Part shown: in pieces, positions 1-64,000 of the stretch | Position numbering within the stretch: position 1 is the first letter of the stretch | Layout: each line of letters starts with the position of its first letter | Assembly (NCBI GenBank): GCA_949740445.1 | Contig: CATJIF010000016.1 | Span: forward strand, 1-64,000 | Direction: 5' to 3' | Source of the DNA: an uncultured Peptostreptococcaceae bacterium | GTDB taxonomy: Bacteria; Bacillota; Clostridia; Peptostreptococcales; Anaerovoracaceae | DNA length: 64,000 bases | Program-made: the position numbers and the translations under genes | The notes under the pieces: generated by a model | The model's database searches: none | Seen by the model: the letters and a program-made list of their open reading frames with translations, nothing else | Told to the model about the DNA's origin: nothing

Positions 1-1
1 C

Positions 2-124
2 ATAGTTTACGCCCCACAAATTTTTGAAGAACATGGGCCTAACTATTATGCAATGTTCTTCAAAGATTTAGATGGTATCAAATATGAAATTGTATATAAC
101 AAGCCGGAAGGCGAGGTGGCTTAA
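2..124 (+). CDS. VOC (glyoxalase/bleomycin resistance) family protein, C-terminal fragment
   Basis: Only the last 40 codons lie in the window; the gene begins before base 1. The readable end contains YYAMFFKDLDGIKYEIVYN, which matches the last beta strands of the vicinal oxygen chelate fold, where the glutamate in the YEIV stretch is normally a metal ligand. Members include glyoxalase I, dioxygenases and antibiotic-binding proteins, and the fragment cannot tell these apart. It ends in TAA. The A+T-rich composition differs from the G+C-richer genes to its right. Confidence 0.7.
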   Translation: MVYAPQIFEEHGPNYYAMFFKDLDGIKYEIVYNKPEGEVA

Positions 125-298
125 TACCTGAACGAGTATGGTTCTATTGCCCTATCTGCAATAGAAAAACCCGCATATAACTTAGAACAGATATTATTCT
201 TGAAAATTTTCCCCTATTCTGTCCTAAGTGTAAACATGAAACAGAGTTTTATCACGGTTATCGGCTTATTTTTATTATTTTATATCTTTCAGACGTTC

Positions 299-359
299 CA
301 AAAAACATCCGCTGCGGTACAGAGAACTGCGCATTGCGTTTCTGTACGGCAGCGGATGT
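299..359 (-). terminator. Rho-independent terminator for the minus-strand DUF4143 remnant
   Basis: Arms of 19 bases (305-323 and 341-359, one mismatch) form a long hairpin. On the minus strand it is followed by a run of T. It sits just past the stop of the broken ATPase gene, which suggests that gene was once intact and ended here. Confidence 0.75.
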
Positions 360-381
360 GCATGTACGGCTTTATCGACTG

Positions 382-1139
382 CTATGCCATCAGCCAGTTC
401 AGTACGTAAACCTGACGGATGCCGTTGTGAGATATCACCGGGCCGTAGTCCATGGTAAGAAGATACTTGGGATTGTGATCGCGAATGGCATTCAGCGGAG
501 CAAGCTCGCGCTTCAGCGTTTCGCCATCAGCATCCCTTACGGTATATGCAACCTGGTAATAGCTTTCCCCTTCTTCGTTAATGGCGATAAAATCAACTTC
601 GGAGGAGCCTGCTTTGCTGACATAGACTTCATAATTTCGGCGCAGCAGCTCCAGATAGACGATGTTTTCCAATATGCGACCTTCGTCCGCCCTTTTACTT
701 CCGAGAACGCAGTAGCGCAGGCCGATATCCGCCGCATAGTATTTGCTGCCGGTTTTCAGATATTGTTTTCCTTTGATATCGTAGCGGTCTGCTCTGTAAA
801 AGACAAAGCTTTCGATCAGGGCAGTCATGTAGTTTTCTACCGTATGGATCGTAATTTTTCGCCCTGCCGAAGTTAAGGTATCGGCAATTTTTTTGTGGAA
901 CATAGATTGCCGATATTGTCAAACAGAAAACGGGCTACGCTTTTGAGCATATCGGGCTCGTAAATGCGCTTGCGGGAAATAATATCTTTCAAAACGATGG
1001 AATCGTAGATGCCTTCTAAATACTGCCTGATATCCTTTGGCCTGTTTAATTCCAGTACATAAGGAAAAGAGCTGTTATAAATGTAATCCTGATATAACCG
1101 ATTCGAAGAAAATCGTTCTTGTATTCTGCGCTGGAGCAT
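382..1139 (-). pseudogene. DUF4143-type ATPase, truncated and frameshifted
   Basis: Two minus-strand reading frames together give the C-terminal half of an AAA-type ATPase with a DUF4143 domain. The upstream frame reads YNSSFPYVLELNRPKDIRQY and ends near FLFDNIGNLCS; the downstream frame resumes with KKIADTLTSAGRKITIHTVE and runs to 382. The two join at a run of seven A (minus strand, about 890); eight A would restore one frame. The N-terminal P-loop ATPase domain, normally about 200 residues, is missing, because the tetR promoter region begins at 1143. I therefore read it as a dead remnant. Intact relatives are orphan ATPases of unclear role, sometimes mobile. Confidence 0.75.
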
Positions 1140-1142
1140 GCT

Positions 1143-1178
1143 AAAATAAAAACAAATTCGTGAATTTGTTTTTATTTT
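1143..1178. promoter_or_regulatory. Perfect 36-bp palindrome, probable TetR-family operator
   Basis: Two perfect 17-base arms, the left being AAAATAAAAACAAATTC, flank a GT centre. It ends 15 bases before the ATG of the tetR-type gene at 1194. A long perfect palindrome directly upstream of a TetR gene is the usual place for its own operator. Binding is inferred from position and symmetry. Confidence 0.6.
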
Positions 1179-1193
1179 GGGGAGGGTGACGGG

Positions 1194-1820
1194 ATGCCAA
1201 AGGTGGCTTATTCTGAAGCAGAACGGGAACGCATCAGGACTGCGCTGATCGCTGCCGGGCTTGAGCTGATGGCAAAACAGGGCATACAGCATACGACTGT
1301 GGAACAAATCTACAAAAAGGTGGGAATTTCACGGACATTTTTCTATTCGTTTTTTCCCACCAAGGAGGATTTAATCGTTGAAACGCTCTATTTACAACAG
1401 CCGAAGCTCCTCGAATACGTGCAAACGCTGATGGCCGATCCAGCCCTAAGCTGGCGCCAGGCGGTCAAAAACTTCCTTTACGCCTGCTGTTACGGAGAAA
1501 GGAACGGCATCGCTGTTTTAACCATCGAGGAGCAACAGCTGATCTTCCGGCGGCTGACAGAGGAAAGCTATCAGACATTTCGCCAAAAGCAGGCACGGCT
1601 CTTTGGCAGCATTTTAGAAGCCTTTGGCATACAGGCAGACCAGGCCAGCATCGGCCTGTTTACAAATTTGAGCCTGACGGTCATGGTAATACGCAGGGCC
1701 ATACCAGATACGCTGCCGCTGTTCGTTCCTGAAGCTGCCGACGAAACCATCGACTTTCAGATCAATGCCATTGTCGATGCCCTGGAGATATTAAAAAAAC
1801 AGAAGCCCTGCTGCGGCTGA
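1194..1820 (+). CDS. TetR/AcrR family transcriptional regulator
   Basis: A 208-residue protein, the normal length for the family. An N-terminal helix-turn-helix covers about residues 10-55; the segment TTVEQIYKKVGISRTFFYSF has the typical TetR recognition-helix pattern. The rest is a divergent ligand-binding domain, so the effector cannot be named. The start is supported by GGGGAGGGTGA just upstream. The 36-bp palindrome at 1143-1178 is the likely operator. The next gene begins 24 bases after the stop, so the two may be co-transcribed and the regulator may act on itself and its neighbour. It ends KKQKPCCG, with two adjacent cysteines of unknown significance. Confidence 0.85.
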   Translation: MPKVAYSEAERERIRTALIAAGLELMAKQGIQHTTVEQIYKKVGISRTFFYSFFPTKEDLIVETLYLQQPKLLEYVQTLMADPALSWRQAVKNFLYACCYGERNGIAVLTIEEQQLIFRRLTEESYQTFRQKQARLFGSILEAFGIQADQASIGLFTNLSLTVMVIRRAIPDTLPLFVPEAADETIDFQINAIVDALEILKKQKPCCG

Positions 1821-1843
1821 CTTAGAAAAAGGAGAATACAGAT

Positions 1844-2329
1844 ATGGGATTATTCAGCAAACTATTTAAAGGTCCGGAAATTGATATGGAAAAAAGCGCT
1901 GCCAATGCGAAGAAAATGCGCGCGCTGTTTAACCAGGTAGTAGATAACGGAGACGATTACCGGTTGATCTTCGGCTATACAGAAGATGTAAGCCGCTTCA
2001 ATTACGGATTTGTTCACGGAAGCAAGACGAAGATCGGCAACCTGATTGTAGGCTGGAACGAAGAAAGCAAAACCATTGTGGTGGTTCCCACGGTTCCCGA
2101 CCTGTCCGGATGCGGCGATCCCGTCTGCTACCGCCGTTCGGAAATTTTAAAAGCGTATCGGAGCAAATACCCTGCGGATGCCTTTGTCATTTACCCGGAT
2201 AAAAAAGGGTACATCGGCATCAATGCCTACGACTGGCTGGAGGATGAGACGCTGTATGTGTATGTGTCGCAGGATGAGGAGCTGGCGGCCTTTACGGACT
2301 TCTTTCTAACCCAGTTTGCCACAAAGTGA
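1844..2329 (+). CDS. Uncharacterised 161-residue protein
   Basis: I do not recognise a named family. The 161 residues begin MGLFSKLFKGPEID after AAAGGAGAATACAGAT, a good ribosome binding site. No signal peptide or membrane helix is visible. The C-terminal half is rich in aromatic residues (YIGINAYDWLEDETLYVYVS) and there is a CGDPVCYRR segment with two cysteines. It lies 24 bases after the TetR gene and the next small membrane-protein gene starts within 10 bases of its stop, so the three probably form one unit. Confidence 0.7.
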   Translation: MGLFSKLFKGPEIDMEKSAANAKKMRALFNQVVDNGDDYRLIFGYTEDVSRFNYGFVHGSKTKIGNLIVGWNEESKTIVVVPTVPDLSGCGDPVCYRRSEILKAYRSKYPADAFVIYPDKKGYIGINAYDWLEDETLYVYVSQDEELAAFTDFFLTQFATK

Positions 2330-2337
2330 GAGCGAAT

Positions 2338-2520
2338 ATGCCGCTGGGACAGATTGGCGCGGTTTTGCTGTTTCTCGTGACTGTGTTTGTGCTCGGAAAT
2401 CTCTGGTTTTATTTCATAGAGGCGATATTGCACGTGCTGAAACGGCTGCTTGTACGTGGTAAAAAACCTTCCGCATGGCATCCGCTTCCTCCGGAAAAGG
2501 AAGCGGAAAAAAATAGTTGA
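2338..2520 (+). CDS. Small single-pass membrane protein
   Basis: About 60 residues with one hydrophobic segment (IGAVLLFLVTVFVLGNLWFY) followed by a basic cytoplasmic-type tail. ATG 2338 is preferred because GAGAG lies six bases upstream; a GTG at 2326, overlapping the previous stop, would add four residues but has no visible binding site. The function is unknown. Its stop codon overlaps the -35 box of the carAB leader promoter. Confidence 0.55.
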   Translation: MPLGQIGAVLLFLVTVFVLGNLWFYFIEAILHVLKRLLVRGKKPSAWHPLPPEKEAEKNS

Positions 2521-2545
2521 AACCCTCGTCCAACTATGCTATTAT
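2517..2545 (+). promoter_or_regulatory. Sigma-A promoter of the carAB leader
   Basis: TTGAAA (2517-2522), a 17-base spacer, then TATTAT (2540-2545). Transcription would start near 2552, about 290 bases before carA, leaving room for the leader peptide and terminator described next. Confidence 0.7.
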
Positions 2546-2574
2546 TGATTAGATAAGGAAAGAGGGGGAAGGCC

Positions 2575-2676
2575 ATGATGCGAAAAGCGACACATACGTT
2601 GAACAGTTACGCGCAGTTGTCGGCGCAGGTTTTGGCTTTGCGGTCCTTTCCATTCGATGTTCTGCCGGGTTTTTGA
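2575..2676 (+). CDS. Candidate 33-residue leader peptide of carAB
   Basis: An ATG preceded by AAGAGGGGGAAGGCC opens a 33-codon frame, beginning MMRKATHTLN and ending FDVLPGF. Its stop codon TGA (2674-2676) lies inside the 5' arm of the terminator at 2665-2708. A ribosome finishing this frame would cover that arm and block the hairpin, as in translation-coupled attenuators such as enterobacterial pyrBI. No run of regulatory codons is seen. Translation is inferred from the binding site and placement. Confidence 0.45.
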   Translation: MMRKATHTLNSYAQLSAQVLALRSFPFDVLPGF

Positions 2677-2708
2677 TTTGTATTTCAAATTCAGAACTCG
2701 GTTTTTTT
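2665..2708 (+). terminator. Leader terminator upstream of carA
   Basis: A 16-base 5' arm (2665-2680) pairs with 2686-2701 at 15 positions, counting three G-U pairs, around a TATTT loop. Seven T follow. It lies 136 bases before carA and downstream of the leader promoter, so it can act as an attenuator. Confidence 0.7.
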
Positions 2709-2843
2709 ATGGGGTGGCGCAGGAAGCGCTTCACGCAAAGGATGCGCGTGGATTTGTGTATTTATAGAATTGCCCTCAACAGAGAGTGGGACTGAAAAGA
2801 CAGTACACGCTTTGGGACAGGGCAGGAGCAATGGAGAGGTACT

Positions 2844-3938
2844 ATGGATTTTGACAGAAAAATAGTATTGAAGGATGGACGGGAGTTTTACGGCAAGGGC
2901 TTCGGCGCATCGAAAAGCGGCGTATTCGAGCTGGTGTTCAATACCTCGATGGCAGGGTACCAGGAGATCATTTCCGATCTGTCCTATTTTGAACAGATGG
3001 TGGTGATGACCTATCCCCTGATCGGAAATTACGGCATCACCGATGAGGATTTCGAATCCCGAATGCCCCGCATCGGCGGGCTGATCGTCAGAGAATACAA
3101 CGATATGCCGTCCAATTTCCGCTATACCAAGACGCTTTCGGAAATATTAGAGGAAAATAACATTCCGGCCATCAGCGAAATCGACACCCGGCAGCTGACG
3201 CGGATTATCCGCAGCGAAGGAAGCCAGGCTGCTGTGATTACCGATGCGGCAACACCGACGGCAGAGGCGGTGGCGGCCATCGAAGCCTATGTCTATCCGA
3301 AGGATCAGGTGCCGACGGTTTCTTCCAAAAAGAAATGGTATTCCCGCACAGCAAACGCGAAATACAACGTAGTGGCGGTAGACTGCGGAATCAAGCTGAA
3401 CATCGTTCGCCGGTTGAATGCGCTGGGCTGCAACGTAACGGTGGTTCCCTACGACATTACGGCGGAGCGGCTGCTGGCGCTGAAGCCTCACGGGCTGTTT
3501 TTATCCAATGGCCCCGGAGATCCCGAAAACGTTGCGCCGGTGATTTCCCTGATTCAGGATGTCAGAGGAAAGCTGCCCATCTTCGGCATTTGCCTGGGCC
3601 ATCAGATGATCAGCCTGGCCTACGGCGCTCACACATATAAATTGAAATTCGGCCACAGGGGCGGCAACCACCCGGTGAAGAACCTGGCTACCGGCAAGCT
3701 GGAAATCACAAGCCAGAACCACAGCTTTGCCGTAGATGCCGACAGCTTAAAAAACACGCGGCTGACGGCGACGCACATCAATCTTTTGGACAACACCATC
3801 GAGGGCGTGGCGTGCCGGGAAGATATGGTCTTTTCCGTGCAGTACCATCCGGAGAGCGCTCCCGGACCGCAGGACAGTGCCTATCTGTTCGATCAGTTTA
3901 TCGCCGCGATGGAAAAGGGGGTAGGAAAGAATGCCTAA
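2844..3938 (+). CDS. carA: Carbamoyl-phosphate synthase small (glutaminase) subunit
   Basis: CarA hydrolyses glutamine and passes ammonia to CarB to make carbamoyl phosphate for pyrimidine and arginine synthesis. At 364 residues it has the usual length. The N-terminal small-chain domain (about 1-150) includes the [11 protein letters not shown] segment, and a class I glutamine amidotransferase domain follows. The nucleophile is Cys250 in FGICLGHQ, and the His-Glu pair of the triad is in QYHPES near the C-terminus. Its stop overlaps the carB start by eight bases, giving tight translational coupling. Control by the upstream leader terminator is likely. Confidence 0.97.
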
Positions 3939-6900
3939 GCGCACAGACATCAAAAAAGTATTGGTTATCGGCTCCGGCCCCATCGTAATCGGACAGGCTG
4001 CAGAGTTTGACTACGCCGGAACCCAGGCCTGCCTGGCCTTAAAGGAAGAAGGCTACGAGGTGGTGCTGGTCAATTCCAATCCAGCCACCATTATGACAGA
4101 TACCCAGATTGCGGACAAGGTGTACATGGAACCGCTGACGCTGGAATACGTAGCGAAGATTCTGCGCTACGAGCGTCCGGATGCGATCCTTCCGGGGCTC
4201 GGAGGCCAGACGGGCCTAAACCTGGCCATGCAGCTGGCAAAGAAGGGCGTTTTGGAAGAGTGCCAGGCAGAGATTTTAGGCACCAGCTTCCGCAGCATCG
4301 AACGGGCGGAGGACAGAGAGCTGTTTAAGGAGCTGTGCGAAGAGCTGGGCGAACCGGTGCTCCCCTCGATTATTACCCACAGCATCGAAGATGCGGTAAA
4401 GGCAGCGGAAGAAATCGGCTATCCGGTGGTGCTGCGGCCGGCGTTTACCTTAGGCGGAACCGGCGGCGGCTTTGCCGACGACGAAGAGGAGCTGCGGGAG
4501 ATCGCAAAGAACGGCTTTAAGCTGTCGCCTGTGCACCAAGTGCTGGTGGAAAAGAGCATTAAGGGATATAAAGAGATCGAATACGAGGTCATCCGCGATG
4601 CCAACGATACGGCGATTACCATCTGCAATATGGAAAACATCGACCCGGTGGGCGTGCACACCGGCGACAGCATTGTCGTGGCGCCGTCGCAGACGCTGAC
4701 CAACCGCGAGTATCAGATGCTGCGCGACAGTGCGCTGAAAATCATCCGTGCGCTGAAAATCGAAGGCGGCTGCAATGTGCAGTTTGCGCTGGACCCGCAT
4801 TCGTTCCACTATTACCTGATCGAAGTCAATCCGAGAGTGTCGCGTTCCTCGGCGCTGGCATCCAAAGCCAGCGGCTATCCCATTGCCCGCGTATCGGCCA
4901 AAGTGGCGGTAGGGCTGCACCTGGATGAAATTCCCATCGCCAACACTCCGGCGTCCTTTGAGCCGGCGCTGGATTATGTGGTAACGAAAATCGCCCGCTT
5001 CCCCTTCGACAAATTTGCCGACGCTTCCAACAAGCTGTCCACGCAGATGAAGGCCACCGGCGAGGTAATGAGCATCGGCAGGACCATCGAGGAGAGCCTG
5101 CTGAAATCCATTCGCTCCTTAGAGACCGGCGTCTGCCACCTGTATCATAAGAAGTTCGACGACTGGGACGAAGAAACTTTGCTGGAATATATTAAAGACG
5201 GCACCGACGACCGGATGTTTGCCATCGCGCAGCTGATCCGCTTAAAGACGGATCTGGGCATTATCCAGCAGGCGACGAAAATCGACATGCTGTTCTTAGA
5301 AAAGATGAAAAATATTGTGGACTTCGAACCGGTCATCTGCGCCAACCCCATGGACGAAGCCACGCTGCGCAGGGCCAAGCGCATGGGAATTTCGGACAAA
5401 TACCTGGCGCAGTGCTGGGGCTGTGGCGAGGCGGATATCTTCGCACTGCGAAAAAAGCATGCGCTGTTTCCCGACTATAAGATGATCGACACCTGTGCCT
5501 CCGAATTTGACAGCTACGTTCCGTATTTTTATTCCACCTACGAGGGCGAAAACGAGAGCGTGGTCAGTGAAAAGAAGAAGATCGTAGTGCTGGGCTCCGG
5601 CCCCATCCGCATCGGCCAGGGCGTGGAGTTCGACTATTCCACCGTACACGCCATCTGGACCATCCGCGATTCGGGCTACGAGGCGATTATCATTAACAAC
5701 AACCCGGAAACCGTCTCCACCGACTACACCACCAGCGACAAGCTGTACTTCGAGCCGCTCACGGTAGAGGATGTAATGAATGTCATTACGCTGGAGCAGC
5801 CGGAGGGCGTAGTGGTATCGCTGGGCGGCCAGACGGCCATCAACCTGGCGCAGCCTCTGGCGGACCTGGGAGTAAAGATTATAGGAACCGACGTAAAGGC
5901 CATCGAAAACGCCGAAAACCGCAAGTGCTTTGAGCGCATTATGGAAGAGTTACACATCCCGCAGCCCAAGGGCGAGGCAGTCACCAGCATAGAAGAGGGC
6001 GTCAAGGTAGCTGCAAGCATCGGCTATCCCGTGCTGGTTCGGCCAAGCTACGTGCTGGGAGGACGGGCCATGCAGATCGTTTCGGAGGAAAAGGGACTGC
6101 GCCGGTATCTTCAGACCGCGGTGGAAATCAACACAGAGCAGCCGGTGCTGGTGGATAAATACGTTACCGGCAAGGAACTTGAGGTGGATGCCATCTGCGA
6201 CGGCACGGATGTCTTTGTTCCGGGCATTATGGAGCACGTGGAGCGCACCGGCATCCACTCCGGCGACAGCATCAGCGTATACCCGACGTTCAGCGTCAGC
6301 CAGAAGGCGAAAGAAACCATTTTGGATTATACGGTAAAGCTGGGCCTGGGCGTGGGCATCGTGGGGCTTTACAACATTCAGTTTATCGTAGATAAAGCAG
6401 AAAACGTCTACGTCATCGAGGTCAATCCCCGCTCCTCGCGTACCGTGCCGTTTTTATCCAAGGCCAGCGGCTATCCCATGGCGGATATCGCCACCCGCGT
6501 TATCTTAGGCCACAGCTTAAAAGAGCAGGGCTACACACAGGTGTATCCGAAAGAAAAACAGCGCTGGTATGTAAAGGCGCCGGCGTTCTCGTTTTCCAAG
6601 TTGCGCGGCATGGATGCGTACCTGTCTCCGGAGATGAAATCCACAGGAGAAGCCATCGGCTACGACAATACGCTGACCCGCGCACTGTATAAAGCGCTGA
6701 TCGCTTCGGGAATGCACGTAGCCAACTACGGAACGCTGTTCGTTACCATCGCGGATTGCGATAAGGACGAAGCGCTGCCGCTGATCCGCCGCTTCTACAA
6801 CATGGGCTTCAACATCGAAGCCACCGAAGGGACGGCGGACTATCTGAAGGGGCACGGCATCCGCACACGCAAAAAGAAGAAGATCAGCCAGGGAAGCGAA

Positions 6901-7113
6901 GAGATTTTAGACTCCATCCGCCGGGGGCACGTCAGCTATGTCATCAACACCAGCGGCCACGATACGGCAGACGGAGAGCACGACGGCTACGAAATCCGCC
7001 AGTGCGCTGTGGAAAACAACGTTACCATGTTTACTTCGCTGGATACCGTGCGGGTATTGCTGGATGTATTGGAGGAAATGACCATCTGCGTATCGACCAT
7101 CGACGCGCAGTAA
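3931..7113 (+). CDS. carB: Carbamoyl-phosphate synthase large subunit
   Basis: CarB makes carbamoyl phosphate from bicarbonate, ammonia and two ATP. The 1060 residues contain the expected duplicated ATP-grasp halves, each opening with a matching motif: [20 protein letters not shown] near the start and [20 protein letters not shown] near residue 550. The C-terminal 140 residues form the methylglyoxal-synthase-like regulatory domain. The metal-binding EVNPR segments occur in both halves. It overlaps carA by eight bases and is full length with no visible defects. Confidence 0.98.
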
Positions 7114-7135
7114 AATGTGACAGGAGGGAAAAACC

Positions 7136-7558
7136 ATGGAGTGGAATCGGAAACAGCAGGCGATAGAACGGCATGACAAGGGCTTTAACTGTGCGCAGTC
7201 GGTGGCCTGTACCTACTGCGACCTGTTCGATGTGGATGAATCGGCGGTATTCCGCCTGACGGAGAGCTACGGCCTGGGGTGCGGCATGATGGAAGTCTGC
7301 GGCGCCCTCACCGGCGCTTTTGCCGTGGTGGGCTTAAACAACAGCAGCGGTGATGTGGGCAAGGGAATTACAAAGCAGAGCACCTATGGAATTATCAAGG
7401 AGATGGGTGAAAAATTCCGCGAAAAGAACGGCTCGGTGGTCTGCCGCGAGCTGAAGGGCATAGAGACTAAAAAGGTGCTGCGCACCTGTCCTGGATGTAT
7501 CGAGGATGCCTGCGAGCTGCTGGAGGAATATCTGAAGGAGAATTATAAAGGAAAGTAA
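7136..7558 (+). CDS. C_GCAxxG_C_C family cysteine-rich protein
   Basis: The 140-residue protein carries the signature of the C_GCAxxG_C_C family: FNCAQSV near residue 18, GLGCGM, VCGALTGAF and a C-terminal CPGC. These cysteines are thought to support a redox or metal role, but the biochemical function is unknown. It starts 22 bases after carB behind AGGAGGG and may be read through from that operon. Proteins of this type are common in anaerobes. Confidence 0.8.
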   Translation: MEWNRKQQAIERHDKGFNCAQSVACTYCDLFDVDESAVFRLTESYGLGCGMMEVCGALTGAFAVVGLNNSSGDVGKGITKQSTYGIIKEMGEKFREKNGSVVCRELKGIETKKVLRTCPGCIEDACELLEEYLKENYKGK

Positions 7559-7611
7559 ATAAGCGTATAAATAAAAGGGGTGATTTCAATGGCTGTGAAA
7601 GGGAGGGCAGA

Positions 7612-8031
7612 ATGGAATATAAGCGATTTGGAACAAAGATTTTTATCCGCTGCGACAGGGGAGAGGAAATCCTGGCAAAGCTGACAGAAGTGTGCGAAAA
7701 AGAAAACGTGCGGCTGGCCTCAGTCAGCGGCATCGGCGCTGTAGGAAAGGCTACGGTGGGGCTGTTTAAGGTGGCGGAGCAGAAATACTATCCGGCCACT
7801 TTCGAAGAAGAGATGGAAATCGCTTCGCTTGCCGGCGATGTAACGAGAAAGGATGGCCAGGTGTACCTTCACATTCACGCGGCGTTGGGCCGGGAAGGCG
7901 GCAGCGTCGTGGGCGGCCATCTGACAGAAGCGGTAATCAGTGCTACCTCGGAAATCGTACTGGATTGTGCAGATGGAGAGCTGTCACGGCGTTTTGATGA
8001 AAGCATCGGACTGAACGTTCTGGATTTTTAG
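7612..8031 (+). CDS. PPC/DUF296 domain protein
   Basis: The 139 residues match the plant-and-prokaryote conserved (PPC, DUF296) domain. The central segment VYLHIHAALGREGGSVVGGH carries the conserved histidines and glycine-rich turn of this trimeric fold, and GIGAVGKATVGLF is also typical. Bacterial members are often called DNA-binding, but the evidence for that is thin. The start follows GGGAGGGCAGA. No membrane or export signal is seen. Confidence 0.8.
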   Translation: MEYKRFGTKIFIRCDRGEEILAKLTEVCEKENVRLASVSGIGAVGKATVGLFKVAEQKYYPATFEEEMEIASLAGDVTRKDGQVYLHIHAALGREGGSVVGGHLTEAVISATSEIVLDCADGELSRRFDESIGLNVLDF

Positions 8032-8127
8032 CGGGCAAAGTCTGTTTGCGGCTTTACTTCTTTTGGAATTTCGGGTAAGATAGAACAAAAGAAGAAGCAC
8101 AGCAGTACCCATGAGGAGATATAGAGT

Positions 8128-9927
8128 ATGAGCGATAACTTTTGTGAGAAAAATCACGAAATGCGGCCCGTCACTACGTTAAAGCAGATGCTGTCGGAAA
8201 GCGCACAGATGTATTCGGACCGGCCCGCCTATCTGGTAAAAAAGGCCAAAGGCGAGCCCTACGGCGAAGTAACCTACCGGCAGCTGCAAAGCGATGTAGC
8301 GTCGCTGGGAACCAGCCTGCTGAAGATGGGGCTTGCCGGAGAGAAGATTGCTGTCATTGGAGCAAATTGTTATGAATGGATCGCCACTTATCTGGCAGTG
8401 GCAAACAGCGTAGGTGTTATCGTTCCTCTGGATAAAGAACTGTCTCAGGAAGAAATCTACACGCTGATGGATATCGCTCAGTGCAAAGCGGTGTTCTTTA
8501 CAGAGAAATTCGAGAAATATTTTAAGGAGTATCCCGTTCCAGTCAAGGTAAAGATGAAAGTGTACGGGGATCGAACGGACCTTTCCGAGCCGCTTGCCGA
8601 AACAGAGCCAGAGGAAGGGCAGCCGCTGCTGTGGGAGAGCCTGGTCGCCCGCGGCCAGAAGCTGCGCCAGCAGGGCGACGAGAGCTACGAAGAAGCGCAG
8701 GTCGATCCCGATGCCATGCGGATATTGCTCTTTACCTCCGGAACGACAGAAGCGGCCAAGGGCGTTATGCTGTCGCATCGCAACATCGCGACCAATATCG
8801 TCGATACCTGTCGGATCGCTTACGTTACGCCGGAGGATCGAACGCTGTCCATCCTGCCCATTCACCACACCTTCGAATGCACGATGGGGCAGCTTCTTGT
8901 GCTGTATCGCGGGGCATCCACCGCCTATTGCGAAGGGTTGAAATACGTAGTAAAAAACCTGGCAGAAGCCCAGGCCACGGTGCTGATCGGCGTACCGCTG
9001 ATTTTCGAATCCATGTACGATAAAATATGGAAACAGGCGGAAAAATCCGGGCAGGCGAAGATGCTGCGCATGGCGATAAAAACCAACCGGACCATGAAGG
9101 CCCTGGGAATCGACATGCACAAAAAGCTGTTTAAAAGCGTTTACGACAAATTCGGCGGCAGGCTGCGGCTGATTATTACAGGCGCGGCGGCCATTGATCC
9201 CAATGTATTTCGCGGCTATGAAGACCTGGGCTTTACCGTGCTGCAGGGATACGGGCTGACAGAATGTTCCCCGCTGATTTCCGGCACACCGGATTTCTGT
9301 TCCCGGTATAAAAAAGCGGGCTCGGTAGGGCCGACGGTATCTACGGGCCAGGCAAAGATCGCCGATCCCGACAGCGATGGTATCGGAGAAATTCTCTTTC
9401 AGGGGCCGAATGTTATGCTTGGCTATTATCAGATGCCGGAAAAAACCGCGGCGGCCATCGACGAAGACGGATGGTTCCACACAGGCGATCTGGGCTTTAT
9501 CGACAAGGAAGGGTGGCTGTATATCACCGGGCGGTGCAAGAATGTTATCGTTACTAAAACCGGAAAAAACATCTATCCGGAAGAAGTGGAGATGTACATC
9601 AACCGCAGCCGTTACATTGCCGAATCGTTGGTTCACGGCGTGGAGGAAGATGACGATACCTATGTGAGCGCACAGATCCGGCCGGCGTACGATATCATCG
9701 CCGAGGAATTCGGCGGCGATCTCAGCGAAGAAGAAATGCAGAAGCTGATGAAAAAGGCCATCGCCGATGTCAACAGCGGACTGCCGGTATATAAGAGAGT
9801 AAAACGCTTCGCCGTGCGCAGCGAGGAATTTGTGAAAACGACGACGCAAAAGATCAAGCGCTTCAAAAATATCGACAGCAAATCTGCGGCGTTTGAAACG
9901 CTGCAGCCGGATGACAGCCAGGAATAA
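8128..9927 (+). CDS. AMP-binding long-chain fatty acid-CoA ligase
   Basis: An acyl-adenylate-forming enzyme that probably activates fatty acids with ATP and CoA. The 599 residues contain the ATP/AMP signature LLFTSGTTEAAKGVMLSH (about 200-217), the GYGLTECSP motif, and the C-terminal GWFHTGDLG and GKNIYPEEVE motifs of the family. Length and motif order fit FadD/AAE-type synthetases anchored to or near the membrane. It stands alone with its own terminator at 9940-9974. The exact chain length of the substrate cannot be read from sequence. Confidence 0.88.
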   Translation: MSDNFCEKNHEMRPVTTLKQMLSESAQMYSDRPAYLVKKAKGEPYGEVTYRQLQSDVASLGTSLLKMGLAGEKIAVIGANCYEWIATYLAVANSVGVIVPLDKELSQEEIYTLMDIAQCKAVFFTEKFEKYFKEYPVPVKVKMKVYGDRTDLSEPLAETEPEEGQPLLWESLVARGQKLRQQGDESYEEAQVDPDAMRILLFTSGTTEAAKGVMLSHRNIATNIVDTCRIAYVTPEDRTLSILPIHHTFECTMGQLLVLYRGASTAYCEGLKYVVKNLAEAQATVLIGVPLIFESMYDKIWKQAEKSGQAKMLRMAIKTNRTMKALGIDMHKKLFKSVYDKFGGRLRLIITGAAAIDPNVFRGYEDLGFTVLQGYGLTECSPLISGTPDFCSRYKKAGSVGPTVSTGQAKIADPDSDGIGEILFQGPNVMLGYYQMPEKTAAAIDEDGWFHTGDLGFIDKEGWLYITGRCKNVIVTKTGKNIYPEEVEMYINRSRYIAESLVHGVEEDDDTYVSAQIRPAYDIIAEEFGGDLSEEEMQKLMKKAIADVNSGLPVYKRVKRFAVRSEEFVKTTTQKIKRFKNIDSKSAAFETLQPDDSQE

Positions 9928-9939
9928 AACAGAAAAAAC

Positions 9940-9974
9940 AATACCGGTGCAGAGTGCGTTGCGCCGGTATTTTT
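9940..9974 (+). terminator. Rho-independent terminator after the acyl-CoA ligase
   Basis: An 11-bp stem, AATACCGGTGC against GCGCCGGTATT with one G-U pair, is followed by TTTTT. It begins 13 bases after the stop codon. Confidence 0.85.
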
Positions 9975-9985
9975 CTCTAAAGGAT

Positions 9986-10014
9986 TTGACAAACTCCTCT
10001 AAATCGCATAAAAT
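9986..10014 (+). promoter_or_regulatory. Promoter of the type I antisense RNA
   Basis: TTGACA (9986-9991), a 17-base spacer, and TAAAAT (10009-10014) give a strong sigma-A promoter. It points into the 3' end of the convergent toxin gene and has no protein-coding frame behind it, as expected for an antisense antitoxin RNA. Confidence 0.75.
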
Positions 10015-10015
10015 A

Positions 10016-10056
10016 AAAAGAAGAAAGGCTTACCGCTTTTGTGATGGCGGTCAGCC
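10016..10056 (-). terminator. Terminator of the toxin mRNA
   Basis: On the minus strand GGCTGACCGC pairs with GCGGTAAGCC (one mismatch), followed by TTTCTTCTTTTT. The final CGGTAAGCCTTTC can also pair with the extreme 5' end of the toxin mRNA (10222-10231), a head-to-tail interaction known in type I toxin messages. Confidence 0.75.
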
Positions 10057-10105
10057 TAATTGAGGGTGTGACCGTCTAATGTATTAGGCGGTCAGTTTAT
10101 TTTTT
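10021..10105 (+). ncRNA. Antisense RNA antitoxin (type I system)
   Basis: Predicted transcript of about 85 nt from the promoter at 9986-10014 to the terminator at 10069-10105. It is fully complementary to the 3' untranslated region and last codons of the toxin mRNA. This is the layout of TxpA/RatA- and BsrG/SR4-like loci, where antisense pairing at the 3' end triggers decay or blocks translation. The ends are inferred from promoter and terminator positions. Confidence 0.6.
10069..10105 (+). terminator. Terminator of the antisense RNA
   Basis: TGACCG-t-CTAAT pairs with ATTAG-g-CGGTCA around GT, followed by GTTTATTTTTT. It overlaps the toxin stop codon at 10097-10099. Confidence 0.75.
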
Positions 10106-10183
10106 GCGCCAAAGCGCAGCGCAGAGGGTAACGATTCCGACAATTACCAGCGAAAACTGGAACATGCCTTCATATGTAACCAT
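10097..10183 (-). CDS. Holin-like type I toxin, 28 residues
   Basis: The 28-residue peptide starts MVTYEGMFQF, has one hydrophobic helix and ends LWRKK. This is the pattern of the small putative holin-like toxins of Firmicutes, which insert in the membrane. The start is fixed by GGAGGTGG seven bases upstream. Its own promoter (10238-10266) and terminator (10016-10056) are visible, and a convergent antisense RNA overlaps its 3' end. The locus therefore looks complete and functional. A degraded fragment of a second copy lies at 14938-14997. Confidence 0.85.
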   Translation of the reverse strand: MVTYEGMFQFSLVIVGIVTLCAALWRKK

Positions 10184-10237
10184 GCAACCACCTCCTTTAC
10201 GGGGTGGACTGAACCGCCAAACGGTAAGCCTTCCATA

Positions 10238-10266
10238 ATTATACACGAAAGAAAAAGTAAGCACAA
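10238..10266 (-). promoter_or_regulatory. Promoter of the holin-like toxin
   Basis: On the minus strand TTGTGC, a 17-base spacer, then TATAAT. Transcription would begin near 10231, so the mRNA starts at GGAAGGCTTACCG and can pair with its own 3' end. The 5' leader is about 48 bases. Confidence 0.75.
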
Positions 10267-10377
10267 TACTTTTAAGGATTTAATTTATATAAAATGAAAA
10301 ATATGTAATATTTATAAAAAGATATATTTGTGCGGTGCGAAGGCAACGCAGCAACCCGAAAAGGAATGGAAGCAGAA

Positions 10378-11112
10378 ATGAAAAAAGTGATGATGGTCGC
10401 CTATGAATTTCCCCCGATGGCAGGCTCGGGAATTTTCCGAACATTAAAATTTGCGAAATATCTTCCTGATTTTGGATATCATCCGTTTGTACTCACCCGG
10501 AAAATCGGGTCGAATACGTTGCGCGATGATTCCAATTTGGAAGAGCTGGCCGGAAAAGAAATTACAATCGTTCGAGAAAAAAGCCTTCCCATTGATGAAC
10601 TCAGAGGAATGAAAGGAAAAGCGATACGCTATGTGGGCAAAAAGTGGATCAGCCCGGATGTCCAGATATTCTGGGCGCGAAAGGCGTGCCGGGAAAGCGT
10701 CCGGATTTGTAGGGAGAACGCCATATCGCTTGTGTATACGACATCAGCCCCTATCAGCGACCACTTTGTCGGCCTGCATCTGAAAAAACGATGGAGAATA
10801 TCCACTGGGTTGCAGATTTCAGGGATGAGTGGACGATGAGCCCGTATTATCGGGATAATCGCTATTCGGCCGATTCTCGCCGTTTTGCCGCCTCAGGGTG
10901 TGGCCGCAGAATTGATTCGCACAACAGGTGCGGGAAAGATTGCAGATTCAGAAAGCAGGGATCAGATAAAGCAAGCGATTTCGGAGTATTATGCGGAGTG
11001 GAAATCCCAAAAGAGAATTACCTATACTGCCGACGAAGAAAAAATCAGACAGTACGAGCGAAAAAACCTGACGAGGCAGCTGGTTGGAGTGTTCGAACGA
11101 TGCGGAAAGTAA
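10378..11112 (+). pseudogene. Glycosyltransferase (family 4-like), decayed
   Basis: The N-terminal part reads MKKVMMVAYEFPPMAGSGIF and continues for about 140 residues as a glycosyltransferase Rossmann domain. At about 10790 the frame shifts: the expected continuation HWVADFRDEWTMSPYYRDNR is in a second frame. After about 10870 a third piece, beginning PPQGVAAELIRTTGAGKIAD and resembling the family C-terminus, runs to 11112 in the first frame. The middle 150 or so residues of a normal 400-residue enzyme are missing. It is flanked by intact genes and lacks partners, so I read it as a remnant of a surface-polysaccharide enzyme. Confidence 0.75.
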
Positions 11113-11271
11113 TAGTAAAAAAGACGTAAATTTCTGAAAATTTATATGTGTACAAAATGTGATAGAATGGTGTAGCTTTTTTGAAAAGAACGTGGTAGAA
11201 TATGCTATGCTTTAATCATTTAGAAGCAAAAATAAAAAAGAGATGAAAAAGAAAAAGGAGAAAAGGGTAAG

Positions 11272-11904
11272 ATGAAAAAGATTGTAACAGCAATACTGAT
11301 CCTGTGCCTGCTCTTCGGCATGGCAGCTTGTGGCGGCGGAGACGACAGCAGCAACGGTGGCGGCGATGCTTCCAACGGCGGCGAAAGCAATGTAGGCGAT
11401 ATCGTAAACGACGGCGAGGATAGCGGCGTTGTAGACGGTGTTAAAAAGATGCTCAGCTCGCAGGGTAGAGGTTACGACGAGCTGTTCACCGGAAGCCAGG
11501 GCGAAACGCTGACCTGTGCGTTCTTCGATTTCACCATCACCGATGCAAAGGCAGTGGACGAATTTTTCGGCTATACGCTGAACGACGAAAACATGAAGTT
11601 CATCACAGCAGAAGTTGCAGTAAAGAACGTAGCGTCGATGGACATCCCTGTAGGTAACTACGACTTCGAAATTTTCTGGGAGAGCACAGAAGAAATCGCA
11701 GATGAGGATCACTGGGCTTACGAAGTGCTGGAGGACAGCACTGGCATGTATCCCGATGAAGTAACACTGGCGCCCGGAGAATCCGCAAACGGCACGCTGC
11801 TGTTCTCCATCCCCAAGGATGTCAACAAGTTCATCATCGCTTATCAGGAGATCTACGAGGATGAATTCGTCGGAAATACATACGCGGTGGAGTGCGAGCT
11901 GTAA
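11272..11904 (+). CDS. Lipoprotein with DUF4352-like immunoglobulin-type domain
   Basis: A 210-residue exported lipoprotein. The signal peptide is followed by lipobox MAAC with the lipidated cysteine at residue 20. A glycine/serine/asparagine/aspartate-rich linker (about 21-55) follows. The remaining 130 residues fit the DUF4352/telokin-like beta-sandwich (the pattern TAEVAVKN and LAPGESANGTLLFSI). It would sit on the outer face of the membrane; the role is unknown. A ribosome site AAAAGGAGAAAAGGG precedes the ATG. A terminator-like hairpin lies about 60 bases after the stop. Confidence 0.8.
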   Translation: MKKIVTAILILCLLFGMAACGGGDDSSNGGGDASNGGESNVGDIVNDGEDSGVVDGVKKMLSSQGRGYDELFTGSQGETLTCAFFDFTITDAKAVDEFFGYTLNDENMKFITAEVAVKNVASMDIPVGNYDFEIFWESTEEIADEDHWAYEVLEDSTGMYPDEVTLAPGESANGTLLFSIPKDVNKFIIAYQEIYEDEFVGNTYAVECEL

Positions 11905-11961
11905 GAAAAAGCATCAGCGGAAAGAAGCGCGCATAAAAACGACTTAAACGGCGTATAAACA

Positions 11962-12008
11962 AACCTCCCTTGTCATATCCTTTATCAAGGAAATGCAGGG
12001 AGGTTTTT
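11962..12008 (+). terminator. Terminator hairpin carrying the dacF ribosome binding site
   Basis: AACCTCCCT pairs with AGGGAGGTT across a 22-base loop and is followed by TTTTTC. It can end the lipoprotein transcript. The 3' arm is also the GGGAGG binding site for the next gene, so folding would hide that site. Confidence 0.7.
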
Positions 12009-12012
12009 CGTT

Positions 12013-13281
12013 GTGAAAAGACAGGACAATCGAACATACAGATGGATGTTGCACGAAAGAACCAGGCGTTTGAGCACCGTCTGCCTGATGGTGGCAGCGC
12101 TGTTGGTGTCGTGCCTGCTGCCGGTAGCACCGGCAGAGATGGCCTTTGCAGAGGGGTCTGATCAGCCGGGACAGTCACCGTTATCCGCGGTAGAAGCGCC
12201 GGAGGGAAGCCTGCAGATTGATGCCAAATCAGCCATATTGATGGATGCGGCCACAGGGACCGTGCTGTACAGGCAAAACGAAACGCAGGAGCTTCCGCCG
12301 GCCAGCGTAACGAAGGTAATGACGATGCTGCTGGCGCTGGAAGCTGTGGAGCGAGGGCAGTTTTCGCTTGCGGATACGGTTTCCATCAGCCAGAGGGCGG
12401 CCAGCATGGGCGGCAGCCAGATGTACATGGAGGCTGGAGAAACGCACACAGTAGAGGAACTCTTTCAGGGCGCCAGCATATGCAGCGCCAACGATGCCTG
12501 TGTGGCGCTGGCAGAACTGACCAAAGGTACGGAAGAGCTGTTTGTGGAGGCGATGAACAGCCGGGCAAAGGAACTAGGGATGGAGCATACGCATTTCGTC
12601 AATACCAACGGATTGCCGGCTGCCGAACACTACACCTGCGCCTACGACATTGCGCTCATGTCGCGGCAGCTTTTAACCCATCCGCAGACAAAAGAATGGT
12701 TTTCCACCTGGCAGACGACGATTATGGTGGGGCTTCCGGGAAAAGAAAAGGAATTCGGGCTGACCAACACCAATAAGATGATTAAGACCTATCAGGGGGC
12801 AAACGGGATAAAAACGGGGTACACGCAGGATGCAGGGTATTGCCTGTCGGCTTCGGCCACGCGGGGAAACCTGACGTTAGTCGCCGTCATTATGGGTGCA
12901 CCCAGCTCAAAGGTGCGCTTTGCAGAGGCGTCGCGTCTGCTGGATTATGGATTTGCCAACTACGACAGCGTGCCCCTGTGCGAAAAAGGGCAGGTGGCGG
13001 GCAGCCTGCAAGTGCAGAAGGGAATGCCGCAGACGGTAAATGCCGTGGCAGGGCAAGAAATCAGCGTTTTGATTCCCAAGGGAAACGGCGGCAGCATTAC
13101 GTCGCAGCCGCTGCTGTCAGAAGGATTGCAGGCACCGGTGCGCGCAGGGGATGTCGTCGGTGAGCTGCAGATTTATCAGGAAGAAAAACAGATAGGCAGC
13201 TATCCTCTGTACGCGCAGGCCGATGTGGAGAAAGCGGGAATTTTAGAGCTGTACCTGCGCATTATACAATCGCTGTTTTAA
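12013..13281 (+). CDS. D-alanyl-D-alanine carboxypeptidase (PBP5/DacF type)
   Basis: The enzyme trims the terminal D-alanine of peptidoglycan stem peptides outside the cell. At 422 residues it has a signal peptide (hydrophobic stretch about 22-45), the active-site motif SVTK (Ser98 to Lys101), SAN (158-160) and KTG (267-269), then the C-terminal PBP5-type beta domain and a final hydrophobic helix for membrane anchoring. The GTG start at 12013 follows GGGAGG by nine bases; a later ATG at 12046 has no clear site. The binding site lies in a terminator-like hairpin. Confidence 0.92.
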   Translation: MKRQDNRTYRWMLHERTRRLSTVCLMVAALLVSCLLPVAPAEMAFAEGSDQPGQSPLSAVEAPEGSLQIDAKSAILMDAATGTVLYRQNETQELPPASVTKVMTMLLALEAVERGQFSLADTVSISQRAASMGGSQMYMEAGETHTVEELFQGASICSANDACVALAELTKGTEELFVEAMNSRAKELGMEHTHFVNTNGLPAAEHYTCAYDIALMSRQLLTHPQTKEWFSTWQTTIMVGLPGKEKEFGLTNTNKMIKTYQGANGIKTGYTQDAGYCLSASATRGNLTLVAVIMGAPSSKVRFAEASRLLDYGFANYDSVPLCEKGQVAGSLQVQKGMPQTVNAVAGQEISVLIPKGNGGSITSQPLLSEGLQAPVRAGDVVGELQIYQEEKQIGSYPLYAQADVEKAGILELYLRIIQSLF

Positions 13282-13307
13282 GCGGACAGGAACCGGCAGA
13301 GGCAGCA

Positions 13308-13340
13308 TTTCATATATTGTAACTGTTACGATATATGAAA
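13308..13340. promoter_or_regulatory. Near-perfect inverted repeat before the DUF3343 gene
   Basis: TTTCATATATTGTAAC and GTTACGATATATGAAA flank a single T, with one mismatch. No T run follows, so it is not a terminator. It may be a protein-binding site or a hairpin covering the start of the next gene, which begins seven bases later. Confidence 0.45.
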
Positions 13341-13346
13341 TGAGGG

Positions 13347-13631
13347 ATGGAATTGAATGGAACAGCTGTGTATCTGATAGCGTTTTCTTCGTATTACAAA
13401 GCTGCTTACGCGCAGGAAACACTGATGAGATACAAAATCAGAACCTCTCTTCGCAAGGTGCCTCCCGGTTTGCTGCAAAGCTGCGGTTATGGAATTACGC
13501 TTCGGACCGATGGCACAGAGGGGTTGAAGCAGGCGCTTCGCCTGCTGAATGAAAAGGATATTCGCAATCAGGGCGTTTTTGTCGTTCGGAAAGATCAGGC
13601 AACGACGGTCTACGATAGAATTTACCTGTAA
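13347..13631 (+). CDS. DUF3343 family protein (putative Se/S carrier-like)
   Basis: A 94-residue protein with the DUF3343 pattern: an N-terminal strand (VYLIAFSSYYKAAYAQETLM), a basic segment, then SCGYGITL around the conserved cysteine. Relatives are found near selenium and sulfur-transfer genes and are annotated as putative Se/S carriers, without direct proof here. The start is uncertain because no well-spaced binding site precedes ATG 13347; a GTG at 13368 is an alternative. An inverted repeat lies just upstream and a strong terminator just after. Confidence 0.7.
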   Translation: MELNGTAVYLIAFSSYYKAAYAQETLMRYKIRTSLRKVPPGLLQSCGYGITLRTDGTEGLKQALRLLNEKDIRNQGVFVVRKDQATTVYDRIYL

Positions 13632-13643
13632 TGATTGTAGCTA

Positions 13644-13684
13644 AAAAGCGCGGGGATTTCGGAACAACCGCTCCCCGCGCTTTT
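13644..13684. terminator. Bidirectional terminator between convergent genes
   Basis: AAAAGCGCGGGG and CCCCGCGCTTTT form a perfect 12-bp stem with A and T runs on either side. It serves the DUF3343 gene on the plus strand and the M29 aminopeptidase on the minus strand. Confidence 0.9.
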
Positions 13685-13711
13685 GCGCTGCACGTTCGTC
13701 ACAGGTCGATG

Positions 13712-14821
13712 CTATTTCAGCTGCTCGGGGTTGAGAGCGGCAAGCTCGGGAAGCACAAACTGCCCATCTTTACGGATGAGAACATCGTCGAACCAGATTT
13801 CGCCGCCGCCGTATTCCGGGCGCTGGATCATAACCAGGTCCCAGTGAAGCGCTGATTTATTGCCGTTAAAGGCGTCGTCGTAGGCCATGCCCGGCGTCAG
13901 GTGAAAGCTTCCGGCGATCTTCTCATCGAAGAGCGTATCCATCATGGGCGTGAGGATGTAAGGATTAACGCCGATGGCGAATTCGCCGAAATACCGGGCC
14001 CCCTCGTCGGTGTCCAGAAGATGGTTGATGCGCTCTGTGTCGTTGGCAGAGGCGTTTATAATTTTTCCATTTTTGATTTCAAAGCGGATGGCATCGTAGG
14101 TAAAGCCGAGCTCTTCGGATTTGGTATTGTAGGTGATATAGCCGTTGACCGAATCCTTTACTGGAGCCGTATAGACTTCGCCGTCGGGGATGTTGCATTC
14201 CCCGGCGCACTTGATGGCGCCGATCCCCTTGATGGAAAAGCGCAGGTCTGTATCGGGGCCGGTCAGCCGCACCTGATCGGTGCGGTTCATCAGCTCGACC
14301 AGCGGGTCCATGGCGCGGGACATTTTGCCGTAGTCCAGATTGCACACGTTGAAATAAAAATCCTCGAAGGCCTCCTGGCTGGTGTGAGCAAGCTGTGCCA
14401 TGGCGCTGTTGGGATAGCGCAGCACCACCCATTTCGTATGCGAAACGCGATAATCCAGCACGGGATTGAGAATTTTGTTGTAGAGGTTTTGCTGCTGCGG
14501 CGGAACGTCGGAAAGCTCCGAGGAATTTTCGCATCCGCGCACGGAGATATAGGCATCCATCTGCTTCATCTGGTGCAGCTGATAATCTACCATAGCCTGA
14601 AGCTGCGTTTCTTTGCAGCCCATCATAATTTCGCGGGTGATGACAGCATCGCGAAGCTCCACGTGGGGAAAACCGCCCGCCTGGTAGGTACAGCGGATGA
14701 GCTGCTGCACCAGCGGGCGGGCCGCTGCTCCCTCGTAGGCGATCAGTACGTGTTCTCCTGGCTGTACGTTGCAGGAATATGTGATTAAATTCTTTGCCAG
14801 TTGTTCGATTCTATGATCCAT
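13712..14821 (-). CDS. M29 family aminopeptidase
   Basis: A cytoplasmic metallo-aminopeptidase of 369 residues, the usual length for the AmpS/PepS family. Visible family hallmarks are GECNIPDGEVYTAPV (metal-binding glutamates), FGEFAIGVNP, FHLTPGMAYDDA and SALHWDLVMI near the C-terminus, which supply the glutamate, histidine and aspartate ligands of the dimetal site. It is probably a general peptide scavenger. It is a single gene with a terminator at 13644-13684. Confidence 0.93.
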   Translation of the reverse strand: MDHRIEQLAKNLITYSCNVQPGEHVLIAYEGAAARPLVQQLIRCTYQAGGFPHVELRDAVITREIMMGCKETQLQAMVDYQLHQMKQMDAYISVRGCENSSELSDVPPQQQNLYNKILNPVLDYRVSHTKWVVLRYPNSAMAQLAHTSQEAFEDFYFNVCNLDYGKMSRAMDPLVELMNRTDQVRLTGPDTDLRFSIKGIGAIKCAGECNIPDGEVYTAPVKDSVNGYITYNTKSEELGFTYDAIRFEIKNGKIINASANDTERINHLLDTDEGARYFGEFAIGVNPYILTPMMDTLFDEKIAGSFHLTPGMAYDDAFNGNKSALHWDLVMIQRPEYGGGEIWFDDVLIRKDGQFVLPELAALNPEQLK

Positions 14822-14937
14822 GATATTACCTCTCTGATCTAAAATTGGAATAGCGGAATCCGCTACTTTCGCGCGCAGAGATGCTCGCTTTTTTATATTA
14901 TAACCAATTTATGGGCGTTTTAAAAGAGGCGGGCTTT

Positions 14938-14997
14938 GCTTTGGCGCAAAAAATAAACGGACCGCCATAGCAAAAGTGGCCAGTCTTTCTTATTTTT
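14938..14997 (+). repeat. Decayed second copy of the holin-like toxin 3' end
   Basis: GCTTTGGCGCAAAAAATAAA matches the last codons of the toxin gene (minus strand 10097-10117), and GACCGCCAT, GCAAAAG and a CTTTCTT/TTTTTA tail match its 3' region with an internal deletion. The start codon and membrane helix are gone. It is on the opposite strand to the intact copy. Confidence 0.7.
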
Positions 14998-15025
14998 ACT
15001 TGATACGATTGAGAGGAATTTAAAG

Positions 15026-15064
15026 AAAACAGCCTGCACAGAAGGTTCCCGTGCAGGCTGTTTT
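15026..15064. terminator. Bidirectional terminator of the oad operon
   Basis: AAAACAGCCTGCAC and GTGCAGGCTGTTTT form a perfect 14-bp stem with an 11-base loop. It ends the minus-strand decarboxylase operon 32 bases after the oadB stop. Confidence 0.9.
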
Positions 15065-15096
15065 GTAGTGTATCTTGAAATCGTTGCTTGTGTGAG

Positions 15097-16230
15097 TTAT
15101 GCGCCGAATACCTTAAGCATAAAGCCTGCGGCGACAGCCGAGCCGATGACGCCGGCGACGTTGGGGCCCATGGCGTGCATCAGCAGGAAGTTCGACGGGT
15201 TGGCCTTCTGCCCTTCCATCTGCGAAACGCGGGCCGCCATAGGCACAGCGGATACGCCGGCAGAACCGATCAGCGGATTGATCTTTCCGCCGGAGAGCAC
15301 GTACATCAGCTTGCCAAACAGCAGGCCGCCGAGGGTAGACAGCATAAAGGCAAGCAGGCCCAGGGCGATGATGGAAAGCGTTTCCACGCTGAGGAAGGTC
15401 GCGCCTGTAGCCTTGCAGCCCACGGAAAGCCCCAGCGGGATGGTAACGATATTGACCAGGGCGTTCTGCGCCGTATCGGAGAGGCGGTCAGTAACGCCGG
15501 ATTCCTTAAAGAGGTTGCCCCGCATCAGCATGCCGATCAGCGGAGCGGTTTCCGGAATCAGCAAGACGACAAAGATAGTAACGGCGATGGGGAAGATAAT
15601 TTTTTCGCGCTTGGATACCTGGCGCAGCTGTTCCATCTTGACGGATCGCTCTTTCTCCGTGGTCAGAAGCCGCATCAGGGGCGGCTGGATCATGGGAATC
15701 AGCGCCATGTAGGAATAGGCGGCGATAGCGATGGCCGGAAGGTATTCTTTTGCCAGCCGCGATGCTGTCAGGATAGCCGTGGGGCCGTCGGCACCGCCGA
15801 TGACGCCGATGGCTGCGGCCACTGCGGGCGGAAAGCCCAGCGCCAGTGCCAGCAGGAACGCGGTGAAAATGCCCAGCTGCGCTGCGGCGCCCAAAAGCAG
15901 CGACGAGGGCCTTGCGATCAACGGGCCGAAATCGGTCATGGCACCGATGCCCAGGAATATGAGCGAGGGATATACGCCGTATTCCACGCCGTAATAGAAG
16001 TACCTCAGCAATCCGCCGTCCTCGAAGATGCCGGTATAGGGAAAGTTCGCCAGCAGCATACCGAAGGCGATGGGTACGAGAAGCAGCGGCTCGTATTTCT
16101 TGCCGATGCCCATGTAGAGGAGCACGCAGGCGATGAGGATCATAATCAGGTTTCTGGGGTCCTCCGCCAGCCCGGCAAAGCCGGATTCGCCGAAAATTTT
16201 ACCGATGACGGTAATGAGTGAAAAATTCAT
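15097..16230 (-). CDS. oadB: Oxaloacetate decarboxylase beta subunit (Na+ pump membrane channel)
   Basis: OadB accepts carboxybiotin, decarboxylates it and exports Na+ through the membrane. It has 377 residues and about nine hydrophobic segments. The conserved [16 protein letters not shown] segment carries the key aspartate of the ion pathway, and later [14 protein letters not shown] matches a second conserved region. The start at 16230 follows AGGAGGTGCCGCC; a longer frame upstream lacks support. It is the last gene of a four-gene operon after the carboxyltransferase, gamma subunit and biotin carrier. Confidence 0.95.
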
Positions 16231-16241
16231 GGCGGCACCTC

Positions 16242-16646
16242 CTATTTCAGAGTGCACAGGGAACTGCCGGTATCCACCGTATTGCCCTTGGCGACCTGAA
16301 CGGCGGTAACAACACCATCTCTGGGGGCCATGATCTCATTTTCCATTTTCATGGCTTCTAAAATGAAGAGGATGTCGCCGCTCTTTACCTGCTGGCCGGC
16401 CTGGCAGCGCACATCCAGGATGTTTCCGGGCATGGGAGCGGTTACGGGCTCGCCTTCGCCTGCCGGGGCTGCGGGGGCCGCTGGTGCAGCAGCTGCAGCG
16501 GGTACGGGTGCGGATGCCTGTGCGGCAGCGACTTCCGCTGCCGGGGCTTCAGGCAGAACGGCAGGACCTGTGTAGACGGCGGTTGCCTGCCCCTGCTCCA
16601 CATCCACTTCGTATTGGTTTCCGTTTAATGTAACAATATATTTCAT
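16242..16646 (-). CDS. Biotin carrier protein of the decarboxylase
   Basis: A 134-residue biotinyl protein that shuttles carboxyl groups from the carboxyltransferase to OadB. The N-terminus [18 protein letters not shown] is followed by an alanine/proline-rich flexible linker (about 33-66). The biotin domain contains EAMKMEN, with the biotinylated lysine at residue 100. In many organisms this domain is fused to OadA; here it is a separate gene, as in glutaconyl-CoA and some clostridial decarboxylases. Confidence 0.93.
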
Positions 16647-16664
16647 AGTTGTTATCTCCTTATA

Positions 16665-17063
16665 CTATTTTACCGCTTTGATGCTTTTAAACACCAGCTG
16701 AGAAAGGGGGATGTTCGTCTCATGGCTGACGACGGCCATAATGCAGGCCGCTGTTTTCTCATCGACACCCAAAAGCTTTATCGTACCGCCGTAGGGCACG
16801 TCTGGCTCGCTTTGGGAGGCTTGCGCTGCTGCGGTGTCCTGCGTTGTCGCAGACGGAGATGCGGCGCTCACCGGCGCGCCTGCGGCAGCCGGTGCGGACG
16901 CGCTGGAAGGCGCGTTTGCCCCACTGCCTGCAACGCTTGCAGATACTACGCGCGAAATGGCAGTAATCATTACGCTGAGCATAGCCAGCATAAAAAAGAC
17001 GATGAGAATGCCGGACAAGGCGATGAGCAGCGCTTCGAGGGTGGTGATTTCGGTAATGCCCAT
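16665..17063 (-). CDS. oadG: Oxaloacetate decarboxylase gamma subunit
   Basis: A 132-residue OadG-type protein. One membrane helix lies near the N-terminus (about residues 10-38, LLIALSGILIVFFMLAMLSV). A long alanine/serine/proline linker follows, then a C-terminal domain containing GVDEKTAACIMAVVSHETN. In known pumps the gamma subunit holds the alpha and beta subunits together at the membrane. Its ATG overlaps the stop of the carboxyltransferase by one base. Confidence 0.88.
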   Translation of the reverse strand: MGITEITTLEALLIALSGILIVFFMLAMLSVMITAISRVVSASVAGSGANAPSSASAPAAAGAPVSAASPSATTQDTAAAQASQSEPDVPYGGTIKLLGVDEKTAACIMAVVSHETNIPLSQLVFKSIKAVK

Positions 17064-18463
17064 TACTTCACCTCCCGGATGGAGTAGGATGTAACCAGCG
17101 CTTTGGCAAATTCCTCCTCTTCTTTCTTTTTCTCGCGATAGTCGAAGTAGGCTTCGGCCTGCGCGGGGAAGGCGATGTAGGAGAGTATGTCTTCTTCACA
17201 GGTGGCCCGGTCTTTGAGGTGCGCTTTGGCGTCGTCGTATTCCGGAGATAAGCTGTCGGCGTAGCGGCCTTCGATGGGAGGCTGGCCATCCAGCACTTTC
17301 TGCGCCAGCTCCTGGTTGACGGGGCCGGGAGCGGTTCCGTATTCGCCGCGGATGTAAGCTTTGATTTCCTTTCCGATGCTCTTATAGCGCTCGCCCAGGA
17401 GGACGTTGGTGGCTGCCTGTACGCCTACCATCTGGCTCATGGGGGTTACCAGGGGCGGATAGCCTAAATCTTTACGCACCTGCGGCGTTTCTAAAAGCAC
17501 TTCGTCCAGCCGGTCGATGGCGTTTTGCGCTTTCAGCTGCGCCACCAGGTTGGAGAGCATGCCGCCGGGGATCTGATAGACCAGGGCATCGGCTTTGGTG
17601 CCGAGCACATAAGGATCGAGGGTTTTGCTTTCCATGTACTTGTTTTTTACAGGAACGAAGAAATCGTTGATTTTTTTCAGGAGCTTCGAATCCACACCGG
17701 TATCGTAGCCCAGCTGCTCCAGCGTGTAGACCAGAGATTCGGTGGGCGGCTGGCTGGTTCCGCCGGAGAAGGAAGAAATGGCGCAGTCGATGCCGTCAGC
17801 ACCAGCTTCTACGGCCTTCAGGTAGGTCATGGAGCCCAGGCCGGTGGTGGCGTGGGTGTGGACGACTACGGGGATGGAGACGCTGTCTTTCAGCGCCCGG
17901 ATCAGGTCGTAGGCCTCTTTGGGGCTCATAATGCCAGCCATGTCCTTAACGCAAAGCGACTGGCAGCCCATGGCTTCAATTTCCTTTCCGAGGGCGGCGA
18001 AGGCCTGCAAGCTGTGGATGGGGCTTGTGGTGTAGCAGATGGTACCCTGGGCGTGGCCGCCGGCCGTTAAGCAGGCGTCTACAGCGGTGCGGATGTTGCG
18101 CATGTCGTTTAGGGCGTCGAAAATGCGGATGATATCCATGCCGTTTTCGATGGATTTTGTAACGAAACGGCGCACGGTATCGTCGGAATAATGGTGATAG
18201 CCCAGCAGATTCTGGCCTCGCAGAAGCATCTGAAGCTTCGTATTCTTTACTTTGGAGCGGATGGTTCGCAGGCGCTGCCAGGGATCTTCGTTTAGGTATC
18301 TCAGGCAGGAATCAAATGTCGCTCCGCCCCAGCATTCAATAGAGGCGTAGCCGGCCTGATCCATGGTTTGCAGAATGGCATCGAAATCTTCTTCGGGAAG
18401 CCGTGTGGCCATCAGCGATTGGTTGGCGTCTCTGAGGACGGTTTCTGTAATGTTTACCTTCAC
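17063..18463 (-). CDS. oadA: Oxaloacetate decarboxylase alpha subunit, carboxyltransferase
   Basis: It transfers the carboxyl group of oxaloacetate to biotin, giving pyruvate. About 466 residues, comprising the DRE-TIM carboxyltransferase domain (TVLRDANQSLMATR near the start, the HTHAT metal ligands, and VKDMAG) and the conserved PYC/OADA C-terminal part. The C-terminal biotin domain is absent and supplied by the separate carrier gene. The GTG start at 18463 is chosen because AAAGGAG lies eight bases upstream. It is first in the operon; an A+T-rich promoter region lies near 18560-18600 (minus strand). Confidence 0.93.
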   Translation of the reverse strand: MKVNITETVLRDANQSLMATRLPEEDFDAILQTMDQAGYASIECWGGATFDSCLRYLNEDPWQRLRTIRSKVKNTKLQMLLRGQNLLGYHHYSDDTVRRFVTKSIENGMDIIRIFDALNDMRNIRTAVDACLTAGGHAQGTICYTTSPIHSLQAFAALGKEIEAMGCQSLCVKDMAGIMSPKEAYDLIRALKDSVSIPVVVHTHATTGLGSMTYLKAVEAGADGIDCAISSFSGGTSQPPTESLVYTLEQLGYDTGVDSKLLKKINDFFVPVKNKYMESKTLDPYVLGTKADALVYQIPGGMLSNLVAQLKAQNAIDRLDEVLLETPQVRKDLGYPPLVTPMSQMVGVQAATNVLLGERYKSIGKEIKAYIRGEYGTAPGPVNQELAQKVLDGQPPIEGRYADSLSPEYDDAKAHLKDRATCEEDILSYIAFPAQAEAYFDYREKKKEEEEFAKALVTSYSIREVK

Positions 18464-18915
18464 AATCTTACTCCTTTTACATTTTACACTCACGAAATTG
18501 CAATGTGCCGATGTACGCTGCGGCAGTAAGCCGCTTCGGTGCGATGTATCTCATCGCGGGATCTCGTTAAAATAGTATCAACTCTATAATATTATAATGC
18601 CTTTTATAAAAATTCAACGTCCCGATTGAAATTTTTATAGAAAAAGTGGGAAATCAATGAATGATTTTAAAAAATAAGTAAAAGAGAGAAGGAACTTAAA
18701 AATAGAAACCGATGGTGGCAGGCAAAGATAAATTTCAGAAAATGCAGGAAAAGATCTGCAAAAAGGTAGAAGTTCATCGGATTTTCCGTATGAAAGCGAT
18801 GTTTTTTGGAAGAATAGGAAAATGACTTCGCACAGGTTGCAGGCGGGCTCTGACGAAGGGCAAACGCTGGACAAAGGGCCTTTGATATAAAAAATGCAAT
18901 TATCTAAAAATTTGA
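18464..18915. other. Intergenic region between divergent oadA and lacI-type genes
   Basis: The part near 18464-18600 is the oadA leader (minus strand), with a short GCGGC/GCCGC hairpin and A+T-rich promoter-like sequence whose boxes I cannot place firmly. From about 18610 to 18915 I see no convincing gene; short frames there have no ribosome site or recognisable product. Confidence 0.6.
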
Positions 18916-18944
18916 TTGACGGGGCAAATGCGAAGTGTTACAAT
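18916..18944 (+). promoter_or_regulatory. Sigma-A promoter of the maltodextrin regulator
   Basis: TTGACG (18916-18921), a 17-base spacer, TACAAT (18939-18944). Transcription would begin near 18951, just ahead of the palindromic operator at 18962-18985. Confidence 0.75.
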
Positions 18945-18961
18945 AATGTTACAAAGAAACT

Positions 18962-18985
18962 GGAAACGTTACCGGTAACGTTTCC
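18962..18985. promoter_or_regulatory. LacI-family operator, perfect 24-bp palindrome
   Basis: GGAAACGTTACC followed by its exact reverse complement. The CG-containing A+T-flanked centre fits LacI/GalR operators. It lies about 11-34 bases into the predicted transcript and would let the regulator repress itself. Just after it, GAATTCCC and GGGAATTC (18992-19011) form a second hairpin in the leader. Confidence 0.75.
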
Positions 18986-19090
18986 GAAAAAGAATTCCCA
19001 AACGGGAATTCCTTCGGAAATGTTAGAAAACGTTCGAAAAACGAAACGGGTTTTCAGATAAGCACAACGGCCAGAAAATGGGGAAGAACG

Positions 19091-20119
19091 ATGACGATTA
19101 AGGATATCGCAGGGCGTTGCGGCGTATCGGTCAGCACGGTGTCGCGGGTGCTCAACAATCATCCTGATGTCAGCGAGGCTGTCCGGGAGCGGGTGCTGCA
19201 AGTGGTAAAGGAGCTTCATTACGTACCGAATAACAGCGCCAGAGATCTGGTAAAATCCCAGGCCGACGATATCGGCCTGGTGGTTCGCGGCGTGGGAAAT
19301 CCCTTTTTTACGGAATTGATCCGGCCGATTGAGCGTACCATCGTACAGGCGGGCTACACGCTGACATTCCATCAGATCAATACAGAGGATGACGAGCTGC
19401 TTGCGGGGGCTGGCCTGGTTCGCTCCAAAAAACTGCGGGGACTGATTTTTCTGGGCGGCTGCTTCGATTATGCGCCGGAACGGGCGGCTTTGCTGGATGT
19501 GCCCTTTGTCTGCTGTTCCTATACCAACAGCTTCGGCATGCTGAGAAAAGAAAACTATTCTTCCGTTACCATCGACGACAGACAGGAGGCGCGCCGGGCA
19601 GTGGAGGAGCTCTTACGGCAGGGACATAAGAAGATAGCGATTCTGCTGGATTCCGTCTGCGACCGCTCGATCAGCCAGTTGCGGTATATGGGATATTGCG
19701 GGGCGCTTTCCGATGCGGGGCTTGCCCTCGATGCGGGGCTTGTGGAAGAGACGCAGACCTTTGACATGGCAGCGGCCTATGCGGGCATGGAACGCCTGAT
19801 AAAGCGCAGAAGCGATTTTACTGCGGTGTTTGCCATTGCCGACGCCATGGCTGTGGCGGCGATGAAAGCGCTGCACGATAACGGAAGGTGCGTGCCGCAG
19901 GACTGTTCAGTCATCGGCATCGACGGCATCGCCATGTCGGCGTACTCTATCCCTACGCTGACTACGCTGATTCAGCCAGCGGAAGAAATGGGAGAAACTT
20001 CGGTGCAGCTGCTGCTGGATATGATCGAAGGCAGGGCGCAAAACCGGCACATCCTTTTGCCCACCGTGCTGCGGCGCGGCGGAAGTGTTTGTACGCTGCG
20101 GCAGGAGGATAACAGATAA
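19091..20119 (+). CDS. LacI-family regulator of the maltodextrin operon
   Basis: A 342-residue repressor. The N-terminal helix-turn-helix (TIKDIAGRCGVSVSTVSRVL) is followed by the hinge region and a periplasmic-binding-protein-like sensor domain. It is transcribed in the same direction as the sugar transporter and MalQ genes that follow, so maltose or a maltodextrin is the likely inducer. The gene starts at ATG 19091 after GGGGAAG. Its promoter and a perfect 24-bp operator lie upstream. The last codons fall in a 7-bp tandem repeat (20109-20143). Confidence 0.9.
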   Translation: MTIKDIAGRCGVSVSTVSRVLNNHPDVSEAVRERVLQVVKELHYVPNNSARDLVKSQADDIGLVVRGVGNPFFTELIRPIERTIVQAGYTLTFHQINTEDDELLAGAGLVRSKKLRGLIFLGGCFDYAPERAALLDVPFVCCSYTNSFGMLRKENYSSVTIDDRQEARRAVEELLRQGHKKIAILLDSVCDRSISQLRYMGYCGALSDAGLALDAGLVEETQTFDMAAAYAGMERLIKRRSDFTAVFAIADAMAVAAMKALHDNGRCVPQDCSVIGIDGIAMSAYSIPTLTTLIQPAEEMGETSVQLLLDMIEGRAQNRHILLPTVLRRGGSVCTLRQEDNR

Positions 20120-20143
20120 CAGATAACAGATAACAGATAACAG
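20109..20143. repeat. Five tandem copies of ATAACAG
   Basis: The 7-base unit ATAACAG is repeated five times without error. It spans the end of the lacI-type gene, whose TAA stop is in the second unit, and the following spacer. Confidence 0.95.
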
Positions 20144-20148
20144 GTTTT

Positions 20149-20180
20149 TACATCTATAGAGGGATCGCTCTATAGATGTA
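20149..20180 (+). other. Intercistronic hairpin between regulator and binding-protein genes
   Basis: TACATCTATAGAG and its exact complement form a 13-bp stem with a six-base loop. No T run follows, so it may protect or direct processing of the mRNA for the downstream, highly expressed binding protein rather than end transcription. Confidence 0.6.
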
Positions 20181-20248
20181 GGAATAGATGTAAGATGCAA
20201 ATGTAAATTTCCAAAGAAGAAGCGTAACGAAAAAGGAGGAGATTGAAC

Positions 20249-21568
20249 ATGAAAAAGGTACTTGCACTTTTGCTGGCAATGCTTTTGTGCCTGGGGTTGC
20301 TTGCCGGATGCGGCGGGCAGGACGATGGCGGCGATGCCGGTGACGGTGACGGCGGAGAAGCCACAGGCTCCGTTTATTACCTGAACTTTAAGCCGGAGCA
20401 GGACGAGGCCTGGCAGGCGCTGGCTGCGGCCTACACCGAAGAGAGCGGCGTTCCGGTTACCGTAGTCACGGCAGCTTCCGGAAACTACGAAACCACGCTG
20501 ATGGCTGAAATGGGCAAATCCGAAGCGCCAACGCTGTTTCAGGTCAATGGCCCTGTAGGGCTGAAAAACTGGCAGGATTACTGCTACGACCTGTCCGGCT
20601 CGGACATCTACGGCCAGCTGACCAGCGAAAGCTTTGGATTGAAGGGCGACGACGGTTCCGTGGCAGGTATCGCCTACGTAGTAGAATCGTACGGCCTGAT
20701 CGTAAATAAAACACTGCTGTCCGCGGCGGGCTACACTGTCGACGACATCAAGTCCTTTGCCGATCTGAAGAGAATCGCCGAGGACATCACCGTCCGCAGC
20801 GGCGAGCTGGGCTTTGCAGCCTTCTCCTCCGCAGGTATGGATGGTTCCTCCGACTGGAGATTTAAGACCCATCTGGCTAACCTGCCCATTTACTTTGAGT
20901 ATCAGACAGATGGCATCGGCAGCACCGAAGCGATTAAAGGAACCTACCTGGACAACTATCGCGCCATCTGGGATCTCTATATCAATAACAGCACCTGTGC
21001 GCCTGCAGAGCTGTCTGCAAAGACCGGCGACGATTCCCGCAACGAATTTTTAGCAGGTAAGGCTGTGTTCTTCCAGAACGGTTCGTGGGAATACAACAAT
21101 CTGGTAGGCGAAGATAAATTCTCCGACGAAGACCTGGCGATGATTCCTATTTATATCGGTGTAGGCGACGAGGCCAACCAGGGACTGTGCACCGGTACAG
21201 AGAACTACTGGTGTGTCAATAAAGAGGCGCCAGAAGAAAATATCAAGGCGACGCTGGACTTTATGAACTGGTGCGTGACCTCCGAGAAGGGCACCTCTGC
21301 AATGGCCAACGATATGGGCTTTGTTATCCCCTTCAAGAACGCAGTGGAATCTCCCAATCTGTTTGTAAAGCAGGATAACGAGATGACGATTGCCGGAAAG
21401 ATTCCGGTATCCTGGAATTTCCCCACCATGCCTTCTGAGGAGTGGAAGAATGTATTAGGCTCTGCGCTGACCGTATATGCGGCAGATCAGAGTGACGAAA
21501 CCTGGGCAGGTGTCCAGGAGGCTTTCGTCGCCAACTGGGCGGCAGAATATCAGCTGCTGAATCAATAA
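20249..21568 (+). CDS. Maltodextrin ABC transporter substrate-binding lipoprotein
   Basis: An extracellular solute-binding protein of family 1, about 439 residues. The signal peptide ends at lipobox LAGC with the lipidated cysteine at residue 21, followed by a glycine/aspartate linker. The body has the features of maltose- or oligosaccharide-binding proteins, including the YYLNFKPEQDEAWQALAAAY opening. ATG 20249 is chosen because AAGGAGG is nine bases upstream; a TTG at 20243 is too close. The substrate is inferred from MalQ in the same operon. An attenuating terminator follows it. Confidence 0.9.
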   Translation: MKKVLALLLAMLLCLGLLAGCGGQDDGGDAGDGDGGEATGSVYYLNFKPEQDEAWQALAAAYTEESGVPVTVVTAASGNYETTLMAEMGKSEAPTLFQVNGPVGLKNWQDYCYDLSGSDIYGQLTSESFGLKGDDGSVAGIAYVVESYGLIVNKTLLSAAGYTVDDIKSFADLKRIAEDITVRSGELGFAAFSSAGMDGSSDWRFKTHLANLPIYFEYQTDGIGSTEAIKGTYLDNYRAIWDLYINNSTCAPAELSAKTGDDSRNEFLAGKAVFFQNGSWEYNNLVGEDKFSDEDLAMIPIYIGVGDEANQGLCTGTENYWCVNKEAPEENIKATLDFMNWCVTSEKGTSAMANDMGFVIPFKNAVESPNLFVKQDNEMTIAGKIPVSWNFPTMPSEEWKNVLGSALTVYAADQSDETWAGVQEAFVANWAAEYQLLNQ

Positions 21569-21608
21569 TGGCTTTGCGCAGGCGGCAGAAAAGCTGCTTG
21601 TGGGCGAG

Positions 21609-21637
21609 AAAATGAGGGGGCAGCGCCCCCTCATTTT
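21609..21637 (+). terminator. Attenuating terminator between binding protein and permeases
   Basis: AAAATGAGGGGGC and GCCCCCTCATTTT form a 13-bp stem with a three-base loop. Its place inside the operon would make the binding protein more abundant than the permeases. Confidence 0.8.
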
Positions 21638-21668
21638 GTGCATAAAGAGGAAAGAGAGTTGAGACGTT

Positions 21669-22518
21669 ATGGAAAAAGCGCTTCAGAGATGGTTTCCTGT
21701 CTTTGTACTGCCGACGCTGGCAGCGTTTATCATCGGTTTCATCTGGCCGTTCTGTCAGGGATTGTACCTGTCCTTTTGCAGGTTTACGACGATCAATAAC
21801 GCCAGCTGGGTGGGAATTGATAATTATATAAATAGTTTTTCCGATGCTTCATTTGGCGATTCCTTCTGGTTTACCGTAGCGTTTGCCGTGGTTTCCACTG
21901 TGCTGATCAATGTGCTGGCCTTTGCGGTGGCACTGGCGCTGACGCGTTCCATCCGGGGGACCAATGTATTTCGAACCGTATTTTTTATGCCGAATCTGAT
22001 CGGCGGCATCGTCCTGGGCTACATCTGGCAGATCCTGATTAACTGCCTGCTGTCCATCGTGGGCCAGCCGCTGTTAAACCTGAATACGCCGGCAGGCTAC
22101 TGGGGCATGATTATACTCATGTGCTGGCAGCAGGTGGGCTACATGATGATTATTTACGTAGCAGGGCTGCAAAACGTTCCGCCGGAACTTGTGGAAGCGG
22201 CGCAGATCGACGGCGCCACCTCGTGGCAGACGCTTCTGTGGGTAAAGCTGCCCATGGTAATGCCCTCGATTACGATCTGTCTGTTTTTAACGATTACCAA
22301 TTCGTTTAAGCTCTTCGACCAGAACCTGTCGCTGACCGGCGGGGAGCCGGCCCACGCCACAGAAATGCTGGCATTAAATATATAATACATTCTATGCCCG
22401 TTCAGGGCCGCAGTGGAAGGGGATCGGACAGGCAAAGGCCGTCATCTTCTTCGTGCTTGTGGTAGCGATTTCCCTCAGCCAGCTGAGAGCCACACGTTCC
22501 AGGGAGGTGCAGCAATGA
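21669..22518 (+). pseudogene. MalF-type sugar permease, frameshifted near the 3' end
   Basis: A binding-protein-dependent permease with six expected helices. Residues 1-239 read normally, including the EAA loop EAAQIDGATSWQTLL, up to TEMLALNI, where TAA follows at 22383. The expected continuation (YNTFYARSGPQWKGIGQAKA, then a last helix ending TRSREVQQ) is in another frame and ends in TGA 22516-22518, overlapping the next ATG as ATGA. The break is in an AT run (AATATATAATA); restoring one TA gives a single 283-residue protein. Without it the last helix is lost. It may be a real mutation, a slippage site or a sequence error. Confidence 0.8.
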
Positions 22519-23360
22519 ACAGAAGCAAAAACGGAATTCCCGGCCTGGGATGGACTGTATTTTTCTCCATCCTCAGCGCTCTGTACATGTATCCTATCGT
22601 AATGATCCTTTTAAATTCGTTTAAGGTAGAAACCGCGATCAGTACGTCTACAGCGTTTCAGATGCCCACAGGAGACAGCTTTGCGGGATTTTCCAACTAC
22701 ATTGACGCCATCGCATCCAAGGGATTTTTGCAGAGCATGTGCTACAGCCTGCTGATTACCATTACCTCCGTAGCGCTGATTCTGCTGTGCTGCTCCATGT
22801 GCGCCTGGTACATCACCAGGGTAAACAATCTGCTGTCCAAGGCAGTATACCTGCTGTGCGCTTTTTCCATGGTGGTTCCCTTTCAGATGGTGATGTTTAC
22901 ACTGTCGCAGACGGCGGACCGGCTGAAGCTGAATACGCCGTGGAACATATGCGTCATCTATCTGGGCTTTGGTGCGGGGCTTGCGGTCTTTCTCTTTTCG
23001 GGATTTATGAAGTCCATCCCCATCGAAATCGAGGAAGCGGCCATGATCGACGGATGCAATCCACTGCAGACGTACTTTAAGGTGGTATTTCCCATTTTGA
23101 AGCCGACGATGATCTCCGTGGGCGTGTTAGAAACTATGTGGGTATGGAACGACTACCTGCTGCCGACACTGGTGCTGGATATCAAGAAATACCGCACAGT
23201 GCCCATGTTAATCCAGTATTTCCGCGGAAGTTACGGCCGCGTGGAAATGGGGCCGATGATGGCCTGCATCGTGCTGACCATCCTTCCGGTAATCGTTATT
23301 TACCTGGTGGGGCAAAAACACATCATCAAGGGCGTTTTGGCTGGCGCTGTCAAAGGATAA
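22515..23360 (+). CDS. MalG-type sugar ABC permease
   Basis: The partner permease of the maltodextrin transporter, 281 residues with six predicted helices. The EAA motif that contacts the ATPase reads EEAAMIDGCNPLQTYFKVVF. The start ATG 22515 lies after GGGAGGTGCAGCA and overlaps the restored malF stop as ATGA, typical of coupled permease genes. It is followed after a few bases by malQ. Confidence 0.92.
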   Translation: MNRSKNGIPGLGWTVFFSILSALYMYPIVMILLNSFKVETAISTSTAFQMPTGDSFAGFSNYIDAIASKGFLQSMCYSLLITITSVALILLCCSMCAWYITRVNNLLSKAVYLLCAFSMVVPFQMVMFTLSQTADRLKLNTPWNICVIYLGFGAGLAVFLFSGFMKSIPIEIEEAAMIDGCNPLQTYFKVVFPILKPTMISVGVLETMWVWNDYLLPTLVLDIKKYRTVPMLIQYFRGSYGRVEMGPMMACIVLTILPVIVIYLVGQKHIIKGVLAGAVKG

Positions 23361-23375
23361 AGGGGGATGAGCGAT

Positions 23376-24872
23376 ATGAAACGAAGCTGCGGTATACTCT
23401 TGCCGGTATCGGCGCTGCCCTCTCCCTATGGCATAGGATCTTTAGGGAAGGCCGCCTATGAATTTATTGATTTTCTGGAAGAAGCGGGGCAGTCCTACTG
23501 GCAGATGCTTCCCGTAGGGCCCACAAGCTACGGCGACTCGCCTTACCAGAGCTTTTCCACCTACGCGGGAAACCCGTATTTCATCGACCTGGATATGCTG
23601 TGCGAGGACGGCCTGTTGACGCAGGAGGAAATCGAAGCCGTGGACTGGGGAGAGGATGCCGGCCGCGTGGATTATGCGAAAATTTACGAACATCGCTTTG
23701 GACTTTTGGAAGCAGCGACCCGGCGGGGGTTTGACCGCGACTGCGAGCAGGTAGAAGCCTTCAGCTGCGAAAACCCCTGGCTTGCGGATTATGCCATGTT
23801 TATGGCGCTGAAACGCCACTTTGGCATGCGCGCCTGGACGCAGTGGGAGGACGAGGACATCCGCCTGCGCTGCCCGGAGGCCATGGAGCGCTATCGCAGG
23901 GAACTTGCGCCGGACATCCGGCTGTTTACCTATATTCAATATCTGTTTTTCCAGCAGTGGGAGAAGATGCGCGCTTATGCAAAGGAGAAGGGCATCGGCA
24001 TCATCGGCGACCTGCCCATCTACGTAGCCATGGACTCTGCCGACGTATGGGCTAATCCGGAATGCTTTCAATTAGATGAAAAAAATCTGCCGGTCGAGGT
24101 GGCTGGCGTTCCGCCGGATTATTTCAGCGAGGATGGCCAGCTGTGGGGCAACCCGCTCTACGACTGGGAAGCCATGCAGCAGGATGGATACGGCTGGTGG
24201 ATTCGCCGCATCGGAGGAGCGGCGCGACTGTTCGACGTGCTGCGAATCGACCACTTCCGCGGGCTGGAAAGCTACTGGGCCGTTCCGGCAGAAGAGGAGA
24301 CGGCGAAAAACGGCCGCTGGGTGAAGGGGCCGGGCATGGCGCTTGTAGGCGTGCTGACATCCTGGTTTCCGCAAGTGCAGTTCATCGCCGAGGATCTGGG
24401 CTTTCTGACGCCGGAAGTGCGAGCGCTTTTAGCAGAATCGGGGCTTCCGGGGATGAAGGTGCTGGAATTTGCTTTCGATTCGCGCGAGCCCAGCAATTAT
24501 CTGCCCCACACCTACGATGCGAACTGCGTCTGCTATGCGGGGACGCACGACAACACTACCATCGCCGCCTGGGAGAAAGAGGCTGCGCCGGAGGATGTGG
24601 CTTTTGCGAGGGAGTACCTCGGCCTCAACGAGGAAGAGGGATTCTGCAAGGGCGTTTTGCGGGGGGGCTTGAGCTCGGTGGCACAGCTGTTTGTGGCGCA
24701 GATGCAGGACTATCTCGAACTGGGAGCAGAGGCGCGCATGAACGCACCTGGCATATTGGGCGGTAACTGGCAGTGGCGGCTGCGCGAGGATCAGCTGACC
24801 GAAGCGCTGACAAAAGAGATTGCTCGCGCGGCACAGATTTACGGAAGGAGCAGCAAACCATGGCAAGTGTGA
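23376..24872 (+). CDS. malQ: 4-alpha-glucanotransferase (amylomaltase)
   Basis: MalQ transfers glucan chains between maltodextrins and releases glucose in the cytoplasm. The 498-residue GH77 enzyme shows SCGILLPVSALPSPYGIGSL at the start, the DLPIYVAMDSADVWANP segment, the nucleophile region VLRIDHFRGLESYW, the acid/base FIAEDLG, and the GTHDNTT motif. ATG 23376 is chosen since AAGGGGG is nine bases upstream; the earlier ATG 23367 abuts that site. It overlaps the ATPase gene by 13 bases. Its place fixes the operon as maltodextrin use. Confidence 0.95.
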   Translation: MKRSCGILLPVSALPSPYGIGSLGKAAYEFIDFLEEAGQSYWQMLPVGPTSYGDSPYQSFSTYAGNPYFIDLDMLCEDGLLTQEEIEAVDWGEDAGRVDYAKIYEHRFGLLEAATRRGFDRDCEQVEAFSCENPWLADYAMFMALKRHFGMRAWTQWEDEDIRLRCPEAMERYRRELAPDIRLFTYIQYLFFQQWEKMRAYAKEKGIGIIGDLPIYVAMDSADVWANPECFQLDEKNLPVEVAGVPPDYFSEDGQLWGNPLYDWEAMQQDGYGWWIRRIGGAARLFDVLRIDHFRGLESYWAVPAEEETAKNGRWVKGPGMALVGVLTSWFPQVQFIAEDLGFLTPEVRALLAESGLPGMKVLEFAFDSREPSNYLPHTYDANCVCYAGTHDNTTIAAWEKEAAPEDVAFAREYLGLNEEEGFCKGVLRGGLSSVAQLFVAQMQDYLELGAEARMNAPGILGGNWQWRLREDQLTEALTKEIARAAQIYGRSSKPWQV

Positions 24873-26050
24873 CTCTGAAAAATATAAAGAAAATCTACCC
24901 TCACAGCGGCAAGCAAAAAAAAGGAGAAAAAAAGACCAATCTGCAGGTAACTGACAAGGGTGTGGTAGCGGTGCAGGAATTTTCTCTGAACATCGCCGAC
25001 CGGGAGTTTATCGTTCTCATCGGCCCCAGCGGATGCGGCAAGTCTACAACGCTGCGGATGATTGCAGGCCTGGAGGAAATCTCCGAAGGCGAACTGTACA
25101 TCGACGGCCAGCTGGTAAACAAAGTGCCGCCCAAGGATCGCGATATCGCGATGGTATTTCAGAGCTATGCGCTCTATCCCGACAAAAACGTCTACGATAA
25201 CCTGGCCTTTTCCCTGCGGCTGAAAAAGATGCCGAAGGAAGAAATCGACCGCAAAGTGCGCGAGGCGGCGGAAATCCTGGACATTACGCAGTATCTGGAC
25301 AGAAAGCCGAAAGCGCTGTCCGGCGGTCAGCGGCAGCGCGTCGCTATCGGGCGGGCCATCGTGCGCAATCCCAAGGTATTTCTGATGGATGAACCGCTGT
25401 CCAACCTGGATGCCAAGCTGCGCAACCAGATGCGTGCGGAGATCATAAAGTTGCGCCAGCGCATAGATACGACGTTTGTCTATGTAACCCACGACCAGAC
25501 GGAGGCCATGACGCTGGGCGACCGGTTAGTGATTATGCGCGACGGTTTTATTCAGCAGATCGGCACGCCGCAGGAAGCCTTCGAACATCCGGCCAACCGC
25601 TTTGTGGCGGGCTTTATCGGTTCGCCGCAGATGAACTTCTTCGACGCGGAGCTGATTCAGCAGAAAAACGGAGACTATGCCGTGGTGCTGGGGGATGCGA
25701 CAATCGTGCTGTCCAGCGGAAAGCAGGCCCGGCTGTCGACAAAGGACGTGCAGCCGCAGAGCGTCATTTTAGGCGTGCGCCCGGAAAACATCGCGCTGTG
25801 CGAAGACGGCGGCAACGACGGGAACCAGGCGCGCATCTGCGGAACCGTCGACGTCTGCGAGCGCATGGGAAGCGCCGCGCACCTGCACGTAAAGGCGGGT
25901 GGCTACGATGTGGTTATCGTAGTACAGACCATGGACAAAAACGGTCCGACGCAGGCGGACTTTGCCATGGGGCAGTCCATTGCCTTTACCTTCAGCGGCA
26001 GCGTCGCCCACGTATTCTCAAAAGAAACGGAGAAGAACCTGGAATTTTAA
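24860..26050 (+). CDS. MsmX/UgpC-type sugar ABC transporter ATPase
   Basis: The ATP-binding subunit of about 396 residues that powers the maltodextrin permeases. Walker A is GPSGCGKSTT, the signature is LSGGQRQR and Walker B is FLMDEPLSNLD, with the C-terminal OB-fold regulatory domain of the MalK/MsmX group. The start ATG 24860 follows GGAAGGAG. Compared with typical members, a lysine-rich insertion of about 18 residues (HSGKQKKGEKKTNLQVTDKG) follows the first strand, before the expected AV..F segment. Its effect is unknown. Confidence 0.93.
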   Translation: MASVTLKNIKKIYPHSGKQKKGEKKTNLQVTDKGVVAVQEFSLNIADREFIVLIGPSGCGKSTTLRMIAGLEEISEGELYIDGQLVNKVPPKDRDIAMVFQSYALYPDKNVYDNLAFSLRLKKMPKEEIDRKVREAAEILDITQYLDRKPKALSGGQRQRVAIGRAIVRNPKVFLMDEPLSNLDAKLRNQMRAEIIKLRQRIDTTFVYVTHDQTEAMTLGDRLVIMRDGFIQQIGTPQEAFEHPANRFVAGFIGSPQMNFFDAELIQQKNGDYAVVLGDATIVLSSGKQARLSTKDVQPQSVILGVRPENIALCEDGGNDGNQARICGTVDVCERMGSAAHLHVKAGGYDVVIVVQTMDKNGPTQADFAMGQSIAFTFSGSVAHVFSKETEKNLEF

Positions 26051-26130
26051 CTCTAACGACAGGGCCGCGGTCTGCGGGCAGATATCCGCAGGGCCTCAAG
26101 GCGGCAAAACGGAAAAGAATGCGATAAAAT

Positions 26131-26186
26131 AAAACAGCAGCCTGACAGCGCAAGGAGAGAGAAAAGCGCTGGGGCTGCTGTTTTTT
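26131..26186. terminator. Bidirectional terminator between msmX-type and nagB genes
   Basis: AAAACAGCAGCC pairs with GGCTGCTGTTTT, with an inner AGCGC/GCGCT stem, and T runs in both orientations. It closes the maltodextrin operon and the convergent nagB gene. Confidence 0.8.
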
Positions 26187-26931
26187 ATGGCCTGCACAGC
26201 TCTGCCGGCAAACGGCAGCAGGCGGCCGCATCGGCAACGACAGTCAGCTGCCCGTGCAGCTGTAAGATCGAGCCGGGAACAGACGGAGTGACGGGGCCTG
26301 AGAGTACGTCGCGCAGGATGGCGGCCTTGCGCTGGCCGCTGACGCACAGCACGACGCGCCGGGCCTGAAGAATGCTTTTTATCCCCATGGTAATCGCCTG
26401 CCGCGGCACCTGCGCCGCAGAATCGAAGAACCTGGCATTGGCGTCGATGGTGCTCTGGCTTAAAGCCACGCAGTGCGTGCCCTGAAGAAAGACCGGGCCC
26501 GGCTCGTTAAAGCCGATGTGGCCGTTTTCCCCAAGCCCTAAAAGCTGCATGTCGATGCCGCCCAGAGCCTCGATCAGGGCATCGTAGCGCAGAGCTTCTT
26601 CTTCGGGAGAGGGTGCCATACCGTCGGGGAGAAAGCAGCGCCCGGGCGAAAAATTAACGTGGTCGAACAGGTGCGTCTGCATGTAATAGCGATAGCTGTT
26701 CGGATTTTTTGCATCAAGCCCCACGTACTCGTCCAAGTTGACGCTTGCAGCCTGAGAAAAATCCAGATCGCCTTTCTTGTGCCAGTCGATTAACTGACGG
26801 TAAATGCCCAGGACAGTGCTGCCTGTGGCAAGGCCCAGAACGCTGTTTTCCTGCATGAGAATCTGGGCCGAGAGGAGATTTGCCGCCTTGCGGCTCATAT
26901 CGTCGTAATCCGCAGTTTTTATGAGCTTCAT
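26185..26931 (-). CDS. nagB: Glucosamine-6-phosphate deaminase
   Basis: NagB converts glucosamine 6-phosphate to fructose 6-phosphate and ammonia. The 248 residues contain LGLATGSTVLGIYR (phosphate binding), the catalytic VNLDEYVGL, and LGLGENGHIGFNEPG. It is on the minus strand, divergent from the opp operon. No nagA gene is seen in the window. Together with the PIG-L deacetylase and ROK regulator downstream of opp it may belong to amino-sugar or muropeptide recycling, but that is inference. Confidence 0.95.
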   Translation of the reverse strand: MKLIKTADYDDMSRKAANLLSAQILMQENSVLGLATGSTVLGIYRQLIDWHKKGDLDFSQAASVNLDEYVGLDAKNPNSYRYYMQTHLFDHVNFSPGRCFLPDGMAPSPEEEALRYDALIEALGGIDMQLLGLGENGHIGFNEPGPVFLQGTHCVALSQSTIDANARFFDSAAQVPRQAITMGIKSILQARRVVLCVSGQRKAAILRDVLSGPVTPSVPGSILQLHGQLTVVADAAACCRLPAELCRP

Positions 26932-27128
26932 GGAAGTGTAACTTCTCCTTTGCGCAATAAATCCTTTTACAGAATAAATACCACGATGTTAAAAATAAAT
27001 ATACCTGATAATTGCTTCGGTAAAAATAGGCATGGTATTTGAATGCGGATTTTATGAGAATATCAAAATCCACCGAAATTATACCACAAATATGCGCAAA
27101 AATCAAACTGTTTTCTGAAAATTTTGAG

Positions 27129-27157
27129 TTGACATGAAATAAAGCTGGTGCTATCAT
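27129..27157 (+). promoter_or_regulatory. Sigma-A promoter of the opp operon
   Basis: TTGACA (27129-27134), 17 bases, TATCAT (27152-27157). The leader runs about 90 bases to the oppA start. It lies in the 325-base gap between nagB and oppA; nothing else in that gap is clear. Confidence 0.75.
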
Positions 27158-27256
27158 TATTTATAACATGATGTGAATAACAGAAAATGCAAGCGCCTGT
27201 CAGAAATACATCTGCCGGTGTGCGCATCCATGTGAAACGCAGGAAAGGTGGTATCT

Positions 27257-29197
27257 ATGATGCAAATGAAGAAATTGCTTGCGCTGCTGCTTGTGCTGTC
27301 GCTGGCAGCAGGGCTGTTCGCCTGCGGAGGCGGGGGCGACGGTGAAGACAGCGAAGGGGGCGGCGATTCCCCGTATGTAGAAGATGCTACGTATCGCTAT
27401 CTCTACTCCCGCGAGGTGGGAACGCTGAACTACTTAAAAACCTCGACGACCGACGATTTTAAGGCCAGTGCCAACTTTATTGATACGCTGATCGAGTACG
27501 ACCAATACGGCATCGTACAGCCGGGGCTTGCGGAGAGCTGGACGACCAGCGACGACGGCCTGACCTGGACGTTTCACCTCAGGGAAGGCGTAAAGTGGTA
27601 CGACGATCTGGGCGAGGAGCGCGGCGAGGTAACGGCTCACGATTTTGTCTATGCCATATCGTACATATTAAATCCGGAAAACGAATCCACGACAGTAGAC
27701 AACGTGTGCAATGTCATTAAGAACGCCAGAGCGTATTACAATGGCGAGATCACGGACTTTGCGGAGGTGGGCGTCAAAGCCGAGGACGACTACACGCTGA
27801 CCTACACGCTGTCGGATCACTGCCCCTACTTTCTCTCCGTGCTGACCTATGTCTGCTTTATGCCGGCCAATCAGGAGTTTGTAGAAAGCTGCGACGGCCT
27901 GTTCGGCACATCTGCCGACACGCTTTTGTACTGCGGCGCTTACATCTGCGAAAGCTGGGAACCTCAGTCGGAATTTATCTGGACGAGAAACGATAATTAC
28001 TGGGACAGAGACAAGGTATATATCGCCAGAATCGAAGGCCGCTACAATGCAGAGGCCGATGCGCTGGCTCCGGAGATGTACAAGAGAGGCGAAATCGACG
28101 AAGCTAATATTTCCACCAGCATTCTGGACTCCTGGCTGGAAGACGAGACGACGAAGGATTCTGTGCGGCCGAATCGCCCGACCTACGACGCCATGTGGTG
28201 GTTCTTCGACTTCGACCCGCACTTCGACGAGCCCTACGACAACGAAAATTATAAGCTGGCAGTAAACAACACCGCGTGGAGAAAATCCATCGCTGCCGGA
28301 ATCGACCGCGTAAAGGCCATGGCCTGCTACGACCCCTACAACCCCGAAGTCTGCATGATGAACACCATTACGCCGCCGAACTTCGTTTCTATCGACGGAG
28401 CGGACTTTACGCAGATCGGCGCCCTGAACGCCATCAGCAACACCAATCCCTTCAACGAAGAAGAAGCGCTGAAATACAAAGAGCAGGCCGTAGAAGAGCT
28501 GACGGCTCTGGGCTGTAAATTCCCGGTGGTCGTGCCGTATTACTACCGCACCGACGAGCCCAATCAGGACTCTGTGGCGCAGGTGGTAGAACAGCAGCTG
28601 GAAGGTTTGTTGGGCTCTGATTACATCGACATGGTTCTGATTGCAGGACCGTCCACCAATTACACATCCGAAGTGAGAAAGCCGGGCAAGTACGGCTTTA
28701 TCGAAGAAGGATGGGGCCCGGATTACGCCGACCCCGAGACCTATACCGACCCCTGGGGCGTCGGCTGGTCGTACAACTGGCCCAACCACTGCACCAATCC
28801 GGAATACCTGACAGGCTACGTCTACACGCAGGAGGATTACAACGCCGGTATCATTACGGACGAGGAGGCCATTGGAAGAGCGCAGCAGATTTACGATAAG
28901 ATGGTACTGGATGCCAAGGAGGAAAAAACCGACCTGAGCCGGCGCTACGAGCTGTTTGCCGAGGCCGAGGCGTGGCTGATCGACCAGGCCTTTGTCATTC
29001 CTCTGCGGGTGCATTCCAACGGGTATGTGGCATCGAAGCTTTCCGTATTCGACGGTCAGTATTCGCCGTTTGGCGTCTGCGTCTGGAGATACAAGGGCAA
29101 GCACGTGATGCAACAGGCCATGAGCATGGAAGAGTATGGAGCGCAGTATGCGGCCTGGGAAGAGGCCAGGGCAGAGGCGCTGGAAGCCGCAAATTAA
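27257..29197 (+). CDS. Oligopeptide-type ABC transporter binding lipoprotein (OppA-like)
   Basis: A family 5 solute-binding lipoprotein of about 646 residues. The signal peptide ends with lipobox LFAC (cysteine at residue 23), followed by a glycine-rich linker. Family 5 hallmarks include the YVEDATYRYLYSREVGTLNY opening and GLAESWTTSDDGLTWTFHLR. ATG 27257 is preferred to the GTG at 27248, which lies inside the ribosome site. It is longer than most OppA proteins, which allows larger cargo; the substrate could be peptides or amino-sugar-bearing peptides. Confidence 0.9.
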   Translation: MMQMKKLLALLLVLSLAAGLFACGGGGDGEDSEGGGDSPYVEDATYRYLYSREVGTLNYLKTSTTDDFKASANFIDTLIEYDQYGIVQPGLAESWTTSDDGLTWTFHLREGVKWYDDLGEERGEVTAHDFVYAISYILNPENESTTVDNVCNVIKNARAYYNGEITDFAEVGVKAEDDYTLTYTLSDHCPYFLSVLTYVCFMPANQEFVESCDGLFGTSADTLLYCGAYICESWEPQSEFIWTRNDNYWDRDKVYIARIEGRYNAEADALAPEMYKRGEIDEANISTSILDSWLEDETTKDSVRPNRPTYDAMWWFFDFDPHFDEPYDNENYKLAVNNTAWRKSIAAGIDRVKAMACYDPYNPEVCMMNTITPPNFVSIDGADFTQIGALNAISNTNPFNEEEALKYKEQAVEELTALGCKFPVVVPYYYRTDEPNQDSVAQVVEQQLEGLLGSDYIDMVLIAGPSTNYTSEVRKPGKYGFIEEGWGPDYADPETYTDPWGVGWSYNWPNHCTNPEYLTGYVYTQEDYNAGIITDEEAIGRAQQIYDKMVLDAKEEKTDLSRRYELFAEAEAWLIDQAFVIPLRVHSNGYVASKLSVFDGQYSPFGVCVWRYKGKHVMQQAMSMEEYGAQYAAWEEARAEALEAAN

Positions 29198-29218
29198 AAC
29201 GGGACGGCACATGCTGAA

Positions 29219-29254
29219 TGCGGCGGGCTGCAGGCCGTGCAGTCCGCCGCTTTT
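29219..29254 (+). terminator. Hairpin/attenuator between oppA and oppB
   Basis: GCGGCGG-GCTGC pairs with GTGCAG-TCCGCCGC, followed by TTTTC. The short T run suggests partial termination that keeps the binding protein more abundant than the permeases. Confidence 0.65.
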
Positions 29255-29306
29255 CATGCGCGGGCCGGCTCCTGCAAAGAAGCTGCCGTTAGTCAGTGGA
29301 GGACTT

Positions 29307-30251
29307 ATGCTGAAATATACAATCAGGCGCCTGCTGGGGGCGCTGCTCAGCCTTTTTATTATCGTATCCGTCATCTTTGTCCTGCTGCGGTTTATGCCGA
29401 TGGAAGGATTTTTAGGTGCGGGCTACGAAAAGATGAGCGAGGATACCGTACAGTCGCTGCTGGCGGAAAAGGGGCTGCTGGACCCCATACCGGTGCAGCT
29501 GTTTCACTTCTATAAAAACCTGTTTCAGGGGGATCTGGGAACTTCCTGGGTATACCGCGCAGGCTATCCGATTTCCAAAATACTGGCCTCAAAAATCCCG
29601 GTATCGCTCCGGCTGGGGCTTTTGTCGCAGGCCCTTGCCATTGCGGTGGGCATTCCTCTGGGGGCCCTGATGGCCCACGCGCGGGGAAAAATCTGGGATA
29701 AGCTGGGAACTGGCTTTATCGTGTTGGTGGAAGCTCTGCCCGCTGCGATTTACCATTTGTTTTTGCAGCTGTATGGAACCAGCCTCCTCTCCCTGCCCTT
29801 AGTATTCAGCAAGAGCAATCCTGTAAGCCTGCTTTTGCCGGTGATTTCCGTTTCGTTAGGAAGCATCGCCGGCTACGCGCTCTGGATGCGGCGCTACATG
29901 CTGGACAACATGAATATGGATTACGTAAAGCTGGCGCAGGCCAAGGGCGTCAGCGGGCGCGACATTATGATGAAGCACGTATTCCGCAACGCGTTCGTTC
30001 CTATGGCGCAGTTTTTACCCGGGTCGATTCTGACGACGATCATCGGCTCGATTTACGTAGAACACCTCTATTCCATTCCGGGCACCGGCGGGCTTTTAAT
30101 CGACGTAATTCAGCGCCAGGACAACGCCATGGTGCAGGTGCTGGTGCTCTTGTATTCTGCCATAGGCATCGCGGGCATGTTTCTGGGCGATTTCTTTATG
30201 GGATTGCTGGACCCCCGCATTCAGCTGGTAAAGGGGGAAAACAACAGATGA
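29307..30251 (+). CDS. Opp-type ABC permease (OppB-like)
   Basis: A 314-residue membrane permease beginning MLKYTIRRLLGALLSLFIIV, typical of OppB/DppB. It has about six helices and a large extracytoplasmic loop after the first. The conserved late motif KHVFRNAFVPM is the ATPase-contact region. ATG 29307 follows GTGGAGGAC. The stop overlaps the next gene as ATGA. Confidence 0.92.
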   Translation: MLKYTIRRLLGALLSLFIIVSVIFVLLRFMPMEGFLGAGYEKMSEDTVQSLLAEKGLLDPIPVQLFHFYKNLFQGDLGTSWVYRAGYPISKILASKIPVSLRLGLLSQALAIAVGIPLGALMAHARGKIWDKLGTGFIVLVEALPAAIYHLFLQLYGTSLLSLPLVFSKSNPVSLLLPVISVSLGSIAGYALWMRRYMLDNMNMDYVKLAQAKGVSGRDIMMKHVFRNAFVPMAQFLPGSILTTIIGSIYVEHLYSIPGTGGLLIDVIQRQDNAMVQVLVLLYSAIGIAGMFLGDFFMGLLDPRIQLVKGENNR

Positions 30252-31321
30252 GAACAGGGTGGAAGTGGAATTTTCTCTGCCGCAAAATCGAAGCGCTAGA
30301 AGAGAATATGAAAAATGGATTGGAGATGGAGAAGAACGGCGGCCCGCAAAGGGATGTGCCCGAGCTGACCCGAGAGCAGATAGAAGCCATTCCGCAGCAG
30401 CTATTTACGCCGGCAAGCTTTAACGAGGAAGAAGCGGAAAAGATTTCGTATTCCAATTATTCCTACTGGGCGAGCACCCTGAAAAACTTCTGGAAAAACA
30501 AGGCGGCTGCCGTTTTAATCGTGGCGCTGGCGCTGCTGATTGCCTTTACTGTCATACAGCCTTATCTGCCAGGCCAGCGTCCGGCGACGCTGATTAACAA
30601 CGACCCTGATACGGGAATGCACCTGCGGAATCTGCCGCCGGATGGCGAATACTGGTTTGGCACCAATGACATCGGGCAGGACCTTTGGGCCAGAATCTGG
30701 GCCGGAACCCGCACTTCGCTCTTTATCGGCGTGGTGGTGGCGCTGTCGGATCTGATCGCCGGCATGATTTTAGGGCTGGTCTGGGGATATGTGCGAAAGG
30801 TGGACCGGCTCTTTACGGAAGCTTACAATATCATCAGTAACATTCCGCAGACCTTGATTCTGATTTTGGTCTCTTATATCCTGAGGCCCAGCCTGTCCAC
30901 GATTATCATATCCATGTGCATGGTCGGCTGGCTTGCCATGGCGCGCTTTGTGCGCAACCAGGTCATCTTCGTGCGCGACCGGGATTTCAACCTGGCATCC
31001 CGCTGCCTGGGCACTTCTACGTTTAAGATCATTTGCAGAAACCTGATTCCGCAGATGGTATCGGTGGTATCGCTGCAGACGGTACTGGCCATCCCCGGGG
31101 CCATGGGCGACGAGGTCTTTCTCACCTACATCGGCCTGGGGCTTCCGGTGGCCATTCCCTCGCTTGGAAATTTAGTCAACGATGGCCGCGTGCTGATGAT
31201 GTCGCCGCAGCTGCGCTATCAGCTGATTTTTCCGGCAGCGGTCATCGGATTTATCACCATCGCTTTTTATGTGATTGGAAACGCCTTTGCCGATGCGTCC
31301 GATCCGAAAAATCACGTATAG
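30248..31321 (+). CDS. Opp-type ABC permease (OppC-like)
   Basis: A 357-residue permease of the OppC type. A charged N-terminal tail of about 75 residues precedes the first helix (AAAVLIVALALLIAFTVI). The motif GTNDIGQDLWARIWAGTRTS is strongly conserved in this family. ATG 30248 overlaps the previous stop; ATG 30308 is a possible internal start with its own GAAGAG. Confidence 0.92.
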   Translation: MRTGWKWNFLCRKIEALEENMKNGLEMEKNGGPQRDVPELTREQIEAIPQQLFTPASFNEEEAEKISYSNYSYWASTLKNFWKNKAAAVLIVALALLIAFTVIQPYLPGQRPATLINNDPDTGMHLRNLPPDGEYWFGTNDIGQDLWARIWAGTRTSLFIGVVVALSDLIAGMILGLVWGYVRKVDRLFTEAYNIISNIPQTLILILVSYILRPSLSTIIISMCMVGWLAMARFVRNQVIFVRDRDFNLASRCLGTSTFKIICRNLIPQMVSVVSLQTVLAIPGAMGDEVFLTYIGLGLPVAIPSLGNLVNDGRVLMMSPQLRYQLIFPAAVIGFITIAFYVIGNAFADASDPKNHV

Positions 31322-31333
31322 GAGGTGCCGGCT

Positions 31334-32461
31334 GTGGGACAAAAAACTGACGCTGCAAAAAATGATACCATAAAAAATGATGCGTTACAAAATGACGCCG
31401 TAATCTCCGTGCGCGACTTAAACGTAAAATTTCACCTCCGCGGCCAGCGGCTGCACGCGCTTCGCGGCATATCTTTAGATATCCATCAGGGAGAAAGCCT
31501 GGCTATCGTGGGCGAATCCGGCTCGGGAAAATCGGTGTTCATCAAGAATTTTATAGGCCTTTTGGATAAGAACGGCTGGATCGACAGCGGCGAAATCTGG
31601 TTTGCGGGGCAGGATCTGGCAAAGCTGAAAGACGAGAAGGTCTGGCGCAAAATACGCGGCGGAAAAATCGCCATGGTAATGCAAGACCCCATGACCAGCC
31701 TGAATCCCTTAAAGACCATCGGATGGCAGATTGCAGAGGCCCTGAAGCTCCACCAGGGGCTTGCAGGCGAGGCCGCGAAAAACAAAACGGCGGAACTGTT
31801 GAGCGATGTGGGGATTTCCCTTCCGGAAACGCGGATGAAGCAGTACCCCCACGAGTTTTCCGGCGGCATGCGCCAGCGCGTCGTTATCGCTATCGCTTTG
31901 GCCTGCAATCCGGAAATTCTCATCTGCGACGAGCCCACCACAGCACTGGATGTTACCATCCAGGCGCAGATTCTACAGCTGCTTAAGGACCTGAAGGAAA
32001 AACACCATCTGACGACGATCTACATTACCCACGACCTGGGCGTGGTAGCCAACGTGGCCGACCGCATTGCCGTCATGTACGCGGGAGATGTAATCGAGGT
32101 GGGAACCTGCGAGGAGATCTTCTTTCAGCCAAAGCATCCCTATACCTGGTCGCTGCTCAGCTCCCTGCCCCAACTGGCTGCCGGAGAGGAGGAGCTGTAC
32201 TGCATTTCGGGAACGCCACCCAATCTCTTTCAGACGATTCAAGGCGATGCTTTTGCGCCGAGAAATCCCTGGGCGCTGCAGGTGGATTTTCTCTACCGGC
32301 CCCCGTATTTTGAGGTGAGCCCTACGCACAAAGCAAAGACCTGGCTGTTAGACCCGCGGGCGCCGAAAATAGAGCCGCCCGCCGCCATTCGCCGCATGAT
32401 GGAGCTGGGAAAGCAGCCGCAGGCCAGGGCGGGGAGAAAGGAGAGCGCAGATGCAAAATGA
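31334..32461 (+). CDS. Opp-type ATPase (OppD-like)
   Basis: An ABC ATPase of about 375 residues with Walker A GESGSGKS, signature FSGGMRQR and Walker [12 protein letters not shown], and the C-terminal oligopeptide/dipeptide domain. GTG 31334 is chosen because GGAGGTG lies just ahead; an earlier GTG is part of that site. The N-terminus has three near-repeats ([13 protein letters not shown]), coded by an A-rich stretch before the usual first strand. Confidence 0.93.
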
Positions 32462-33392
32462 GAGGCGAAACGTGCTGCTGGATGTACGAAATCTCAGCAT
32501 CACCTTCGGCAGAGGCACCAAGACATTCAAAGCCGTAGATAACGTGAGCTTTCACATTTATAAGGGTGAAACCTTCGGCCTGGTGGGGGAATCCGGTTCG
32601 GGAAAGACCACCATCGGCAGGGCCATCTTGCGCATCCATCCCACCAGTGGGGGCGATGTCTTATATAAAGGCAAGAAAATCAACGGCAAGCTGAGCCGCG
32701 CCGAGGATTACGAGGTCATACGGCACATGCAGATGATCTTCCAGGACCCTATGGCCAGCTTAAACGAGCGGGCCAAGGTCAGCGATATTATAGCGGAAGG
32801 ACTGATGAACCTGCAGCCGGACTTATCTGCAAAAGAGAAAAAGCGCCGGGTGGAAGAAGCGCTGCTATCGGTGGGGCTGCTTCCTGAGTTTTCCAGCCGG
32901 TTTCCCCACGAATTTTCCGGCGGCCAGCGTCAGCGCATCGGCATCGCCCGCTGCCTGATTATGAATCCGGAATTTATCGTTGCGGACGAACCGATTTCCG
33001 CCCTGGATGTGTCGATCCGGGCCCAGGTGTTAAATCTGCTGCTTCGCTTTCAGAAAGAACGGGGGCTGACCTATCTCTTTATCGCTCACGATTTGTCGGT
33101 GGTCCGTTTCGTAGCCAGCCGGGTGGCGGTGATCCACAAGGGCGTAATCGTGGAGATGGCAAACACCGAACAGCTGTTTTCCCGGCCGCTGCATCCGTAT
33201 ACGAAGGCGCTGCTGTCGGCAGTTCCCATTCCCAATCCGCTGCTTGAGAAAAAGAAAGAGTTGCTCATCTACGACCCTTCGTGTCATAATTATGAGAGCG
33301 AGGCCCCACAGTGGACAGAGATCGAGCCGGAGCACTTTATATGGGCCAACCGGCCGGAGCTCGCACAGTATCGGAAGGCGCTGGATCTTTGA
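32451..33392 (+). CDS. Opp-type ATPase (OppF-like)
   Basis: The second ATPase of the transporter, 313 residues, with Walker [10 protein letters not shown], signature FSGGQRQR and Walker [13 protein letters not shown]. It overlaps the oppD-like gene by 11 bases in another frame, normal for this pair. The C-terminal oligopeptide domain includes [16 protein letters not shown]. Confidence 0.93.
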
Positions 33393-33513
33393 AGGAAAGC
33401 CGCAGGTTTGGGGCGGAGCGCCAGGATGCCCACTTGCCGCAGAGAAATGGGCTTGCCAAAAGAGCATGTCGAGCAGGATAAAACACGCGATAAGGAGCAA
33501 AGGATTGAATACC

Positions 33514-34701
33514 ATGAAGCAGCAATCGGATTTGAAATATCACAACCGCATGAAGGTCTACCGCCAGATCTGCGACTGCGGACCGATTTCGCGCGCGCAG
33601 CTGGCAAAGCTGACGGGGCTCAGCGCCACCAGCATGACGCGCATGATCGCTGGGCTGACGGAGCTTGGCATGGTGCGCGAGAGCGCGCAGCGCAGCCTGT
33701 CTTCTGACGCCCACGGGATGGGCCGGCCATCGGTGATGCTGGAAACCTGCGCCGATAAGGCGTACAGCCTGAACGTGGACCTTGAAGCCAGCTGCCTTCG
33801 GGCGGCGCTGATGGATCTGGCGCATCACTTCGTCGTCTACCGGGAGCTGTCCATTGCGCCGAAGGGCGATTCGTTTTCCGATGTGGCGCTGAAAATCCAG
33901 GCTGTTTTTTTAGAAATGCTGCAGCAAGCGCGCATTGCGAAAGAAGAGATCAAATGCTGCGGCCTGACGCTGGGCGCCCACGTGGATGTCGCTGGCGAGC
34001 GGATTATCGCCTCCAGCCAGTTCCGCTGGTATGAGGAGGATGCGGCAAAGGAACTGGGCGAGCTGCTGCAGATGCCGGTCATCGTGGAAAACGACTGTAA
34101 AGCAGCCCTTTACGGCGAGCGTTTTCTCCTGGCGGCAAAAGAGGAGCCGCTCAACCACTTGGCGTATCTGGAGCTGGGAACCGACGGCGTCGGCGGAGCT
34201 GTTATCGTGGACGGCAGGCTGCTGCGGGGCTCGCGCAACGCGGCCGGGGAAATCGGCCACATTACGGTTTTGCCTGAAGGGGAAATCTGCAACTGCGGCC
34301 GCCGCGGCTGCTTTGAAACAGTGCTGACAGAGAAATTTATTTTAAAGCGGGCCCAGGCCATCAACGCGGGCTGTCAGACGATAGATGATGTAATGGATGC
34401 AATGCGCAGAGAAGATGCGAGGATCGTTCCGCTGATGGAAGAGCTGGGGGACTATATCGCCATTGCTATCAACGATATTTCCTGCGCCTACAATCCGGAA
34501 ATGGTGATTTTAAACGGGCCGGTGATTCAGAAAAACGCCACAAGCTTAAGCTACGTGCGCAGGCATCTGGCAAACCGGCTGATGAAATCCGTGCAGCCGC
34601 ACCTGATCGTGGATGTAGCGCGAATGGGTGCTAACGCCAGCCTCTACGGCATTGGCTGCCTGGCGACAGAAAAAATCATCGCCGGGCTTTTAAGGGGATA
34701 A
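33514..34701 (+). CDS. ROK-family transcriptional regulator
   Basis: A NagC/XylR-type regulator of about 395 residues. An N-terminal winged helix-turn-helix (about 15-65: CGPISRAQLAKLTGLSATSM) precedes a ROK sugar-kinase-like domain. The zinc motif reads IGHITV followed by CNCGRRGCFE. The start could be TTG 33505, seven bases after AAGGAG, or ATG 33514. It lies after the opp genes and before the PIG-L deacetylase. An amino sugar such as N-acetylglucosamine is a plausible effector because NagC belongs to this family and nagB lies nearby. Confidence 0.88.
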   Translation: MKQQSDLKYHNRMKVYRQICDCGPISRAQLAKLTGLSATSMTRMIAGLTELGMVRESAQRSLSSDAHGMGRPSVMLETCADKAYSLNVDLEASCLRAALMDLAHHFVVYRELSIAPKGDSFSDVALKIQAVFLEMLQQARIAKEEIKCCGLTLGAHVDVAGERIIASSQFRWYEEDAAKELGELLQMPVIVENDCKAALYGERFLLAAKEEPLNHLAYLELGTDGVGGAVIVDGRLLRGSRNAAGEIGHITVLPEGEICNCGRRGCFETVLTEKFILKRAQAINAGCQTIDDVMDAMRREDARIVPLMEELGDYIAIAINDISCAYNPEMVILNGPVIQKNATSLSYVRRHLANRLMKSVQPHLIVDVARMGANASLYGIGCLATEKIIAGLLRG

Positions 34702-34781
34702 CCGCGGTCTGCACAAGCGATTTTAGCTGGCTGCTGCAAGGCGGCAGGTGCGCAGACCATGTGCAAGAAAGGAAGGGACGT

Positions 34782-35600
34782 ATGAGAGAAACACCATATA
34801 AAATTTTGAGCATTGGCGCACATCCAGACGATGCAGATACCAGCGCCGGAGGGTTGTTGCTAAAGCTGCACAGGCAAGGGTGGCAGGTGCGGATGCTGTC
34901 GCTGACCGATGGCAGCGCCGGCATGTACGATGCGGCGCGCTGCGGTATGGAATTGGCAGAGATACGGCGGGCAGAGGCGCAAAAGAGCGGATGCCTGCTG
35001 GAGGGGCGCTACGATGTCTGGGACATTCCCGACGGGCATCTGACGGCCAGCCTGGAGTACAGACAGCGGCTGATCCGCTATATTCGGGAGTTTCAGCCCG
35101 ATGTAATCGTAACCAACCGGCCGGGAGATTACCATCCAGATCACAGAAACACGGCGGTTTTGGTAGCGGATGCTTCCTATCTTCTGACGATTCCCTACGT
35201 GTGCAGCGATACACCGTCCATGGATTTTGTTCCGGTGATTTTGTATTGGTCCGACGGATTCCAGCGGCCCTATCCCTGCAAACCCGATGTGATCGTGCCC
35301 TTTGACGGCCTGGAGGAAGAACGGCTTCAACTGGCCTGCTGCCACGAATCCCAGTATTTCGACTGGATGTACTGGCCGGACCGCATGGAGCACAGGCACT
35401 GGCCACGGCAGCAGCAGATACAGGAGCTGAGAGAGCGCTACCTGCGGCGGGCGAAAAAGGACAGGGCCGAGGTGGGAGAAGAGCTGCTGCGGCGGTTTGG
35501 AAGCGAAGCTGCGGTGAGGATTCAGGCGGTAGAATACTACGAAATCTGTGAATTTGGCAGCGCGCTGCCCGACGAGCTGCGGGCGGTGATGGAAGGATAA
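34782..35600 (+). CDS. PIG-L/LmbE-family deacetylase
   Basis: A 272-residue zinc deacetylase of the PIG-L family, whose members remove acetyl groups from N-acetylglucosamine-containing molecules. The N-terminal motif IGAHPDDADTSAGG supplies the His and Asp zinc ligands and the catalytic Asp, and YHPDHRNTA gives the second histidine cluster. ATG 34782 follows AAGGAAGGG. The last codons are part of a 36-bp sequence repeated at 37653-37688. The substrate is unknown; the location behind opp and ROK suggests an imported GlcNAc compound. Confidence 0.88.
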   Translation: MRETPYKILSIGAHPDDADTSAGGLLLKLHRQGWQVRMLSLTDGSAGMYDAARCGMELAEIRRAEAQKSGCLLEGRYDVWDIPDGHLTASLEYRQRLIRYIREFQPDVIVTNRPGDYHPDHRNTAVLVADASYLLTIPYVCSDTPSMDFVPVILYWSDGFQRPYPCKPDVIVPFDGLEEERLQLACCHESQYFDWMYWPDRMEHRHWPRQQQIQELRERYLRRAKKDRAEVGEELLRRFGSEAAVRIQAVEYYEICEFGSALPDELRAVMEG

Positions 35601-35613
35601 CAAAAAGGCGGCG
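35578..35613. repeat. Left copy of a perfect 36-bp direct repeat
   Basis: Identical over 36 bases to 37653-37688. This copy is in place: it covers the last codons and stop of the PIG-L gene and the start of its terminator. Confidence 0.95.
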
Positions 35614-35645
35614 GTTTTCTGTCTGAGGCAGAGCCGCCGTTTTTG
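35603..35645 (+). terminator. Terminator of the PIG-L gene
   Basis: GGCGGCGG with CCGCCG, an inner CTG/CAG pair, and TTTTT afterwards, starting a few bases after the stop. Confidence 0.8.
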
Positions 35646-35815
35646 TATACATTGCTTGTACCTTCCATATCTATCTCTTGATTGTTTTTATTCCGATAAT
35701 ACCATACCAGCAGTCTTTTGCCTCGTTTTCCGCAGCATCGCAGTTTTTCCTACCTGGTTTGGGCGAATTGCATTTAATGTATTCCTGTTTAGAGCAAAAT
35801 TTCTTTCAAAAAACA

Positions 35816-35841
35816 TCAACACTTGGATACTGCCGTTCGTC
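35816..35841 (+). promoter_or_regulatory. Candidate ECF-type promoter of the sigma factor gene
   Basis: TCAAC (35816-35820), 17 bases, CGTC (35838-35841). An AAC-type -35 and CGTC -10 are typical of extracytoplasmic-function sigma promoters, which are often autoregulated. The gene starts 36 bases downstream. The match is short and could be chance. Confidence 0.4.
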
Positions 35842-35876
35842 TTATAAGTAAAAGCCAGGACAAAGGAGAGCCTCGC

Positions 35877-36341
35877 ATGATAGAAGAACTTTATAACACC
35901 TGTTACGACGAATTGCTTTGCTGGTGCGTCGCTTTGACCAAACAAAAGGCACAGGCCGAAGACCTGGTACAGGAGGCTTTTCTGCGGGCGATCAGAAACA
36001 GAACGCTTTTAGAGCAGATGGCATTTCGAAAGCGGCGGGCTTGGATGTTTCGGACGGTGCGCAATCTCTATGTGGATGAGCTGCGGAAGGCGGCGGCAGC
36101 AGTCAGAAAGGAAGGACTTCTCTTCGGGCTGCCAGTCTGCAGCGGAGACTACAGCGACGGCGAATGCGCCCAGATGTTGAAAGCACTGTCAGAGGAGGAG
36201 CGAGTGCTCTTTGTAATGCGCTATCTGCAGGGATATAACTCTGTGGAAATAGGAAAGCTGTTCGGCCTGCCGCCGGCAACGGTGCGGTCGAAACTGGTTT
36301 CTGCCAGAAAGCGCCTGAGAAAGGAATGGGAGAATACGTAA
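35877..36341 (+). CDS. ECF-type RNA polymerase sigma factor
   Basis: A 154-residue sigma-70 family protein with region 2 (YNTCYDELLCWCVALTKQKA through AEDLVQEAFLRAIRN) and region 4 (LSEEERVLFVMRYLQGYNSV then EIGKLFGLPPATVRSKL). ATG 35877 follows AAAGGAG. Its stop TAA overlaps the next ATG as TAATG, so the two proteins are made together. The usual partner at this position is a membrane anti-sigma factor; here the neighbour has no membrane helix. The N-terminal region has several cysteines. Confidence 0.9.
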   Translation: MIEELYNTCYDELLCWCVALTKQKAQAEDLVQEAFLRAIRNRTLLEQMAFRKRRAWMFRTVRNLYVDELRKAAAAVRKEGLLFGLPVCSGDYSDGECAQMLKALSEEERVLFVMRYLQGYNSVEIGKLFGLPPATVRSKLVSARKRLRKEWENT

Positions 36342-37555
36342 TGGCAAAGAAAAATTTGATGGTAAACTGCAATTTGTGCGATATCAGAAAAGCGACGAAG
36401 GACCGGCTGGCACAGTATGAGCAAATACTGATTAACACAGATATTCTATTGGCGGATGCTGAAAGCCGGAGCTTGCTGGCCGAGGCTTCGGTGCAGTGCA
36501 ATATGGATATGCTCGTAGAGGTAGAGAAAGACATTTCGACGATTCAGACCAATGGAGATTACACAATCAAGGCAGGAAATCCGCCGCAAACGCCTTCCGC
36601 TCTGATCGTCAACGGAGACCTGCTGATCGAAAACGGCGCGGAGCAGCGATTAAAAGGATATAAAACAATCGCAGTCAACGGAGATGCGTTTCTGCCCGAC
36701 CGTATGATGGGCGGCGTTCCGCAGCTGCAGACCAGCGGAGAGGTGATCGCTTATCCGGAAGGCGATATCATACTTTCCCACACCACGGTTCTGGATCGCT
36801 ATTTTGCCCTGCGTGCTAAAGAAAACCAGGGGTATTATATCAACCGGTGTTTAGTGGCAGTGGATTCCAAAATCGACACGGCAATTTTGATGCAGAAGAA
36901 AGTCCGCTTTCACACGCCGCGGCTGATCGTTGCAGAACCGTTCCTTTCCGATATGCTTTCGCTGTGCTCAGAGCAGACGGAGATTACGGAGGTGCCACAG
37001 GGATGTGCCTATGTAGCAGACGATGCCGCATTGAATTTACCCCTGATAAAACGCTTTGGCCCCCGCATTTATGTGCGAGGCGATCTGGCCGTGGAAACCG
37101 ACGATGAACGCATTTTAAGCCAGATGTCTTATCTTCATGTCGAAGGGACTCTGTGCATAACAGAGCGGCAACAGGAGTGGCTGCAAAATGCAGAGATCAT
37201 TTGCGATGATATACAGCTGATTCGCGGTACGATCATGGATAAGAAAGTGAAGGTTACGGCAGATCGAAAGCTTTTGCAGCTGTCGCCGCAGGGCGTGCTG
37301 TTTCGTTACTGCGTACAGGTAAATATCGCCGCGGAGCTGTCGCCGGAAGAGATTTTAAACGGCATGGAGTTTGTACAATGTGTAAACATTCAATGTCAGG
37401 CGGAGCAAAAAGCAGCGGTCGAAGCCGTCTGCAAGCAGTGTGTCAACATCAGAGCCGCAGGCGAAGAAGAGCAAGAGGGGGGCGGAATCGTGGATTCTGT
37501 GTTTGGCATGCTGAAAGAAAGCGATGCATTTAACTGCGATCAATACGTGCTGTAG
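36341..37555 (+). CDS. Unrecognised 404-residue repeat protein coupled to the sigma factor
   Basis: I do not recognise this family. No signal peptide or membrane helix is visible. Residues 1-80 are charged with a CNLC pair (Cys10, Cys13). Two blocks look related: about 88-121 (ALIVNGDLLIENG and TIAVNGDAFLPDRM) and about 242-285 (RIYVRGDLAVETD and YLHVEGTLCITER). Short alternating V/I-G-D/T strands suggest a beta-solenoid like bactofilin or polymer-forming proteins. The C-terminus has CVNIQC and CKQCVNI, then an acidic tail. ATG 36341 overlaps the sigma stop. A role in sensing for, or as the target of, the sigma factor is inference. Confidence 0.8.
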   Translation: MAKKNLMVNCNLCDIRKATKDRLAQYEQILINTDILLADAESRSLLAEASVQCNMDMLVEVEKDISTIQTNGDYTIKAGNPPQTPSALIVNGDLLIENGAEQRLKGYKTIAVNGDAFLPDRMMGGVPQLQTSGEVIAYPEGDIILSHTTVLDRYFALRAKENQGYYINRCLVAVDSKIDTAILMQKKVRFHTPRLIVAEPFLSDMLSLCSEQTEITEVPQGCAYVADDAALNLPLIKRFGPRIYVRGDLAVETDDERILSQMSYLHVEGTLCITERQQEWLQNAEIICDDIQLIRGTIMDKKVKVTADRKLLQLSPQGVLFRYCVQVNIAAELSPEEILNGMEFVQCVNIQCQAEQKAAVEAVCKQCVNIRAAGEEEQEGGGIVDSVFGMLKESDAFNCDQYVL

Positions 37556-37652
37556 GATAGCTGCAGCGGGGAGAGAATCAGCGCGTTGCGGGTTTGCGGC
37601 AGCGGTTTTCGCTCAAAAGATGCTCTGCTTGTGCATCAATGCTATTCAGATT

Positions 37653-37688
37653 TGCGGGCGGTGATGGAAGGATAACAAAAAGGCGGCG
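37653..37688. repeat. Right copy of the perfect 36-bp direct repeat
   Basis: Matches 35578-35613 exactly. Here it is out of context: it is the 3' end of the PIG-L gene without the rest, joined to the LysM gene terminator. The sigma cassette lies between the two copies. Confidence 0.95.
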
Positions 37689-37713
37689 CGCTGAGACTTC
37701 AGCGCGCCGCCTT
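37676..37713 (-). terminator. Terminator of the LysM gene
   Basis: AAGGCGGCGCGCTGA and its exact complement form a 15-bp stem with a GACT loop. On the minus strand it is followed by TTTTT. The left arm overlaps the right copy of the 36-bp repeat. Confidence 0.85.
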
Positions 37714-37716
37714 GCA

Positions 37717-38571
37717 TTACTGCGGAATGCAGACCGTTGTGCCCGGAACGGAAAAATCAGCGATTGTCAGGTTGGGGTTAGCGATCAGCAGGCGGTCGGA
37801 AACCACGAGAAAGCGCTGACTGATCGAGTCTAAAGTATCGCCTTCCACAACAGTGTAAGTACCGTTGCAGCGTTCGACGGCTTCGATGGGAATGCACAGC
37901 GTCAGGCCTTCCAGCGATTCCTCGAAATCGACATCGGGATTGGAAGCCAGAAGCTGGCCGTAGGTCAGTCCGAAGCGTTCCATGATGCGGATGAGCGTAT
38001 CGCCTCGCTGGGTGGCGTAGATCTTGCCGCCGTAGCAGCTGGGCATGGGCGGGCGGCTGTTGTTGCCGTCATTATTTCCGGGCGTGTTGCCGCCGCCGTT
38101 TTCCCCGTTTCCGCCATTGTCGCTGTCGCCGCTGTTATCGCCGCTTCCGGAATCGGTGGGCGGAATACAGAGGATGTCGCCGACCCGCAGGTTATAGGGA
38201 TCCATGCGGGGATTGGCCTTCATCAGGGCATCCAGCGTTACGCCGTACTGCTTGGCGATCATGTACAGCGTATCGCCTTTAACGATGGTGTGCGTAGTGC
38301 TGCCGCAGGGACGTTGCGGGCGTTGCGGCCTCTGTGGGCGCTGGGGCCTCTGCGGAGGCCGCTGCTCGGGGGCGGCGGCTTTGGAGGGGATGCAGATTTT
38401 CTGCCCGATCTTCAGATTGTAGGGGTTGAGAATGCGGTTGACCTGCATCAGCTGGGCTACGGGAATGCCGTAGGCCTGAGAAATAGCGTAAAGCGTGTCG
38501 CCGGATTTGACGGTGTAAATTTCCATACACTGGTAATCCGGGCATTTGTAAGTATCCATGGCCATTGTCAA
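37717..38571 (-). CDS. Protein with four LysM domains
   Basis: A 284-residue protein with LysM domains at about 18-62, 94-137, 184-228 and 238-283; each has the VKGDTLYMIA- or VKSGDTLYAIS-type start and ends in an LCIP-like strand. Linkers are low complexity: a (PQR)n tract at 71-88 and a Gly/Asn/Asp tract at 140-172. There is no signal peptide, so it may be a spore-coat or cortex protein like SafA, made in the mother cell, rather than a secreted wall enzyme. Six cysteines are present. No catalytic domain is seen. Confidence 0.88.
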   Translation of the reverse strand: MTMAMDTYKCPDYQCMEIYTVKSGDTLYAISQAYGIPVAQLMQVNRILNPYNLKIGQKICIPSKAAAPEQRPPQRPQRPQRPQRPQRPCGSTTHTIVKGDTLYMIAKQYGVTLDALMKANPRMDPYNLRVGDILCIPPTDSGSGDNSGDSDNGGNGENGGGNTPGNNDGNNSRPPMPSCYGGKIYATQRGDTLIRIMERFGLTYGQLLASNPDVDFEESLEGLTLCIPIEAVERCNGTYTVVEGDTLDSISQRFLVVSDRLLIANPNLTIADFSVPGTTVCIPQ

Positions 38572-38606
38572 TTCACCTCAAATTTGGAATTTATGATTTA
38601 TACTAT

Positions 38607-38634
38607 TTGAAATGCAGGCAAAGTGTGATAAAAT
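38607..38634 (+). promoter_or_regulatory. Promoter of the M50 protease gene
   Basis: TTGAAA (38607-38612), 16 bases, TAAAAT (38629-38634). It covers an ATG at 38612, which therefore cannot be the start of the protease gene. Confidence 0.6.
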
Positions 38635-38731
38635 AAAGCGAATTTATTTGTTGCAAAACGCAAAAGTGCAAAAGGCATTTGCCTTTTACAAAATATGGCG
38701 CGTAAAAGAAGCGGCGGAGGGAACAGAGCAG

Positions 38732-39505
38732 TTGAAACGGTTTTACAATTATTCCATGCTGATCGTATTGGTGGTATTTCTGGCGGTAGAGCGCATTTTA
38801 AGCATAGCGGCCGCAGGGGGCTCGCCGGGGGCCTCTGCCATGAGCTGGCTGATGGAAACGCTGCTGACGCTGCCTGCAATTCTCATCGGGCTGTCCTTCC
38901 ACGAGTTTGCCCACGCTAAAGTGGCACAGCTGTGCGGCGATCCGACACCGGGAAGCTACGGCCGCCTGTCGCTGAGCCCGGCAGCGCACATCGACCCCAT
39001 GGGCTTTGTGGCTTTGCTGTTTCTGGGCTTCGGATGGGGCATGCCCGTTCCCATCAATTCCAGCTATTTTAAGAAGCGCCGCAGCGGGGAAATTTTAGTG
39101 GGGCTTGCGGGCGTAGCCATGAATTTGGCGGTAGCAGTCGTTACCGGTCTGGTGATGAAGCTTCTTTTAACGCTGGCGCCGGCCTTCTGTACCACCAGCC
39201 TGGGCGGGATTTTACTGTATATTTTCGTTAAAATTTCCTGGGTCAATCTGGTGCTGATGGGCTTTAACCTCATTCCCGTGCCTCCGCTGGACGGCTTTAA
39301 TGTACTTGCCAATCTGTTAAAGTTCCGCAATAAGCAGATTTATTACGATATTTATAACAAGGGCATGCTGCTGCTCGTCATCTTAGTGGTGTTCAACATC
39401 CCGGGAAAGCTGATCATCGGGCCGCTGTTCCGTCTGGGAGCTCTGATCTTTCAGACGATCATGGGCATTCCGTGGGCGTACCTGCTTCTGATCAGCCCGC
39501 TGTAA
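38732..39505 (+). CDS. Site-2 protease family (M50) membrane metalloprotease
   Basis: About 257 residues with four to six helices. The zinc motif is HEFAHA, and the third ligand region is PVPPLDGFNVL. Other fixed features are GDPTPGSYGRLSLSPAAHID and PVPINSSYF, typical of the short bacterial S2P group without a PDZ domain (YwhC-like). TTG 38732 is chosen because GGAGGGAAC lies just upstream; in-frame sequence further up overlaps the promoter. The substrate is unknown. Confidence 0.88.
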   Translation: MKRFYNYSMLIVLVVFLAVERILSIAAAGGSPGASAMSWLMETLLTLPAILIGLSFHEFAHAKVAQLCGDPTPGSYGRLSLSPAAHIDPMGFVALLFLGFGWGMPVPINSSYFKKRRSGEILVGLAGVAMNLAVAVVTGLVMKLLLTLAPAFCTTSLGGILLYIFVKISWVNLVLMGFNLIPVPPLDGFNVLANLLKFRNKQIYYDIYNKGMLLLVILVVFNIPGKLIIGPLFRLGALIFQTIMGIPWAYLLLISPL

Positions 39506-39596
39506 AGGCGGTTGCGTGCACATTTTGGCGGCACAGGGCCAGACGGCAGGTTTTGAGAGGCGGTTTGTAAAGCTTTTGTAAAATCAGAAAAAACAG

Positions 39597-39625
39597 TTGC
39601 ATTTTTTACCTGCCATTGATAGAAT
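39597..39625 (+). promoter_or_regulatory. Promoter of the riboswitch-ATPase transcript
   Basis: TTGCAT (39597-39602), 17 bases, TAGAAT (39620-39625). Transcription would start near 39632, just ahead of the aptamer. Confidence 0.65.
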
Positions 39626-39644
39626 AAAGTATCGCAAATAATAG

Positions 39645-39834
39645 AATACCCGATGGGGGAGTAATTCCGCAGAGAGCGGGGGCAAAGCAGAAGAACGCGC
39701 AGGGCGCGGGGCAGCAAAACAGGCCTCCAAACGATTGCGAGATAAATCAACAGCGTGGCGGCTTTCCGCCTGGTTTATCTATAGAGAATGAGACTCATGT
39801 ACAGAGGAAATACTACTGTATATGGGTCTTTTTT
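39645..39834 (+). promoter_or_regulatory. yybP-ykoY (manganese) riboswitch
   Basis: The leader of the P-type ATPase contains the conserved core GGGGGAGTA (39656-39664) and, at the far end, GAGAC (39790-39794), as in yybP-ykoY aptamers, with a paired GGCGG/CCGCC arm between. The 3' part is a terminator hairpin (39792-39834). Mn2+ binding in known examples stabilises the aptamer and prevents termination, raising exporter expression. The ATPase gene downstream is a classic target. Confidence 0.8.
39792..39834 (+). terminator. Expression-platform terminator of the riboswitch
   Basis: GACTCATGTACAG pairs with CTGTATATGGGTC (two G-U pairs), followed by six T. It shares the GAGAC core with the aptamer, so ligand binding and terminator formation exclude each other. 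Confidence 0.8.
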
Positions 39835-39872
39835 ATTTGGCGGAAGATTCAGTAAAGCAGGAGGAAAGAGAA

Positions 39873-42506
39873 TTGAAAGAGTATGCGAAAAACGTGCAAG
39901 AGGTACTGCGGGATCTGGGCGCTGCGCAGAGTGGGCTTTCGTCGGAAGAGGCGGAAAAGCGCATAGAAAAGTACGGAAAAAACCGTCTGGCCGAGGGAAA
40001 GAAAACCACGCTGCTGCAGCGGTTTTTCAAAGAGCTGGCCGATCCCATGATCCTCATTTTAATCGCAGCGGCAGCCGTTTCAGGCGCCACCGCATTTTAT
40101 GCCGGAGAATCCTTTGCCGATGTGATTATCATTATGGCGGTGGTAGTGATCAACGCAGTGCTGGGTGTTTTGCAGGAAAGTAAGGCGGAAAAGGCCATCG
40201 AGGCGCTGCAGGAAATCGCCGCCGCAACTTCGAAGGTACTGCGCGACGGTCACATCGTTACCATTAAGAGCGAAGAGCTGACAGTGGGCGACATCATTGT
40301 GCTGGAAGCCGGCGATGCCGTACCAGCAGACGGGCGCCTGATCGAGTGTGCCAGCCTGAGCGCAGAGGAAGCGGCCCTGACGGGAGAGTCGGTGCCGGTG
40401 CACAAGCAGACGCAGGAGATCGCAGAAGATGGGGGAACGGAAATACCTCTCGGGGACAGAACCAATATGGTATATATGGGAAGCGCAGTCGCCTACGGCC
40501 GCGGCAAAGCGGTGGTTACGTCCGTCGGCATGGCGACGGAAATGGGAAAGATCGCCCATGCGCTATCCAGTGCAAAAGAAGGGCAGACGCCGCTGCAAAA
40601 AAAGCTGACGCAGCTGAGCCGGATTCTCAGCCTGCTGGTGCTTTCGATTTGTGCGGTCATCCTGGCAGTGGATATCTTCCGCGCCTTTCCGGTCATTACC
40701 GCGCAAACGCTGCTTTCCTCTGTAATGACATCGGTCAGCCTGGCGGTAGCTGCCATTCCGGAAGGCTTGGCAGCGGTGGTAACAATCGTGCTTTCCATCG
40801 GCGTTACGAACATGTCCAAGCGCGGTGCGGTTATCCGCAGACTGACCGCAGTGGAAACGCTGGGATGCGCGCAGGTGATTTGCTCCGATAAAACGGGAAC
40901 GCTGACGCAAAACCGCATGACGGTAACGGAAACCTTCTGCGACGACGAAGCCTTGCTTGCGACGGCCATGGCTTTGTGCAGCGATGCCCAGGCGGACGGC
41001 GAAGGCCGCATCGTAGGCGAGCCGACGGAGTGTGCGCTGGTGGAGTACGCAGCGAAGCTGCGTTTGCCGAAGGAAGAGATAGAAAAGGAATACCCGCGGA
41101 TCGCTGAGGCGCCTTTCGATTCCGGACGCAAGCGCATGAGCACGATTCATGCGCTTGCAGAGGGCGGTGCGGTGCAGTTTACCAAGGGTGCGCCGGACGA
41201 AATGTTAAAGTGCTGTACGCAGATGTATAAAGACGGTGTTGCAATACCGATGAACGAGGAGCTTCGCGGTGAGATTTTACAGGCCAATGCGGCGATGGCG
41301 GGCCAGGCGCTGCGGGTTTTGTGCGTGGCGGAGCGCCGCTGGGAGACGGCGCCGCAGGATTGCAGCCCGCAGGCGATAGAGCGGGAGCTTTGCTACATCG
41401 GGCTTGTGGGCATGATCGACCCCGTGCGGCCGGAAGCGGTGGAGGCGGTGGGGCGCTGTGCGCAGGCCGGCATCCGCGCAGTGATGATTACCGGCGACCA
41501 CAGAGATACGGCGGTGGCGATTGCAAAGAATCTGGGGATTCTGGAAAGCGAGGAACAGGCGACGACGGGCGCGCAGTTAAACGCCATGTCCGATGAGGAG
41601 CTGACCGAAGCGGTGGAGCGCTACAGCGTGTATGCCAGGGTGCAGCCAGAGCACAAGGTGAGAATTGTCCGCGCCTGGCAGGCGCGCGGAAAGGTAACGG
41701 CCATGACGGGCGACGGCGTCAACGACGCTCCGGCCATCAAGGGCGCGGACATCGGCGTGGGCATGGGCATTACGGGAACGGACGTTACGAAAAACGCGGC
41801 GGATATGGTGCTGACCGACGACAATTTCGCCACCATCGTCTCGGCGGTGGAGGAGGGGCGGCGCATTTACGACAATATCCGCAAATCCATTCAGTTTTTG
41901 TTGTCCTCCAACCTGTCGGAGGTGCTTTCCATCTTTGCGGCGACGCTTTTAGGCTTTTCCATTTTGCAGCCGGCACATCTTTTGTGGATTAACCTGATTA
42001 CCGACTGCTTTCCGGCGCTGGCGCTGGGCATGGAGCGCCAGGAGGCAGACAGCATGCGCAGGCCGCCCAGAGACGCCGGGGATGGCATTTTTGCAGGCGG
42101 CATGGGCTTCGATATCCTCTTTCAGGGAATCGCTATCTCCTTCGTAACGCTGGCAGCGTATTTTGTCGGCCACTATATAGAGGCAGGCGCATTCGAAGCG
42201 GTCAACAGCGCTGACGGAACCACTATGGCCTTTTTAACGCTGTCCATGGCAGAGGTATTCCATTCCTTTAACATGCGCTCGCGCAGGGGTTCGCTCTTTG
42301 CGGCTAACGGCCACAACCTGTATTTATGGGCCGCGGGGCTGCTGTCGCTTCTGTGCACGACGCTGGTGATTTACGTGCCGTTTCTTTCAGAAGCCTTTGG
42401 CTTTGCGCACATTTCAGCAGTGGAGTATGCAGTCGCACTGGGACTTGCGGCGTTGATGCTTCCTCTCGTGGAGGCAGTAAAGGCAGTGCAGCGGCTTGCC
42501 GCTTGA
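39873..42506 (+). CDS. P2-type cation-transporting ATPase, probable Mn2+/Ca2+ exporter
   Basis: An 877-residue P-type ATPase. It has the TGES actuator motif (LTGESVPVH), PEGL in helix M4, the phosphorylated aspartate in [11 protein letters not shown] (about residue 339), [12 protein letters not shown], and helix M6 [16 protein letters not shown], all as in Ca2+/Mn2+ P2A pumps such as PMR1. The start is TTG 39873, eight bases after GGAGG; ATG 39822 is inside the terminator. The riboswitch upstream suggests manganese export. Confidence 0.92.
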
Positions 42507-42616
42507 AGGAAGGGCGCAACTGGCGGAAAAACGCTGCCCTGACAGGCGGAAAAATGCGGCCTGCGCCGGGAAATCATCTCCGCGCCAGGAGCTGCAATCC
42601 GCGTCTGAACTTTCTG

Positions 42617-42645
42617 TTGACATTAAAATTGTTTTACGATAGACT
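42617..42645 (+). promoter_or_regulatory. Promoter of the first MATE gene
   Basis: TTGACA (42617-42622), 17 bases, TAGACT (42640-42645), giving a start near 42652. Confidence 0.65.
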
Positions 42646-42689
42646 CCTGTATAACGAAAAATGCAAAAGAAAAATACAAGGGGGAGAGT

Positions 42690-44117
42690 ATGTTTGCAGG
42701 AGTAAAACAATTATTTTCGCAGGTGGATATGACGGAGGGAACGCCCTGGAAGAGAATCGCGGCATTTACGGTTCCCATGCTGCTGGGAAACATCGCCCAG
42801 CAGCTGTACAATACGGTGGACAGCATCGTAGTGGGAAAATACGTGGGCGATAACGCGCTGGCCGCGGTGGGAAGCGCCAGCCCGATTTTAAATCTGCTGC
42901 TGGTGCTGTTTATCGGTATTGCCACGGGTACGAGCATTATGGTGTCGCAGTATTACGGATCGCGCAACCGGGAGGAACTGTCCCGCACCATCGGAAGCAC
43001 CATCGTGCTGACCGCGGCAGCGTCGCTGTTTCTGATGGCTTGTGCTCCGCTTTTTATCCGGCCGGTGCTGCAGCTTCTGGATACGCCAGAGAGCCTGATC
43101 GACTGGTGCACGTCCTATCTGACCATCCTTTTAATGGGAATTTCCGGCGTGGCCTATTACAATATGTTCTGCGGCATTCTGCGGGGGCTGGGCGATTCGC
43201 TGTCAGCCCTGATCTATCTGCTGGTGGCCACGGTGCTGAACATCGTGCTCGACGTCTGGTTTGTGGCAGGATTTCAAATGGGCGTGGCCGGCGTGGCGCT
43301 GGCGACGGTAATCGCGCAGCTGATTTCAGCGCTGCTGTGCCTGCGCAGACTCCTGTGCATGACAGATTTATTCGACATGAATTTGACGTATCTCAAACCG
43401 CACAGCCGAAATATCATTACCGTCGTGCGGCTGGGGCTGCCTTCTGGAATTACGCAGGCGATTTTCTCTCTGGCCATGGTAGTGGTGCAGTCCCTGACCA
43501 ACAGCTTCGGAGAAATGGTAATTGCGGCCAACGTTATCGTTATGCGCGTGGATGGTTTTGCCATGATGCCCAATTTTTCCTTTGGCACGGCGATGACGAC
43601 CTACGCTGGTCAAAACGTGGGAGCGCAGCGCATGGACCGCGTACACGCCGGCGCCAGGCAGGGCACACTGATGGCCGCAGGGACTTCGGCGGCCATCACT
43701 GTCGTTTTGCTGCTGTTTGGCCGGCTTCTGATGGGGATTTTTACCGATACAGCGCAGCTTGTGGAAGTGAGCGCCAATATGATGAAGATTTTAGCCGCGG
43801 GCTACATTGCCATGGCGATTACCCAGAGCTTGTCCGGCGTCATGCGCGGCGCGGGCGATACGGTAACGCCCATGTGGATTTCCATGGTAACGACTGTAGT
43901 CATCCGCGTGCCGCTGGCTTACGGAATCGCCTATCTGACGCGCACGCCGCAGCTGCCCGAAGGACGCTACGAATGCATCTGGATTTCGCTTCTGTGCTCC
44001 TGGGTGCTGGGCGCGGTGATCACTGCTGCGTTTTACCGGATGGGAGGCTGGGAACGCAAGGCGGTTGCAGAAGCGGCAGCGGGCGAAAAAACGGCGCGCA
44101 CGGCTGAGGCGGGCTGA
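42690..44117 (+). CDS. MATE-family efflux transporter
   Basis: A 475-residue membrane protein with about 12 helices in two repeated halves. The opening helix segment PMLLGNIAQQLYNTVDSIVVGKYVG is characteristic of the NorM/DinF-like MATE group. It probably exports a cationic toxin or metabolite using Na+ or H+. ATG 42690 follows AAGGGGGAGAGT. It has its own promoter and is independent of the ATPase gene upstream. Confidence 0.9.
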   Translation: MFAGVKQLFSQVDMTEGTPWKRIAAFTVPMLLGNIAQQLYNTVDSIVVGKYVGDNALAAVGSASPILNLLLVLFIGIATGTSIMVSQYYGSRNREELSRTIGSTIVLTAAASLFLMACAPLFIRPVLQLLDTPESLIDWCTSYLTILLMGISGVAYYNMFCGILRGLGDSLSALIYLLVATVLNIVLDVWFVAGFQMGVAGVALATVIAQLISALLCLRRLLCMTDLFDMNLTYLKPHSRNIITVVRLGLPSGITQAIFSLAMVVVQSLTNSFGEMVIAANVIVMRVDGFAMMPNFSFGTAMTTYAGQNVGAQRMDRVHAGARQGTLMAAGTSAAITVVLLLFGRLLMGIFTDTAQLVEVSANMMKILAAGYIAMAITQSLSGVMRGAGDTVTPMWISMVTTVVIRVPLAYGIAYLTRTPQLPEGRYECIWISLLCSWVLGAVITAAFYRMGGWERKAVAEAAAGEKTARTAEAG

Positions 44118-44156
44118 GAATTTGCTTTGCGCTGTCGGTCGGAAGGGGCGGATGGT

Positions 44157-45155
44157 TTAGACGGTTCCTGGCGGTGGAAGCTTCGTTACATCGAACATGT
44201 CCTGCAGCACCTGCCAGTTGGCGCGGAAGGGCCGCATGAGATTCCAGTAGCTGACGCCAGCAAGGCCGTAATCATCGATCAGCTGCAGCTTGGCCCGGAT
44301 GCTCCGCTCGTTTTCGAACCAGACCTCGTGCTGGCGGCCCTGGTTATCCCAGAAGAAAAAGTAGGGGCTTTGCGCTGTTTCGTCGTATTGAATCTCTGCG
44401 CCGTAATGCTCGGCAAGCCATACAGCTTCCTCGTTTCCGATGCTTCTTGCGCGGGAAACGCCGGGAATGTGGGGCAGGATCCAGTCGTAACCGTAGTTGG
44501 GAATGCCCATTAAAATCTTTTCCGGCGGGATTTCCGTAACGCCGTAATCCAATACCTGACGGATCTGGGGGATGGGAGCTACCGCCATGGGTTCGCTTCC
44601 GGCATACCCCCACTCGTAGGTCATCAGTAAGACCAGGTTGGCGGACTGGCCGACGGCAGCGTAATCGTGGCCTTCATATAAAAGCCCCGCCTGGTCGGCG
44701 GAAGTCTTGGCAGCCAGGGCAACGCTGACTAAATAGCCCTCAGCGTTGAGCCGTTGGGCTGCCCGGCGGATTAAATCAATGTAGATGTCTTTCTCCTGCG
44801 GCGCGATGTATTCGAAATCGAAATCCACGCCATACATTTTTTTGGCTTTGAGATTTTCTAAAATTTCGGAAATCAATTCCTCGCGCTTCTGCACGTTATA
44901 CAGGGCGCGGCCTAAAATCAGGCTGTCAAAATCGCCCTCCTCCGTAAGTGAAGAGAGAACCATCAGCGTCTGCACATCGCTTTGCTGCGCTGCCTGCCTG
45001 ATGCGCGAATCGTCCAGAAGGATCAGACTGCCGTCGGAACGTATGCCGTAGCTGAAGGCGGAAATAAAGGTCAGATTGGGCAGAGACTGCGAGAGAAGCT
45101 CTGCCGAAATATTCGGATATGCGTACCCGTTGACGATAATGCTTCTTTTTTCCAT
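44157..45155 (-). CDS. GH18 family glycoside hydrolase (YaaH/SleL-like)
   Basis: A 332-residue TIM-barrel with the GH18 catalytic motif GVDFDFEYI; Glu115 is the proton donor. The segment VLLMTYEWGYAGSEPMA is typical of YaaH/SleL enzymes that act on spore cortex peptidoglycan. Those usually carry LysM domains, which are absent here; the LysM protein nearby may fill that role, but that is speculation. No signal peptide is present. ATG 45155 follows GGAGGTGACCTC. It is convergent with the MATE gene. Confidence 0.88.
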   Translation of the reverse strand: MEKRSIIVNGYAYPNISAELLSQSLPNLTFISAFSYGIRSDGSLILLDDSRIRQAAQQSDVQTLMVLSSLTEEGDFDSLILGRALYNVQKREELISEILENLKAKKMYGVDFDFEYIAPQEKDIYIDLIRRAAQRLNAEGYLVSVALAAKTSADQAGLLYEGHDYAAVGQSANLVLLMTYEWGYAGSEPMAVAPIPQIRQVLDYGVTEIPPEKILMGIPNYGYDWILPHIPGVSRARSIGNEEAVWLAEHYGAEIQYDETAQSPYFFFWDNQGRQHEVWFENERSIRAKLQLIDDYGLAGVSYWNLMRPFRANWQVLQDMFDVTKLPPPGTV

Positions 45156-45273
45156 GAGGTCACCTCCGCAGTCAGTATATGTTTGCACGCTGCGCGATAT
45201 GCCGCACGGCCCCACACGCTGCGCTGCGGATTATGCTGCACACAGCCGTGCGCTGCATGGTTGCTGTACGGTA

Positions 45274-45301
45274 TTGTATGCCGCAGGTTTTGTGTTATAC
45301 T
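45274..45301 (+). promoter_or_regulatory. Promoter of the GNAT gene
   Basis: TTGTAT (45274-45279), 16 bases, TATACT (45296-45301). Confidence 0.5.
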
Positions 45302-45408
45302 GAATAACAAGAAAACATGGAGGGCAGAAACAGCATACAGCGGGGAAATCCGTGTGGCGGGCCGTTTATGCGAAGGGGTTTGCCTGAGGAGGATGCAAGG
45401 AGGAAATC

Positions 45409-45927
45409 ATGTATACGACGAAGCGGCTGCGCTGTGAAAGGGCGGTAAAAGAGGATCTTGCAGGGATTTTAGCCATTGAACACGACCCGTATAACAGCCT
45501 GTATACCTTTACCGGGGATATGGAGGAGCATTGCCGGGAAATCGAAGACCCGGATATTTTCTTTCTGGCCATCCGGGAAAAGGAGGGAGGAGCGCTAATA
45601 GGATATCTCATCGTCGATATCGACCGGGAATCCCAGCGCCTGGAATTCCGGCGCATGGCGCTTTCCAGGCGCTGTGAAGGGTACGGGCGCGAGGTTTTGG
45701 ACGGAGCGCTGCGCATGGCCTTTAAGCAGTGGGGCGCAAACAAGGTGTGGCTGGAGGCGTATCCGGACAATGCCGTGGGGTGCCATCTGTACGAGAGCAT
45801 GGGATTTCACAAGGATGGCGTTTTGCGCCAGCACCACAAGGCAGAGCGCGGATTTCTGGACCAGGTGCAGTATTCCATGCTGAAGGACGAGTACAGAGAC
45901 GAATACCTGGTGAAATACAGGAGATAG
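45409..45927 (+). CDS. GNAT-family N-acetyltransferase
   Basis: A 172-residue acetyl-CoA-dependent acetyltransferase of the RimJ/RimL-like type. The acetyl-CoA loop is in SRRCEGYGREVLDGALRMAF, and the later NAVGCHLYESMGFHKDGVLR is the conserved NxxAxxxYxxxGF pattern. The acceptor cannot be told. ATG 45409 follows AAGGAGG. A shared terminator lies 13 bases after the stop. Confidence 0.88.
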   Translation: MYTTKRLRCERAVKEDLAGILAIEHDPYNSLYTFTGDMEEHCREIEDPDIFFLAIREKEGGALIGYLIVDIDRESQRLEFRRMALSRRCEGYGREVLDGALRMAFKQWGANKVWLEAYPDNAVGCHLYESMGFHKDGVLRQHHKAERGFLDQVQYSMLKDEYRDEYLVKYRR

Positions 45928-45940
45928 CAGGATTGGACAG

Positions 45941-45974
45941 AAAAAACAGCGCCGCGGTTTTCCGCGGCGCTTTG
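45941..45974. terminator. Bidirectional terminator between GNAT and amidohydrolase genes
   Basis: AGCGCCGCGG and CCGCGGCGCT form a 10-bp stem around TTTT, with six A before and three T after. Confidence 0.8.
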
Positions 45975-45977
45975 CCT

Positions 45978-47603
45978 TTACTGGCGGTATAAAATTTCTC
46001 CGCCGACGACTGTCATCAAGGCGCGGATGTCCTTGATCTCCTTTACGGCGCAATTCATGTAATCCCGGTCGATTACCACAAAATCGGCGTACTTTCCGGC
46101 TTTCAGCGAACCCAGTACATCTTCTTCAAATCTGGCGTAAGCCGCATCCAGCGTGTAGGATTTCAGCACCTCATAACGGGTCAGCGCTTCCCAGGGGTGC
46201 CAGCCACCTTGGGGTTCTTCGCTGATAGTGCAACGGCTGACGCCGTAGTACATATTTTCGTAGGGGTTCAGCACATCCATGGGCAGGTCTGTCCCTGCGG
46301 CGATTGGGACGCCCGCGTTTAAAATCCGTCTCCAGGCGTAAGCGCCCATGGCCCGGGTTGTCCCCACCCGTTTTTCGATCATGTTCATGTCGGAGCTCAG
46401 CTCCACATACTGCATGGAAGGAATGATGCCGCTGTTTGAAAGCCGCCGGAATTCTTCGTCGCGGGCTACCATGAAATGCTCGATCAGAAAGCGGTAATCC
46501 TTCCGCTGCGGATTGACCGCTTCGTGGGCATCCATCGCCTGCTTTACGGCAGCATCGCCGATGGCGTGCAGCGATACCTGAAATCCGGCGTTGTGGGCTT
46601 TTTTCATTTCCGTTTGCAGAAACTCGTCGGTGAGGCGGCCGCTTCCCCGATGGCCCGGACGGTCGCTGTAGTCTTCCGACAGCCAGGCGCTTCTGGCGCC
46701 CAGGGCACCGTCGGAAAACATCTTTACGCCGCGGTGGGTGAGGCGGCCGCCGTGCAGGCCGATCTGCGGCCCTTGCTGGTACATTTCATCTAACACCGCG
46801 CCCGGCTGGATGTAGGTGCACAGGCGGACTTTCATTTTGCCCTCGCCGTACAGCCGGTCTAACGCCGTCATCGTTGCGCGGACGGGCGGCTCCGCTGCGA
46901 TGGACGATACGCCCAGGGCTTTGTCGCTGTACGAAGTAACGCCGTTTTCCAGCATGTATTGCTGAATGATGAGGAATTTCCGGGCGATATCTTCTTCGGA
47001 AAGCGTTGGAACACAGGCGCCTACGGCCTGGCCGGCCAGCTCTGTCAGATATCCTGTAGGCTCTCCGGCTTCGTCCTTCATAATTTCGCTTCCGGCAGGC
47101 GGTGTGCTGTGCCGGTCGATTTCCGCCAGCTGTAACGCCAGAGAATTGGCCCAGTAGGCGTGGCCGCAGACCCGCAGCAAAACCACCGGATTGCAGGGGG
47201 ATACAACATCCAGCTCCTCTTTTGTGGGCATGGAAGTATCTGCCCAGCCAGCCTGGTTCCAGCCCAGTCCCTGAATCCATTCCCCCGGTTTCTTTTTCGC
47301 AGCCATGGCTTTTACCGCTTCGATAATCTCTTCTTTGGTCTTGTCAAAGCAATGCACCATAAATTCGGTATCGAATTTATCTGCGGCGATCAGGGTGTGT
47401 ACGTGGCTGTCGATTAAGCCGGGAAGCACCGTATTTCCCTTCAGATCCACGACTTCTGTCTGAGGGCCGGCGCACTGCAAAACCGCTTCGTTGGAACCGA
47501 CACAAAGCAGCATCTGTCCGGCTACGGCCAACGCCTGCGCATAAAACTGGCCCTCGTCCATCGTGTAAATAGTTCCGTTGATAAACACTTTTTCTGCAAC
47601 CAT
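45978..47603 (-). CDS. Amidohydrolase family protein (YtcJ-like)
   Basis: A 541-residue metal-dependent hydrolase of the amidohydrolase_3 group. It has an N-terminal beta-sandwich strand set, LPGLIDSHVHTL with the HxH metal pair, a late LHAIGDAAV histidine and AAGTDLPMD aspartate. YtcJ-like enzymes act on amides or formamides but the substrate is not defined. ATG 47603 follows AAAGGAG. Transcription probably starts from a sigma-54 promoter (47681-47695) under the divergent activator. Confidence 0.9.
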   Translation of the reverse strand: MVAEKVFINGTIYTMDEGQFYAQALAVAGQMLLCVGSNEAVLQCAGPQTEVVDLKGNTVLPGLIDSHVHTLIAADKFDTEFMVHCFDKTKEEIIEAVKAMAAKKKPGEWIQGLGWNQAGWADTSMPTKEELDVVSPCNPVVLLRVCGHAYWANSLALQLAEIDRHSTPPAGSEIMKDEAGEPTGYLTELAGQAVGACVPTLSEEDIARKFLIIQQYMLENGVTSYSDKALGVSSIAAEPPVRATMTALDRLYGEGKMKVRLCTYIQPGAVLDEMYQQGPQIGLHGGRLTHRGVKMFSDGALGARSAWLSEDYSDRPGHRGSGRLTDEFLQTEMKKAHNAGFQVSLHAIGDAAVKQAMDAHEAVNPQRKDYRFLIEHFMVARDEEFRRLSNSGIIPSMQYVELSSDMNMIEKRVGTTRAMGAYAWRRILNAGVPIAAGTDLPMDVLNPYENMYYGVSRCTISEEPQGGWHPWEALTRYEVLKSYTLDAAYARFEEDVLGSLKAGKYADFVVIDRDYMNCAVKEIKDIRALMTVVGGEILYRQ

Positions 47604-47680
47604 AGCTCTATTCTCCTTTCGGTGCATCGTTTATACGGGATGCCCTTGTCTATTGGGGATAAAAACATAAGAATATATAA

Positions 47681-47695
47681 GCAAAATTCATGCCA
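47681..47695 (-). promoter_or_regulatory. Sigma-54 (-24/-12) promoter of the amidohydrolase gene
   Basis: On the minus strand TGGCATGAATTTTGC: GG, exactly ten bases, then GC, close to consensus TGGCAC-N5-TTGC. It lies 78 bases before the amidohydrolase start and shares the intergenic region with the enhancer-binding activator gene. Confidence 0.75.
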
Positions 47696-47827
47696 TGGAT
47701 TTCAATGCGTTTTTTGTCTTTTCTCAGTATACCACACAGGCGTTTTCGTGTAATTTAGGCAAAAAGTGTGCGTTCTGGCGGCGTTTGCATTTTTATAAAA
47801 TGACAATTAAAGTTTACATTAACGCTG

Positions 47828-47853
47828 AAAACGACAATGTTGATTGACGTTTT
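47828..47853. promoter_or_regulatory. Inverted repeat, candidate activator binding site (UAS)
   Basis: AAAACGACAAT and ATTGACGTTTT flank GTTG, with one mismatch. It lies about 135 bases upstream of the sigma-54 promoter, a normal enhancer distance, and overlaps the -35 box of the activator's own promoter. Confidence 0.6.
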
Positions 47854-47872
47854 GACAAGCGATGTATATAAT
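47844..47872 (+). promoter_or_regulatory. Sigma-A promoter of the sigma-54 activator gene
   Basis: TTGACG (47844-47849), 17 bases, TATAAT (47867-47872). The overlap with the inverted repeat implies autorepression. Confidence 0.75.
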
Positions 47873-47899
47873 AATTGCAAGATAATTACGAGGTGGATT

Positions 47900-49327
47900 A
47901 TGTTTGACAAAATCATGGAACAAATCAATTCGATGGATATTTTCTGCGACGGGATTCTTGCCATCGACCTGCAGGGATATATTTGCTGCTGCCGTAGCAA
48001 CCCCGCTTCTACCAGGCCTTTGATGTATCCATCCAACGAAATTTTGGGAAAGCATCTCTTTCAGGCATATCCATCCTTAAATGCTGCCAACAGCACATTA
48101 TATAAAGCACTGCGGGGCATTCCCACCTACAACCTTTTGCAGCGTCATCAGAACTTCCGCGGCGAAGTGTTTTCCACCTACGAAACGACGCTTCCTCTGA
48201 AGTCGGAGGGCAAGGCCATCGGTGCGGTTTCATTTACCAAATATGAAGATCATCTGATTCGCGAAATTCAGGTCGAAGAGAAAGCGCTGCCCGAAGATGC
48301 TCCGGCAGAGGCCATTCATCAACTGATCGGGGATTCCGTTTCCATGCAGATGGTCAGAAGCCGCATTTGCCAGATTGCCAGAAGCGATTCCGGCGTGCTT
48401 CTCTACGGCGATACCGGCACCGGAAAAGGCATGGCCGCGCAGGCCATCCATCAGCTGAGTTCCCGGGCTTCAAAGCCCTTTTACGAACAGAATTGCGCCG
48501 CCATTCCCGCCAATCTTCTGGAAAGTATGTTTTTCGGGACCGTCAAGGGCAGCTATACCGGTGCGGTTGCCAGCGAAGGCATTTTCCGGCAGTGCAACGG
48601 CGGAACTTTATTTCTGGATGAGATCAACTCGATGGATTTGAATCTTCAGGCCAAGCTGCTGAAGGTGCTGGAGTCCGGGGAGGTAACTCCCGTGGGCGGA
48701 AAAAAATCCTACCCTGTGGATGTCCGTGTGATTGCAGCCGCCAACGAGCATCCCATCGCCTGTATTCAAAGCGGAAACATCCGCAGCGATCTGTTTTACC
48801 GGCTCAGTGCCGTGCAGCTGGAGCTGCCGCCGCTGACGCAGCGTATGGGCGATATTCCCGTACTGTGCGATTTTTTTATGGCAAAGTACCGCCGGCAGAT
48901 GCACCGCCAGATTTTTTACATAGATTCCGATGTCCTGAATGTATTCCGGCAGTATTCCTGGCCCGGAAATGTGCGGGAATTGAAGAATCTCATTGAAGGG
49001 GCATTTGTCTATGCTGACGGCGATACGATTCACTTGAGTGATATTCCCTCATATTTGCTTGACAGCCGCTGGAACCAGATGACCGGCGGAGGGTTTATTT
49101 CCGCGGGGAGGCCGCTGGAAATTCAGGAGGATTTTTCCGCTGTTTCAGCGGATCTTCCGTTGAAGGAGGCCATGGCCCAGCTGGAAAAGAAGCTGATTCA
49201 ACAGAGGATAAAGCGATTTCGCACAAAAAAGGCCCTGGCGGAAAACCTGGGCATCAGCCGCCAGGCTCTCGATGTCAAACTGCAAAAATATGATTTACAT
49301 TTGCGGGATGGCTTCCAGCGCTTTTAA
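47900..49327 (+). CDS. Sigma-54-dependent transcriptional activator
   Basis: A 475-residue enhancer-binding protein. An N-terminal PAS-like sensor (about 1-120) precedes the AAA+ domain with Walker A GDTGTGKG, the sigma-54 contact loop FGTVKGSYTGAV (GAFTGA variant GSYTGA) and Walker B GGTLFLDEINSM. A Fis-type helix-turn-helix (KKALAENLGISRQALDVKLQ) ends it. The layout resembles RocR/LevR-type activators. ATG 47900 follows GAGGTGGATT. The divergent amidohydrolase with a -24/-12 promoter is the likely target. Confidence 0.92.
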   Translation: MFDKIMEQINSMDIFCDGILAIDLQGYICCCRSNPASTRPLMYPSNEILGKHLFQAYPSLNAANSTLYKALRGIPTYNLLQRHQNFRGEVFSTYETTLPLKSEGKAIGAVSFTKYEDHLIREIQVEEKALPEDAPAEAIHQLIGDSVSMQMVRSRICQIARSDSGVLLYGDTGTGKGMAAQAIHQLSSRASKPFYEQNCAAIPANLLESMFFGTVKGSYTGAVASEGIFRQCNGGTLFLDEINSMDLNLQAKLLKVLESGEVTPVGGKKSYPVDVRVIAAANEHPIACIQSGNIRSDLFYRLSAVQLELPPLTQRMGDIPVLCDFFMAKYRRQMHRQIFYIDSDVLNVFRQYSWPGNVRELKNLIEGAFVYADGDTIHLSDIPSYLLDSRWNQMTGGGFISAGRPLEIQEDFSAVSADLPLKEAMAQLEKKLIQQRIKRFRTKKALAENLGISRQALDVKLQKYDLHLRDGFQRF

Positions 49328-49355
49328 GCGGGTGCATTTTAGGCACGGAGCCAGC

Positions 49356-49384
49356 TTGACAGATTTGCTGGCTCTGCATATAAT
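49356..49384 (+). promoter_or_regulatory. Fully consensus sigma-A promoter with no intact gene behind it
   Basis: TTGACA (49356-49361), exactly 17 bases, TATAAT (49379-49384). It matches consensus at every position. The start would be near 49391. The first sequence transcribed is structured and non-coding. Confidence 0.8.
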
Positions 49385-49390
49385 AATAGT

Positions 49391-49500
49391 GTGAGAGTAA
49401 CTCTCCGTAAAATAGTGTTCGCTCCCCGATATGCGACTGATAAATGGTCGGGATTAAAATGTTTGCAACGCTCTGCCTTTTGACAGAGCGTTACCTTTAT
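49391..49500 (+). ncRNA. Candidate small structured RNA
   Basis: Downstream of the consensus promoter, three stems can form: GAGAG/CTCTC (49393-49405), CCCGA/TCGGG (49425-49452) and AACGCTCTG/CAGAGCGTT (49467-49492), the last followed by a weak T-rich tail like a leaky terminator. No open frame with a ribosome site covers it. A decayed ORF follows. Strong promoter, structured RNA, weak terminator and gene is the order of type III toxin-antitoxin loci, but a stand-alone sRNA or a leader is equally possible. Confidence 0.4.
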
Positions 49501-49554
49501 ATGGGAAGCTTCCCCATGTTACAGGCACAACTATACTTTCTTTCAGATCAATAG

Positions 49555-49860
49555 TATCTTGATTTTCCTGATGATCGGTTGATGAGAAACAAGGATATGA
49601 TTGATGGAGTTCTGCACAATCGACCTTGTTTTTTCGCGTTTCGGAACCGTTCTTGGCAGGCATACAGCATTTCTAATTCAAAATATCTGTCCGGCAACAG
49701 AGAACTATTTGACCGCATAGCTGCTGATGTGGAGAAGAATGCCCGCGATGTTTTAGCCATAGCAAAACGTGGGGCGAAGGTAATTTTCCCTGATGTTTTT
49801 ACAATTTACCGTGAACTTGAACAGCGGCTTTGCAAAGATAGACATTTTCAGACAGGAGCA
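49555..49860 (+). pseudogene. Decayed ORF of unknown family
   Basis: The frame open from 49555 reads YLDFPDDRLMRNKDMIDGVL then HNRPCFFAFRNRS, and later AIAKRGAKVIFPDVFTIYRE. It has no good start codon or ribosome site, and the part between the two blocks looks shortened, so I read it as a remnant with an internal deletion. It appears to resemble small host-interaction or toxin-like proteins of Firmicutes, but I cannot name the family. It runs into the next gene's leader without a terminator. Confidence 0.4.
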
Positions 49861-49868
49861 AGGGAAAA

Positions 49869-50792
49869 ATGGAGAGCGTTTGCAGAATTCGGGACACTAT
49901 CCGCAGAATCGTTCCCGGAAAGGGCGGCGACTGCACGCTGCTTTTGGGCAGCGAAAAAACGGCGGTGATTGATACGGGCATGGCCTATTGTGCTGACCGC
50001 TTGATCGAGCGTTTGGAACGGGAACTTGCCGGAAGGCCGCTGAATTATATATTGCTGACGCATTCGCACTACGATCACGCCGGAGGGGTAGCCGCGCTTT
50101 GCGGGCGCTTTCCGCAGGTGCAGGTATTGGCAGCTGCTCACGCAAAGCGGGTGTTTCAACGAGCGGGTGCGCAGCGCGAAATGCGGCGCATGGCGCAGGT
50201 GGCGGGGCGGCTGTTTTTGGGCGAAGAGGAATTTGAGAAGAAGGCGCGGGCGCTGACGGAGTACCCGCAGGAGCTGCTTCGGGTGGATCGGGCCGTGGGC
50301 GATGGCGGGGTGATTTCGCTGGGCGATCTGACGGTGCAGGTGATAGAAACGCCAGGGCACACGAATTGCTCGCTATCCTTTTTTCTTCCGCAGCAGCGGA
50401 TGATCTTCCCGTCGGAGACCGTGGGCTGCTACATCGGCGGCAGGCGGATCGACGTCTCCGTTCTCACGGGATTTGAAGCAGCCCTGCGTTCGGTGGAAGC
50501 CTGCCGGCAAAAGCGGGCGGAATTTGTGGTAAGCCCGCACTACGGGCTGGTAACCAGCGTAAGCGCAGAGGAATATTTCGATATTGCCCGCGGGGAGATC
50601 TGCGCCATGCACGAATACCTGCGGGAGCGCTTTTACAGAGGTGAAAGCGCGGAGCAGATGCTTGCAGAAAGCATCCGGGACTTCTGGGAAAACCGCAGCG
50701 GCGACGACGAGCAGCAGCCGCAGGAAGCCTTTGCCATCAACATGAGGGCCACCATTGCGCTGGTGATGGCTGAGGGGAGAGTGGATGGATAA
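49869..50792 (+). CDS. Metallo-beta-lactamase fold hydrolase
   Basis: A 307-residue MBL-fold protein. The metal motif is LTHSHYDHAGG, with further ligands in ETPGHTNCSLSFFL and a late SPHYGLV histidine. Such enzymes range from glyoxalase II-like thioesterases to lactonases; nothing fixes the substrate. ATG 49869 follows GGAGCAAGGG. A MATE exporter gene starts 17 bases after its stop, so the two may serve the same compound: one breaks it down, the other exports it. Confidence 0.85.
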   Translation: MESVCRIRDTIRRIVPGKGGDCTLLLGSEKTAVIDTGMAYCADRLIERLERELAGRPLNYILLTHSHYDHAGGVAALCGRFPQVQVLAAAHAKRVFQRAGAQREMRRMAQVAGRLFLGEEEFEKKARALTEYPQELLRVDRAVGDGGVISLGDLTVQVIETPGHTNCSLSFFLPQQRMIFPSETVGCYIGGRRIDVSVLTGFEAALRSVEACRQKRAEFVVSPHYGLVTSVSAEEYFDIARGEICAMHEYLRERFYRGESAEQMLAESIRDFWENRSGDDEQQPQEAFAINMRATIALVMAEGRVDG

Positions 50793-50809
50793 AAGAAAGA
50801 GGTGAGAGT

Positions 50810-52285
50810 GTGGTACAGAATACAGAGCGGGAATGGAACGAAGAAACGGCAATCGAAACCACAGGGCAGAGCCGGATCGTAGACGGTCAGACTGTACAGG
50901 AACAGAACGCTGAGCAGGTACAGAGCACAGGCAAGGGCCAGGAAAAAGGGCTGATGACGGAGGGCGTCATCTACAAACAGATTTTGGTGTTCGCCTTTCC
51001 TCTGATTTTAGGAAATCTATTTCAGCAGCTATATAATATGGTAGACTCCGTGGTGGTGGGCAACTTTATCGGTGGAACGGCACTGGCAGCGGTGGGCGCG
51101 GGGTTTGTCATCATCAACCTGCTGATCGGCGTATTTATGGGGCTGACTACCGGAGCGGGCGTAGTCATCGCCCAGTGCTTCGGAGCCGGGCGCAGGGAAG
51201 AGCTCCGGCAGACGGTACATACGGCAGCAGCCTTTACGCTGCTGTTTGGCGTTGCGCTTTCGGTGCTTGGCGTGCTGCTTTCGGACAGCGTGCTGCGCTG
51301 GATTCAGACCCCGGCAGAGGTGTTTGACCAGGCATCGCTGTATCTGCGCATTTTCTTTTCCGGCATTATCTTTCTGGCCGTGTACAACATGGGAGCGGCC
51401 ATCTTGCGGGCCGTGGGCGACTCAAAGACGCCGCTGCACTACCTGGGCGTGGCCTGCGGCATCAACATTGCGCTGGATATCCTTTTCGTGGCCATCCTGG
51501 GGATGGGTGTGGAAGGTGTGGCGCTGGCTACTGTCATTGCCCAGGCGGTCTCCGCGGTGCTGGTGGTGCGCAAGCTGATTCGCGCTGCGGGAGATTACCA
51601 GCTGATTCTATCTGAGATACGCCTTCACTGGCCGCGGCTGCGCCGCATTCTCTACGTGGGAATCCCTACGGGATTGCAGCAGATGATCGTCAGCCTGTCC
51701 AATGTTATCATACAAAGCTATATCAACAGCTTTGGAGCCGATGCCATGGCGGGATGGAGCGCATACAGCAAGCTGGACGGCATCCTTTTGCTGCCGTTTC
51801 TCAGTTTCGGCATGGCCATGATTACCTTTACAGGGCAGAATATGGGAGCCCGGCGGCTGGACCGCATCCGCAGCGGCGTAAAGGTAACGGCGGCCATGAG
51901 CTGCAGCTTCGCCGTGGTAAGCTCCGGGCTGATGTACCTCTGGGGCGGCGGCGTTTTAAAAATCTTCTGCGACGAACCGGAGGTCCTGCGCTACGGCATC
52001 TACATGATGAAGGGCATGATCCCCTTTTACTTCCTGCTGGCGCTGGTGCAGCTGTTCAGCGGCACCATCAACGGCTCGGGAAATTCGCTGATTTCCATGA
52101 TGATTATGGTAAGCAACATGTGCGTTCTGCGGGTGCTGGCGCTGCGGGTTCTGTCCGCGCGCATCGAGACCGTGGACTTTATTTTCTACGCGTACATTCT
52201 CTCCTGGTTTACCTGTGCGCTCTGCCTGGGGGCTTATTATTTCAGCGGACACTGGAAGAAAAAGATGCAGGAGCAGCCGTTGTAG
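50810..52285 (+). CDS. MATE-family efflux transporter
   Basis: A 491-residue exporter with 12 predicted helices. A hydrophilic N-terminal extension of about 50 residues, rich in Gln and Glu, precedes the first helix FAFPLILGNLFQQLYNMVDSVVVGNF. The rest is a standard MATE fold, related to the transporter at 42690. GTG 50810 follows AAAGAGGTGAGA. It appears co-transcribed with the MBL hydrolase gene. Confidence 0.88.
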   Translation: MVQNTEREWNEETAIETTGQSRIVDGQTVQEQNAEQVQSTGKGQEKGLMTEGVIYKQILVFAFPLILGNLFQQLYNMVDSVVVGNFIGGTALAAVGAGFVIINLLIGVFMGLTTGAGVVIAQCFGAGRREELRQTVHTAAAFTLLFGVALSVLGVLLSDSVLRWIQTPAEVFDQASLYLRIFFSGIIFLAVYNMGAAILRAVGDSKTPLHYLGVACGINIALDILFVAILGMGVEGVALATVIAQAVSAVLVVRKLIRAAGDYQLILSEIRLHWPRLRRILYVGIPTGLQQMIVSLSNVIIQSYINSFGADAMAGWSAYSKLDGILLLPFLSFGMAMITFTGQNMGARRLDRIRSGVKVTAAMSCSFAVVSSGLMYLWGGGVLKIFCDEPEVLRYGIYMMKGMIPFYFLLALVQLFSGTINGSGNSLISMMIMVSNMCVLRVLALRVLSARIETVDFIFYAYILSWFTCALCLGAYYFSGHWKKKMQEQPL

Positions 52286-52415
52286 ACGCAAGGCAGGCAG
52301 CTGCATTGCCTCAGAAGCAGCTTGCTTTCGGTCGTGAGAATCATACAGCAAACAAGGAGATGACCTCCAGCGGAGAAGTCCTCCAACTGTTTAGAAAATT
52401 ACATCGTATTTGCTC

Positions 52416-53285
52416 TCAATGAGTTTTCATCTCATTGAGAAGCAACTCTGCCACCGGTGTAAACACTTGATATTTCTTCCATATAAAATACAGTTTTGTC
52501 TCCAAAACCGGCACTAAAGGACGGAAGCATAGTTCGCTGTCCGCTTCTGTATTGACCAGCTTATCAAATGTGATAAGATACCCCATTCCTTCCCGGACCA
52601 GTATCCCGGCATTGTACGACAAATTAAAGGTTGCGACAATGTTGAGCGTATCGACCTTTTCTCCAAACCATTTGGGATAATCCTCTGTAATCCCTTGCCG
52701 GGAACAGATCAGCGGCAGGTTCAATAAATCTTTCATACGGACAGCTTCCTTTTTCGCAAGGGGGCTGTCCTTTCGCATAACAACGCCCCAGATGTCGGCA
52801 GCAGGGAGCTTCAGATAGTTATACTTGGATAAGTCCACTTCCTGCGCGATCACAGCAAAATCCAGCAAACCGCGATCCAGCCGTTCCTCCACATCCTCCG
52901 TATTGCCGCTATATAAATGCAGCCGGAAACGCGGATACCGCTCTTGCAGCGACTTGACCCGCCGGGCCAGATGCTTTATTCCATCCGATTCCGCACAGCC
53001 GATCCTTACATCTCCGCCGGTAATTCCGCTCAAAGCTTTGAACTCCTCTTCTGTTTTGCCCACCATGTCCAAAATATCCTCGGACCGCTTTCGCAAAAGC
53101 ATTCCTTCATCAGTCAGACGGACATTATAGTTGCCCCGGAGAAACAGTTTTTTTCCAAGTTCTTTCTCCAGGTCCTTCAGCTGTTTTGACAGCGTGGGCT
53201 GGGATATATGGAGCCGTTTGGCGGCGTGGGTAATGTTTCCTTCACGAGCAACCTCAAGAAAATAGCGTAAAACTCGCAGTTCCAT
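52416..53285 (-). CDS. LysR-family transcriptional regulator
   Basis: A 289-residue LysR protein. The N-terminal winged helix (RVLRYFLEVAREGNITHAAK and then HISQPTLSKQLKDLEKELG) is typical; the remainder is the co-inducer domain. It is divergent from the aldo/keto reductase operon, the classic LysR arrangement, and an inverted repeat at 53341-53370 lies in between. ATG 53285 follows GGAGGTGTTATC. Confidence 0.92.
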   Translation of the reverse strand: MELRVLRYFLEVAREGNITHAAKRLHISQPTLSKQLKDLEKELGKKLFLRGNYNVRLTDEGMLLRKRSEDILDMVGKTEEEFKALSGITGGDVRIGCAESDGIKHLARRVKSLQERYPRFRLHLYSGNTEDVEERLDRGLLDFAVIAQEVDLSKYNYLKLPAADIWGVVMRKDSPLAKKEAVRMKDLLNLPLICSRQGITEDYPKWFGEKVDTLNIVATFNLSYNAGILVREGMGYLITFDKLVNTEADSELCFRPLVPVLETKLYFIWKKYQVFTPVAELLLNEMKTH

Positions 53286-53340
53286 GATAACACCTCCATC
53301 TCCAGTATAATAGTCTCAGTTATGCTATACAAGCATATCT

Positions 53341-53370
53341 TGAAATAGAAAACGGGTATTTGCTATTTCA
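53341..53370. promoter_or_regulatory. Inverted repeat in the LysR/reductase intergenic region
   Basis: TGAAATAG and CTATTTCA, separated by 14 bases. The location between divergent lysR-type and target genes fits a LysR binding site; the match to a T-N11-A core is only approximate. Confidence 0.5.
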
Positions 53371-53489
53371 GAAGTGCGGAGGTATACTCTTGCCATAGAG
53401 CGGTGAAAACGTGTCAGAAGTATCAGATACGAAACGGATTTTCTATCAGAATCTCATCGACACTGGCAGCGACAAGGAGGTAAACAGCG

Positions 53490-54578
53490 ATGAATAAAAT
53501 GGGGTTCGGATTTCTGCGATTGCCGCAGACAGACAGCGGATCAATTAACAAGGCGCTTCTCAATCAAATGGTAGACGCCTTTTTAGAGCGGGGCGGTGTG
53601 TACTTCGATACAGCGTATACCTATCTGGACGGCCAAAGCGAAACGGCTCTCCGCGAATCCCTGGTAAAGCGCCACCAGAGAGAGCGGTTTCGGATTGCGG
53701 ATAAGCTGCCCTCCTGGCTGGTACGCTCTTCGCGGGATTGTCAGCGGTATTTTGATGAACAGAGGCAACGCTGCGGAGTAGACGATTTCGACGTATATCT
53801 GCTCCACTGGCTGAACCAGCAGAATTACGAGATATGCGAGCGATACGATGAGTTTGCATTCCTGCGGGAATTGAAAGCCCAGGGGAAGGTGGGGAAGATC
53901 GGCTTCTCCTATCACGACAGCGCTGCACTTCTGGATGAAATTTTAACCGCCCACCCGGAGGCAGAGGTGGTTCAGCTCCAGCTCAACTACCTGGATTGGG
54001 ACAGCGCTGCGATCGAGGGCCGGAAATGCTACGAGGTGGCAGTCAGGCACGGAAAGGCCGTAACCGTCATGGAGCCGGTTAAGGGCGGTACGCTGGTAAA
54101 ACTCCCAAAAAAAGCGGAGGAACTTTTTCGGGCACACAGCTCAGACAGCCCGGCACGCTGGGCGCTGCGGTTTGCCCAATCCCTGCCCAAAGTGGATATT
54201 GTGTTAAGCGGTATGAACCGCTTGGAGCAGGTGGTGGAGAACATGGCGGATGTAGAGCCGCTGACCGGGCTGGAGCAGGCTATTGTCCGGCAGGCCGCCC
54301 GCATCATTGAGGAAGAAACCGCTGTAGCCTGTACCGGATGCCGGTATTGTACAGCTGCCTGTCCCAAAGGCATTCCGATTCCTGATTTCTTTGCGATGTA
54401 TAACGCTTATCGCCGCGACCCCGGCGAGGACTGGAAGATACAGCCCATCTATCAGCGTATGGCAGCGGAATGCGCAAGGGCCAGCGACTGTATCCGGTGC
54501 GGTCAATGCGAAAATCACTGCCCCCAACGGCTTAAAATCATGTCTCGCTTAAAAGAAATAACAGGCGTGTTTGAGTAA
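53490..54578 (+). CDS. Aldo/keto reductase with C-terminal 4Fe-4S domain
   Basis: A 362-residue protein: an aldo/keto reductase barrel (FDTAYTYLDGQSETALRESL holds the catalytic Tyr, and LLHWLNQQNYEIC is the usual His region) fused to a ferredoxin-like tail. Two cysteine clusters, CTGCRYCTAACPKG and CIRCGQCENHCPQ, would hold two [4Fe-4S] clusters. Electron transfer from ferredoxin or flavodoxin is therefore likely, which fits the flavodoxin gene next. ATG 53490 follows AAGGAGG. Confidence 0.93.
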   Translation: MNKMGFGFLRLPQTDSGSINKALLNQMVDAFLERGGVYFDTAYTYLDGQSETALRESLVKRHQRERFRIADKLPSWLVRSSRDCQRYFDEQRQRCGVDDFDVYLLHWLNQQNYEICERYDEFAFLRELKAQGKVGKIGFSYHDSAALLDEILTAHPEAEVVQLQLNYLDWDSAAIEGRKCYEVAVRHGKAVTVMEPVKGGTLVKLPKKAEELFRAHSSDSPARWALRFAQSLPKVDIVLSGMNRLEQVVENMADVEPLTGLEQAIVRQAARIIEEETAVACTGCRYCTAACPKGIPIPDFFAMYNAYRRDPGEDWKIQPIYQRMAAECARASDCIRCGQCENHCPQRLKIMSRLKEITGVFE

Positions 54579-54620
54579 ACGCAGTTATACGAAATGGAGT
54601 ATTCATTAAGGAGAACAAAC

Positions 54621-55091
54621 ATGAACGCTTTAATCGCTTATTTTTCCTATACCGGCCACACTAGGGGCATCGCTCAGAAGATGCGGGGCATCACCGACGG
54701 TACGCTCTTTGAGATTCGCCCTGCGATTCCCTACGATCCTGATTACAACACCACCGAGCGGCAGGGCCGCAAGGAAATACGTGACGGCTACCGGCCGCCC
54801 CTGGCACAGCAAACCGACCTGGGCGCCTGCGACGTCATCCTGCTGGGAACGCCCAACTGGTTCAACACCATTGCGCCTCCGGTAGCCACCTTCCTGGCGG
54901 AAAACGACTTCACCAGCAAAATCATCATCCCCTTCGTCACCAACGGCGGCGGCGGGCTGGGCCACATCCCTGCCGACATCAAGGCGCTGGCCAGGGGGGC
55001 GAAGGTGCTGAACAGCCTGAACATCTACGAAGATGGTGGTTCAGACGCAAACAACAACAGCGCGGATTGGCTGAAAAAGAGCGGGTTATAA
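54621..55091 (+). CDS. Flavodoxin family protein
   Basis: A 156-residue flavodoxin. The FMN phosphate loop is AYFSYTGHTRGIAQKM at the N-terminus; GTPNWFNTIAPPVATFL and TNGGGGLG are the other FMN-contact loops. ATG 54621 follows AAGGAG. It sits 42 bases after the Fe-S aldo/keto reductase and probably acts as its redox partner. Confidence 0.9.
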   Translation: MNALIAYFSYTGHTRGIAQKMRGITDGTLFEIRPAIPYDPDYNTTERQGRKEIRDGYRPPLAQQTDLGACDVILLGTPNWFNTIAPPVATFLAENDFTSKIIIPFVTNGGGGLGHIPADIKALARGAKVLNSLNIYEDGGSDANNNSADWLKKSGL

Positions 55092-55150
55092 AAGTCCGCT
55101 GTCTATTTTGGCTGCTTATAGCGTATATTCAAAACAACGGGGAGTTTTCT

Positions 55151-56584
55151 ATGAAACGAATGCTAATTGCTTGTTTAGTAACATCTATGCTGCTTACGCT
55201 GCCCGCCTGCGCATACGGCTCTGACGGGGTATCCTGGGCAAGAAACGCTGGGACTGTCAGCGGAAAAGGGAATCCTCTGTTTGCTCTTCAGGCCAATATT
55301 ATCCGTGAGGAGGTCGCTGCCATGCTGTACTTCTGGTTGAATCCTGCAAAAGAGAGCCTTCCCTACGATGGGGTATATCCCCGGCATGAGCCGTATGGTA
55401 CAGGCATTGGAGCCATGCCAGGACGTGTCGTTTGGGTACATGACCCGGATTCCGTAGATTGGGACGGCGAGGGCTACTGGTGGCAGTCAGACAACTTTGA
55501 CGAAGCGACGGTCCAGCGCATGGTAAACGCCAGCATTGCTTCTCTGGGCGGCAAGGACAGCACAAAGGACGGCTGGATGGCTCTGTTTCAGGCCCACAAC
55601 GGCGGTGCCGGGTATCGTGCTGGTGAAAAAATCGCTATCAAAGCCAATATTAACGGTTCTGGTGTTATGGACGACGATACCTCTGGCAAGACGCAAATGA
55701 GCTACACCAACCCTGTTCTGCTGAAAGCCCTGCTGACCTCGCTGATAGAGGAGGCAGGGGTTGCCCCTGCCGATATTACCGTCTATGATGTGTCCCGGCT
55801 GTTTCCGGACTACATGGTGGAGATGTGTACCAGCGGCAGCCTCCGGGGCGTAAATTTTGTGGGACGCAACAATGGTGCGGCAGACGAAAGCGCTCCCATT
55901 CTCTGGTCGCATGAATTCAGCGGCAGAGTAAACTATCTTCCCACCTGCGTTACTGAGGCGAAATACGTTATTAACTTCGCCAATCTAAAAGGGCACAGCT
56001 ATGGGATTACCCTCTGCGGTAAAAATCACTTTGGCTCCTTTATCAACGGAAATAGAATGCGTCCCCCGGAAGGGGCAAACCTCCACCAGTGGCTGACCCG
56101 AAATGAGATGGGCATTTACAGCCCGCTGGTAGACCTGATGGCAAATGCCGAGCTGGGCGGCAAGACGGTCCTCTATATGCTGGACGCGCTGATCTGCGCC
56201 CCTTCTGAGGGAGCAGCCATCACTGGGGAGAACTCCCGGTGGCAGCAGGCGCCCTTTAACGGGAACTATACCTCCAGCGTGTTCATCTCCCAAGACCCAG
56301 TAGCCATTGACAGCGTGGGAGCGGATTTCCTGATGAATGAGCCGACCATCATCAGCCGCAATCGTGCGCTGCGCAATAATGCTACAGTGGAGAACTATCT
56401 CCATGAAGCTGGACTGGTTTCTAACGCTCCTTCAAAGACGACCTATACCGACAGTCAGGCGAATTCTGTCAGCAATCTGGGGGTTCACGAGCATTGGAAT
56501 AATTCCACACAGAAGCAGTACAGCCGGAATCTTGGAAAGAGCGAAGGGATTGAGTTGATTTATATAGGTGCTGGCAAGCAGTAG
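55151..56584 (+). CDS. Exported DUF362 lipoprotein
   Basis: A 477-residue protein. An N-terminal signal peptide ends at a lipobox LPAC with the lipidated cysteine at residue 20. The body matches DUF362 (NINGSGVMDDD, TCVTEAKYVINFANLKGHSY with a conserved GITLCGKNHFGS and later ISQDPVAIDSVGADFL). DUF362 proteins often neighbour Fe-S and flavin oxidoreductases but their chemistry is unknown. It has no ferredoxin tail of its own. ATG 55151 follows GGGGAGTTTTCT. The gene lies 59 bases after flavodoxin in the same LysR-linked operon. Confidence 0.85.
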   Translation: MKRMLIACLVTSMLLTLPACAYGSDGVSWARNAGTVSGKGNPLFALQANIIREEVAAMLYFWLNPAKESLPYDGVYPRHEPYGTGIGAMPGRVVWVHDPDSVDWDGEGYWWQSDNFDEATVQRMVNASIASLGGKDSTKDGWMALFQAHNGGAGYRAGEKIAIKANINGSGVMDDDTSGKTQMSYTNPVLLKALLTSLIEEAGVAPADITVYDVSRLFPDYMVEMCTSGSLRGVNFVGRNNGAADESAPILWSHEFSGRVNYLPTCVTEAKYVINFANLKGHSYGITLCGKNHFGSFINGNRMRPPEGANLHQWLTRNEMGIYSPLVDLMANAELGGKTVLYMLDALICAPSEGAAITGENSRWQQAPFNGNYTSSVFISQDPVAIDSVGADFLMNEPTIISRNRALRNNATVENYLHEAGLVSNAPSKTTYTDSQANSVSNLGVHEHWNNSTQKQYSRNLGKSEGIELIYIGAGKQ

Positions 56585-56617
56585 CAACAACAGCGTCACC
56601 GCGCAGGCAACTGCCCT

Positions 56618-57415
56618 TTATATCTCTGAAAACAGAGCGGCCTCCTTTTCTCCGGACAGCTGCGCCGACAGGCGGTGAGCGGCGTAAAGCAGCGGCTTTG
56701 TCAGCGTTTGCGCGATGTAATCGTCGGTCAGCCGGTGCATGGGGCCGGAAATGCTGATGCCTGCCACCACGCGGCCGGTATAGTCCCTGACGGGAGCCGC
56801 TACGCAGCGGACGCCCAATTCGCATTCCTCCGTATCGAAGGCGATCCCGGTATTTTTTACAGCCGAAAGGTCGCGACGCAGGGCCTCCTCTGTGCAGAGC
56901 GTATAATTGGTAAAGGCGCAGAGAGGGCTGTGCAGCACCTCCTGAAGCAGGGCTTCGTCGTCGCAGAGAAACAGCTTGCCGATGCCGGTACAGTGCATGG
57001 GGGCGGACTTGCCGATGCGCTGGGTAATGCGCAGGATGCCTTCCGGGCCATCCACTACGTCGATATAGACGACCTGGCAACGCTCTGCAATGGCGACGCT
57101 GCACGACTCGCTGCAGCAGGCGGAGAGATGTAAAAGGATGGGATGGCTCAGCTCGCGCAGATCCAGATGAGCGCTGACCATGCTGCCAAGGCGCGCCAGC
57201 TTCATGGAAAGGCCGTAGCGCAGCGTAGTGCTGTCCTGTGTAACATAGCCGTATAAAAGCAGCGTGTTGATCAGGCGCAGAGCCGTGCTTGCGGGAAGGC
57301 CGGCTTTAAGGGCGATATCCTGCAGGCGCATTTTTTCTTTGTGTTGCGCCATGAGCTCGATGATCGTCAGCGTTTTTTCTACCGATTGGTTGGGTTTGGA
57401 AAGCTTTTGTTCCAC
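56618..57415 (-). CDS. IclR-family transcriptional regulator
   Basis: A protein of about 265 residues with an N-terminal winged helix (SVEKTLTIIELMAQHKEKMR and DIALKAGLPASTALRLINTL) and the IclR effector domain. GTG 57415 is chosen because GGAGG lies nine bases upstream; ATG 57424 abuts that site. It is divergent from the class V aminotransferase gene, and a perfect palindrome at 57543-57561 lies between them. It may sense the substrate of that enzyme. The gene is convergent with the DUF362 gene. Confidence 0.9.
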   Translation of the reverse strand: MEQKLSKPNQSVEKTLTIIELMAQHKEKMRLQDIALKAGLPASTALRLINTLLLYGYVTQDSTTLRYGLSMKLARLGSMVSAHLDLRELSHPILLHLSACCSESCSVAIAERCQVVYIDVVDGPEGILRITQRIGKSAPMHCTGIGKLFLCDDEALLQEVLHSPLCAFTNYTLCTEEALRRDLSAVKNTGIAFDTEECELGVRCVAAPVRDYTGRVVAGISISGPMHRLTDDYIAQTLTKPLLYAAHRLSAQLSGEKEAALFSEI

Positions 57416-57501
57416 AGCAGGCATCCTCCGTTTCTCTCGTGTGCTGGCAGGCAGATTGCCCCTGCACTGCAAAAAAGTTATGTAAAAAAAGCAGCGGGCC
57501 G

Positions 57502-57530
57502 TTGACGCTGTTTTTTTTTCGTGTTATGAT
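57502..57530 (+). promoter_or_regulatory. Promoter of the aminotransferase gene
   Basis: TTGACG (57502-57507), 17 bases including a nine-T run, TATGAT (57525-57530). The start near 57537 is immediately before the operator-like palindrome. Confidence 0.7.
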
Positions 57531-57542
57531 GAGTATAACAAA

Positions 57543-57561
57543 ATTGAAATTGAATTTCAAT
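57543..57561. promoter_or_regulatory. Candidate IclR operator
   Basis: ATTGAAATT-G-AATTTCAAT is a perfect 19-bp palindrome just after the predicted transcription start of the aminotransferase gene, where bound repressor would block transcription. Confidence 0.65.
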
Positions 57562-57679
57562 ATGTAAAATTGAAGAGAACTGAGAAAAAATTGCCGCGGA
57601 GAAAGCGCCTTCGCAATTGCGGCCGCCGTTGCAGCTGATCCAGCGGCGCAGGTGAAGCAGTAAAAAGGAGATAACAGAC

Positions 57680-58825
57680 ATGGAAACGAAAAAAATGGTA
57701 ATGATTCCCGGACCAACCCCAGTCGTCAAATCCATTCAGGATCAGATGGGACGCGAAATTCAGGCTTTCGGAGATCCGCGCTTCGTAGCGGATTACAAAA
57801 AGCTGATCGAGGATTTAGGAAAGCTCTTAAACTGCTCCGGGCAGACCTTCCCCCTGGCCGGAACGGGCACGCTGGCCATGGAAATGGCGATTTCCAATAC
57901 CACAAAGCGGGGCGATAACGTGCTGATCATCAGCCACGGCTACTTCGGCGACCGCTTTATCGAAATCTGCGAGCGCAAGGGCTTAAACGTCGATGTGATG
58001 AGCGCTGAATGGGGCCAGATCATCCCGGTAGCTGACATCGAAGCCAAGCTGCAGAGCAAGAACTACGCGGCGATGACCGTATCCCACGTGGATACCGCCA
58101 CCGGCGTCTGTGCGCCCATTGAAGAAATCGGCGAAATGATGAAGAAATTCCCCCAGACCATGTACATCGTCGACGGCGTAGCAGCCACCGTAGGCCAGTT
58201 CGAAGATGTGGATGGCATGAACATCGACATCCTCTTTACTGGTTCGCAGAAGGCCTTTGGCGTCTGCCCCGGCATGTTCGTCCTGTGGGCCAGCAAGAGA
58301 GCGCTGGCGCGCCGCAAGGAGCTGGGCACGATTCCCGAATACTATGTGGACTTTGAAAAGTGGCTGCCGATTATGGAAACCCCGTCCAAATACTTTGCCA
58401 CGCCGGCAGTCAATCTGGTGTGGGCCATGGCAGAAGCCGTGCGCATCATCAACGAAGAAGGCTATCAGGTCCGCTACCAGCGCCATCTGAAAAACGCCCG
58501 CGCCATGCAGGCAGCGCTGGAAAGCCTGGGCTTTACCGTCCTGGCCGAAAAGGAGCACAGAGCGGTTACCCTGTCCAATCTGGTCTATCCGGAAGGGTTA
58601 GATGACGTCTCCTTCCGCAACACGCTCTACGAGGAAGGCATCACCGTTGCCGGAGGCCTTGCCGCCTATGCCGGAAAAATGTTCCGTCTGGGCCACATGG
58701 GCAACATCGACATCAACGACGAAGTCGCTGTGCTGGGCGTAATCGAGCGGGCTCTCATCCGCTGCGGAATCAGCGTAGAGCCGGGCGCTTCCATCGGTAT
58801 TTACATGAAGGAAATGGCAAAATAA
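57680..58825 (+). CDS. Class V aminotransferase (alanine-glyoxylate/serine-pyruvate type)
   Basis: A 381-residue PLP enzyme. MIPGPTPV at the start and the PLP lysine in FTGSQKAFGVCPG mark the alanine-glyoxylate/serine-glyoxylate aminotransferase group. The usual donors are alanine or serine and the acceptor glyoxylate or pyruvate; related enzymes also handle phosphonates such as 2-aminoethylphosphonate. ATG 57680 follows AAAAGGAG. Control by the IclR protein is likely. Confidence 0.9.
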   Translation: METKKMVMIPGPTPVVKSIQDQMGREIQAFGDPRFVADYKKLIEDLGKLLNCSGQTFPLAGTGTLAMEMAISNTTKRGDNVLIISHGYFGDRFIEICERKGLNVDVMSAEWGQIIPVADIEAKLQSKNYAAMTVSHVDTATGVCAPIEEIGEMMKKFPQTMYIVDGVAATVGQFEDVDGMNIDILFTGSQKAFGVCPGMFVLWASKRALARRKELGTIPEYYVDFEKWLPIMETPSKYFATPAVNLVWAMAEAVRIINEEGYQVRYQRHLKNARAMQAALESLGFTVLAEKEHRAVTLSNLVYPEGLDDVSFRNTLYEEGITVAGGLAAYAGKMFRLGHMGNIDINDEVAVLGVIERALIRCGISVEPGASIGIYMKEMAK

Positions 58826-58866
58826 AGCCATCATGGCATATAACCACCGTTGAGAAAAAACATGCA

Positions 58867-58915
58867 AATCGCCATCCGCTGCCGCTTTGTGCGCCGGCGG
58901 GCGGCGATTGTTTTT
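58867..58915 (+). terminator. Terminator of the aminotransferase gene
   Basis: AATCGCC pairs with GGCGATT with further pairing inside and TTTTT after, about 40 bases past the stop. Confidence 0.65.
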
Positions 58916-58969
58916 AAATAAAGAGCCAAGCGCTGCCAAGAAACAGCTGTTTTTAAGGTGCCGGCTCTG

Positions 58970-59830
58970 TCATGGCCGGGCAGCAGAACCAGCAGTTCCG
59001 ACCCTCGGGCGATAGGGCTTTACAAAGCGAAACTCTTCCGCGCAGGAACGACGGGGATCGAAACAAAAACCGCGCTCCGAAAACTGCTTCAGCGCTTCCG
59101 GCGAATCGGCGGCGCAGGATGCCAGGTAGCGCACCATCCCGCCCCGCGCCATCTTGGCTTCCGTCGCCTTTACCTTCCGGCTGCCGTCGGCAGCCTCGCT
59201 TTCGAAAATGCAGGTGAGAAAGCAAGCGGCCTCCGCCGCATTACTGGCGCCGGCCGCCGGGCGGAGCCGGACGGCCTTACTGTATTCCTTCGATGCCAGA
59301 TCGACGATCACGCAAGGGGGTTCTTCCGCGTGGGCAGTCGGCGGATAGGAGCCAGCCGGCTTTGCAGAAGCGGTCAGCTGCCGCAGGATGCTGTCGCCCC
59401 AGAAGTCGTACAAGTCGCGGCAGAAAGGCGTGGCAAGCCGGGCCTGCATTTCCAGGCGGTAAGGAATAACGCCGTCGAAGGGCCGCAGGATGCCGTAAAA
59501 GCCGGAGAGGATAAACAGATGAGTCTTTACGTAATCCCACTGCGCCCGGTCGAATACGGCCGGAGCCATCGCCTGGTACTGCAGCCCCTCGTAGCTTAAA
59601 AGAGCGGGGCTCAGGTTGCGGTGCAGGTCCGCAGAGGAAAGCCGCGCCATATTCAGCTGCAAAATCCGGTCGTTGCAGCGCCACAGCTCCTTCAGCTGCG
59701 CGGCGGAACGCGTGCGCAGATACTCCAGCAGCTTTTGCGACTGAGCGAGAAAAACGGGCTCGGTCTGCGGCAGGAAACTGTCGTTGCAGACATTCATTTT
59801 CTTCGCTGGCGATATGATGAGCTTCAGCAT
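58970..59830 (-). CDS. yaaA: Peroxide stress protein YaaA (DUF328)
   Basis: About 286 residues. It opens MLKLIISPAKKMNV, the family's fixed N-terminus, and contains ALLSYEGLQYQAMAP and ILSGFYGILRPFD, which are diagnostic of YaaA/DUF328. In Escherichia coli YaaA limits iron-driven DNA damage under peroxide. The C-terminus is longer than the E. coli protein. ATG 59830 follows GGAGGTGTTTT. It is convergent with the aminotransferase. Confidence 0.92.
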   Translation of the reverse strand: MLKLIISPAKKMNVCNDSFLPQTEPVFLAQSQKLLEYLRTRSAAQLKELWRCNDRILQLNMARLSSADLHRNLSPALLSYEGLQYQAMAPAVFDRAQWDYVKTHLFILSGFYGILRPFDGVIPYRLEMQARLATPFCRDLYDFWGDSILRQLTASAKPAGSYPPTAHAEEPPCVIVDLASKEYSKAVRLRPAAGASNAAEAACFLTCIFESEAADGSRKVKATEAKMARGGMVRYLASCAADSPEALKQFSERGFCFDPRRSCAEEFRFVKPYRPRVGTAGSAARP

Positions 59831-59941
59831 AAAACACCTCCGGTTGCGTGGCGGGGACGCCTGGAAATCAAGGGCGGCACCATCGGATGCGGCGCCCGGT
59901 TCAAACATCATTATCGTATAAAAAAATCCGCAGTACAAGGG

Positions 59942-59971
59942 TTGACAGGAATAAATTGTTTTTTATATACT
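59942..59971 (+). promoter_or_regulatory. Promoter of the patB-type operon
   Basis: TTGACA (59942-59947), 18 bases, TATACT (59966-59971). A leader of about 127 bases follows. Confidence 0.6.
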
Positions 59972-59996
59972 TAGCGCAGCGAAATCTGTCAGACAT

Positions 59997-60067
59997 CCCC
60001 GGCTGTTGCACAGGACAGGGCACAACGCCGGGGATTGCAGCCGCAAACGACTGCGGCTTGCGATGCA
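59997..60067 (+). other. Structured leader with two strong hairpins
   Basis: CCCCGGC/GCCGGGG with an inner GTTG/CAAC (59997-60033), then AGCCGCA/TGCGGCT (60039-60058) inside TTGCA/TGCAA. No T run follows and no known riboswitch core is seen. It lies wholly within the predicted leader of the operon. Confidence 0.5.
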
Positions 60068-60104
60068 AGGCAAATCAAATTGAGGTGCAAGAGGAGGGAA
60101 TGCA

Positions 60105-61322
60105 GTGAAGTATAACTTTGATGAACGAATCGACAGAAGGAACACAAATGCCATGAACGTTGAAGGGTTTCGGGAGTATATGTTCGCCGATACGCCCGAC
60201 GTCGTATTTCCGTATGCCGACGACGATTTTGTGCGCATGTGGGTGGCGGATATGGAATTTGCCGTAGCGCCGGAAATCTGCCAGGCCATTAAGGAGAGGG
60301 TAGACCGGAGGATCTTCGGCTACACCAAGCTGTCCGGTTCGGAATACTACGACGCGTTCAGCCAGTGGTGCAGGGACCGCTACGACTGGGAATTTCCGAA
60401 AGAAGAACTGACCTTTGCGCCGGGGATTATCCCCGCGCTTTACGAAATCGCAGGCGATACGACGGCGCCGAACGAAAAGATTCTGATGACCACGCCCGCC
60501 TACGGGTTTTTCCAGCATACGGCGGAGTACAACAGGCGCGATTACGTCTGCTCGCCGCTTATCAATACCGATGGTGAGTTTACTATCGACTTTGAGGATT
60601 TTGAGAAAAAGGCTGCCGACCCGAAGGTGCGTCTGGTGCTCTGGTGCAATCCCCACAACCCCACCGGCAGGGTATGGACCGAGCAAGAAGCCCGGCGCGT
60701 GGCGGAGATTGTAGAAAAATACGATTTGTGGCTGATTTCCGACGAGATCCACTGCGACCTGATCCGCAACGGCCAGAAGCACATTCCGATGGGTAAGATT
60801 ATGCCCGGGTATAAAAAGCTGATTACCTGCATGGCGGCCAGCAAGACCTTTAACATGGCGGGTCTGATGTTTTCCAATATTATCATCCGCGACGAAGCCC
60901 TACGGCGGACATTTAAGGCCAACGACAAGCTGATTGGCGGGCTCAATCCGCTGTCCCTTGCGGCAAACCAGGCGGCCTACGAGAAAGGATGGCCCTGGCT
61001 TTCGCAGCTGCGCGACTATCTGGACGAAAACTTTGCGTTTACGGTGGATTTTATCGAAAAAAATATTCCAGGTGCCATATGCAAAATTCCGCAGGCTACA
61101 TATCTGGCCTGGGTAGATCTCAGGAACTGCCTGCCGGAGCTGAAAAATCCGTCTATGTTTTTTGCCATGGAGGCCGGCGTGCTGCTGGAAGGCGGCGACC
61201 GCCTGTTTGTCGGAAACGCCGACGGCTTTGTCCGGCTGAATTTAGCCATGCCCAGAGACGAAATCAAAGAGGGGCTTTCGCGGATCGCTGCTGCTATCAA
61301 AAAGCACAATCCGGAAAAATAA
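60105..61322 (+). CDS. PatB/MalY-type aminotransferase (cystathionine/cysteine conjugate C-S lyase)
   Basis: A 405-residue PLP enzyme of the MalY/PatB group, most members of which break C-S bonds in cystathionine or cysteine conjugates to release a thiol, pyruvate and ammonia. WVADMEFAVAPEI near residue 45 is diagnostic, and the PLP lysine is in MAASKTFNMAGL. GTG 60105 follows GAGGAGGG. It heads an operon with two N-deacylases, suggesting use of N-acyl cysteine conjugates. Confidence 0.9.
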   Translation: MKYNFDERIDRRNTNAMNVEGFREYMFADTPDVVFPYADDDFVRMWVADMEFAVAPEICQAIKERVDRRIFGYTKLSGSEYYDAFSQWCRDRYDWEFPKEELTFAPGIIPALYEIAGDTTAPNEKILMTTPAYGFFQHTAEYNRRDYVCSPLINTDGEFTIDFEDFEKKAADPKVRLVLWCNPHNPTGRVWTEQEARRVAEIVEKYDLWLISDEIHCDLIRNGQKHIPMGKIMPGYKKLITCMAASKTFNMAGLMFSNIIIRDEALRRTFKANDKLIGGLNPLSLAANQAAYEKGWPWLSQLRDYLDENFAFTVDFIEKNIPGAICKIPQATYLAWVDLRNCLPELKNPSMFFAMEAGVLLEGGDRLFVGNADGFVRLNLAMPRDEIKEGLSRIAAAIKKHNPEK

Positions 61323-61456
61323 AAAAGAAGCCTCTCTTTGACATGCTGCGAAAAATTCGGTATACTGAAAGCAGTCAGAGCATTTGTGCGGACGGTGCCG
61401 CCGGAAGGATCGGGACATCCGATGGGCTGGTGGATGCCGCCGGAAAGGGAGGATAC

Positions 61457-62830
61457 ATGTACGATATACTAATCAAGGGGGGAAGTTACCCCGATTTTGA
61501 GAAGCAGCAGATGGTGCAGGGCGATGTGGCGATCAGCGATGGAAAAATCGTTGCGCTGGGCCGCGTGGACGGCGAGGCAAAGCGCGTAATCGAAGCCGAT
61601 GGGCGCGTAGTTTCCCCGGGCTTTATCGACATCCACATGCACGAAGAGAACTTCGTAACCGAAGGCGAGGAGTACGGCATTGCCAAGCTGATGCTGCAGA
61701 TGGGCGTTACGACCTGTCTGGGCGGAAACTGCGGCACGGCACACCAGAGCCTGCAGCTCTTTAAGGATACCATCGAAAAGCTGGGCGGCGCGCCGGTGAA
61801 TTACTTAATGCTGGCCGGCTACAACACGGCCAGAGAGGACATGGGGATCAGCCGCTATGACGCGGCTTCTGCAGAGCAGATCCGGACGCTGACGCAGCAG
61901 ATGACGGCAGACATCGAAAACGGGGCCTTCGGCATTTCCTTTGGACTGGAATACGACCCGGGGATTACCTACGACGAGGTTGTAGAGGTCATCAAGGCAC
62001 AGCCACAGGAAGACCTGTTTGTATCCATGCACTACCGCGACGATTCCACGGGCTCGCCCGAATCCGTTACGGAAATGATACACATCGCAGAGGAGACGGG
62101 AAAGAAGTTCCAGATCTCCCACCTCAGCAGCTGCTCCGCCATGGGGCAGATGGAAGGCGTCCTGGCGGAGATTAAAAAAGCCATGGAAGCAAACCCGAAG
62201 CTGGATTACGATACCTATCCGTACAACGCATTCTCTACCCGCATCGGGACAGCGGTATTCGACGACGGCTGCTTCGAAAAGTGGAACAAGAGCTACGACA
62301 GCATTCTGCTTACCTCGGGCCCACACAAAAACCAATTCTGCGATAAAGAACTGTTCGAACAGGTGCGCAGGGAAGACCCCGACCAGTATGTCGTGGCCTT
62401 TGTTATGAATGAGGATGAAATCGCAGCGGCCATCGCCAATCCCAACGGGGGCATGGTGGCAAGCGACGGTATCATCAGCCGCGGCAGCGGCCATCCCCGC
62501 GCGGCGGGAACGTTCCCGCGGGTGCTGGGCAAATACGTCAGAGAGGGCAAGTGCCTTTCGCTTTACGACGCGCTGCGCAAGATGACCTTCGAGCCGGCCA
62601 GAAGACTGGACCTGTCAGGCAAGGGGAAAATCGCTGTCGGATGCGATGCGGATATTACGGTATTCGACCCCGAAACCATCGCCGATGGAGCCAATTTCGA
62701 GACGCTTTTCATTAAGCCCACAGGAATCGACGCCGTCATCGTCGGCGGCACGGTAGCCCTCTGGGAGAGCAACATTGTCAACGAACGGGCGGGAAGATTT
62801 ATCAACAGCCCGTTTTACAGAAAAAAATAA
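61457..62830 (+). CDS. N-acyl-D-amino-acid deacylase (D-aminoacylase) family
   Basis: A 457-residue zinc amidohydrolase. SPGFIDIHMHEENF gives the HxH metal pair; VTTCLGGNCGTAH is the strand and loop typical of D-aminoacylases, whose cysteine binds zinc. FQISHLSS supplies a later histidine and MVASDGI the catalytic aspartate. The start ATG 61457 follows AAAGGGAGG; the frame extends far upstream without a ribosome site, overlapping the previous gene, which I reject. Substrate chirality is assumed from family only. Confidence 0.88.
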   Translation: MYDILIKGGSYPDFEKQQMVQGDVAISDGKIVALGRVDGEAKRVIEADGRVVSPGFIDIHMHEENFVTEGEEYGIAKLMLQMGVTTCLGGNCGTAHQSLQLFKDTIEKLGGAPVNYLMLAGYNTAREDMGISRYDAASAEQIRTLTQQMTADIENGAFGISFGLEYDPGITYDEVVEVIKAQPQEDLFVSMHYRDDSTGSPESVTEMIHIAEETGKKFQISHLSSCSAMGQMEGVLAEIKKAMEANPKLDYDTYPYNAFSTRIGTAVFDDGCFEKWNKSYDSILLTSGPHKNQFCDKELFEQVRREDPDQYVVAFVMNEDEIAAAIANPNGGMVASDGIISRGSGHPRAAGTFPRVLGKYVREGKCLSLYDALRKMTFEPARRLDLSGKGKIAVGCDADITVFDPETIADGANFETLFIKPTGIDAVIVGGTVALWESNIVNERAGRFINSPFYRKK

Positions 62831-62851
62831 ACATAGAGGAGGAGCACGACC

Positions 62852-64000
62852 ATGAAAGATACGATTCGCAGTACAGTACAGGAACACCTTAACGAAATAT
62901 TTGAAATCACAAAATACCTGTACGAAAATCCGGAAATCGGAAACGAAGAAGTCAAAGCCTGCGAAGCCTTAAGCACTTCCTTCGAAAAGCACGGCTTTCA
63001 GGTAGAGCGCGGCTTCTGCGGCATACCGACGGCGTTTAAGGCCGTCTTTGACAGCGGAAAGCCGGGTCCGGTGATCGCTTACTGCGCGGAGTACGACGCT
63101 CTGCCGGAAGTGGGACACGGCTGCGGCCACGACCTGATCGCCACCAGCGCGCTGCTTGCGGCAATCGCCCTGGCAAAGGAGCTTCCAGAAACGGGCGGCA
63201 AAGTGATCGTATACGGTACGCCTGCGGAAGAAACCGCCGGAGCGAAGGTAGAGATGGCAGCAAAGAACGCCTTCGCAGAGGCTTCTGTAGTGATGATGGC
63301 CCATCCAAGCCCCGTATCCGAAACCAGCGGTACTTCCATGTGCCTGCTGCCGAAGATGTTCCGCTACTATGGAAAGGCCGCCCACGCTTCCGCCTGCCCG
63401 GAAGCGGGTATCAACGCGCTGGATGCGGTAATCCAGCTGTTTAACGGCGTAAATGCCATCCGCCAGCACATGCCAAAGGATGTGCAGTTCCACGGCATCA
63501 TCAGCAACGGCGGCGCGGCGGCGAATGTCGTTCCCGATTTTGCAGAGGCGCAGTTCTACGTCCGCGCGGCGAAAAAAGCCACGGCGGAAATGGCGATGGA
63601 AAAGCTTCTAAAAATCGCAGAGGGAGCGTCTCTGATGACAGGGGCACGGCTGGAGGTCTGTAAATTCGAAGCGGATTACTACGACCTCTGCACCAACCAG
63701 GCGCTGTGCAAGGTATTCGTGGAAAACCAGAAGGCTGCAGGCGACACCGTCAACCCGGCGGGCGATGGAAGCGGTTCGCTGGACCTGGGCAACGTCAGCC
63801 ACCAGGCACCCTGCGTTCACGGCTGGTTCGGCTTCGGCGATGCGAGCCTGATCCTTCACTCCCGCGATTTCGCCGACCGTACGGCAACGGAAGAGGGGCG
63901 CCAGCTTCTTCAGAGGGCGGCGCTCACCATGGCGCAGACCGGCTACGATGTGATCGTCAATCCGGAGCTGTTAAAAGAGATTCGCCTGGAGTTTGAAGCG
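62852..64000 (+). CDS. M20-family amidohydrolase (partial at window edge)
   Basis: The first 383 residues of a metal-dependent M20D amidohydrolase; the gene continues past base 64000. Metal ligands are in EVGHGCGHDLIA (Cys-Gly-His-Asp) and PAEETAGAKVEM (Glu-Glu), and a late HSRDFADRT gives the last ligand region. Relatives remove acyl groups from amino acids, or cleave aminobenzoyl-glutamate. ATG 62852 follows GAGGAGG. It is the third gene of the patB operon. Confidence 0.92.
   Translation, partial: MKDTIRSTVQEHLNEIFEITKYLYENPEIGNEEVKACEALSTSFEKHGFQVERGFCGIPTAFKAVFDSGKPGPVIAYCAEYDALPEVGHGCGHDLIATSALLAAIALAKELPETGGKVIVYGTPAEETAGAKVEMAAKNAFAEASVVMMAHPSPVSETSGTSMCLLPKMFRYYGKAAHASACPEAGINALDAVIQLFNGVNAIRQHMPKDVQFHGIISNGGAAANVVPDFAEAQFYVRAAKKATAEMAMEKLLKIAEGASLMTGARLEVCKFEADYYDLCTNQALCKVFVENQKAAGDTVNPAGDGSGSLDLGNVSHQAPCVHGWFGFGDASLILHSRDFADRTATEEGRQLLQRAALTMAQTGYDVIVNPELLKEIRLEFEA

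Follow-up and report, generated by a model that had tools for sequence, protein, structure and literature searches.

The locus described here lies in a stretch of 64,000 nucleotides (the window) from a draft genome assembly of 3.24 Mb in 219 contigs. It consists of a gene for a sigma factor and a gene for a soluble partner protein, preceded by a candidate promoter and bracketed by a direct repeat (Table 1). The stop codon of the sigma gene and the start codon of the partner gene have one base in common (TAATG), and homologues back the partner start at MAKKNL. These coordinates bear out the first-pass annotation, which had described an ECF sigma factor translationally overlapping a soluble repeat protein.

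Table 1. Features of the sigma–partner locus, in window coordinates
Feature	Position	Strand	Description
36-bp direct repeat, left copy	35578..35613		Last codons of PIG-L deacetylase gene, with the beginning of its terminator
ECF-type promoter of the pair	35816..35856	+	TCAACACTT (-35 region), CGTCTTATA (-10 region), downstream conserved AAGTAAA stretch
ECF sigma factor gene	35877..36341	+	ATG 35877, TAA 36341; 154 aa; sigma regions 2 and 4
Partner gene	36341..37555	+	ATG 36341, TAG 37555; 404 aa; predicted soluble LRR-like alpha/beta solenoid, family unnamed
36-bp direct repeat, right copy	37653..37688		Runs into terminator-like hairpin at 37680-37713

The sigma factor matches Sigma70_r2 (PF04542, 3e-11) and Sigma70_r4_2 (PF08281, 1e-11) in the Pfam scan and TIGR02937 (3.6e-21) in NCBIfam. 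Its 154 residues contain PF04542 and PF08281/PF04545 only, with a short linker between regions 2 and 4, and by this domain content it is an ECF sigma factor. Such factors are usually seen as paired with an anti-sigma factor in the membrane and as acting on a group of target genes. The partner is predicted to have no membrane helix, as had been noted before, and its highest 19-residue Kyte-Doolittle mean is 0.9.

The two copies of the 36-bp repeat are perfect and are the only ones in the whole genome, which suggests an insertion or duplication at this site. The bracketing repeat is absent at the other 24 loci examined, and a check for an empty site found the PIG-L neighbour in 0 of 60 relatives at E 1e-40.

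Distribution and linkage of the two genes

A profile search retrieved 34 partner homologues beyond the window, distributed across Bacillota. With the window included and each locus counted once, this gives 35 loci. With the genome of the window counted each time, the partner is found in 12 of 297 genomes of the order, 13 of 391 genomes of the class, and 4 of 398 genomes of the phylum; a narrower query against 84,980 species genomes yielded 15 partner loci, 9 of them new. The named hosts are uncultured Clostridia-type MAGs, and isolate labels suggest digesters and animal guts. Searches of phages, plasmids, and viral contigs gave no match to the partner.

An ECF sigma gene directly adjoins the partner in all 35 loci, upstream in 34 and downstream in one (G606). 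In the 32 pairs with an upstream sigma gene that were measured, the distance between the genes ranges from -8 to about 190 nt. Most other neighbouring genes vary from lineage to lineage. The pair is therefore a conserved unit, as the constant adjacency demonstrates and as the first-pass annotation had anticipated.

Three loci deserve separate mention. The G606 locus (L099 4306-5482, reverse complement; G606:C32) is divergent, with the gene order reversed; its partner is shortened to 225 residues, and the two reading frames overlap at the partner stop and the ECF sigma start. The neighbourhood of L034 (contig SHOH01000005.1), which is labelled Anaerolineaceae, is nearly that of the Clostridiales locus L033; this contig is likely misbinned and no evidence of the pair in Chloroflexota. 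In G461, the sigma gene (L020 1026-1421) is truncated or frameshifted near the C terminus, leaving 131 residues, so that the unit may be undergoing decay there.

We also searched the same 391 class genomes independently with a profile built from 19 sigma factors (E 1e-28). This profile matched 12 genomes, all of them partner-bearing, with every match located beside the partner and scoring at least 149 bits; the thirteenth partner genome of the class, in which the sigma profile had no match, is the divergent G606. The co-occurrence of sigma factor and partner is highly significant (Fisher p = 6e-22). Pairwise identities (distances) of sigma factors and partners correlate with r = 0.91, a value computed from the sigma–partner pairs alone and to which shared ancestry contributes. 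For ECF factors paired with class I anti-sigma factors, a correlation of 0.82 with controls of 0.5-0.6 was reported, by a measure that differs from the one used here (PMC7406223).

Absence of the partner from the 60 nearest relatives searched, 4 of them in the same genus, could suggest that the sigma and partner genes adjoin in this genome by mere chance. The adjacency in 35/35 loci, the co-occurrence, and the common promoter described below refute this explanation, to which we assign a negligible probability. Because adjacency is constant and the two proteins co-occur, the sequence survey supports the solenoid as a dedicated partner of this sigma subfamily.

Sequence and predicted structure of the partner

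Sequence searches with the window partner gave no match in Pfam, NCBIfam, or PDB, and no family was identified for 24 members compared with Pfam, NCBIfam, PHROGs, and PADLOC. Scattered weak matches of one or two members to unrelated families were taken as chance. The profile search that had been proposed as a check on the 404-residue protein places it outside any recognisable anti-sigma or enzyme family. The window partner has 14 cysteines; C13, C347, and C352 are invariant within its clade, and C352 is nearly invariant in a wider set of 11 members spanning both clades. Conserved residues also include the strand-end N and G, and the partners are acidic, with a mean charge of -17. The duplicated strands read from the sequence at first pass are corroborated by the family profile (29 members), which self-correlates at lag 22 (z = 3.0), and by several internal repeat pairs that exceed the maximum of column-shuffled controls.

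AlphaFold models were obtained for the window partner (pLDDT 89, pTM 0.74) and for one protein from the second clade (pLDDT 90, pTM 0.67). Both consist of about 18 units of a strand and a short helix with a ∼22-residue repeat, so that the partner is modelled as a beta-alpha solenoid, vaguely LRR-like or receptor-L-domain-like. The helix placed in most repeats speaks against the helix-free beta-solenoid suggested earlier and for an alpha/beta LRR-like one. In several structure alignments, residues 1-8 of the window model are joined to 397-403. Closure of the solenoid into a ring by the C-terminal strand is left as a possibility, since the rows of the second model do not show this junction and the pTM values are only 0.67-0.74.

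The partner could in principle be a highly diverged class I soluble anti-sigma factor, bactofilin, or BspA-type/receptor-L-domain LRR protein, but this appears improbable. LRR proteins and receptor L domains make up most of the weak structure matches (VIA Z up to 4.7, with unrelated folds at similar Z), and the partner profile touched one PDB entry for an LRR protein along 74 residues (E = 0.008). Against such an origin, Foldseek gave no match at E 0.001 in PDB for either model, nor in BFVD at the same threshold, and whole-length TM-scores are below 0.25 among the PDB matches listed. Moreover, the Pfam models for class I anti-sigma factors, bactofilins, LRR, and Recep_L_domain matched 0 of 24 members at E 0.1. 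The weak structural match neither establishes a common fold nor proves a new one. Profile matches in PDB to PPR repeats covered just 23-24 residues and were taken as compositional.

Compared with LRR proteins and receptor L domains (LRRC8, the insulin/EGF receptor L domains, BT_1240), the partner shares repeats of ∼22 residues, built of a strand followed by a helix or turn, and NG/IxGxL-like strand ends. It differs from them in having no Pfam sequence match, in a structural overlap that is partial (Z below 5), and in being a bacterial, presumably cytoplasmic protein coupled to a sigma factor. With bactofilins it has in common the repetitive VNGxLxI-like strands and the nature of a soluble bacterial protein, whereas the missing match to PF04519 (24 members, E 0.1), the helices in most repeats of both models, the length of ∼400 residues, and the linkage to a sigma gene set it apart; the bactofilin-like character proposed at first is not upheld. 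Unlike class I (ASDI/ZAS) anti-sigma factors, it shows no helical ∼100-residue domain by profile, and the models have alpha/beta repeats throughout. The zinc motif HxxxCxxC, a feature of the ZAS subset of class I only, is absent in 32 partners. Judged by domains and profiles, the partner is thus neither a class I anti-sigma factor nor a bactofilin or LRR protein.

A soluble partner encoded beside the sigma gene is also found in ECF286/ECF292 with their Asp23-type partners. Unlike the known soluble ECF partners, the present one has neither the zinc-binding HxxxCxxC nor a Pfam match to a named family. The literature on soluble ECF partners describes other kinds (PMC8999054), and none like the solenoid was found in the papers searched. 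The sigma group itself may already bear an ECF classification number.

Promoter and targets of the sigma factor

In the promoter of the pair, AAC and CGT are spaced by 17 nt. The candidate noted at first pass, TCAAC-N17-CGTC at 35816-35841, is weak when taken alone but generalises to AACACTT-N13-CGTNNTA followed by a TATAAGTGAAA-like stretch. In an alignment of 34 loci, this motif lies upstream of 33 of the 34 sigma genes at 9 or more of 12 positions, the sole exception being L032, in which it is absent. The conservation is not a matter of chance, because a score of 11 or 12 out of 12 is reached in 29 of the 34 upstream regions, as opposed to 3 of 1,700 shuffled sequences. The gap between ACTT and CGT is exactly 13 nt in all but one of the motif-bearing loci. 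The -35 region switches from CAACACTT/AAACACTT to GGACACTT with the sigma/partner clade: it begins with CA or AA in one clade but with GG in the second, paralleling the split in the sigma and partner sequences. A simple scan for sigma-70-type promoter-like sites found none on the forward strand of the region.

Since the promoter is conserved upstream of 33/34 sigma genes at near-constant spacing, the sigma–partner unit is probably transcribed by its own sigma factor. The motif agrees with the AAC/CGT rule for ECF promoters and with the frequent autoregulation of ECF genes (PMC8103513). Taken as a whole, the initial interpretation stands as regards the conserved unit, the ECF promoter, and the distance from known anti-sigma and enzyme families, and falls as regards the bactofilin likeness and the helix-free solenoid.

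Scored with the family matrix, the promoter of the pair reaches 39.4 bits, and the next site in the window 7.5. In the whole genome, a pattern of 17 fixed positions with up to 3 mismatches occurs at 7 places, compared with 13 for the reversed control; fewer than 3 mismatches are seen at the pair's own site only, and the count does not exceed that of the reversed pattern. Of the other candidates retrieved from this genome, the best (G000:C121, 18.1 bits) reads CAACCTTTT, precedes a different ECF sigma gene, and is probably that factor's own promoter. A second exact pattern match (G000:C42) was rejected as chance: it scores 7.6 bits and lies inside a reverse-strand mutM-like gene with no gene start downstream. 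Because the next sites score far lower and the mismatch counts lack an excess, the sigma factor appears to have the pair as its main or sole target in this genome, an estimate by pattern matching that degenerate sites could escape. The earlier suggestion that the partner is the main product is upheld to this extent: apart from the sigma factor itself, the partner is the one constant product and, by motif, apparently the sole one here.

Additional promoter sites occur in other lineages and score 27 to 43 bits. In G744 (L087 4056-4096; G744:C1 near 1250560), a near-identical copy of the promoter (43.3 bits) lies just downstream of the partner and precedes two genes for ABC exporters (572 and 575 residues). 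In G193 (L088 from 1504; G193:C152), a promoter of the same family (40.9 bits) precedes an ORF of 33 codons that has a ribosome-binding site and ends in a hairpin terminator. The same promoter type (27-28 bits) is found before related ∼100-residue proteins in G503 and G625 and before the corresponding, broken ORF in G461; these sites lie in L084 near 1772 and, both on the reverse complement, in L086 near 1572 and L085 near 1845. By these sequence matches, the pair seems to be the constant part, and the extra target, one in each case, lineage-specific. In L084, L085, and L086, CATTCG-like letters in the promoter recur as inverted copies, CGAATG, before the ribosome-binding site.

A proposed role for the solenoid

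Like the canonical ECF sigma/anti-sigma operons SigW-RsiW and RpoE-RseA, the unit has the sigma gene first and the partner second, an AAC/CGT promoter, and predicted positive autoregulation. Unlike in these systems, the partner is predicted to be soluble, has ∼400 residues and repeats, and is without a ∼100-residue anti-sigma domain or membrane helix, and apparently no regulon exists outside the pair in this genome.

We propose, with a probability of about one-half, a self-contained two-gene autoregulated ECF module in which the solenoid serves as a brake on the sigma factor and also as its main product. The sigma factor would guide RNA polymerase to a single conserved promoter, the one ahead of its own operon, and thereby make itself and the solenoid; the conserved promoter and the single good site in this genome support this step. 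The solenoid would bind the sigma factor in the cytoplasm and keep it from RNA polymerase, acting in an anti-sigma-like manner although it lacks the domain typical of anti-sigma factors. Some ligand or state in the cytoplasm, held by the solenoid, might then release the sigma factor and fire the loop, and newly made solenoid would carry out the response and shut the loop again. In some lineages, the promoter may have been copied to one further target (ABC exporters, the ∼100-residue protein, or the 33-codon ORF), providing an extra output. A brake is proposed because a self-activating sigma factor needs one and nothing else nearby could serve; the output role, because nothing else seems to be made in this genome.

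Two points count against restraint: the partner has neither a recognisable anti-sigma domain nor HxxxCxxC, and a sigma factor that targets its own operon alone would need no anti-sigma factor if the partner were simply its product. The partner could accordingly be output only, with the sigma factor dedicated to activating a single protein of structural or recognition function (an LRR-like solenoid inside the cell) and with sigma activity governed by some other input, for instance sigma synthesis or competition for polymerase. We regard this as a realistic but less likely explanation. The promoter of the pair is the single good site in this genome, which would make the partner the sole product, and the lack of an anti-sigma domain fits as well, as does the common role of LRR-like solenoids as binding surfaces. 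In the genomes searched, however, neither a partner without an adjacent sigma gene nor a member of the sigma subfamily without a partner was found, although a pure effector would be expected under other control at least sometimes. Moreover, a positive loop that has no brake would become locked in the on state, and the extra targets in other lineages are what one expects of a regulated switch.

Beyond restraint and output, the pair might represent a new sigma–partner class, in which a cytoplasmic LRR-like solenoid, possibly self-closed via its C-terminal strand, would be sensor, anti-sigma factor, and sole product of a sigma factor that serves its own operon only. We consider this full combination unlikely.

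One ECF subfamily thus seems to depend on just one soluble protein, from an unnamed family, and to act on almost nothing else. Should the solenoid restrain the sigma factor, this would be a new mode of bacterial transcription control; if it is the product only, the sigma factor would be an unusually dedicated one. Consisting of two proteins and a single promoter of very high conservation, the unit is compact and portable and could possibly be useful for synthetic circuits.
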